Shown piece by piece: positions 1 through 34,417 of a DNA stretch of 34,417 nucleotides. The translations under genes were made by a program, and so were the position numbers. The first letter of the stretch is position 1. Each line of letters opens with the position of its first letter. The stretch is from IMG/VR virus record IMGVR_UViG_3300020469_000134, positions 1 through 34,417 of that record. The stretch is one strand, 5' to 3'. The notes under the pieces were generated by a model. The model was not told the DNA's origin and searched no databases. It saw nothing but the letters and a program-made list of their open reading frames with translations. Source of the stretch: a virus.

Positions 1-1515
1 ATGGAAAAGAAAATACATGATCAGTTAGAAGAATCAAATGCAAACAAGCAACTTAGAGTTGCAGCATTTGAGTGTGCTCTTTTTGGCACAGGTATTATGA
101 AAGGTCCATTTGCTGTTGACAAAGAGTATCCTAATTGGGATGAAGAAGGTGAATACAAACCACGTATAAAAACTATGCCTCAAACATCTTCTGTATCTAT
201 ATGGAACTTCTATCCAGACCCTGATGCTGCTAACATGGATGAAGCAGAATACGTAGTTGAACGACACAAAATGTCACGTTCACAAATACGTTCTCTTAAA
301 AATAGACCTTTCTTTAGAAATAATTCTATTGATCAAGCAATCGGCTTAGGCGAATCCTACACTAAAGAGTGGTGGGAACAAGCTATGGAAGATGATGCTA
401 ATGAGAACAAAGCTCAACGATATGAAGTCTTAGAGTTCTGGGGTAATGTAGATACAGAAACTCTTAAAGATTATCAATTAGACATGCCTAAAGAGTTTAA
501 AGACTTAGACGAAGTTAGTGTTAATGTGTGGATTTGTAATGGACAAGTATTAAGATTAGTTCTTAATCCGTTTACTCCTAAAGTAATACCATACTATGCT
601 GTACCTTACGAAGTAAGTCCTTACAGTTTATTTGGTGTAGGTATTGCAGAAAACATGGACGATACTCAAACACTTATGAATGGCTTTATGCGTATGGCTG
701 TTGATAATGCAGCATTATCTGGTAACATGCTAATAGAAATTGATGAGACTAACTTAGTTCCCGGTCAAGAGCTTACAGTATATCCGGGTAAGGTCTTTCG
801 TAGACAAGGTGGAGCACCGGGTCAAGCTATCTTTGGCACTAAGTTTCCTAATGTAAGTAATGAGAACATGCAGATGTTCGATAAGGCAAGAGTATTAGCA
901 GATGAGTCAACTGGATTTCCATCTTTTGCACATGGTCAAACAGGCGTATCAGGGGTGGGCCGTACTGCTTCTGGTATTTCTATGCTTATGTCTGCTGCTA
1001 ACGGTAGCATACGTAATGTAGTCAAGAACATAGATGATTACTTACTTGGGCCACTAGCAAAATCTTTCTTTAATTTTAACATGCAATTTGACTTTGATGA
1101 AGAAATTAAAGGAGACCTAGATGTAAAAGCTCGTGGAACTGAAAGTCTTATGGCTAATGAAGTACGTAGTCAGAGACTTATGCAATTCCTTGGAGTTGTA
1201 CAAAATCCTGTACTTGCACCATTTGCTAAGATGGACTACATCATTCGTGAAATTGCTAAGTCTATGGACCTTGATCCTGACAAGTTGACAAACTCTATGT
1301 CAGATGCAGCAATACAAGCAGAGATACTTAAGAAGTTCCAAGCTGAGAATCCACCCCCAGAAGCCCCTGAAGGAGCACCACAACCCCAAGAGGGTGCTCC
1401 AGCAGGTGTACAGGCTCAAGACACACAAGGTAGTGGTGGCGGTAACATAGGCACAGGCTCAGTGCCACAACCACAGGAACCCGGCTTTAGTGCAAACAAA
1501 GGGCCAATGCAATGA
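1..1515 (+). CDS. Portal protein, 5'-truncated by window edge
   Basis: This is the phage portal, the dodecameric ring at the capsid vertex through which DNA is packaged and ejected. The visible 504 residues hold the typical portal core: a segment around residues 65-100 with a YPDPDA stretch followed by acidic residues and MSRSQIRSL, then a long conserved stem and wing region (about 195-380) containing VPYEVSPYSLFGVGIAENM and the GVGRTASGISMLM stretch. The tail (about 450-504) is rich in Pro, Gln and Gly and is probably disordered. Podovirus portals of this type usually exceed 600 residues, and the frame is open from the very first base, so I read the first ATG as internal and the N-terminus as missing. 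The stop overlaps the next start (ATGA). Identification rests on recognition of the family pattern, not on a search. Confidence 0.85.
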   Translation: MEKKIHDQLEESNANKQLRVAAFECALFGTGIMKGPFAVDKEYPNWDEEGEYKPRIKTMPQTSSVSIWNFYPDPDAANMDEAEYVVERHKMSRSQIRSLKNRPFFRNNSIDQAIGLGESYTKEWWEQAMEDDANENKAQRYEVLEFWGNVDTETLKDYQLDMPKEFKDLDEVSVNVWICNGQVLRLVLNPFTPKVIPYYAVPYEVSPYSLFGVGIAENMDDTQTLMNGFMRMAVDNAALSGNMLIEIDETNLVPGQELTVYPGKVFRRQGGAPGQAIFGTKFPNVSNENMQMFDKARVLADESTGFPSFAHGQTGVSGVGRTASGISMLMSAANGSIRNVVKNIDDYLLGPLAKSFFNFNMQFDFDEEIKGDLDVKARGTESLMANEVRSQRLMQFLGVVQNPVLAPFAKMDYIIREIAKSMDLDPDKLTNSMSDAAIQAEILKKFQAENPPPEAPEGAPQPQEGAPAGVQAQDTQGSGGGNIGTGSVPQPQEPGFSANKGPMQ

Positions 1516-1709
1516 ACAAAGCCGATTTAAAACTTGTGATAAATAATAAGCCACAGTGGGAGGCTATTCAAGAAGAGTTACATGTACGTATTGCCATGGC
1601 TCATAAAAGTCTAGAACAACACGACGAAGGCCCAGAGATATTTAGATTACAGGGTGAAGTAAGAGCACTACGTTCTTTGCTACAGCTTAGGGATAAAGTA
1701 AATGGCTGA
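1512..1709 (+). CDS. Small hypothetical protein between portal and polyvalent protein
   Basis: A 65-aa soluble protein of unknown function. Its start overlaps the portal stop (ATGA) and its stop region overlaps the next gene's ATG at 1702, so it is translationally coupled on both sides. That argues that it is a real gene rather than a chance frame. The sequence is predicted to be mostly helical, with an amphipathic C-terminal half (residues 32-62, FRLQGEVRALRSLLQLRDK) that could form a short coiled coil. Small helical proteins are often found just after the portal in podoviruses and may assist portal or scaffold assembly. That role is inference from position only. Confidence 0.7.
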   Translation: MNKADLKLVINNKPQWEAIQEELHVRIAMAHKSLEQHDEGPEIFRLQGEVRALRSLLQLRDKVNG

Positions 1710-4700
1710 AAAAACCAATCGTATAACAGCACATGGCAGACCTGTATGGAAAAGAAAAGACGGAAGTATTTATTCTGAGATAACAACTACATTTGAAACT
1801 CCTGATGGTATGTGGATTACTGCTCCAGCTGTAGATGAAAATGGAGATGTACTTAGTGATGAAGAGGTACGTGAACGTATCTATAGTAAGGGGTATCCAC
1901 CCAGAGATTTTATAACAGGTAAAGAACTACCTATTTTTGAAGATGTAACAATAGCAGAAGACTATGCTAATTGGAGGTCAACAAATGCTCTTAATAAAAA
2001 AGCCGTTGATAAAGGATATCCGGGTTTAAAAGAAGAACCCCTACCACCAGAAGAAACTGGCAAAGAATACCTAAAAAGAAAAATTAAACCTATTGTTGAT
2101 GAAGGTAAAGGTTTTTTTAATTATCTTACAAACCCACAACAACACTTTGGAACAGCACAATATAATCAAGGTGGTCTAATGTCTCGTCCTTCTATGCTAC
2201 CTTCTGCTGATGATGAGAAGCAGCCAAATCCAGAAAACAAGTTTGGTGATGTGCTAACAGAGTTTGCTAAAGAACCTTTTCAAGCAGCTAAAGATTCTTT
2301 TATGTCAGCTGGTAAAATAGAAACTAGTGATGATGAGTCTCAAACAATGAAAGCACTACGTCCTGTAAGACGTGCTGGAGACTACGTAGGAGATATGGCA
2401 ATGGCTGGTCTTAACTTAGCTGAGTCTGGTTATGGAGTTTTTGCTGGAGCTATGGGTGAGATATTTGGTCGTGGTACTAGTAGTGAAAAACGATTAGCTA
2501 AAGACATAATGGCTATGCCTGAAGCATTTGCTGCTATGGCTGGTGGTAAAAGTATAACTCAGCTAGACGATGCAATAGAAGAAGCATCTGCAGCTGTCTC
2601 AGAAATGTACAAAAGACGTAATATGGTGAACCCTAACTCACCTACACAGTTTAATAGTTTTAGTGGTATGCTACCACCTGCTTATGTTTATAACCCTGAG
2701 ATGGCAAGGTTTACTAAAGAGCAAGGTATTAGAGAGGATAGATTTGTAAATAGAGCTGGTGATATATCTTTTGTAGACCCTATTGGAGATGCTATCATGA
2801 ATCTAACTATACCTAAGAATGGTATTAAGGGATCAGATTTTTTAAAGCAACTAGAAAAAAGTCCATCTATATCTAACTCTCAAATTCCTTATTATAGAAT
2901 AGATAAAGATAAAAAATATACACGACGAGAACTAACGGATAGTGGTGTAGGCAGTGGTGAAATAACTCAATCAATAGCTCCTCAATCCCATGCATCTTAT
3001 CAAAGACAGGCTGATATAAATCATACAGGTTTTATGGGTGGTAATACAGAAATAGGCTATAAAAAAGTTGGTGAAACGGGTAGCCGTAGAGCAACAGCAG
3101 AAAGATATTTTGAAGACCCTGTATCATACCTACCAAGAACACCTTTCCCATATGATCCTAGTAGTGGAGACAAAGTATTTAGGTCTAAGTTACATCACTA
3201 TGGAGATGATAAAATATTTCACACTAGGTCAACAGTAATTAATGATACATCATTAGCATCATTTAGTGAACCCTCTTCTACTTTTAGAGAGGGTAAAGAA
3301 TATGATAGGTATGCAGCAATAACTACTGGCAACTACGAAGGAACTAATCCAAATAAACGTAAGGCACTAATACTTGATGAAATTCAATCAGACTACATAA
3401 GAGGAGGTTCAGTACCCGGATCACAGTATTCAAATGTAGGAGAAGTTTATGAAGCTGTTACAGGCACTCTACCTTTATATTTAAGAAAAAAAGGTTTTAG
3501 AGATGCAGATGATAGGTATCCTCTTGCTGATCTTGATGTTAAACTTAGCAGTGATCCTAAAGAATCTCAAAAAACTATGGATTTAATTAACGAAGCTATA
3601 GCAAAAATGTCTGGAGCACAAAATGCAAATGAAGATGTATTTAGTATAGAACTAGAGTATAGAAACAAGATTGCAAATACTATACCTGCTTATAGAAAAG
3701 CTAAAGAAGAAAATGATCTTTTAGCAGAAGATGATGAATCAGATGAAATGTTTCATCATTTACTTTCAGGTGATCTTGATGATAATATAGACTTGATGGA
3801 TAGTATTGATGAAAAACTTACGGACATACTACAATATTATAAAAATGAATATGTAGAAGCACTAGATGAATATAACAATACAAAAGCTAATGTTCCCGGT
3901 CCAATGAAAGAACAAGGTTCAGGTGCTTCGCAAGAACTTGCAGATAATGCTCTTAAGTCTATAATAGCTAGAGCTGCAGAACAAGGTATTGAAAGAATTA
4001 TTATACCTTCTGTAGACAAAATAAAACAAGCTAGAAATAAATTTTCAACTAAATTAAGTAATCCTCAAGACCCTAATGCAGATGTATTTAATAGACTTTA
4101 TGGTACATACCTTAATAAATCTATTGCTGACCTTGAAAAAAATTATCCTGTAACTGTGCATAGAGATGTTATTATACCCTATTCAAAAGAAAGTATGGAC
4201 CCTTTTCACAATATTTCAACGGACGAATTAGATAAACATCCACTATTAAATGCTATATATGAAAATCGAAAACTTGCTCGTACTGGTAATATAGATGCAA
4301 TCAAAGAAGATTCATTATTTACAGCCGATAATTTTAAAAGTGATAAAGGTATAATTATAGATATAAGTAAAGCTGCAGAACAATACGACTTAACTAGACC
4401 TAGATTTGGTGGAGAAAGAGTACCACCGTCTAAATCTTCTGCAGAAAAGTTAGGCTTTACTGAAGATGTATTTCATTATTCTAGGTCAAGTGAATTAAAA
4501 GGTGATAAATTTAAGACAGACTTTAATGAATTTGAGGGTGGAGCTAATTCTCCTTTAGGTAGATTTTTAAGTAGCTCATCTACTGGTGATGATTTACTAG
4601 ATTCATTAGGTGTTCATGTAGGTACTAAACAAGCTGCAGAAGATAGATTTAAAGCTGTTGGTAGAATAAATCTAGATAATCAAGGCACAACTTTACCACT

Positions 4701-5118
4701 AAAAGCTAGAACTGATAAACCATTAGAGCTAGGCTATCTTAACGAAGAAACAGGAAATAGACTTGTTGCAGAGGAAGATGAAGTAAAAAACTGGTTAAAT
4801 CAAAAAATATCTGAAAAAAGAAAAGAACTTGCTAGTAGCAGTAATACAAATATGCAAAAACTTGCTGAAACAATGTCTAATGCAGAGGCTGTTAAATTAG
4901 TCAGACAAGAGCTAGCTAGTGAAGGTTATACACACATACCTTATAGAAACATAGTAGAAGATGAAGGTAGTATAAGTTATATAATGCTTACTGATAGAGG
5001 TACTGCTGTAGATGGTGCACAAGATAACTCTGCAGTTCTACGTAGCAGATTTGCTAAGTTTAATCCAGATAGAGTAAAAGAACCAGAGATAGGTAAACAC
5101 CAAGGAGGACTAATTTAA
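1702..5118 (+). CDS. Large polyvalent protein with ADP-ribosyltransferase-like C-terminal region
   Basis: An 1138-aa multidomain protein, one of the large polyvalent phage proteins thought to travel in the virion and enter the host with the DNA. What can be seen: a GGLM motif at 157-160 in a low-complexity linker; a hydrophobic, Ala/Gly/Met-rich patch around 230-255; an LDEIQSD motif at 558-564, with a partner segment near 750-775 (ARAAEQGIERIIIP), as in polyvalent-associated domains; and, at about 921-1040, VFHYSRS followed by LGVHVGTKQAAEDRF (969 onward) and a PLELGYL segment. That last arrangement matches ADP-ribosyltransferase-type domains of polyvalent proteins, in which the HYS/HGS strand and the GxHxGT turn hold NAD. 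It ends with a second GGL motif (HQGGLI). Activity is unproven. The start overlaps the previous gene and the stop overlaps the next (TAATG), so it sits in the head operon. Confidence 0.65.
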   Translation: MAEKTNRITAHGRPVWKRKDGSIYSEITTTFETPDGMWITAPAVDENGDVLSDEEVRERIYSKGYPPRDFITGKELPIFEDVTIAEDYANWRSTNALNKKAVDKGYPGLKEEPLPPEETGKEYLKRKIKPIVDEGKGFFNYLTNPQQHFGTAQYNQGGLMSRPSMLPSADDEKQPNPENKFGDVLTEFAKEPFQAAKDSFMSAGKIETSDDESQTMKALRPVRRAGDYVGDMAMAGLNLAESGYGVFAGAMGEIFGRGTSSEKRLAKDIMAMPEAFAAMAGGKSITQLDDAIEEASAAVSEMYKRRNMVNPNSPTQFNSFSGMLPPAYVYNPEMARFTKEQGIREDRFVNRAGDISFVDPIGDAIMNLTIPKNGIKGSDFLKQLEKSPSISNSQIPYYRIDKDKKYTRRELTDSGVGSGEITQSIAPQSHASYQRQADINHTGFMGGNTEIGYKKVGETGSRRATAERYFEDPVSYLPRTPFPYDPSSGDKVFRSKLHHYGDDKIFHTRSTVINDTSLASFSEPSSTFREGKEYDRYAAITTGNYEGTNPNKRKALILDEIQSDYIRGGSVPGSQYSNVGEVYEAVTGTLPLYLRKKGFRDADDRYPLADLDVKLSSDPKESQKTMDLINEAIAKMSGAQNANEDVFSIELEYRNKIANTIPAYRKAKEENDLLAEDDESDEMFHHLLSGDLDDNIDLMDSIDEKLTDILQYYKNEYVEALDEYNNTKANVPGPMKEQGSGASQELADNALKSIIARAAEQGIERIIIPSVDKIKQARNKFSTKLSNPQDPNADVFNRLYGTYLNKSIADLEKNYPVTVHRDVIIPYSKESMDPFHNISTDELDKHPLLNAIYENRKLARTGNIDAIKEDSLFTADNFKSDKGIIIDISKAAEQYDLTRPRFGGERVPPSKSSAEKLGFTEDVFHYSRSSELKGDKFKTDFNEFEGGANSPLGRFLSSSSTGDDLLDSLGVHVGTKQAAEDRFKAVGRINLDNQGTTLPLKARTDKPLELGYLNEETGNRLVAEEDEVKNWLNQKISEKRKELASSSNTNMQKLAETMSNAEAVKLVRQELASEGYTHIPYRNIVEDEGSISYIMLTDRGTAVDGAQDNSAVLRSRFAKFNPDRVKEPEIGKHQGGLI

Positions 5119-6614
5119 TGCAGGAACAAATGGAAATGGCCTTTACGAAAAAGGGTGGTATGAAAGACGATGGTATGGATAGAGACCCTGTAAGTGGTAA
5201 TGATATTCCTGTCGGCTCTACAGCAAAAGAAGTACGAGATGATATACCTGCTATGCTTTCTGAAGGTGAGTACGTAGTACCTGCAGATGTAGTACAATAC
5301 TATGGCGTAAAAATGTTTGAAGATTTACGTATTCAAGCAAAATTAGGCTTGCAAGATATGGAAAACAATGGTAGAATTGGTGGTGAGCCTGTTGATGAAG
5401 ACTTAGGGGATGACGAACAAGCTGTTCTTATGGAAATTATGCAGATGAATACTGGTGGTGTAGTTGGAAATAACAGCTTACAAAACCCTACTGGACCTGA
5501 AGGACTAGAAGGTGATGCTCTAAGACAGTATGCACTATCTCCAACACAGTCATCGTACATAACACCGGGAGCTTTGCAGATTGAAGCTGCTACTGCACCA
5601 CGTTTCTCTGCAGCACAACCACCTGATGAGACTGTACCAGTATGTCCAGCAGGTCAAGTCTTTGACAAAGAAAAAAATATGTGTGTCCCTATAGAGACAC
5701 CTGCAGTTAATAGAGGTAATGATGATCCTAATCATCCTTTATATAATCAACAACAAGTAGAAAAAACTCCTTGGCATGAAAAGATGGATTGGGAAAATCC
5801 TATGGATTATTATCAAAACATCTTTGAACCTAAAGGTATAAATCCAAATAAGATTGTAGGAGGTTTAGGTATAGCTGTAGGAGGACCAGTTGGTGCTATA
5901 ATAGCAGGTATGTCTCAGGTAAGTCTTGTTGAAAACATTGCACAAATGCGAGGTACTGCTATGATGTACCGAGCAGCTGGAGAAACAGAGTTAGCAAATG
6001 CACTACTTAAAAAATCTGATGCTTATGTTGCTGCAGGTTCTAGACTTATGAAAGGTTTAGATAAGTTTGGAGATTCTGATGGATCAATGTGGTTTAGTTT
6101 ATTAAGTAAATCTATTGGCGGTCCAGATGTAGATGCTCTTATGAAAGCTGGTAAGATTGATGATATTAATGCTCATCTAGATTCACTGTCTGGAGCAGAA
6201 AGACGTATATTTAAAAACTATTTAGCTCAACAAGGTTTTGGCAAAGCTGTTGCTAAAGCTGTTGCTAAAACTCCTAGAGTTATAACAGCTAAAGAAAAAG
6301 CAGAACGTAAGAAAATTGCATCTGATTTACAAACTGCAAATATAGAAAGAAATCGTAATAAAGATAATAGACCAAGCCTAGCCGAACGAGCTGCTGCTGG
6401 GTTTGCTAGCAAAGCATCACAAGGAACTGCTACTCAAAAAGAAAAAGCAAAGTCTCTTGCTAAAGCTAAAAATATTTCTAAAACAACAGCAGAAAAATTA
6501 TCAGGTTCTCAAATGAAATCTGGAAGTGGTATAGGAGAAGGAGCAGGAGGTTCTAACTATGCAGGGCCAATGAACAAAGGCGGCTTAATGACTAAAAAGA
6601 AACAACAACGATAA
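5118..6614 (+). CDS. Conserved marine-phage structural protein with DPVSGN/EGEYVVPADV motif
   Basis: A 498-aa protein of unknown function, probably a virion or ejection component. The N-terminal 80 residues contain RDPVSGNDIPVGS, then EVRDDIPAMLSEGEYVVPAD, then YYGVKMFEDLR. I recognise this block as recurring, uncharacterised, in marine phage proteins. A two-cysteine motif, C176-PAGQVFD-x5-C189-VP, follows. Residues about 245-268 are Gly/Ala/Ile-rich (VGGLGIAVGGPVGAIIAG) and could insert into a membrane. The C-terminal 100 residues are Lys/Ala-rich and basic, ending in MNKGGLMTKKKQQR, which suggests DNA contact. Translation is coupled to the upstream gene (TAATG), with a strong AAGGAGG upstream. 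An alternative start at the MAF eight residues in cannot be excluded. Confidence 0.6.
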   Translation: MQEQMEMAFTKKGGMKDDGMDRDPVSGNDIPVGSTAKEVRDDIPAMLSEGEYVVPADVVQYYGVKMFEDLRIQAKLGLQDMENNGRIGGEPVDEDLGDDEQAVLMEIMQMNTGGVVGNNSLQNPTGPEGLEGDALRQYALSPTQSSYITPGALQIEAATAPRFSAAQPPDETVPVCPAGQVFDKEKNMCVPIETPAVNRGNDDPNHPLYNQQQVEKTPWHEKMDWENPMDYYQNIFEPKGINPNKIVGGLGIAVGGPVGAIIAGMSQVSLVENIAQMRGTAMMYRAAGETELANALLKKSDAYVAAGSRLMKGLDKFGDSDGSMWFSLLSKSIGGPDVDALMKAGKIDDINAHLDSLSGAERRIFKNYLAQQGFGKAVAKAVAKTPRVITAKEKAERKKIASDLQTANIERNRNKDNRPSLAERAAAGFASKASQGTATQKEKAKSLAKAKNISKTTAEKLSGSQMKSGSGIGEGAGGSNYAGPMNKGGLMTKKKQQR

Positions 6615-6620
6615 GGCTAC

Positions 6621-6634
6621 TCAGCTACGGCTGA
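6621..6634 (+). other. UNCG-type RNA hairpin between two head genes
   Basis: A perfect 5-bp stem (TCAGC/GCTGA) closes a TACG loop, giving the unusually stable C(UACG)G tetraloop in RNA. It lies between the stop at 6614 and the scaffold ribosome site (AAGGAGA near 6643-6649). No T-run follows, so it is not an intrinsic terminator. A role in mRNA stability or processing is possible. Confidence 0.45.
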
Positions 6635-6655
6635 CCCCAACATAAGGAGAATAAT

Positions 6656-7540
6656 ATGCCTGAACTAGCAGAAGTACAACCAACTAAAGTGGCAGGATTT
6701 GTCAATAGAGGTACAAACTTTCAAAGCAGACGTAAACGTATAGAAGAAGAAGAAGAGGAGGTTAAACGACTTGAGTCAGGAGAAACTGAAGAACAAGAAG
6801 AAGAAGAAGTTACCCAAGAAACAAAGGCCGATTCAGATAATGAAGAAGAGGCGATATCTCCAGAAGAAAAATCGTTTAAAAAACGATACGGTGATCTAAG
6901 ACGTCACATGCAACAGAAAGAAAAAGATTGGGAAGAGAAGTTTGAAGCTCTTGAAAATCGTGTTACTAGAGAAGGCATAGTCCCACCTAAGTCTGATGAA
7001 GACATTGAAGCATGGGCAAAGCAATATCCAGATGTAGCTGGCATTGTTGAAACTATTGCATCTAAAAAAGCTCAAGAGATGTTTAGCAAAGCTGATGCAC
7101 GTCTAAAAGAAATTGATGAAGTACAGCTTGAGGCTGAACGTCTTAAGTCTGAAGCTAAGATTAAAGAGTCTCATTCAGACTTTATAGACTTACGTAACTC
7201 TGATGAGTTCCATAACTGGGCAGATGAACAACCTAAGTGGGTTAGAGATGCACTATATGAAAACTCGGATGATCCTGCTTCTGTTGTAAGAGTTATTGAT
7301 CTATATAAAATAGATAAAGGACTTACTAAGAATGATAAAAAAGCAAACACTAAAGCAGCAGCATCCGTTGTTAGTAAGTCTAATAAGGCTAAAGTTTCTT
7401 CAGATGAGTCTGAAGGATATCTTAAAGAATCACAAGTAGCTAAAATGTCTGACAAAGAGTTTGAAAGATTAGCTGATGAAATTAATGATGCTATCCGTAG
7501 TGGTAAATTCATTTACGATATATCTGGTAAAGCCAGATAA
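6656..7540 (+). CDS. Capsid scaffolding protein
   Basis: A 294-aa protein with the character and position of a podovirus scaffold, which guides coat assembly around the portal and then leaves or is degraded. Residues about 28-75 are extremely acidic (runs of Glu), residues 80-180 are charged and predicted to be coiled coil (KKRYGDLRRHMQQKEKDW and onward), and the C-terminus (about 225-294) is basic and Ser/Lys-rich, ending GKFIYDISGKAR, typical of a coat-binding helix. It lies directly upstream of the major capsid gene. The ribosome site AAGGAGA is 6-7 nt before the ATG. Function is inferred from composition and synteny, because scaffold sequences are poorly conserved. Confidence 0.75.
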   Translation: MPELAEVQPTKVAGFVNRGTNFQSRRKRIEEEEEEVKRLESGETEEQEEEEVTQETKADSDNEEEAISPEEKSFKKRYGDLRRHMQQKEKDWEEKFEALENRVTREGIVPPKSDEDIEAWAKQYPDVAGIVETIASKKAQEMFSKADARLKEIDEVQLEAERLKSEAKIKESHSDFIDLRNSDEFHNWADEQPKWVRDALYENSDDPASVVRVIDLYKIDKGLTKNDKKANTKAAASVVSKSNKAKVSSDESEGYLKESQVAKMSDKEFERLADEINDAIRSGKFIYDISGKAR

Positions 7541-7544
7541 ACTG

Positions 7545-7572
7545 TTGACAAATAAAAAGTTAGCAGTATAAC
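7545..7572 (+). promoter_or_regulatory. Sigma70-like promoter for the major capsid gene
   Basis: TTGACA (7545-7550), a perfect -35, is followed after 16 nt by TATAAC (7567-7572), five of six bases of the -10 consensus. It starts 5 nt after the scaffold stop, in the only large gap on the plus strand. The core AGTATAACTAGG and the same 16-nt spacing recur on the other strand at 34201-34228 ahead of the MazG/RNR operon, which makes chance less likely. Confidence 0.6.
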
Positions 7573-7582
7573 TAGGGACATA

Positions 7583-7614
7583 GACAAAAAGCCTCAAAAG
7601 ACTACCTTTTTGTC
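7583..7614 (+). repeat. Inverted repeat (9-bp stem) in capsid leader
   Basis: GACAAAAAG pairs exactly with CTTTTTGTC across a 14-nt loop. It lies just downstream of the predicted transcription start. The stem is AT-rich and ends in T-run plus GTC rather than a bare T-run, so it could be a weak attenuator for read-through from the scaffold gene, a 5'-stabilising hairpin, or a protein-binding site. Confidence 0.4.
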
Positions 7615-7782
7615 ACAGTCTATTTTCCAAAAGTCTAAACGAATAAAGAACTACCTGTTCAAGTAAAGGCCCAGTAGCTATAAGGTAGGCCAACCTACTA
7701 GCATCTGCACCCTAGAAAATGTAACAGCCTCTTGTAATGTGTTTAGTTTTGTAACCCCAAAGCCAAACAGGAGGAATTTACT

Positions 7783-8880
7783 ATGGCTTTTTCAACCGCA
7801 ACGGGTTACGGTAATTTACCTAATGGTAATTTTTCTAGTGTAATTTATTCTAAAAAAGTACAACTTGCCCTACGCAAAAGTACTACAGTTGGTGACATCA
7901 CTAACTCAGAATATTTCGGAGAAATTGCTGCACAAGGTGATACCGTCCGTATTATTAAGGAACCTGAAATTTCAGTTCAGGCCTATTCTCGTGGTACAAC
8001 TATACTGCCACAAGACCTTGACGATGAAGACTTTTCATTAGTCATCGACAAGAGTAACTACTTTGCATTTAAAGTTGATGATATTGAAGAGGCTCATAGC
8101 CACGTCAATTTCATGGACCTTGCAACAGATCGTGCAGCCTATCGTCTTGCTGACCAGTATGACCAAGAAGTTCTTGCGTACATGTCAGGTTATGCACAGA
8201 CAGCATTGCATGGCACAGCCGCATCAGTTAATACAACTGTAAACGGTACTGTAGCAGTTTCTACAGCAGGCACTGATGAACTCTTGGCTTCAATGAAAAT
8301 TGATGCTACAGACTTCGGATTGAATGATGGTGGAGCAGCTAACGCAGGTGAAGCTATCCCAGTCAAACCACGTTTGCCGGGAGCAACTGCAATCGCAACA
8401 ACCGATGTGACACCACTTCGTTTGATTGCTCGTATGAGCCGTTTGCTTGATCAACAGCAAGTTGACAAGTCAGATCGTTGGCTCGTAATGGACCCTGTAT
8501 TCCATGAAGTCCTTATGGATGAGGATTCACGTTTAATGATCAATGATTATGCAGAAGGTAACAATGCTGGTGGAGGCATCCGTAATGGATTGCAAGCTAC
8601 GAAGCTGCATGGATTTAACATCTATGTCTCTTCTAATCTTCCACAAGTAGGTACTGGTCCTGCTGTATCAGCTTCAACACTTCAATCTTCAAACTTTGGT
8701 GTTGTTGTTGCTGGTCATTCGTCTGCTGTTGCTACTGCAGAGCAGATTAACAAAACCGAAACTTATCGTGACACTGACAGCTTTGCTGACATTGTACGTG
8801 GTATGCACCTTTATGGTCGCAAAATCTTGCGTCCTGAAGCTATTACTACAGCACGGTATTGTACGGCAGCTGGTGTATAA
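7783..8880 (+). CDS. Major capsid protein (HK97-fold)
   Basis: At 365 aa this is the expected size for a podovirus coat protein that forms the icosahedral shell. The N-terminus (FSSVIYSKKVQLALRKST) and the strand block at about 45-75 (IAAQGDTVRIIKEPEISVQ) resemble the N-arm and E-loop regions of coat proteins from environmental podoviruses. The spine-helix region follows (about 105-140, DLATDRAAYRLADQYDQEVL). A later segment with RWLVMDPVFHEVLMDED and LHGFNIYVSSNLP (about 225-290) matches the A-domain pattern of this family. It has its own promoter, a long leader and the strongest ribosome site in the head region, which fits the most abundant virion protein. It lies immediately after the scaffold. 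Confidence 0.88.
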   Translation: MAFSTATGYGNLPNGNFSSVIYSKKVQLALRKSTTVGDITNSEYFGEIAAQGDTVRIIKEPEISVQAYSRGTTILPQDLDDEDFSLVIDKSNYFAFKVDDIEEAHSHVNFMDLATDRAAYRLADQYDQEVLAYMSGYAQTALHGTAASVNTTVNGTVAVSTAGTDELLASMKIDATDFGLNDGGAANAGEAIPVKPRLPGATAIATTDVTPLRLIARMSRLLDQQQVDKSDRWLVMDPVFHEVLMDEDSRLMINDYAEGNNAGGGIRNGLQATKLHGFNIYVSSNLPQVGTGPAVSASTLQSSNFGVVVAGHSSAVATAEQINKTETYRDTDSFADIVRGMHLYGRKILRPEAITTARYCTAAGV

Positions 8881-8894
8881 GGGAGGAATAAAGA

Positions 8895-9371
8895 ATGGCT
8901 ACTATTACATCATTACTTCTACCTGAGCACGGTAACTCTAAAAGAGGTCGTGCACCTTACATGATACAGAAGACTATTGATCTTACTGCACAGGCAATCT
9001 CCTGTACAGGTGGTGACGTAGTTCAATGTCTCACACTTCCTGCAAACACTCGTGTATTGCATGCTGGTTTTCAAGTTGTAGAATCTGCAACACAAAACAC
9101 AGGTACAGATGCTACCGCAATCTTAGGCTCTGCCGATGATAACGAGTGGGTAGCAGCATTTGATATTGATGGTGCAGCAGATGGAGCTTATGCTCCTGCA
9201 GCTACACCTGCAGGAGATGTTGTACTTGCTACAGCAGACACACTAGACTTGACATTTGCGGGTAGTGGTGCAACATTCACTGCTGGTAAAATTCGTGTCT
9301 ATGCATTGCTGATGGATGTTAGTGATCAAGGTGATTCGACTCCTACAGAAGCAGCTCGTGATCAAGTTTGA
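8895..9371 (+). CDS. Capsid decoration/cement-like protein
   Basis: A 158-aa, Ala/Thr/Gly-rich protein predicted to be all-beta, following the coat gene by 14 nt behind a strong GGGAGGA ribosome site. Residues 40-75 (VVQCLTLPANTRVLHAGFQV) and 120-145 (LTFAGSGATFTAGKIRVYALLMDV) look like strands of a small beta-sandwich. I have seen similar short proteins directly downstream of coat genes in marine phages, where they are taken as head decoration proteins. No active site is seen. Because it shares the coat transcript and precedes a hairpin at 9392-9417, it is probably made in high amounts. The assignment is by position and composition. Confidence 0.6.
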   Translation: MATITSLLLPEHGNSKRGRAPYMIQKTIDLTAQAISCTGGDVVQCLTLPANTRVLHAGFQVVESATQNTGTDATAILGSADDNEWVAAFDIDGAADGAYAPAATPAGDVVLATADTLDLTFAGSGATFTAGKIRVYALLMDVSDQGDSTPTEAARDQV

Positions 9372-9391
9372 TCTTAGCACTTAACTAACTC

Positions 9392-9417
9392 AAGGGGGCT
9401 GCGTAAGTGGCCCTCTT
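9392..9417 (+). terminator. Terminator-like hairpin after the capsid/decoration genes
   Basis: AAGGGGGC pairs with GCCCTCTT (8 bp, one G-U) around a 10-nt loop and is followed by a short TT. The T-run is too short for a strong intrinsic terminator, so partial termination or 3'-end protection of the coat mRNA is more likely. That would raise head-protein expression relative to the tail genes downstream. Confidence 0.45.
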
Positions 9418-9435
9418 TAGCATATTGGATTTATC

Positions 9436-10164
9436 ATGGCTACTTATGTATCACTTGTAAATGAACTATTACGTAGATTAAATGAAACTACTCTTGATGA
9501 AACTATAGGAGATGGTTTTACAACTGCACGTAATCTACAAGCTATTGCAAAAGATGCTATTAACTCAAGCCTAAGAGAAATCTTTCAGACTTCTCAAGAA
9601 TGGCCCTTTTTAATTACAACTTATACAGAAACACTTACAGCAGGTACAGGAGTATATGCTTGGCAAACAGATGTTTCTAAAGTTGATTGGGATACTTTCT
9701 ATTTAAAAAGATTAGACTCTGCAGAAAATGAACCTAAACTTTTACCTGTTATTACTTATGAAGACTATCTACGATACCATAGACCTAAAGAAGAAACTAG
9801 TGGTACTTCTGGCAGAACTATTCCAACAACAGTTTTTAAAACTCAAGAACGTAAGTATGGTGTTACTCCAGTTCCTGATGCAGCATACCAAATAGAATAT
9901 AGATACTGGTCTTTTCCTAATGATCTTGCTAGCTTTAGTGATACGACTGTAGTGCCAGCTAGATACAAACATATTATTATTGATGGTGCTATGATGTACA
10001 TGATGCGTTTTAAAAGTAATGAACAAAGTGCTGCATTACATCAACAAAAATTTAACGATGGTATAGATGTAATGAGAAGACTCTTACTTGATGCTCCAAG
10101 ATATATATCATCAACTGCAATACAAAAGAATCATACAATGGGACTACGTGTAATAAATGGCTGA
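9436..10164 (+). CDS. Head-tail adaptor protein (podovirus tail adaptor family)
   Basis: A 242-aa protein that fits the adaptor ring between portal and tail nozzle in short-tailed phages (P22 gp4 / T7 gp11 type). The sequence opens with a helix typical of the family (YVSLVNELLRRLNE), followed by the conserved pattern of a second helix (LQAIAKDAINSSLREIFQ), then WPFL and a beta-rich middle (about 60-150). A helical C-terminal part (about 175-215) contains RYKHIIIDGAMMYMMRFKSN, a segment I associate with this family. It is followed, with an 8-nt overlap, by the stabilisation protein, which is the usual order. There is no strong ribosome site; a GGA lies about 7 nt upstream. Confidence 0.75.
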   Translation: MATYVSLVNELLRRLNETTLDETIGDGFTTARNLQAIAKDAINSSLREIFQTSQEWPFLITTYTETLTAGTGVYAWQTDVSKVDWDTFYLKRLDSAENEPKLLPVITYEDYLRYHRPKEETSGTSGRTIPTTVFKTQERKYGVTPVPDAAYQIEYRYWSFPNDLASFSDTTVVPARYKHIIIDGAMMYMMRFKSNEQSAALHQQKFNDGIDVMRRLLLDAPRYISSTAIQKNHTMGLRVING

Positions 10165-12292
10165 TCAATTAGCAACCCTTCCTGTACCTTGTAGTGGTGG
10201 CCTACTTAATAATGTAGACCCACTAACACATGGAGGACAACTTCCGGGTTCAGCCTATAGAATGATTAATTACGAGCCATCTCTTCAGGGTGGCTATCGT
10301 CGTATTTCAGGGTATACTAATTCTTATGGGCTGCTTACAGGTGCTACTAATACTCCTGTATTAGGATTACATGTTTCTGCAGATATTCAACAAGGGATAT
10401 TTGGAGGTAAAAAACCTGCATCTGGTAGTGACTACTTACATTGGTATAACCATTACTATACCGTAGCAGTGACTAATGGAACAGGTACTAACCTAAGTGT
10501 AGGAGAATCCCTTACAGGAGTTGTAAGCTCTAGTGATGATAGTGTTGTACCAATAACAACAGCTATTGTAGTATCTACTTCCTCTAATAGTATAGTTGTT
10601 AATTTTGGTAAACTACCTACCCAAATCTTTGCTACAAGTAATGTTATTACAGGGGGTACATCTACAGCCTCTACAACAGTTACAGGGACTCCTACAGTTA
10701 TTGGTTGGACTTCAATAGACTCTACCTTTGTAGCTAATGACAGGGACGGTGTGTGTGCCTCTCAGACACCCGGAGGTTCAGGTAACTTAACTATTAACGG
10801 TGCTTTAGCAGACGGTGGTGCTGTAAATTTTACAACTGCTGCATCTAAACAACCTAGAAAAGTTACCTTCTTTGGTACAGGTAATGAGTCAAGTAAAAAT
10901 TTTACTATTACAGGTACAGATTATTTAGGCACAGCCCAGACAGAAGTAGTAGCAGGTCCAAATAATAGCACAGTAAGTAGTACAAAGTTTTTTAATACTA
11001 TTACACAGATAGCTATAGATAGTTCAACTGCTGCTGCTATTGAAGTGGGTTCTGGTGCAGGTCAGTATAGACCCTCAAGCCCTACGATGACTGGTGTATC
11101 TCAAATACGTTTTGAAAGTTTTAATTGGGGTGCTCCTAAGTTTGTACTTGTAGATGGAATAAATCCTGCAGCTAGTTATGATGGAACAAACTATATTCAA
11201 ATTACAGATTCTTTAGCTCCAACTGATCCTACACTTGTAGCAGCTTTTCAAAATCATTTATTTTTAGCAGGTGATGCTGCAGAACCCTACAATTTATATT
11301 TTAGTGCACCTACAGATGAGATTAGTTTTTCACCTGCATTAGGAGCAGGTGTAATTAATATAGGATTTTCAGTAGTTCAAATAAAAGCTTTTCGTGATCA
11401 GTTATTTATATTTGGTACTAATAATATTAAAAAATTAGTTGGAGATAATCAAGCTAACTTTCAACTACAAAATGTTACAAACAACTTAGGTTGTATAGCT
11501 CCTGATAGTGTTGCAGAATTTAATGGTGAAATTATTTTTCTAGCACCTGATGGTATACGTCCTGTATCTGGTACAGATAGAATTGGTGATATTGAACTTG
11601 CTACTTTATCAAAACCTATTCAATCTATTTTTGAAGATTATATTGCAAATGAAGACTTAGCAACTATTAGAACAATAGTTGTAAAGAAAAAGTCTCAATT
11701 TAGATTCTTTTTTGCAGATCAAAACTCACTAGGTATTATTGGTGGTATTAGAAGGAGTAGTCAAGGTGGTGCAGGTTTTGAGTTTGGTCAACTTGTAGGT
11801 ATTGAAGTTAATGCTGGACACAGTGGCTATATAGGAGATGATGAGTTTGTAATACATGGAGACTCTAATGGTTATGTATACAGACAAGAGTCTGGAAATA
11901 ATTTTAATGGTAATAATATTTTTAGTTTATATCAAACACCTTATGTATACATGCAAGACCCAGAGATACGTAAAACAATACACAGTGTAAATACTTACTT
12001 AAGAGCTGAAGGTATATTAGAAGTTATTATGGCACTAGAATATGACTATGGAAATCCTGAGATAATAGTACCAACTGATTTTAACTTTACTACTCAAGGT
12101 GCAGCAGCATATTATGATAATGCTAAATATGATGCAGAAGAGATATATGATGGCAACCCTTCACCTATAAGATCAACAAATGTATCAGGTTCTGGTAAAT
12201 CAATTTCTATTCGATACGTTACAAATACAGACCAACCTAGCCATACTATTCAAGCGTATAGTATAACCTATGGTTTAGGAGATAGGAGATAA
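10157..12292 (+). CDS. Tail stabilisation / nozzle protein (P22 gp10-like)
   Basis: A 711-aa protein predicted to form the hexameric nozzle below the adaptor. Its N-terminus carries the signature PCSGGLLNN followed by YRMINYEPSLQGGYRRISGY (about 33-52), which I recognise from podovirus stabilisation proteins. Residues about 215-300 form an inserted Thr/Ser/Gly-rich beta domain (FTITGTDYLGTAQTEV). After about 310 come strands typical of a propeller-like body, including FLAGDAAEPYNLYFSAP and VVQIKAFRDQLFIFGTNNIK, then LAPDGIRPVSGTDRIGDIEL. It overlaps the adaptor gene by 8 nt and is followed by the fibre gene after 3 nt with an AGGAGA site. Function follows from family pattern and order. Confidence 0.75.
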   Translation: MADQLATLPVPCSGGLLNNVDPLTHGGQLPGSAYRMINYEPSLQGGYRRISGYTNSYGLLTGATNTPVLGLHVSADIQQGIFGGKKPASGSDYLHWYNHYYTVAVTNGTGTNLSVGESLTGVVSSSDDSVVPITTAIVVSTSSNSIVVNFGKLPTQIFATSNVITGGTSTASTTVTGTPTVIGWTSIDSTFVANDRDGVCASQTPGGSGNLTINGALADGGAVNFTTAASKQPRKVTFFGTGNESSKNFTITGTDYLGTAQTEVVAGPNNSTVSSTKFFNTITQIAIDSSTAAAIEVGSGAGQYRPSSPTMTGVSQIRFESFNWGAPKFVLVDGINPAASYDGTNYIQITDSLAPTDPTLVAAFQNHLFLAGDAAEPYNLYFSAPTDEISFSPALGAGVINIGFSVVQIKAFRDQLFIFGTNNIKKLVGDNQANFQLQNVTNNLGCIAPDSVAEFNGEIIFLAPDGIRPVSGTDRIGDIELATLSKPIQSIFEDYIANEDLATIRTIVVKKKSQFRFFFADQNSLGIIGGIRRSSQGGAGFEFGQLVGIEVNAGHSGYIGDDEFVIHGDSNGYVYRQESGNNFNGNNIFSLYQTPYVYMQDPEIRKTIHSVNTYLRAEGILEVIMALEYDYGNPEIIVPTDFNFTTQGAAAYYDNAKYDAEEIYDGNPSPIRSTNVSGSGKSISIRYVTNTDQPSHTIQAYSITYGLGDRR

Positions 12293-12295
12293 ATT

Positions 12296-14323
12296 ATGGC
12301 AGGATCAGGTTATACAAGACAGTCAGTAGCTAGTATTGTACCTACGGCAGTAGTACGAGCTGCCCCTATTAATGCAGAATATGATAAACTACGAGATGCT
12401 TTTACACAAAGTGACACAGGTTCAACAGGACACAGACACGATGGTTCTTCTGATGAAGGTTCTTATGTACCATTTATTGCAGACCTAGATAAGAAAAACC
12501 ATTTATCTGTAGATCAAACTAATAATAGATTTGGTGTTTTTGTAGAGGTAAGCTCTAGTGCAGTAGAACAATTACGTATTTCAGATGGTCTAGTTGTACC
12601 TGTCACAGATAATGATATTGACTTAGGCACAAGCTCACTAGAGTTTAAAGATGTTTTTATTGACGGTACAGCTAAGATAGATACTGTTAGTATAGGTGAT
12701 AATGATAGAACAGTTATTATTGATAATAGTTACACTGTTAGTTCAGGTGATTTAACATTTGATGTAGCTGGTGATATTATACTAGATGCTGATGGTGCTA
12801 ATGTAACTATAAAGGACGATGGTACATCAATACTTGACATAGTTAATAGCACAGGTGATGTAGAACTTACAGTAAGCACAGCAGATAAAAACTTTAAGAT
12901 TAAAGGTACAGATGCTTCTTCAGGTATTACAGCAGTTGATATTGATATGGCTGATGCTGGTACTGTAACTCTTAATCATGACTTAGTATTACCTGATAAT
13001 GGTATAATTAAACTGGGTGCTGGTACAGACTTATCACTTACTTCAGATGGAACTAATGCTGTAATAGCAGCACCTAATGGTACTCTTACAGTAGATGTTA
13101 ATGCTGACATCACTATAGATGCTGGTGGAGCAGACATCTTACTTAAGGATGGTGGTACAGATTACGGTTCATTAACTAATAATGGTAACAATCTTGTTAT
13201 CAAATCAGGTACTACTACAGCAGCATCTTTTACAGGAGCTAATGTAGACTTTGCTGGTACAGTAGATGTAACAAGTACACTTACTGCTGATGCAGGTCTT
13301 ACAGTTGCTGGAGCTACAGCACTTAATGGTGGCCTAACAATGGACACTAACAAGTTTACTGTAGCTGATACATCAGGTAATGTAGTTACAGCAGGTACTC
13401 TTACAGCTGCAGGTTTGGCTACACTTAACACTGGTTTAACTGTTAATGGTGGCAACTTTGATATGAACGGGGATGTTGATATCAGTGGTAATTTAGTTGT
13501 AAATGGAACAGTTACTACCCTTGATACAACTAATACAACTATTAAAGACTTGTTGATTGAACTTGGTACAGGTACAACAGGTACACCGGGAAATGATGCA
13601 GGTCTTGTAATAGAACGTGGTGACTCAGCTAATGCATTTATTGGATATGACGAATCAGCAGATAAATTTATTGTAGGTACAGGTACTTTTACAGGAGCTA
13701 GTACAGGTAACTTAAGCATTACTAAAGGTGTTATACAAGCTGGTGTAGACTTTAGCTCTAGCTCTATAACAGATGGTACTACAACAATATCCGGTTTTAA
13801 AGATGAAGATGATTTTGCTTCAGACAGTGCTACACACTTAGCAACCCAACAATCTATTAAAGCATATGTAGCTACTATTGCAGGTCAGTCGAATAATGTG
13901 GTTGGTCTTACATCTACTGCTGCTGAGTTAAACTTATTAGATGGTAGTGCAGTTACTCCTACAACCTTGACATTAGCAGATGATGATGGTATAGTCGTAT
14001 TAGATTTATCAGCTACTACAACTAAAAATATTAGGGCTGATAACCTAGCTACTTATTTTACAAGTAAAGCTAATGTAGCTGGTTCAACTACTACTTTTAC
14101 TAATAAAACATTTGATCAAGATGCTACAGGTAATAGTATAACTAATCTTGCTAATGCAAGTATAAAATCTGGTGCAGCTATTGATGCAACTAAAATTGCT
14201 GATGGTAGTGTAACAAGCACTGAGTTTCAATACATTGGAGGATTAACCTCTGATGCACAAACACAACTTAATGCTAAAGCAACAACAGGTAAAGCTATTG
14301 CTATGGCTATAGTCTTTGGATAG
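12296..14323 (+). CDS. Tail fibre protein
   Basis: A 675-aa, Thr/Asp/Gly-rich protein with the low-complexity repeats of a trimeric beta-structured fibre. The N-terminus (about 1-60, with NAEYDKLRDAF and a GHRHDGSSDEGSYV stretch) is the likely virion-attachment part. A DNDIDLGTSSLEFKDVFIDG block at about 101-120 is a common fibre repeat. At about 395-480 comes VNGTVTTLDTTNTTIKD, then LIELGTGT, DAGLVIERGD and IGYDESADKFIVGT, a set I associate with marine and cyanophage fibres. The C-terminus ends in TTGKAIAMAIVFG. It lacks the propeller modules of the three genes further downstream. Its likely role is a structural fibre or collar to which those receptor-binding proteins attach; that is inference. 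Confidence 0.7.
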   Translation: MAGSGYTRQSVASIVPTAVVRAAPINAEYDKLRDAFTQSDTGSTGHRHDGSSDEGSYVPFIADLDKKNHLSVDQTNNRFGVFVEVSSSAVEQLRISDGLVVPVTDNDIDLGTSSLEFKDVFIDGTAKIDTVSIGDNDRTVIIDNSYTVSSGDLTFDVAGDIILDADGANVTIKDDGTSILDIVNSTGDVELTVSTADKNFKIKGTDASSGITAVDIDMADAGTVTLNHDLVLPDNGIIKLGAGTDLSLTSDGTNAVIAAPNGTLTVDVNADITIDAGGADILLKDGGTDYGSLTNNGNNLVIKSGTTTAASFTGANVDFAGTVDVTSTLTADAGLTVAGATALNGGLTMDTNKFTVADTSGNVVTAGTLTAAGLATLNTGLTVNGGNFDMNGDVDISGNLVVNGTVTTLDTTNTTIKDLLIELGTGTTGTPGNDAGLVIERGDSANAFIGYDESADKFIVGTGTFTGASTGNLSITKGVIQAGVDFSSSSITDGTTTISGFKDEDDFASDSATHLATQQSIKAYVATIAGQSNNVVGLTSTAAELNLLDGSAVTPTTLTLADDDGIVVLDLSATTTKNIRADNLATYFTSKANVAGSTTTFTNKTFDQDATGNSITNLANASIKSGAAIDATKIADGSVTSTEFQYIGGLTSDAQTQLNAKATTGKAIAMAIVFG

Positions 14324-14339
14324 TAAAGAAGGATAAACA

Positions 14340-14753
14340 ATGGCACATCCAAATATAGTAAATGTATCTAGTATATTTGCCCAATCTATAGGGTTTAATT
14401 TATCAGCTACAGCAACATCAACATTGTTTACTGTTGGTGATGATAGAGTATTAAAAGTAAACAATATAATAGTAACTAATGTAGACGGTACTAATGCAGC
14501 AGATGTAGATTTATTTGTTACAAAAGCACAAGTTGATACAGAAGACGATGCACTCTTTGGAGCTTTTACAACAAACATTGATATAACTGGCAGTTTTTAT
14601 ATAGCTAAAACAATCAGTGTTCCTGCTGATACTACACTAGTTCTTTTAAATTCACCTCTTTATTTATGTGAAGGTGATATACTAAAAGGTGGTGCTAGTG
14701 CTGCAAGTGACTTAGATTTACTTGTCTCTTATGAAGTAATTAATGACGCATAG
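14340..14753 (+). CDS. Small beta-rich tail-associated protein
   Basis: A 137-aa protein of unknown function, predicted to be almost all beta (LFTVGDDRVLKVNNIIVTNV, SFYIAKTISVPADTTLVLLN, LYLCEGDILKGGASAASDLD). It is the size and pattern of a small jelly-roll or beta-sandwich protein found between fibre genes in marine phages, perhaps a capping or linking piece of the tail tip. It starts after AAGGA with normal spacing and ends 9 nt before the first receptor-binding gene. No catalytic or metal-binding motif is seen. Confidence 0.55.
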   Translation: MAHPNIVNVSSIFAQSIGFNLSATATSTLFTVGDDRVLKVNNIIVTNVDGTNAADVDLFVTKAQVDTEDDALFGAFTTNIDITGSFYIAKTISVPADTTLVLLNSPLYLCEGDILKGGASAASDLDLLVSYEVINDA

Positions 14754-14762
14754 GATTACTTA

Positions 14763-17348
14763 ATGAAGTACATTGGTAATATCCAATCACAAGCTAACGC
14801 AGAAGTATTTGCTGTAGCATCAGGTGCATTGCCTGATGGAAAGCCTGTCATAATTAACTCTGATGGGACTGTGAGTGTTGCTGCTGAGACTTCTGTAAGT
14901 CAAGCGGTAGGATCAGTTGTTGGTTTTACAAGCTCTGCCCTTGGGTATACTGGCTCTACATTTGATAGTTCAAATAACAAGGTTGTTATAGCATACCAAG
15001 ATGCTGGGAACTCTTACTATGGAACTGCTGTTGTCGGGACAGTGTCGGGAACTTCAATTAGCTACGGAACCCCTGTAGTCTTTGAGCAAGGGCAATCTAA
15101 TTATATTTCAGCCACATTTGACAGTTCAAATAACAAGGTTGTTATAGCATACCAAGATGCTTCCAACTCAAATTATGGAACCTCTATCGTTGGAACTGTA
15201 AGTGGGACAAGTATAAGCTTTGGAACGGCTGTAGTTTTTGCGTCTCAAAATTCTACAGAGATTTCAACAGCTTTTGATAGTAACTCTAATAAGGTTGTTG
15301 TTGCTTATAATAAAGGTAATCCAAATCGGGGAAAAGCGAGGGTTGGAACTGTATCTGGAACAGGTATTAGCTTTGGTACTGAAGCAGAGTTTGAAGCTGC
15401 TCAGATAGGTAGTAGTTCAACCACATTTGATAGCTCAAACAACAAAGTTGTAGTTGGTTACTTTGATAAGGGAAACTCTAATCACGGTACAGCCGTAGTT
15501 GGAACAGTCTCTGGCACGGATATAAGTTTTGGAACCCCTGTGGTTTTTGAGGCAGCTTCAGTAGTTGATACGGGTGGGTATTCAGTATCAGTTACTTTTG
15601 ATAGCAATTCTAACAAAGTAGTTATTGCATATCGGGATGGTGGAAACTCAGGACATGGTACGGCTATAGTTGGCACTGTTTCATCTACGGCAATCAGCTT
15701 TGGAACTGCTGTAGTCTTTGAGGCGGCTGGAATCTATAATCCTAACATTACTTTTGATAGCAATGCTAATAAAGTTGTTATAGCTTACAGAGATACAGGA
15801 AACGGAGATAGCCTTGGAACCGCTATCGTTGGAACCGTAAGTAATACAAGCATTAGCTTTGGAACTGCGGTGACTATTAATAACGTCAATACTCCTGATG
15901 TTACTACAACATTTGATAGCACTTTAAACAAAGTAGTTATTGCATATCGGAATGGTAGTGCTGGGGATGGGGACTCTGTTGTATTTCAAAACGCAAGTCT
16001 TGACACAAACCTCACCTCAGAAAACTTCTTAGGCTTTAGCACGGGTTTCGCTTCGCCTGCCGTGGCAGGATCAGCCACAACTTTTGAGACAGGTAAAACA
16101 CAATACACTGACATTGCTTATATTGGAAGCAACAAGGTAGTGATTGCGTATCAACAACACTACAACACAAGTGGCAGTCAAACTAAGGATGGGTACTGCA
16201 TTGTAGGCACAATCTCAGGCACAAGCATTAGCTTTGGTTCAGCAACTGCGTTTAGTACAGCTAGTGCTGAATATGTTCACGTTGCTAATGTTGAGAATGA
16301 TAAAGTTGTTGTGTTCTTTCGAGATGGTCAAAATTCTAATTATGCTACGTCAAGAGTCGGCACTGTAAGTGGCACAGGTATTAGCTTTGGTACAGCAGTT
16401 GTAGCTCACTCTGGAAACTCTGCCTACACAAATGTAGAAGGCATAGGCAACGATAAGGTTGTAGGTGTTTATAGGGATGATGGGGATTCTGACAAAGGAA
16501 AGGCCATAGTTGGTACTGTTTCGGGTACGGACATTTCTTTTGGCTCTGATGTTGAGTTTAATACATCAGGCGATGGCTATGACTTAGTTTCTATAGGCAG
16601 TGGCAAAGTAGTCATTGCATACAAAGACGTTGGCAATTCAGGCCACGGCACAGCAATAGTTGGTACTGTTTCAGGCACATCAATCTCCTTTGGATCAGAA
16701 GCCGTTTATGAGGCTGCTACGACAGGATTTTTAGATACAGGTATTGCTTATGTCGGTAGTGATAAAGTTGTTATAAGCTACCAAGATGAGGGTAATAGTG
16801 ACAACGGAACTGCCATAGTTGGTACTGTCTCAGGTACGTCTATCTCATTTGGAACTGCCGCTGTTTTTGAAGCTAATGCAACACAAGTGACAAACTCTAC
16901 TTCTATTGGTGGAGACAAGGTAGTTATTGTCTACAGCCAAGGTAATGATACTGGAGCAGGAAATGGTAAGTATGCCGTTGGAACTGTATCAGGAACAGGT
17001 ATTAGTTTTGATACCGCAGTTACTTTTAATGGTGCTGCTTCATGGGACATGGCTGTAGTTTCACCAGAAGATAATAAAGTAGCTATTTCTTGGGGCCAAC
17101 ACAGCAACACATCAGGAGACAGGCTTGGTCAGGCTCTTGTGACTACCATTGAAGACAGAGGCTCTCTAGCCGATGGAAAGGTAGCAACTATTCAGGTTGG
17201 TGGGGCAATAAGTACGATACAAGGTGGCTTAACAGCAGGCCAACAGTATTTCGTACAGACAGATGGAACGATTGGCACAACAGCAGCCACCCCATCAGTA
17301 ATTGCAGGGACAGCAGTATCTGCCACAGACTTAATCGTGAAAGGATAA
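14763..17348 (+). CDS. Receptor-binding protein 1: two seven-bladed beta-propellers
   Basis: An 861-aa modular protein, probably exposed at the tail tip and responsible for host recognition. Domains: an N-terminal docking module (about 1-45) with SGALPDGKP and SDGTVSV; propeller one (about 60-412) with seven repeats of about 52 residues of the form FDSNxNKVVIAYxD then GTAIVGTVSGTSISFGT; a linker NLTSENFLGFS at about 416-425; propeller two (about 435-795), again seven repeats but beginning IGSNKVV or similar instead of FDSNSNKVV; and a C-terminal module (about 800-861, GLTAGQQYFVQTDGTIGTT and ending SATDLIVKG). The last blade of propeller one lacks the usual GTVSG half and ends SVVFQN, as expected where a propeller closes. 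Codon use is more GC-rich than in flanking genes. Receptor binding is inference; the architecture is seen directly. Confidence 0.7.
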   Translation: MKYIGNIQSQANAEVFAVASGALPDGKPVIINSDGTVSVAAETSVSQAVGSVVGFTSSALGYTGSTFDSSNNKVVIAYQDAGNSYYGTAVVGTVSGTSISYGTPVVFEQGQSNYISATFDSSNNKVVIAYQDASNSNYGTSIVGTVSGTSISFGTAVVFASQNSTEISTAFDSNSNKVVVAYNKGNPNRGKARVGTVSGTGISFGTEAEFEAAQIGSSSTTFDSSNNKVVVGYFDKGNSNHGTAVVGTVSGTDISFGTPVVFEAASVVDTGGYSVSVTFDSNSNKVVIAYRDGGNSGHGTAIVGTVSSTAISFGTAVVFEAAGIYNPNITFDSNANKVVIAYRDTGNGDSLGTAIVGTVSNTSISFGTAVTINNVNTPDVTTTFDSTLNKVVIAYRNGSAGDGDSVVFQNASLDTNLTSENFLGFSTGFASPAVAGSATTFETGKTQYTDIAYIGSNKVVIAYQQHYNTSGSQTKDGYCIVGTISGTSISFGSATAFSTASAEYVHVANVENDKVVVFFRDGQNSNYATSRVGTVSGTGISFGTAVVAHSGNSAYTNVEGIGNDKVVGVYRDDGDSDKGKAIVGTVSGTDISFGSDVEFNTSGDGYDLVSIGSGKVVIAYKDVGNSGHGTAIVGTVSGTSISFGSEAVYEAATTGFLDTGIAYVGSDKVVISYQDEGNSDNGTAIVGTVSGTSISFGTAAVFEANATQVTNSTSIGGDKVVIVYSQGNDTGAGNGKYAVGTVSGTGISFDTAVTFNGAASWDMAVVSPEDNKVAISWGQHSNTSGDRLGQALVTTIEDRGSLADGKVATIQVGGAISTIQGGLTAGQQYFVQTDGTIGTTAATPSVIAGTAVSATDLIVKG
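14967..15005 (+). repeat. 39-nt direct repeat, copy 1 (blade 1)
   Basis: These 39 bases recur exactly at 15123-15161. The distance is 156 nt, which is 52 codons and exactly one propeller blade, so blades 1 and 2 look like a recent in-frame duplication or have been homogenised by gene conversion. Confidence 0.85.
15123..15161 (+). repeat. 39-nt direct repeat, copy 2 (blade 2)
   Basis: Exact second copy of 14967-15005, lying in the next blade of the same propeller. The bases after the repeat diverge at once (GGGAAC against TCCAAC). Confidence 0.85.
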
Positions 17349-17351
17349 ACG

Positions 17352-17609
17352 ATGAAAACGATAGTCGAAACATCAACAGGACTCAGTAAGTATTTACTTG
17401 CGGATAACGTAGCAATAGTTAGCAATTCTGACATGATACATGTGGGTGATCCTGTTCAATTTTCTATAGGCGATTTAAATTCAGGCACTGTTACAATCAC
17501 AGAGAACGTAACTAATGCTCCTAGTGATTGGACAGGTAACAAGTATAAGTTTGATGGCACTAATTGGACAGCAAATCCAAACTGGGTTGATCCAGACGCA
17601 GAGGAATAA
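17352..17609 (+). CDS. Small tail-cassette protein of unknown function
   Basis: An 85-aa acidic protein placed between receptor-binding genes 1 and 2, starting 3 nt after the first and ending 2 nt before the second. The N-terminus (TIVETSTGLSKYLLADNVAI) and a WTGNKYKFDGTNWTANP segment near the end resemble short proteins that accompany fibre and receptor genes in marine phages. The DGTxWxxNP pattern suggests a small beta-hairpin module. It could be an assembly chaperone or an accessory tip subunit; nothing in the sequence decides. It has an AAGGA site 7 nt before the ATG. Confidence 0.6.
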   Translation: MKTIVETSTGLSKYLLADNVAIVSNSDMIHVGDPVQFSIGDLNSGTVTITENVTNAPSDWTGNKYKFDGTNWTANPNWVDPDAEE

Positions 17610-17611
17610 AG

Positions 17612-19240
17612 ATGCGTACCATTGGCAGAGATTTCGGCGACACGGCTAGAAAAGTTTACGCTGTTGCAAGCGGAGCTTTGGGTAATGGCAAGGCTGTAGT
17701 TGTTAAGTCTGATGGGACTGTGAGTGTTGTTGGAACTGACACAGTTTCTGCTAACTATAGTTATGGAAGCACCACAGCTACGAGTGGGGTGGCATCTCAA
17801 AATATTCATATTTCTGCTGATCCATTTAATAGCAATAGGTGGGCTTACATATGGATGGACGATTCTAGTAATAATGAAATACGAATTAGAATTATCACTC
17901 GCAGTGGAAGCTCTCTAACTCAAAGCTCAAACAGTGACGTAGACACTGATGGCAATGCCAATCGTCCTTATGCGGTCTGGGATACTGTTACACAAAACAA
18001 ACTATTATTATTTTATAACGAAGGTTCTGCAAACAAAGGAGCTTGTAAGGTTTGCACATTTACAGGTTCTGCTGGAAGTGAAAGTTTTTCTTACGGGTCA
18101 CAATTAATATATACAAACCATCAACCCAATGCAGGAAGTACGGGAGCTAACACTCCAACTCCACCTGTGGCTATAGGCACAACGGGAAGCTATCTTCATA
18201 CTTGGCGGTTAGCTACGGGCAGCAATACAGGATACACCTACTCTCAGATACTTAGAGTAAATGGAACCACGGTTACAAAAAGCGATAACGGTGGTAGTGA
18301 TGGTAATATTTTAATCAGTGCAAATCTTTATAGCGCAGGGCAAGTAGCTATTAATCCAACAGATGCCACTAAAGGGTTTATGACCGTTGTAAATGCAAGT
18401 GAAAAGTGGGTTATGTATCCATTAACATTATCTGGCACAGGTGATGCAATGGCTGTTTCTGTTGGTTCAGAGCAAGTGGTTACTCCAAATATACGGACTG
18501 ACGGGAACGGCTACGCAAACAACGAAGGCTTTCAAAGAATACAATACATTGATGGCGAAAGGTTTTTAATTTTTGCTAGAGGTGGGGATTCGCCACACAA
18601 CAAAAAAATAGTTAGTATAATGGTAAAGTATGTAGGCACTACATACACGGGTGGAGGTACAAGCAGTTCAAGTCCAACTTACCTACCACAAAACATATCG
18701 ACTACTAGCAACAACCCATCTGCGTTTAATGTGAGCAATAATATTGTAACTGATCCCACAACATTTGTTACTATCGCTACATTTGAAGGCATGAACCCTA
18801 AACAAATTCTTGTTTCAGTAGGGAATGTTAACACAGGCACAGGAGCTATAACCTATGCTAATCAGGTGAGAATAGATGATAATGTTTCTAATACGGCGGC
18901 TTATTATATTAACTGTCCTCAACAAAGTGGCGCAGATCAAGCAGTTCTTACTGGTTGGGCTATTTCAGGTCAAATTCCTTCTGTCCGTTTAATGTTGTCT
19001 GGGTCTAGTGTTTTAAACCTCACCTCTGAAAACTTCATAGGCATAACTCCAAGCGCATATCCGACAGGTGCAGGGGCAGAGATACAGACCAAAGGTGCTA
19101 TTAACGAAGAGCAATCGGGCCTAACCGCTGGTCAAAGCTATTTCGTGCAAGCGGATGGGACTCTAGGAACAACGGCTGGTGATCCAAGTGTATTCGCTGG
19201 CACGGCTGTATCTGCCACTAAGATAATCGTGAAAGGCTGA
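17612..19240 (+). CDS. Receptor-binding protein 2: single propeller between conserved end modules
   Basis: A 542-aa paralogue of the genes on either side. The N-terminal module (about 1-38, SGALGNGKAVVVKSDGTVSV) and the C-terminal module (about 468-542, NLTSENFIGI, then QSGLTAGQSYFVQADGTLGT, ending SATKIIVKG) match the other two. The middle (about 46-465) is unlike theirs in sequence but still divides into about seven WD-like segments with strands such as WAYIWMDD, NKLLLFYNEG, KGFMTVVNAS and ERFLIFARGG. I read it as one divergent seven-bladed propeller; the count is less certain than in the neighbours. This is the simplest member of the family and probably close to the ancestral layout. It starts behind GAGGA. 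Its role in receptor choice is inferred. Confidence 0.65.
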   Translation: MRTIGRDFGDTARKVYAVASGALGNGKAVVVKSDGTVSVVGTDTVSANYSYGSTTATSGVASQNIHISADPFNSNRWAYIWMDDSSNNEIRIRIITRSGSSLTQSSNSDVDTDGNANRPYAVWDTVTQNKLLLFYNEGSANKGACKVCTFTGSAGSESFSYGSQLIYTNHQPNAGSTGANTPTPPVAIGTTGSYLHTWRLATGSNTGYTYSQILRVNGTTVTKSDNGGSDGNILISANLYSAGQVAINPTDATKGFMTVVNASEKWVMYPLTLSGTGDAMAVSVGSEQVVTPNIRTDGNGYANNEGFQRIQYIDGERFLIFARGGDSPHNKKIVSIMVKYVGTTYTGGGTSSSSPTYLPQNISTTSNNPSAFNVSNNIVTDPTTFVTIATFEGMNPKQILVSVGNVNTGTGAITYANQVRIDDNVSNTAAYYINCPQQSGADQAVLTGWAISGQIPSVRLMLSGSSVLNLTSENFIGITPSAYPTGAGAEIQTKGAINEEQSGLTAGQSYFVQADGTLGTTAGDPSVFAGTAVSATKIIVKG

Positions 19241-19242
19241 CC

Positions 19243-21825
19243 ATGAACTTCATTCCACCACAGGACGAAACACGGTTAAGGGCGGCGGCTAGTGGGGTTC
19301 TGCCTAATGGTAAGCCAGTGGTTGTTAATGCAGATGGGACTGTGAGTGTTCCTGCCTCTTCGGGAGGGCCAGCAGGAGGTGGAACGCCTGTTCAATTCTC
19401 TGGTGGAAATAGCTCCAGCATGGACGTTGTGTATGACTCAAACGCAGATAGAGTGGTTGTTGCTTACAGAGATGATGCGGATAGTGGAAAAGGAAAGGCC
19501 ATTGTCGGAACCGTAAGCGGCAGTAGTATTTCATTTGGAACAGCCGTCGAGTTTTTAGGCTCCTCAATGTACACTCCTTCTTTGGTTTTCGATTCCTCTG
19601 CTAATAAGGTTATATTATTTTATGATAGTGGAAATGTAGGAAAAGCTAGAGTAGGAACGGTAAGCGGTACGTCTATTTCGTTTGGAACAGAAGCCCAATT
19701 TTCTAGTGACGCATCTTTAATGAGTGCATCTTATGATGCAAATGCCAATAAAACAGTTGTAGCTTTTCGCAATTACTCTTCTGGAAATCAAGGCAAAGCA
19801 GTAGTTGCTACAGTTTCTGGCACGAACATAAGTTTTGGAAGTGCGGCAACTTTTGAAAGTGGTACATTACATACTTCTTATAAACCCATTGCCACTGCGT
19901 ATGACCCAGATTCTCAAAAAATAATTATAGCTTTTTCTTTAAATAACGACAATGCTAGTCTACGATACGGAAAAGTTAGAATGGCAACTATAAGTGGAAC
20001 CAGTGTAAGTTTTGGAACTGCTGTGACATTCAATGATAACACTGACAGTAATGGTGTAAGTGTTGTTTACGACACAAATGTAAACAGAGTTGTGGTTGGT
20101 TACATTAACAATGGAAACTCTGGGTATCCAACTTCTATAGTTGGAACAGTTTCTGGCACAGATATAAGTTTTGGAACTGCTGTTGTTGTATTAAGTGCCG
20201 CCGCTGGTGACACTACTTTGGCTTTTGATACAACTCTCAACAAAACTAGTTATTCATATTCTGCGGATAGTCAAAAACTATTTACAACATTAGGAACGGT
20301 AAGTGGTACAAGCATATCTTTTAGTGCCGCTGTGACAACATCAACAGACAACTCAACTGTTTTAATGAGTACGTTTGACCCCGACACTGGAAACACTGTT
20401 ATTGTTAGAAAAACTTCAACAGGGGGCAGCAGGGGGCAAGTAGTAATATATACAAACTCTGGGCCAATTAGCCTCACCGCTGAAAACTACATTGGCATGT
20501 CGGGTGGGGCGGTGAGCTTCACAGGGTCTGCTGCAACTTTAGGTTCAGAGGCTGTTTTTGAAAGTGCGACTGTAAGTTATACAAATGCTGCTTTCGACAG
20601 TAATTCAAATAAAGTAGTTGTTGCCTACAATGATGGCGGTAATTCCTCTTCTGGCACAGCCGTTGTCGGAACAGTAAGTGGGTCATCAATTACTTTTGGA
20701 ACTCCTGCCGTATTTAACTCTGGTTCTAATACTGAATGGATTTCTGTGGCTTTTGACAGTAATTCCAATAAAATTGTAATTGCCTATATGGACGCAGGTA
20801 ATAGTAGTTACGGCACAGCTATTGTAGGAACAGTAAGCAACACAAGTATTAGTTTTGGCAGTGAGGTCGTTTTTAATAGCGGCAGTTCAACCCGTATGGA
20901 TATGTGTTTTGACAGTAATTCCAATAAAATTGTGATAGCGTTTGCTGACGTTCCTGCTGGCGAAGACGGCACGGCAATTGTTGGAACAGTATCGGGAACA
21001 TCAATATCTTTTGGAAATAAGCAAGCTTTTCATAGTGAGCAAATCGAACATACTGCGATAACTTTTGATAGCAATTCCAATAAAGTTGTAATAGCTTACT
21101 CTGCTTTTGATGGTGGAGATAAGATGAGCGCAGTTGTAGGCACAGTATCTGGCACAAGTATTAGCTTTGGAAGCACTGCTTCAATCCTATCAGGCTCTTA
21201 TGGTATTTATACCGGTGCTACATTTGATAGTAACAGCAACAAAGTGGTAATTACTTTTAGGCATCAAGGAAGTTCTAGTAATGGCACGGCTGTAGTCGGT
21301 ACGGTAAGTGGAACAAATATTACTTTCGGAAGTCTTGTCGTGTTTAACGCTGCCGTTACAAATTACCCTGCACCGCAATTCGATAGCAACTCTAATATGG
21401 TAGTTGTTTCGTACTTAAACTCTGACACAAGTGTAGGTAGTTTAGTAGCAGGTACAGTAAGTGGAACGTCTATAACTTTTGGTAGCGCAACTGCTTTTAA
21501 CACAGGAACAACTAATTACATCAAAAACACTTTTGATAGTAATAGTAATAAAGTGGTCACTGTTTATAGAGATGATGGTAATTCAAACTATGGAACGGCT
21601 GTCGTGTTTAAACCTGATACCAGAATTACAACAAGAGGCCAAGTCGCATCAGGCTCCAGCGCAAGCGTAGACATCATTGGCACAGTCAGTGAGAACCAAA
21701 CTGGCCTAACAGCAGGGCAATCATACTTCGTTCAAACAGATGGGACGATAGGTTTAACAGCAGACGATCCTAGTGTCTTTGCAGGAACTGCGATTAGTGC
21801 AACAGAATTGCTGGTAAAGGCGTAA
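19243..21825 (+). CDS. Receptor-binding protein 3: two seven-bladed beta-propellers
   Basis: An 860-aa paralogue with the same plan as the first: N-terminal module (about 1-38, SGVLPNGKPVVVNADGTVSV), propeller one (about 48-405) with seven diverged repeats (YDSNADRVV, FDSSANKVI, YDANANKTV, YDPDSQKII, YDTNVNRVV, FDTTLNKTS, FDPDTGNTV), linker ISLTAENYIGM at about 409-419, propeller two (about 425-790) with seven much more uniform FDSNSNKVV-type repeats, and the C-terminal module (about 800-860, GLTAGQSYFVQTDGTIGLT, ending SATELLVKA). The contrast between an old, diverged first propeller and a young, uniform second one suggests that the second was added or re-expanded later. The gene starts 2 nt after the previous stop with only a weak AAGG site, implying coupling. 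Confidence 0.7.
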   Translation: MNFIPPQDETRLRAAASGVLPNGKPVVVNADGTVSVPASSGGPAGGGTPVQFSGGNSSSMDVVYDSNADRVVVAYRDDADSGKGKAIVGTVSGSSISFGTAVEFLGSSMYTPSLVFDSSANKVILFYDSGNVGKARVGTVSGTSISFGTEAQFSSDASLMSASYDANANKTVVAFRNYSSGNQGKAVVATVSGTNISFGSAATFESGTLHTSYKPIATAYDPDSQKIIIAFSLNNDNASLRYGKVRMATISGTSVSFGTAVTFNDNTDSNGVSVVYDTNVNRVVVGYINNGNSGYPTSIVGTVSGTDISFGTAVVVLSAAAGDTTLAFDTTLNKTSYSYSADSQKLFTTLGTVSGTSISFSAAVTTSTDNSTVLMSTFDPDTGNTVIVRKTSTGGSRGQVVIYTNSGPISLTAENYIGMSGGAVSFTGSAATLGSEAVFESATVSYTNAAFDSNSNKVVVAYNDGGNSSSGTAVVGTVSGSSITFGTPAVFNSGSNTEWISVAFDSNSNKIVIAYMDAGNSSYGTAIVGTVSNTSISFGSEVVFNSGSSTRMDMCFDSNSNKIVIAFADVPAGEDGTAIVGTVSGTSISFGNKQAFHSEQIEHTAITFDSNSNKVVIAYSAFDGGDKMSAVVGTVSGTSISFGSTASILSGSYGIYTGATFDSNSNKVVITFRHQGSSSNGTAVVGTVSGTNITFGSLVVFNAAVTNYPAPQFDSNSNMVVVSYLNSDTSVGSLVAGTVSGTSITFGSATAFNTGTTNYIKNTFDSNSNKVVTVYRDDGNSNYGTAVVFKPDTRITTRGQVASGSSASVDIIGTVSENQTGLTAGQSYFVQTDGTIGLTADDPSVFAGTAISATELLVKA
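20751..20777 (+). repeat. 27-nt direct repeat, copy 1
   Basis: Recurs exactly at 20907-20933, 156 nt away, again one blade. It covers the FDSNSNKIV strand codons of propeller two in receptor-binding protein 3. Confidence 0.8.
20907..20933 (+). repeat. 27-nt direct repeat, copy 2
   Basis: Exact second copy of 20751-20777 in the following blade. The blade period is the same 156 nt seen in receptor-binding protein 1. Confidence 0.8.
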
Positions 21826-21828
21826 TCT

Positions 21829-22083
21829 ATGTCTAATATTAACTTGACACCAGAAGAGTTAGAAGATATGTTAGATCGTGCAGCTAGACGTGGAGCTAAA
21901 CATGCTCTTAGTTCTATAGGTTTATTAGATAATGATGCCCATAAAGACATAACAGAAATGCGTAGCTTAATAGAGGCATGGCGTGATACACGTAAAGCTT
22001 TCTGGAATACAGCAGTAAAAGTATCTACAGTCGCAGTGCTTACATTTATAGCTGGTGCAGTGTGGATGACATTTAATAAATAG
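21829..22083 (+). CDS. Small single-span membrane protein (DUF6127-like, holin candidate)
   Basis: An 84-aa protein with a charged N-terminal half (residues 8-60, including AARRGAKHALSSIGLLDND and ITEMRSLIEAWRDTRKAFW) and one predicted membrane span at about 63-80 (VSTVAVLTFIAGAVWMTF). The helical pattern and the WRDxRKxxW stretch resemble the DUF6127 family of small phage and bacterial membrane proteins; I give this from memory. Size, topology and position before lysis-type and ejection genes make it a holin or pinholin candidate, but some relatives may be structural. It begins 3 nt after the receptor-binding stop without a clear ribosome site, so translation is probably coupled. Confidence 0.55.
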   Translation: MSNINLTPEELEDMLDRAARRGAKHALSSIGLLDNDAHKDITEMRSLIEAWRDTRKAFWNTAVKVSTVAVLTFIAGAVWMTFNK

Positions 22084-22090
22084 GTGATCT

Positions 22091-22552
22091 ATGATTGATC
22101 CTATAACTGCAATAGCTGGTGCTACAGCTGCATTTAATGCACTAAAGAAAGGCATACAGGTAGGCAAAGACTTACAAGACATGGGTAGTCAACTGTCACA
22201 ATGGGCAGGCGCAATGTCAGACATAGACTTTGTAGACAAACGTAATCAAAAACCTAGTGTGTTTAAAATATTAGGTGGTGGTGTTGAGTCAGAGGCCATG
22301 CAAATATTCGCAGCTAAGAAAAAACGTGACTCAATGAGAGCCGAACTTAAAGATTTTATTTCTGTAGTATATGGACCTTCACACTGGGAAGAACTATTAA
22401 AGATAGAAGCAGAAATAAGAGTGCAGAAAAAAGAAAACGAATACAGGAGACTAGAGTTAAAACAAGCTATAATAGAATGGAGTGCAGGTATTACTTTATT
22501 TTTTATATTTATAGGTAGTTTGTTTGGCTTAGTATGGATAGGAACTAGATAA
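22091..22552 (+). CDS. C-terminally membrane-anchored protein, unknown function
   Basis: A 153-aa protein with an Ala/Gly-rich N-terminus (DPITAIAGATAAFNALKKG), a charged helical middle (about 78-130, with KKKRDSMRAELKDF and IRVQKKENEYRRLELKQA, probably coiled coil) and a single membrane span at the C-terminus (about 134-151, ITLFFIFIGSLFGLVWI). The topology resembles a tail-anchored or spanin-like component, but there is no lipobox and no Rz1 partner is seen. It sits between the small membrane protein and the first internal protein and overlaps the latter's start (TAATG). It may act in lysis or in forming the DNA-ejection channel; the sequence does not decide. Confidence 0.5.
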   Translation: MIDPITAIAGATAAFNALKKGIQVGKDLQDMGSQLSQWAGAMSDIDFVDKRNQKPSVFKILGGGVESEAMQIFAAKKKRDSMRAELKDFISVVYGPSHWEELLKIEAEIRVQKKENEYRRLELKQAIIEWSAGITLFFIFIGSLFGLVWIGTR

Positions 22553-24906
22553 TGGTTGAGTTTAATTCACAACAAACATATACAATACTTAATAAATTAC
22601 ATGGGTACTCTGGTTCACCTCAATCAGATGAGATGGAGGCATTTATCATGTCTTCTCCTGCAGCCTCTGCTACTCTTCGTAAGTTTGATAGACACATAAA
22701 GAAAACTACATTTAAAAAATCTGGTGGTCTTATTAAAGGTTATAGTACAGGGGGTCTTGAAGAAGATAAGCCGGGATTTAATACTGGTGCTGGTCGTACT
22801 TTTATTGGTGAAGAAGGAATACAAGAAGGTCTTAATTTTAATGAAGAAGATATTATCAAAGCTGGTGTAGGTCTTGCAGATGAACAAAAAGGCATGGACA
22901 TTAACAAAGATGGTAAAGTAACTTCTGCAGATGCACTTGCCTATGCAAAAATGGATACTGCTAAAGATAAAGCAACTGAAGGTGCTGGAGTCTTAGCTAT
23001 GAAAGCTATGACAGACCCTTCAGCACTTGTAGAAAAACAAAAAGTTGATACTATAGATGTTGATGCAACTGGAACTAACTTAACAGAAACTACTTATAAT
23101 GCAGATGGTACTGTCAAAGAATATGGTGTAGGCGCAAGAAAGTCTATGACAGAAGATGAAGAAATATCTGCATCTTCAGCTAAAGCAGGTACAGCTACAG
23201 CAGGTAAAGCTTCAGCTTCTAGTACAGCTGCCCCTGAAGAAACAACTTATAATGAAGATGGTACTGTTAAAGAGCAGGGCTTTGATGTAACTACTATTGC
23301 AGATGAAGATATTGCAAAAACAAAGGCAGACATTACAGCACAGAATTTATTACTTAAAGACACTAAAGGACAGACAGGTGAAGGCTTTGAAGATGGACTT
23401 AAAACAAGGTCTATTATGGATGCTGCTACAGCAAAGGTTGACCCAGAAACAGGAAAAATTGTTACTGAGGTAAGTGACATTGATGCAGCAACAGGCACAT
23501 CTGTAGATGTAGATGCACCAGATGACAGGAAGATAAAAGAAACTACATATAATCCTGATGGTAGTGTTAAAGAACTTGGTGAAACAGTTGATCTAGACTC
23601 AATTAAAGGTAGAGCTGACAAAGCTGGTGAATATACAGAGGCAATACAAGCAGAGACAGCTAGCCCATCTGAAAAAACTTCTGTCGCATATCAAATGGGT
23701 CAGCTTACTGATAATTTTGATGCTAAGAACCCACCTCCTTGGGCTGCAGGTGCACTACGTGGTGTTATGGCACAAATGTCAGCAAGAGGTCTTAGTGCTT
23801 CCTCAATGACAGGACAAGCTCTAGTACAAGCTGCACTTGAAAGTGCATTACCTATTGCTTCTGCTGATGCAGCTACACAAGCAAAATTTGAAAGTCAGAA
23901 CTTGTCAAACAAACAAGCTCGTGCTATGCTTGCAGCAGAACAACGTGCACAGTTTTTGAACTTAGAGTTTACTCAAGACTTCCAAGCTCGTGTAACTAAT
24001 GCAGCTAAAGTATCTGAGGTAGCTAATCTAAACTTTACAGCAGAGCAACAAATTGCACTTGAAAATTCTCGTGCTGCTAATACAATGGAGCTAGCTAATT
24101 TAACTAATGAACAGGCTGTTGTTATGGGAGAGTTAGCTCAGATTGCTAACTTAGAATCAACTAATCTAAGTAATGCACAGGCTGCTGCAAAACAAAATGC
24201 TGAAGCATTTTTAGATTTAGATATGAAAGAGTTTGATAGTACTCAAGCAAACTCTGTTATAAAACATCAGACTGCTGTTCAAAGTATTTTAACAGATGCA
24301 GCACAAGAAAATGCTACAGAACAGTTTAATGCTACCAGTGAGAACCAAGGAAAGCAGTTCATTACAAACTTAAAAACTCAAGTTGCTATGGCAAATACTG
24401 CACAAGAAAATGCTATTAAGCAGACTAATGCACAGCTAGCAACTCAAGCATCTATAGCATCTGCAGCTGAAGAAACAAGAGTTGCAATAGCAAATGCAGC
24501 AGAAAAAAATGCTGTGAAAAAATATAATATGAATGTAAGTGAAGCTAGAGAAACTGCTAATGCAGCAAATGCTGTAGTTATAGCTCAAGCTAATGCAGTG
24601 TGGAGACAAAATGCAGAAACTCTAGATACAGCTGCACAAAATGATGCTAATAAAACCTATGCTCAAGAAATTACTAATCTAAATAATAAAGCTATAGATG
24701 AGATATGGCAAAGAGAACGAGACATAATGGATCAAGTTAATGAAAACAAAGAGTCTAGTAAAGACAGGGCTTTAAATGTTTTACTAGGTGATCAAGAAGT
24801 AGCAATGTTAGATTCAAAATTAGAGTTTGAAGATAATAAAAATGCAACTAGTTTTTTAACTGAGTTAGTATTTGATACTGTTACAACAGCAGCAACAGGT
24901 GCATAA
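22552..24906 (+). CDS. Large coiled-coil virion/ejection protein with Ca-binding-type loop
   Basis: A 784-aa protein, probably internal to the virion. Features in order: two GGL motifs in a linker (58-61 and 67-69); an EF-hand or dockerin-type loop D116-x-N118-x-D120-GKVT-x-x-D127; three copies of TTYNxDGTVKExG at about 180-192, 231-243 and 331-343; a conserved block at about 372-440 (PPPWAAGALRGVM, then ARGLSASSMTGQALVQAALE) that I associate with marine phage proteins; and a long C-terminal Ala/Asn/Gln-rich helical region (about 440-760) that should form an extended coiled coil. No enzyme motif is seen. Size, helicity and position just before a lysozyme and other large proteins fit a podovirus ejection protein. 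Translation is coupled to the previous gene. Confidence 0.6.
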   Translation: MVEFNSQQTYTILNKLHGYSGSPQSDEMEAFIMSSPAASATLRKFDRHIKKTTFKKSGGLIKGYSTGGLEEDKPGFNTGAGRTFIGEEGIQEGLNFNEEDIIKAGVGLADEQKGMDINKDGKVTSADALAYAKMDTAKDKATEGAGVLAMKAMTDPSALVEKQKVDTIDVDATGTNLTETTYNADGTVKEYGVGARKSMTEDEEISASSAKAGTATAGKASASSTAAPEETTYNEDGTVKEQGFDVTTIADEDIAKTKADITAQNLLLKDTKGQTGEGFEDGLKTRSIMDAATAKVDPETGKIVTEVSDIDAATGTSVDVDAPDDRKIKETTYNPDGSVKELGETVDLDSIKGRADKAGEYTEAIQAETASPSEKTSVAYQMGQLTDNFDAKNPPPWAAGALRGVMAQMSARGLSASSMTGQALVQAALESALPIASADAATQAKFESQNLSNKQARAMLAAEQRAQFLNLEFTQDFQARVTNAAKVSEVANLNFTAEQQIALENSRAANTMELANLTNEQAVVMGELAQIANLESTNLSNAQAAAKQNAEAFLDLDMKEFDSTQANSVIKHQTAVQSILTDAAQENATEQFNATSENQGKQFITNLKTQVAMANTAQENAIKQTNAQLATQASIASAAEETRVAIANAAEKNAVKKYNMNVSEARETANAANAVVIAQANAVWRQNAETLDTAAQNDANKTYAQEITNLNNKAIDEIWQRERDIMDQVNENKESSKDRALNVLLGDQEVAMLDSKLEFEDNKNATSFLTELVFDTVTTAATGA

Positions 24907-24996
24907 TAAAATTAAGCTATGCGAGTATTTTTTTTAGCAAGTATGCTTACATTTATTCCAAACAGTTTAAGTATAGAAATACATGAGGTAACAAAG

Positions 24997-25704
24997 ATGG
25001 CAACAAAATATTCTCTAGGCAGACCAAGTGCTAAAAGTCAGCTTAGTTCACTAGGCTCTTTTAGGAAACAACTATCTGATGAGATAGATGATGACTCTAC
25101 TAGTATTAATATGGATTTCTACAGAGAAAAGTTTAAAGAGGATAGTGATTCTTTAGTAAGTTTAAAAGAGACTAGGCAAGACTTATTTGATGATATAACA
25201 AAAACTAATAAAAAAATACCTATGTCTTCTAAAGCTACAACTTCTGTTGGTGGTGACGAAGAGCCATCTTCAATGTCTTTAACGTCAGGTAATATAGAAG
25301 ACTTCATAGCTGACATAGAAAAATTTAGGGCTAAAGCATACCCTGATGCTGGAAGATTATCTATTGGTTATGGAACTAAAGCTTCCAGTAAAGATGAAGT
25401 TATCACTGAAGAAGAAGCTAGAAAAAGATTAAAGATAAGTCTTTCTGAAGCTATGGGTGTTGTTAATAGAGCTAATAACAAACATAACTATGGTTTCTTA
25501 CCTCATCAAATGGATGCACTAGCAAGTTTTACTTATAATGCAGGTCAAGGAAACTTTAGTAAACTAATTGATAAAGGTAACAGAGGTATAGAAGAAATAG
25601 CAGATTCAATAGAACTATATAATCAGTCTGAAGGTAAGGTTCTTCAAGGTCTTATAGATAGACGTAAAAAAGAATATGATCTTTTTACATTAGGATATAA
25701 ATAA
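24997..25704 (+). CDS. GH24 (T4-type) lysozyme, probably virion-associated
   Basis: A muramidase that cuts the glycan strand of peptidoglycan. From the chosen start (235 aa), residues 100-235 form a GH24 domain: E108 (DIEKF) and D117 (AYPDA) are nine apart, as in T4 lysozyme, followed by LSIGYGT with Ser122 where Thr is usual, then ITEEEARKRL, DALASFTYNAGQGNF (173-187) and GLIDRRKKEYDLF near the end. The first 95 residues are a charged, Ser-rich extension with no known fold. I prefer the ATG at 24997 because GAGG lies 8 nt upstream. An in-frame ATG at 24919 would add 26 residues beginning MRVFFLASMLTFIPNSLS, which look like a signal or anchor, but it has no ribosome site. Its position among ejection proteins suggests wall opening at entry; a lysis role is also possible. 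Confidence 0.8.
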   Translation: MATKYSLGRPSAKSQLSSLGSFRKQLSDEIDDDSTSINMDFYREKFKEDSDSLVSLKETRQDLFDDITKTNKKIPMSSKATTSVGGDEEPSSMSLTSGNIEDFIADIEKFRAKAYPDAGRLSIGYGTKASSKDEVITEEEARKRLKISLSEAMGVVNRANNKHNYGFLPHQMDALASFTYNAGQGNFSKLIDKGNRGIEEIADSIELYNQSEGKVLQGLIDRRKKEYDLFTLGYK

Positions 25705-26225
25705 TGGCAAAATTTAACCCAGTAATTCCAATGCAGTCTCTTTCTAGACCAATTAAGAGTCGTAGTTTTGAGCAACCTCCTGAGATGACTCATCCAGAAG
25801 ATGCTCTACAATACCATTTAAATAGGATTAATAATGTAGAGTACTTAGATAAGGCTATGACAATACTAGAGATGGGCTTACCTTTAAACTTCTTAGTAGA
25901 TGGTATGCTACGTGGTGCAGTCATGGAAAGTAAACATGGTGTGGACATTAGTTTAATTATAAAAGAAACTTTAGTAGATTTTATAGGTGAGATAGCTGAA
26001 GTTACAGATACACCTTATCGTATGAATAACGAAGACGAGGCTGAAGTAAAAGAAAATACAGAACGATCTGTTACTAACTCTCTTGCAAGACAAAAGTTAG
26101 ATGAAAAATTAATTAAGAGTGTTCCTAAATCAATAGGTGATAGTATGATAGAGGCTGATATAGAACAGGCAGGTATGGCACAACCAGAACCTGAAGTTCA
26201 AAAAGGTCTTATGGCGAGGGTATAA
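25704..26225 (+). CDS. Hypothetical structural protein ending in KGLMARV
   Basis: A 173-aa protein of unknown function in the ejection block. Residues 30-90 are helical (ALQYHLNRINNVEYLDKAM, LEMGLPLNFLVDGMLRGAVM) with hydrophobic stretches too short and mixed to be sure membrane spans. The middle is acidic and the C-terminus reads PEVQKGLMARV, an ending I associate with short proteins in marine phages and related to the GGLM motifs of the larger proteins here. It is coupled to the lysozyme (TAATG) and ends 2 nt before the next gene. It is likely a minor virion protein or an assembly partner of the ejection proteins. Confidence 0.55.
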   Translation: MAKFNPVIPMQSLSRPIKSRSFEQPPEMTHPEDALQYHLNRINNVEYLDKAMTILEMGLPLNFLVDGMLRGAVMESKHGVDISLIIKETLVDFIGEIAEVTDTPYRMNNEDEAEVKENTERSVTNSLARQKLDEKLIKSVPKSIGDSMIEADIEQAGMAQPEPEVQKGLMARV

Positions 26226-26227
26226 AT

Positions 26228-27238
26228 ATGGCAAGAGGTTTTTGGTCAGGCGCACGAGAAGGTCTGAGTAACATTAGAAGCAGAGAAGAGGCAGCTAAGG
26301 ATAGAGCTGCAAGGCGTGAAGAGTTTATGATGAATCTTATAGAGAAAAGAAAAAGCATAGTCTTACCTGAGCTAATGGAAAGGTTAGGTCAACGTAGAGC
26401 TAAGATAAAGAAAACTCAAGCTAATGTTGAATCTTTTATGAACTATGACTTTAGTAAAGAGACAGCACTAGCTTTACATGCATCAGGTCAACTCTCTAGT
26501 ACTTTAGGTATGTTAAGCAAACTGACAGAGAAAGGTGATCTGTCGTTTACATATAAGAAAACTCTAGAAGACCTTGCTAAAAAGTATGCTAAGAATAATC
26601 CAGACAAGTTTGCAAAGATAATGCAAGCAGGTATAGCTGAAGAGACAGGTTCACAAAATAAAGAAATAGAAGCCTTGATGAATGTTATTAATTCAAATAC
26701 AGAAGAAGATATGTTAGCTGGTATGGCTGAGATAAGTTCTATGGGTAGACCTGATCCTGTTCCTGCAATACAAAGATTCATGCTTAATCCAGCCAAGATG
26801 GTTGCATTAACTCAATCTGAGATTGAAAGTATGAACGATGATATCACAGAAGGAATAGCTTCTACTACAGGTGATCAATATTTTGAATATACCCAAAATC
26901 CTGATGGTGGAGTTTATAGAACAACAAAGGATGCAGATATGGGGGTATTTTTAAGGTCACTCTTTAATGCAACTAGAAATATAGCAGAAGCTCCAACTGG
27001 AATCTACAAAGACTATAATATAAATGATGCAACTGAGTATGTGCTAGGACAATTTATGGATGACTTTAGAAATGGTATGACCGTACAAGAAGCTATACCT
27101 CAAATTAATCAAGCACTAACAAACCCTAATTACATTCTTAAATATGGAATAAAAAATGACAAGGATTCTCCACCAACTACGTTAATACCAAGTATGGAGC
27201 CAAAGCTTCCTTTCTATGGTAATAATTCAGGAGGTTAG
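26228..27238 (+). CDS. Hypothetical virion protein in ejection module
   Basis: A 336-aa protein that I do not recognise. The first 65 residues are strongly basic and helical (REGLSNIRSREEAAKDRAAR, RREEFMMNLIEKRKS), suitable for DNA or membrane contact. Residues 85-175 are helical with charged repeats. The C-terminal half is mixed, with EDMLAGMAEISSMGRPDPVP and a Pro-rich end (PPTTLIPSMEPKLPFYGNN). There is no signal peptide, membrane span or catalytic motif. It lies between the 173-aa and the 1173-aa genes behind a GAGGG site, so an internal virion protein is the best guess. Confidence 0.5.
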   Translation: MARGFWSGAREGLSNIRSREEAAKDRAARREEFMMNLIEKRKSIVLPELMERLGQRRAKIKKTQANVESFMNYDFSKETALALHASGQLSSTLGMLSKLTEKGDLSFTYKKTLEDLAKKYAKNNPDKFAKIMQAGIAEETGSQNKEIEALMNVINSNTEEDMLAGMAEISSMGRPDPVPAIQRFMLNPAKMVALTQSEIESMNDDITEGIASTTGDQYFEYTQNPDGGVYRTTKDADMGVFLRSLFNATRNIAEAPTGIYKDYNINDATEYVLGQFMDDFRNGMTVQEAIPQINQALTNPNYILKYGIKNDKDSPPTTLIPSMEPKLPFYGNNSGG

Positions 27239-27240
27239 CA

Positions 27241-30200
27241 GTGGAATATTTAAATCATGTACAAGATAAATACTTTGCGGAGCTGGTTAATCAACCGGGT
27301 TTTAAAGAAGACTTAGAAACTTTTTTTACTGGTGGTAGATACAACCATACTAAAGAAGAGTTAGAAAATCGTGGTGCAAAAGGTTTAGCAAATGACTTTG
27401 CTGAACACATGAGATTTCAATCTCAAAATGAAGTTAGTGCATTGTATGATTTTAACTATGTTAAAAACAGAGACATGCCTGAGACAGGGAAGCTAGCCTT
27501 TGGTCGCCTTATGCAAGCTTATGATATAAGTGAAGGTGGTGGTGATGGCACTTGGAGTTCTACTGCTGAAGGTGCTTGGGATTATGCAAGAGCTATAGGT
27601 TCTGCCCCTACAACTATAGCTAGTGTAGCTACGTTAGGTCTTGGACTTGGCCCAAAGATTATGGCACAAGCTGGACTTAAAGCTACACAGATGAGTTTAC
27701 GTAATACTATTTCTAATATGTTAGCTAAAGAAATGTCTAAAGAAGCTATCAAAAAAGAACTTAAAAAGAAATATACTACCCAAGGTTTAAAGGCTGCAGC
27801 TGGAACATTTGCTCTTGAAGCAGGGGTAGGTGCATACCAAGGTGCAGCTGTAGGTGAAACAAAAGAAAGACTAGCTGGACCTGAAGGTTATATCGAAGGT
27901 TTTGAATATACAAATGCTGATCTAGTTTCAGATGCAGCTATAGCAGGAACAGTGGGAACTACTATAGGTACATTAGGAAGTATCTTTGATACTAAATCCT
28001 ATAATAGAACTATTGATCTTATAACTGATGTTCAAGAAAGAGGTATGAAAGCAAAGCTTGAAGGTAGGCGAGCTGCTATAGATAAACTAACTGAGCTTGG
28101 TTCAGACCCAGATCAAGTTAGACAGTTGGCAGACCCAATCGTAGAGCTAGTCAATATACTTAGGAAGAGAGACCTTGGAACTAAAGCTCCACTTGATGCA
28201 GACTTAGTTGCAGAAGGTGACAAGATACTTAACGACATGATGAATCCTAGTGTTGATAAGTTTTTAACTCCTAGTTTACATATTGATACTGTTAGAGGTA
28301 TTACTGCAGCAGCAGCTGATCTTAAAGATGTACTTGAGATTAGACCTAATGAAAGAATCTCTTCTGCTATAATGAGAGCACTGCAACCTCAAGGTAAAAA
28401 TCAACCTCCCCTTATAACTACAATGGATTTAGACCTTATGGCTAAGAAGTATGGGTTAAGTCCTCAACAACTTTCTTACACTTGGTTAGCTGATTTATCT
28501 AAAGCCGGTGCAACACTTGGTGAAGCTGGCAGACTATCTCAACTAATGAAAAATGAACTTGGTGATCTTAATCTTTTAGCAAGAGCTGGTGTATCTACTA
28601 TTGGTGAAGCAGAGGCAGAAGGAATTATGTCTATTGCAAGACAAGGTAAACATTCTAAGCATGCTGGTGGTAAAGAGTGGTGGCTTACTGGAGCTGCAAG
28701 AACACTTGATAGAAGTCGTATTGCATTCATGACATCTCAGCTTGGTACAACAGCAGCTAACACAATAACAACTGGTGGCTTTCTTGCTATAGATATGTCA
28801 GATCAACTGTGGAAGAATGTATTTAGAAGTACAGTAGGTGTAGCAGCACCAGACGGCACTGTAAAGAGGGGTTGGATAAAAGGTAATCTATCTACCCTAA
28901 AAGGCTTAACCTTTAATAGAGGAGAAGCTGATGCCTTTGCAATGCTAATGTCAGATGAACTACCTGAAACATACAAGACACTTTTCTTAGACAGCATGAG
29001 AGCTAGTGATGTTGCTGGTGGTAATAGCTATATTGCTAGGGCATCTAGAATGGCTAACTTTTTAAATACTACAACAGACTCTTTGTATAAACAAGGAGCT
29101 ATGTATGGTTCTGTTGATAGGCAATTACGAGAGAATTTCTTTACCACAGGTGAAGGTTTTAAGGATTTAGCTGGCTTCCTTGCGGAAGGAAAGAGTCTTA
29201 CTGAACTACCCCAAGGAGTAATGGCTAAAGCTGTAGACGATGCTAAACGATTTACGTTTCAAAAGGACTACAGAAAAGATACTTCTATCTTTGGTAAAAC
29301 TGCTTCTGCTATACAAAGAATACACTACAAGTTTCCATTTGTAGTTTCGTCCTTGCTTGATATGCCTTTTCCAAGATACATGGCAAATCATTTAGAAACT
29401 ATGTATGACTATCTACCCATATTACCTCACATAACTGCTAGTGGTGGTGTTGGTAAAGTATTTAAAAAAGCTGGTGTAATTGATGACATGTTTAAAACTG
29501 GAGCTGATAGACATGCAAGAGGTTTAACAGGAGCAATGCTAGTTATGGGTGGTGTTGCTGTTGCTGCACAAAAAGAAGGTAAGATAGACTACGACAAGAT
29601 AGAAACAGAAACTAAATCTCGTGCTGATCTTAGACGTGTGCTAGGTCCATGGGCTTCTTCTGCTTTAATAGGTGACATGATCTATAGAAAAACTTCTGGC
29701 TTACCGTTAGGTCCAGACTTTTTTGAAAGTATTAAAGAAGTAATAGGTGACACAGGTTTAGTAAGTGACTTTGGTCAATTAAATGTAGACTTACTAAAAG
29801 ACATACAAGAGTCAGCTACTAAATTAGAAATGACAGAAGGTTTAGCTAAACAACTTGGTGATATAACTGCTGTGTTTAGTTATCCAACTACATCTGCCAG
29901 AGATTTACAAGGTCAAATAAACCCCGAAGCTGCTGGTAATCCTTTTACTGAAGATGCTTTAAGAGGTGTAGGAGAACCTTATAAAAACAAGAGTTTCCTT
30001 GAGGATATTGTACATAAAAATACTTATATTAATCAGGCTATAAGATTCTTACCTGATTACATGGGTAGTATGAATGTGTTAGATAATAACTCTAACTTAG
30101 ATGGTGAGCTTGACTTAAAGATATATGATTTCTTTAGCCCTTACCCAAGAGGTAGTTATAATCCAATTAACAGACAGTTTGGAATAGCCACTGAGCCACC

Positions 30201-30762
30201 AGCTACAGGATTACAAGCAGAGATAACACAGCTTGGACTAGTACCCTATAAACTAACTAGAAAAAATCCTAATCCTACTGTACATTACTTAGCTGATTTC
30301 TTAGCAGCTCGTGGTAATCCTTATGTAACTGATCCTCTCGACAAACTACCTATGTGGGAAAAGTGGGAGATATACAAATCAATTCCTTTAGAGGACAACA
30401 GGTATATGGGAAAAAGTTATATGGAATTGATTGATAATAAAGACAAGGCTTCTGCCTTAGAACAATTTATTGGTCAAGAATATAACGATGCTAATGAAGC
30501 AGCTAAAAATCTTCTCAATAAAATGGCAGAAACACCCGGTGGTAAACGTCAGTTTACAGCTTATATAAATAATACTTATATAATAAAACAAAAAGAATTA
30601 CAAGCAGTCAATAGATCATACGATGATGTATTAAAGACATACCCCAAGTTGTTCCAAGGCTATACTTCAGCTGAAAAATATCTTCAGGATGCAGATGACC
30701 TTGGAACTTATGTTGATAGAAAGCAACACATAATGAAACAGGCTCAGTCTTTACTAGACTAA
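27241..30762 (+). CDS. Very large internal virion (ejection) protein
   Basis: An 1173-aa protein, the last and largest of the plus-strand block, most likely ejected with the DNA to form part of the channel across the cell envelope. It begins with GTG, supported by GGAGG about 7 nt upstream. Two Gly/Ala-rich hydrophobic regions, at about 120-145 (APTTIASVATLGLGLGPKIM) and 762-777 (GAMLVMGGVAVAAQ), could enter membranes. The middle holds long helical segments, and the C-terminal 400 residues are richer in Tyr, Pro and Asn. I see no transglycosylase, lysozyme or polymerase motif. The terminal codons overlap the end of the minus-strand operon (stops share CTAA). Function is inferred from size, order and composition. 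Confidence 0.6.
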   Translation: MEYLNHVQDKYFAELVNQPGFKEDLETFFTGGRYNHTKEELENRGAKGLANDFAEHMRFQSQNEVSALYDFNYVKNRDMPETGKLAFGRLMQAYDISEGGGDGTWSSTAEGAWDYARAIGSAPTTIASVATLGLGLGPKIMAQAGLKATQMSLRNTISNMLAKEMSKEAIKKELKKKYTTQGLKAAAGTFALEAGVGAYQGAAVGETKERLAGPEGYIEGFEYTNADLVSDAAIAGTVGTTIGTLGSIFDTKSYNRTIDLITDVQERGMKAKLEGRRAAIDKLTELGSDPDQVRQLADPIVELVNILRKRDLGTKAPLDADLVAEGDKILNDMMNPSVDKFLTPSLHIDTVRGITAAAADLKDVLEIRPNERISSAIMRALQPQGKNQPPLITTMDLDLMAKKYGLSPQQLSYTWLADLSKAGATLGEAGRLSQLMKNELGDLNLLARAGVSTIGEAEAEGIMSIARQGKHSKHAGGKEWWLTGAARTLDRSRIAFMTSQLGTTAANTITTGGFLAIDMSDQLWKNVFRSTVGVAAPDGTVKRGWIKGNLSTLKGLTFNRGEADAFAMLMSDELPETYKTLFLDSMRASDVAGGNSYIARASRMANFLNTTTDSLYKQGAMYGSVDRQLRENFFTTGEGFKDLAGFLAEGKSLTELPQGVMAKAVDDAKRFTFQKDYRKDTSIFGKTASAIQRIHYKFPFVVSSLLDMPFPRYMANHLETMYDYLPILPHITASGGVGKVFKKAGVIDDMFKTGADRHARGLTGAMLVMGGVAVAAQKEGKIDYDKIETETKSRADLRRVLGPWASSALIGDMIYRKTSGLPLGPDFFESIKEVIGDTGLVSDFGQLNVDLLKDIQESATKLEMTEGLAKQLGDITAVFSYPTTSARDLQGQINPEAAGNPFTEDALRGVGEPYKNKSFLEDIVHKNTYINQAIRFLPDYMGSMNVLDNNSNLDGELDLKIYDFFSPYPRGSYNPINRQFGIATEPPATGLQAEITQLGLVPYKLTRKNPNPTVHYLADFLAARGNPYVTDPLDKLPMWEKWEIYKSIPLEDNRYMGKSYMELIDNKDKASALEQFIGQEYNDANEAAKNLLNKMAETPGGKRQFTAYINNTYIIKQKELQAVNRSYDDVLKTYPKLFQGYTSAEKYLQDADDLGTYVDRKQHIMKQAQSLLD

Positions 30763-30780
30763 TCCTCAAGCATTAGGTCT
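30756..30780. other. Weak hairpin at the convergent gene ends
   Basis: AGACTAAT pairs with ATTA-g-GTCT (eight pairs with one bulged G, 8-nt loop). The stop codons of both converging genes lie in its left arm. There is no T-run on either strand, so at best it is a weak bidirectional terminator or RNA end protector. Confidence 0.25.
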
Positions 30781-30959
30781 GCCCAATTATATGCCTCACG
30801 TTTTAGTTGGTCAGGTGTGTGAGACATTGCTGCTGATGTAGATAGTAATCCAGCAAGTGCTTGACCTGCTAGATACCTTCTAGCTGTTAAAGGCTTTGTA
30901 GTTTTAGGACTACGTTTCTTACTTGTGTATCTTTTTGCCTCGTTCTCTAAGCTGTTCAT
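30759..30959 (-). CDS. Small hypothetical protein, end of minus-strand operon
   Basis: A 66-aa protein with a basic, Lys/Thr/Arg-rich N-terminus (residues 9-28) and a helical C-terminal half containing YLAGQALAGLLS (29-40) and AYNWADLMLED at the end. This pattern of a helix followed by a terminal WADxxL segment occurs in many short phage proteins of unknown function. Its first 41 nt overlap the end of the upstream gene in another frame. An AAGG lies 9 nt before the ATG. Last gene of the operon. Confidence 0.6.
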   Translation of the reverse strand: MNSLENEAKRYTSKKRSPKTTKPLTARRYLAGQALAGLLSTSAAMSHTPDQLKREAYNWADLMLED

Positions 30960-31101
30960 TCAACTTTACCTTTTTTAGATTGTCAAAGTAAGCTGTGTTA
31001 AAACCAAAGCCCCAACTCCTATTGTTCGTAGTGTTAATAGGATAGGGGTTTGTTAGCTTACCCACCTTAAAAGCTCCGTACCCTTCTCTGTAAGTATTCA
31101 T
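30919..31101 (-). CDS. RMF/CrpP-like small protein (ribosome modulation factor family)
   Basis: A 60-aa basic protein whose pattern matches ribosome modulation factor: G7-Y8, G14-K15, N18-P19-Y20, R28-S29-W30, G33-F34 and A37 line up with the GY..G.(R/K)....PY....RS.W..GW..A framework of bacterial RMF. In bacteria RMF binds the 30S subunit near the anti-Shine-Dalgarno region and dimerises ribosomes in stationary phase. A phage copy could bias translation or stabilise host ribosomes. The basic tail (KKVKLNEQLRERGKKIHK) fits RNA binding. It overlaps the upstream gene by ATGA and the downstream gene by 41 nt. The family match is by eye, and short proteins give short evidence. Confidence 0.5.
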   Translation of the reverse strand: MNTYREGYGAFKVGKLTNPYPINTTNNRSWGFGFNTAYFDNLKKVKLNEQLRERGKKIHK

Positions 31102-31331
31102 TTGTATCTCTCTCCCATTGCTTCTAACATTTTGTTAAGATACCACTGTGCTTTTTTCATATCTTCTACAGGATTAGCTTTGTATCTGTGACGATGTTGA
31201 TACTTAATCATATTACCGTGACAATATGAAATGAAACCATTAAGACCTAGTATCTGTTTGATGTAATCAATGCACTCAATACCATCTTCAAGGTTATAGT
31301 GTGCAGGTTTATTTACCGGATCGAACTCCAT
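31098..31331 (-). CDS. DUF3310 protein
   Basis: A 77-aa protein with the DUF3310 pattern: NKPAHYNLEDGIECIDYI (residues 7-24), then GNMIKYQHRHRYK in the middle and EDMKKAQWYLNKML near the end. DUF3310 proteins are common in phages and usually lie among nucleotide metabolism or replication genes. Their biochemical role is not established, though the conserved His, Tyr, Glu and Lys residues suggest nucleotide binding. Here it lies between a nuclease-like gene and the RMF-like gene, coupled to both (TAATG and ATGA overlaps). Confidence 0.8.
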   Translation of the reverse strand: MEFDPVNKPAHYNLEDGIECIDYIKQILGLNGFISYCHGNMIKYQHRHRYKANPVEDMKKAQWYLNKMLEAMGERYK

Positions 31332-31774
31332 TATAACTCCAAAAGTTGGGCAGCAGTATAAGGAATATGAAAGAATCTTTCACCTTTTCTTATGTTTCTG
31401 CCACGAGCTTCTTTTAAACTGTCTTGAGTAAGACAGGTATCTTTTATTCTCCAGACTTGTTTCAAGTCTTTACGGAATACATAGAAGTTTAGTACTCCGT
31501 TTTCACCTTCGTACTTATCTAAGAGTCGTTGCTTTCTTTCAGGAATCCTAATCTCTTTCCAATGACTAGGCCAACCCCCATTCCAAGCTACCTTTACTTC
31601 AGCCTCGTTGAAGTAAGTGTAGCCTTTTTTTTGTGATATTACATCTACATAATAGTTCTCCTCTTTATTAACTATTGTATGACCCTTCTTTTTTAGAAGC
31701 TCGGATAACGTATCCTTAGCTGCTTTATCATAAGCTTCATACAAAGCTCTGTCAAATCTTTTCTTAACTACCAT
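31331..31774 (-). CDS. Putative PD-(D/E)XK-type nuclease
   Basis: A 147-aa protein. The sequence YYVDVISQKKGYTYFNEAEV (about 42-61) continues into EVK and AW, placing an Asp (D44) and an E-x-K pair (E60, K62) in the spacing of PD-(D/E)XK nucleases. After it come WPSHWKEIRIPERKQRLLDK and NFYVFRKDLKQVWRIK, strand and helix segments found in similar phage proteins, and finally GERFFHIPYTAAQLLEL. I infer a small DNA-processing nuclease, perhaps a structure-specific one for replication or recombination. A catalytically inactive relative is also possible. It follows the RNR gene by 10 nt and overlaps DUF3310 by TAATG. Confidence 0.5.
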   Translation of the reverse strand: MVVKKRFDRALYEAYDKAAKDTLSELLKKKGHTIVNKEENYYVDVISQKKGYTYFNEAEVKVAWNGGWPSHWKEIRIPERKQRLLDKYEGENGVLNFYVFRKDLKQVWRIKDTCLTQDSLKEARGRNIRKGERFFHIPYTAAQLLEL

Positions 31775-31784
31775 AGTTGTTTCC

Positions 31785-33683
31785 TTATACTAGGTCTACG
31801 ATTTCACAAACGTCACCTGAGCAAGCCATGGTCTGACTGCCAGATGTATTGTCCTCTTGTTCATAACTGGAAAGTTTAGTCCAGTCAATAGCTTTCGGCA
31901 TTAAAGATAATAAAGTTTTATAGTCGTGCTTGCCTACTTCTTGATAAGGTGCTTGTTGATAAGTATGCTCATTGTAAGGTAAGAATGATACACCACTCAT
32001 CTCATCAAAGTATTCGTAAACAAATGCACCTACTGCAAACCATTCATCTTTCTTGACATTGACTGTAATACTTGGCTTGTGCTCACACCAATGTCTCTGA
32101 TACATTAGCCAAGTCTCTAGTTGTTCAATAGCAGATAGATCAGAAGTAACAACAGCATTAGTAGGAGACTGTACAGGGAAGCTAAACACTGTAGTAGCAT
32201 CAGGCTTCATCACATCAGGCTCACTAGGTACACCTTGATCTTTCATGAACTGTGTCAAGGGGTCTTTGTTGTCTCCTCTGACGGTTCTAATATAGTACTT
32301 TGAATGTCGTGCATGGATTCCAGAGGCCGAATCAACAAGTTGGGAGACTGTCCCTGATGGCTTAACACAGCTGATTGCAGATGCGGTTGGAATACCCAGA
32401 CGATCAGCCCAAAGATTATTAGTATCAACAGAAAGTTTACGTAATGTTTCAAGAGTTTTATCCAATCCTTTGTTGGCTGTAGTCATCAATGGATTATCCA
32501 TTATCCCTGTGAGAGACACACCGAGCAGTCGTTCTTCTTCTGTATTACGTTGCCACACCTTTCGCAAGTATGGGAACTTTGTATATGTTGACTGTATAGT
32601 TCCCAGAATTGTTGCCAAACGGACTTTTTTACTGAGAGATTCGATATCATCTGTAGCCCTGACCACAACCTCTGTAAGATTGCAGAACTGATAAGGACGA
32701 AGAATGATTTCACTACATGGGTTAGTTCCAAACTCGTAGTTAGGATCACGTCTACCATACTTAGCAGCTTGCTTCTTACTTGCTTCACGATTGAATATAC
32801 CACGTTCACCACTCCCTGATTCTACCAGTGACATCCATTCACGCATAAAGGATACAGCATCTGGTTTCTCTGTGTAACTGACAGAGTTATTAGCTAAGGC
32901 TCGTTGAGGATCGTTATCCCACCATGCACCTGACTTAGCATGACGCATACGGTCATCAGATAGATTAGATAAACTAATCATAGCAGACCTACGTACACCA
33001 CCAACTACTACTACCTCACCAATCTTACACATAAGATCATGACACTCAAGAGAAGAAAGCTTACGTCCTTGTGCATTTTTAAATGTAGTAATAGCAAAAT
33101 TAAATAGATCAACCAGAGGTGCAGGGCCACTGGCTCTACCACCAAAGGTCTTAAGTCTTGCACCTGCAGGACGTACCCTTGAGATATCCCATTGAGGAAT
33201 CTCACCAGCCCAGAGGAGAGCCAACACTTGTCTGAACGCCTTAGCCCAACCCTCTTTACTATCTTTAACAACGACAGTAGTCTCACTGTAGAACAACTCA
33301 GGAACTTCAGGGAGCTTACTTATGAACTGCCTCTCGACACTGAACCCAACACCAGTACCACAGAGCAGAATGAACATAGCCTCATCGAAGGACTTAGGGT
33401 CATCTACGGGTAGGTAGCTGCAGTTGTAGCCAGCAGTATTATCACGTTCTAATGCAGGTCCAGCTGTCATCATGGCCCTCATAGAAGGCATAACTTCTAA
33501 GTTAAGTATAGCAAACATAAGATCATCTTTAGTGGTAACATCAACCTTGTTACCAATTACATTCTCCATATATCTGTCTACTGTTTCACTCCACCCTTCT
33601 CTTCGACCTTCATCTTCTAGCCACCTAGCATAACGAGATGTATGGATAAAAGATTGATAGTCTGTTGGTAAATAATTATTCAT
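31785..33683 (-). CDS. nrdJ: Adenosylcobalamin-dependent (class II, monomeric) ribonucleotide reductase
   Basis: It reduces ribonucleotides to deoxyribonucleotides using coenzyme B12; the related monomeric Lactobacillus enzyme acts on triphosphates. The 632 residues hold the diagnostic set: C88 (YNCSYLP) and C334 (PYQFCNLTEV) as the substrate-reducing pair, N321-P-C323-S-E325 carrying the thiyl radical cysteine and proton acceptors, ISRVRPAGARLKTFGGRASG (167-186), the CVKPSGTVSQLVDSASGIHA segment near 440-460, and the shuttle cysteines C621 and C626 at the C-terminus (ACSGDVCEI). It is about 100 residues shorter than the Lactobacillus protein but lacks none of these. The start overlaps the MazG stop (ATGA). 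B12 must come from the host. It supplies dNTPs for phage DNA synthesis. Confidence 0.92.
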   Translation of the reverse strand: MNNYLPTDYQSFIHTSRYARWLEDEGRREGWSETVDRYMENVIGNKVDVTTKDDLMFAILNLEVMPSMRAMMTAGPALERDNTAGYNCSYLPVDDPKSFDEAMFILLCGTGVGFSVERQFISKLPEVPELFYSETTVVVKDSKEGWAKAFRQVLALLWAGEIPQWDISRVRPAGARLKTFGGRASGPAPLVDLFNFAITTFKNAQGRKLSSLECHDLMCKIGEVVVVGGVRRSAMISLSNLSDDRMRHAKSGAWWDNDPQRALANNSVSYTEKPDAVSFMREWMSLVESGSGERGIFNREASKKQAAKYGRRDPNYEFGTNPCSEIILRPYQFCNLTEVVVRATDDIESLSKKVRLATILGTIQSTYTKFPYLRKVWQRNTEEERLLGVSLTGIMDNPLMTTANKGLDKTLETLRKLSVDTNNLWADRLGIPTASAISCVKPSGTVSQLVDSASGIHARHSKYYIRTVRGDNKDPLTQFMKDQGVPSEPDVMKPDATTVFSFPVQSPTNAVVTSDLSAIEQLETWLMYQRHWCEHKPSITVNVKKDEWFAVGAFVYEYFDEMSGVSFLPYNEHTYQQAPYQEVGKHDYKTLLSLMPKAIDWTKLSSYEQEDNTSGSQTMACSGDVCEIVDLV

Positions 33684-34033
33684 CTGTTGTCACCATTTCC
33701 TTGTAGTGTGTCATTTTCTTGACGTTTCCTTAATTTCTCTAAGTTAGCAGAAGCTATGTCACCCATGTTTAAACCTAAGTCTTTACAAATAGCAGCTATA
33801 TACCAAAGACAATCCCCTAGCTCACTAGCTATACCTTCCTTATCTAGCTTGCCATCCCTTACAATCTTCTTTACTTTGTTTGCTACCTCACCTGCTTCTC
33901 CTGCTAATCCTAGTGTGGGATATAATATCTGCACTGATGCAGGATAGATAGCAGTTGTTGCAGCCATGTTCTGATAATGATCAAAGCCAATATCATCTAT
34001 GTTCCAATAGTCTATTTGTTCTTTAGTCAACAT
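33680..34033 (-). CDS. mazG: MazG-like nucleotide pyrophosphohydrolase
   Basis: A 117-aa all-helical enzyme that hydrolyses nucleoside triphosphates to monophosphates and pyrophosphate. The Mg-binding pattern ExxE-ExxD is complete: E46 and E49 in LAGEAGEV, and E71 and D74 in SELGDCLWYI. MazG and RNR in phages are often paired; MazG may clear non-canonical nucleotides or lower ppGpp-type signals, the latter being debated. The start follows GAGG with normal spacing and overlaps the upstream 54-aa gene by 11 nt. The stop overlaps the RNR start, so the two are translated together. Confidence 0.88.
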   Translation of the reverse strand: MLTKEQIDYWNIDDIGFDHYQNMAATTAIYPASVQILYPTLGLAGEAGEVANKVKKIVRDGKLDKEGIASELGDCLWYIAAICKDLGLNMGDIASANLEKLRKRQENDTLQGNGDNR

Positions 34034-34187
34034 CTTTATTTACCTCACATTTTACAATTTCAATATCGTCTATATCATAGACAGAGTTTAGAATTAGTTC
34101 TTTAATTACCATAGAATTAAAGTTGTTGTCAACCTCTAAAAAGTTGGCGGCAGGGTCTACTTCTAATCTTAACATTACCTCATACAT
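34023..34187 (-). CDS. 54-aa hypothetical protein upstream of MazG
   Basis: A short acidic protein read by hand from this strand: it begins MYEVMLRLEVDPAANFLEVD and ends IEIVKCEVNKDVD. AGGA lies 8 nt before the ATG at 34187, and the stop lies 11 nt inside the MazG gene, so coupling is likely. It is also the first gene behind the promoter at 34201-34228. An inner start four residues later (MLRLE) is possible. I do not recognise the family. Confidence 0.55.
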   Translation of the reverse strand: MYEVMLRLEVDPAANFLEVDNNFNSMVIKELILNSVYDIDDIEIVKCEVNKDVD

Positions 34188-34200
34188 GTCAAAGTTCCTA

Positions 34201-34228
34201 GTTATACTCAGAGCTATCTAACAGTCAA
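34201..34228 (-). promoter_or_regulatory. Sigma70-like promoter for the 54-aa/MazG/RNR operon
   Basis: On the minus strand TTGACT (34228-34223) is followed after 16 nt by TATAAC (34206-34201). The -35 overlaps the stop codon of the gene upstream and the -10 lies 14 nt before the start of the 54-aa gene. The stretch AGTATAACTAGG and the spacing are the same as in the capsid promoter at 7545-7572; about 30 of 44 aligned positions agree. With the -10 so close to the ATG, the transcript would have a very short leader. Confidence 0.6.
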
Positions 34229-34417
34229 GTGTTATCAAGTTCTAGAGGTTCAATATTAGTTTGAAAATATGAGTGCCATTCGTAAGCATCCTCAAAGCTT
34301 TCAAACCATATATTCATTGTTTCCATCTTACCATCTACTTCTGCTTTGCATACACAGAAATGTGTAGTTTCTTCTGGATATTCCTCATCAACTGGCATCT
34401 CCTCTACACTTGTTGGT
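34225..34417 (-). CDS. Partial hypothetical protein at right window edge
   Basis: The frame is open to the window edge and ends at 34225. The visible C-terminal part includes THFCVCKAEVDGKMETMNIW and FESFEDAYEWHSYFQTN, followed by an acidic tail. There is an ATG at 34398, but a purine run sits directly against it with no proper spacing, so the true start probably lies outside the window. The strand-strand-helix pattern (HFCVCKAEVDGK, MNIWFESFEDAYEWHSY) is compatible with a small alpha-beta fold. Function unknown. Confidence 0.5.
   Translation of the reverse strand, partial: PTSVEEMPVDEEYPEETTHFCVCKAEVDGKMETMNIWFESFEDAYEWHSYFQTNIEPLELDNT

Follow-up and report, generated by a model that had tools for sequence, protein, structure and literature searches.

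Whole seven-bladed β-propellers appear to be exchanged between slot-bound scaffolds in a putative receptor-binding cassette of an HMO-2011-type marine phage

Results

Three Paralogous Genes Lie in a Probable Tail-Fibre Locus

The window, i.e., the whole stretch of 34,417 nucleotides of viral DNA analysed here, carries a cassette of three paralogous genes, whose open reading frames were verified at the coordinates given in the initial annotation. The first gene (P1, slot 1; 14763..17348) encodes a scaffold of 861 amino acids (aa) with two predicted seven-bladed propellers, the second (P2, slot 2; 17612..19240, 542 aa) a scaffold with a single divergent propeller, and the third (P3, slot 3; 19243..21825, 860 aa) again a scaffold with two predicted seven-bladed propellers. 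All coordinates of the cassette, its parts and the two genes upstream of it refer to the plus (+) strand. As noted previously, the same N-terminal (ASGxLPxGKPVxVNxDGTVSV) and C-terminal (GLTAGQxYFVQxDGTxG and, at the end, SATxLIVKG) modules were found in all three proteins, P3 ending in LLVKA. Between slots 1 and 2 lies an 85-aa gene (17352..17609), probably coding for a fibre assembly chaperone, to judge from one annotated relative: a Lentibacter phage ICBM2 protein with 37% identity over 81 aa is annotated as a tail assembly chaperone, its RefSeq copy being named tail fibre protein instead.

Upstream of the cassette, the first ~130 aa of a 675-aa fibre gene (12296..14323) are common to two genes annotated as tail fibre, CRP-9 gp47 (58% identity) and HMO-2011 gp43 (43% identity). 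The interval between this gene and the cassette is occupied by a gene for a 137-aa protein (14340..14753), placed by position, for which no family match was obtained; a 120-aa ORF holds the equivalent position in contig L116. The genes downstream of the cassette likewise have counterparts in CRP-9/HMO-2011-type phages. Directly after P3, positions 21829-22083 encode a DUF6127 protein of 84 aa with one likely membrane helix, which is 77% identical to CRP-9 gp41. Further on, a 784-aa protein (22552-24906) contains repeated TTYNxDGTVKE motifs, its later part being kept in CRP-9 and HMO-2011, and a 1173-aa protein (27241-30762) had no PHROG or Pfam match.

The nearest isolates by coat (66–69% identity) and portal (73–83%) were Roseobacter phages such as CRP-9, CRP-13 and CRP-345 and the SAR116 phage HMO-2011. 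Homologous coat and portal proteins and the order of the morphogenesis genes identify the window phage, by sequence comparison, as HMO-2011-type. In HMO-2011 itself, the place of the cassette holds about 14 small genes, most of them annotated as tail fibre, and this synteny with the HMO-2011 and CRP-9 fibre region supports the host-recognition locus proposed initially. In two relatives, the cassette module forms the C-terminus of a protein with a tail-fibre N-terminus (phrog_3484, 4e-122, in L023; phrog_7032, 8e-9, in L103).

P1 and P3 Are Predicted to Carry Two Seven-Bladed Propellers Each

The initial annotation had counted seven repeats, a linker and seven further repeats in both P1 and P3, and had read them as closed rings. 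A blade HMM built from P3, with a model length of 51 positions, counted 14 blades in each protein, in two sets of seven: at site I (P1, 14886..16007; P3, 19357..20469) and at site II (P1, 16038..17168; P3, 20500..21642), the two P3 propellers being placed by the AlphaFold2 model as well. Two blades had weak scores, P3 blade 7 (i-Evalue 0.022) and, less so, P1 blade 14 (1.6e-4), both being in register. In most seven-blade sets, the last blade stopped at around model position 40–45 of 51 and lacked its outer strand, and a strand stands before blade 1, as expected for velcro closure with an N-terminal strand. The AlphaFold2 model of P3, made with 34 sequences, showed two propeller domains with four strands per blade, mostly at pLDDT 85–97, and its Foldseek matches were tandem double-propeller proteins, with Elp2 among the best solved matches. 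The HMM counts, the P3 model and the Foldseek matches agree in pointing to 7+7 blades in closed rings for both P1 and P3.

Sequence searches of the PDB gave chance-like matches only. Membership of the WD40 family was dismissed, as WD40 proteins appeared as fold neighbours only and no WD40 family reached its cut-off. A Pfam match of P1 to Cyclophil_like2 (42.7 bits, above the cut-off) was judged spurious because it covers the B segment plus a blade and so spans the border between scaffold and propeller.

P2 matched the blade HMM poorly. Its insert (17735..19015, placed by the inner strands in the model) is longer and divergent, and a search with P2 as query retrieved no relatives among viral contigs; its propeller was therefore tested by profile comparison and modelling. 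The profile comparison tied the first ~120–170 residues to the propeller family, and a model made with aligned single-propeller proteins (pTM 0.67, mean pLDDT 66) placed seven inner strands at aa 76, 130, 193, 254, 316, 385 and 443, a spacing of 54–69 residues. Foldseek neighbours of this model were propellers with 6, 7 or 8 blades. One propeller in P2 is thus well supported by model and profiles, and seven is probably its blade number, with moderate support from the model. The 2/1/2 arrangement proposed at the outset stands overall, the count of seven holding firmly for P1 and P3 and less so for P2.

Among the inserts of relatives (non-redundant at 80% identity), exactly seven blades were scored in 172/185, a count far beyond chance; ten of the 13 inserts that scored otherwise keep the usual length of 363–383 aa. 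The loops between strands d-a and b-c, which form one (top) face of the ring, varied most, and the most conserved positions were structural strands and bottom loops, recurring in every blade. This pattern bears on whether the propellers might be depolymerases that cut glycans rather than bind them, as would be conceivable given that the propeller proteins of phages include endosialidases, which sit on a stem (PMC4901313), and that sialidases appear among the Foldseek neighbours of P2. However, conservation peaks at those recurrent elements and not at unique active-site residues, and no glycan-cutting enzyme family was matched in Pfam, PHROG or NCBIfam, so that we regard enzymatic fibres as improbable and a binding role as the better reading of the propellers.

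The Framing Modules Are Pieces of One Split Scaffold

The three genes delimit the same scaffold segments. In P1, segment A (14763..14885; N-module HMM, aa 1-41) is followed by the site-I propeller, segment B (NLTSENFLGF; 16008..16037), the site-II propeller and segment C (17169..17345; C-module HMM, aa 803-861). In P3, segments A (19243..19356) and C (21643..21819), both placed by module HMM, and B (SLTAENYIGM; 20470..20499) are arranged likewise, sites I and II being occupied in both proteins. Segments A (ASG..DGTVSV) and B (NLTSENYIG) flank the propeller of P2 and of most relatives, in which B is continuous with C; P2 segment B spans 19016..19045 and segment C 19058..19237 (C-module HMM, aa 483-542), site II being empty.

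Two site-II-only proteins (L018:7434-8921 and L022:1590-3125) show A and B contiguous and a propeller between B and C. Further, a natural empty scaffold of 117 aa (L116:5950-6303), with complete A-B-C, occupies slot 2, a normal slot-3 gene following immediately, and two more empty scaffolds (L123:5604-5933 and L081:2-304) are both cut by contig ends. The empty and the site-II-only proteins indicate that the N-module, the C-module and what had been called a linker are pieces of one scaffold of ~100 aa. The framing modules and linker described initially are therefore present, not as separate units but as segments of a single domain interrupted by insertions. Comparison of these proteins places propellers at site I, at site II, at both or, rarely, at two other places in the scaffold loops. 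In L001:5920-8478 and L085:2922-5471, a seven-bladed propeller lies ahead of the core of A, which makes a fourth insertion place, and a further loop, within C, accommodates an insert of another kind, with five repeats of the AFNxDGTKMYVxG type, in L015:3754-5994 and L067:1620-3872.

Comparison among related phage genomes, as suggested by the initial annotation, found cassettes of this kind in many of them. Scans of viral contigs yielded 24 loci with P3 relatives, and the B-C part of the scaffold gave 462 confirmed relatives, 80 of which (viral contigs) were kept; all loci of relatives are metagenomic contigs. The 85-aa gene was found in 124/165 fetched loci. The lengths of 221 complete proteins cluster at ~483 and ~853 aa, plus one protein of 117 aa; lengths are quantised at 117, ~483 and ~853 aa, fitting 0, 1 or 2 propellers. 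By slot, the 48 distinct complete trios carried 1,1,1 propellers in 26 cases, 1,1,2 in 14, 2,1,2 in 6 (window included) and 2,1,1 in 1, with one unusual trio, so that the five propellers of the window are the largest total seen.

Some loci depart from this plan. A single 2350-aa protein (L105:173-7225), from a contig that was binned into a Euryarchaeota MAG, contains four complete scaffold-plus-propeller modules in tandem after a fibre-like N-terminus. L082:1-6071 has four module genes, not three, and its chaperone-type gene looks duplicated. In L063:5495-7630 and L097:9876-11969, an extra scaffold-propeller protein with a fibre-type N-terminus directly follows slot 3.

The scaffold was modelled with low confidence in P2 and P3 (mostly pLDDT 30–60) and is presumably a small β-rich domain; only about 15 residues precede it in the slot proteins. 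The nearest Pfam family of the empty scaffolds is Phage_cement_2 (PF09956, former DUF2190), a likeness that is suggestive only: each of the three matched it along almost the whole sequence (printed E values, 8e-4 to 0.014), and another cement family ranked behind it. On this basis, the scaffold might be a cement-type head protein decorating the capsid, with propellers holding the phage near host cells or particles. Nevertheless, every match stayed below the curated gathering score of 24 bits (16.2 and 20.1 bits for empty scaffolds and 22.8, the best, for an L105 segment), and unrelated NCBIfam models reached E 0.006 on the same scaffold protein. Moreover, the scaffold is not in a head gene context: the cassette lies in the fibre locus and not beside the coat gene, the chaperone-like gene is embedded in it, and elsewhere the module is fused to fibre N-termini. 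Relatives of the L105 genome gave no match in a search with the cement profile. We consider capsid decoration unlikely, and a place of the scaffold in tail fibres is favoured.

Propellers, Unlike Scaffolds, Are Scattered Across Slots

Slots were set by gene order around the 85-aa gene, independently of the sequence of the slot proteins; L082/L086 pairs were kept out of the trees on account of an apparent duplication of the chaperone gene and of ambiguous slots. In the tree of the A+B+C scaffold, 159 proteins required 2 slot changes, the minimum possible, compared with 65–88 in shuffles. In contrast, the site-I propeller tree required 65 slot changes for 157 proteins, compared with 64–83 (mean 74.3) in shuffles. 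The strongest result of this study is the exchange of propellers: by these sequence trees, scaffolds sort perfectly by slot, and propellers are almost random for slot.

In line with this, 35 cross-slot or cross-site pairs with at least 70% identity over 90% of the propeller were found, one of them, L082/L086, with ambiguous slots. The best cross-slot swaps showed 97–100% DNA identity over about 1.1 kb, between flanks of 66–81%, and one propeller recurred in up to three contigs (L110, L119 and L137). The site-II propeller of P3 shares 87% identity with propellers that other phages carry at site I of slots 1 and 2, a likeness indicating that movement between sites occurs too. Homologous recombination would be the route of exchange.

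Such mobility could be apparent only, if poor tree resolution or chimeric metagenome assembly mixed the slots: every locus is a metagenomic contig, a single repeated-blade family can blur trees, and FastTree alone was used for the propeller tree. However, near-identical 1.1-kb propellers occur in different slots of many independent contigs, up to three per propeller, their cross-slot flanks are too different at the DNA level to mislead an assembler easily, and the same contigs give a scaffold tree in which slots are sorted perfectly. An artefact of this kind thus seems very improbable, and genuine exchange of propellers is preferred. The combinatorial character proposed initially for the cassette is hence strengthened at the evolutionary level, since propellers move between slots. 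Within loci, 0/219 pairs reached 80% identity, compared with only about 0.6 expected, so nothing is claimed on a rule against similar propellers within one genome.

Exchange Tracts Probably End in Conserved Junction Motifs

In seven swaps, the identical block begins in or beside VVxNxDGTVSV and finishes in or beside TNLTSENYIG. The corresponding motif A, GATGGGACTGTGAGTGTT, occurs three times in the window, once per gene (14862..14879 in P1, 17711..17728 in P2 and 19333..19350 in P3), with 18/18 identical positions; 0.04 occurrences would be expected even with up to three mismatches. Motif B also occurs three times in the window, within segment B of P1 and of P2 and, with 2 mismatches, of P3. 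We read these motifs as probable borders at which exchange tracts end by short homology.

Junction codons are conserved beyond the protein level, even at synonymous positions. Codon usage at the junctions was strongly biased (Ser AGT in 180/186, Thr ACC in 177/187 and Asn AAC in 181/187), relative synonymous entropy at the best junction positions was 0.07–0.3 compared with 0.7–0.95 in most control codons, and cross-slot third-base identity reached about 0.7–0.95 at several junction codons compared with about 0.3–0.5 at most others. Part of this conservation could reflect another DNA- or RNA-level constraint. It is conceivable, though we hold it doubtful, that ACTGTNAGTGTT and AACCTCACCTCNGARAAC, which bracket site I, are maintained as DNA anchors through which seven-bladed propellers from a common pool keep being redistributed over the three slots of this cassette in marine phages. 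If so, such exchange would be a recombination-driven counterpart of retroelement-driven receptor variation. As to a diversity-generating retroelement, a reverse transcriptase was absent from the scanned subset of proteins of the window, which is a 34-kb fragment.

Discussion

Taken together, it is likely that the cassette encodes exchangeable receptor-binding fibre tips, with propellers plugged into slot-bound scaffolds. The three paralogues would be subunits of the tail-fibre tip in a short-tailed marine phage of HMO-2011 type, each composed of a small β-rich scaffold (segments A, B and C) with one or two complete seven-bladed propellers in the loops between. The scaffold, tied to gene position, would presumably serve assembly with the help of the chaperone-like protein, and the propellers would turn their variable top-face loops towards the surface of the host, with glycans as the presumed target. 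Swaps of complete propellers, from slot to slot, from one insertion site to another and from phage to phage, would generate diversity, with recombination ending in the two short junction motifs conserved on either side of site I.

Receptor binding is the best explanation of the fibre locus, the chaperone-like gene, the fibre N-termini and the top-face variability taken together, and we infer it for the propellers; all five may be displayed on one virion. In the HMO-2011-type group, a published comparison linked fibre variation to host adaptation (PMC6918029). Whole-propeller exchange would then be a ready-made way to alter which bacteria are recognised. In an abundant marine phage group, sequence comparison tells apart an anchor that is bound to its slot and a recognition domain that moves freely: each slot is identified by its scaffold, variation resides in the plug, and the position of each junction is known with a precision of a few codons. 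How the host range of uncultured ocean phages evolves becomes testable from sequence, by setting propeller against host in whatever slot. The scaffold is also a naturally proven split scaffold, taking 370-residue insertions at several loops.

Cultured phages offer partial parallels. Puniceispirillum phage HMO-2011 and Roseobacter phage CRP-9 share the genomic place, from the amidase/fibre genes to the conserved downstream genes; neither a propeller nor a convincing scaffold match was found in the HMO-2011 tail fibre cluster or its CRP-9 counterpart, and CRP-9 has other proteins at this place. Lentibacter phage vB_LenP_ICBM2 encodes, in gp48-gp49, a related 515-aa propeller protein beside a homologue of the 85-aa gene, but differs in its identity of about 30%, its weak scaffold match and its fibre-like genes alternating with several chaperone genes.

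Propeller-containing receptor-binding proteins and fibre mosaicism are already known; in the open-licence literature, we found no description of propellers that are plugged into loops of a single scaffold and change places among paralogous slots. Staphylococcus phage phi11 gp45, PRD1 P2 and PhiKZ gp131C are likewise (putative) receptor-binding proteins that contain a β-propeller, which is five-bladed in the phi11 and PRD1 proteins and seven-bladed in PhiKZ gp131C (PMC4901313). Each of these chains holds a single propeller, as a domain in linear sequence, whereas the window cassette has one or two in split-scaffold loops, in three paralogues, and apparently mobile between them. Mosaicism of receptor-binding proteins, in which tail fibre or spike fragments were recently shuffled between phages, as in the cassette, conserves the N-terminus and exchanges the C-terminus (PMC10684548). 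In the cassette, by contrast, an internal domain appears to be exchanged between conserved ends, among slots and two insertion sites.
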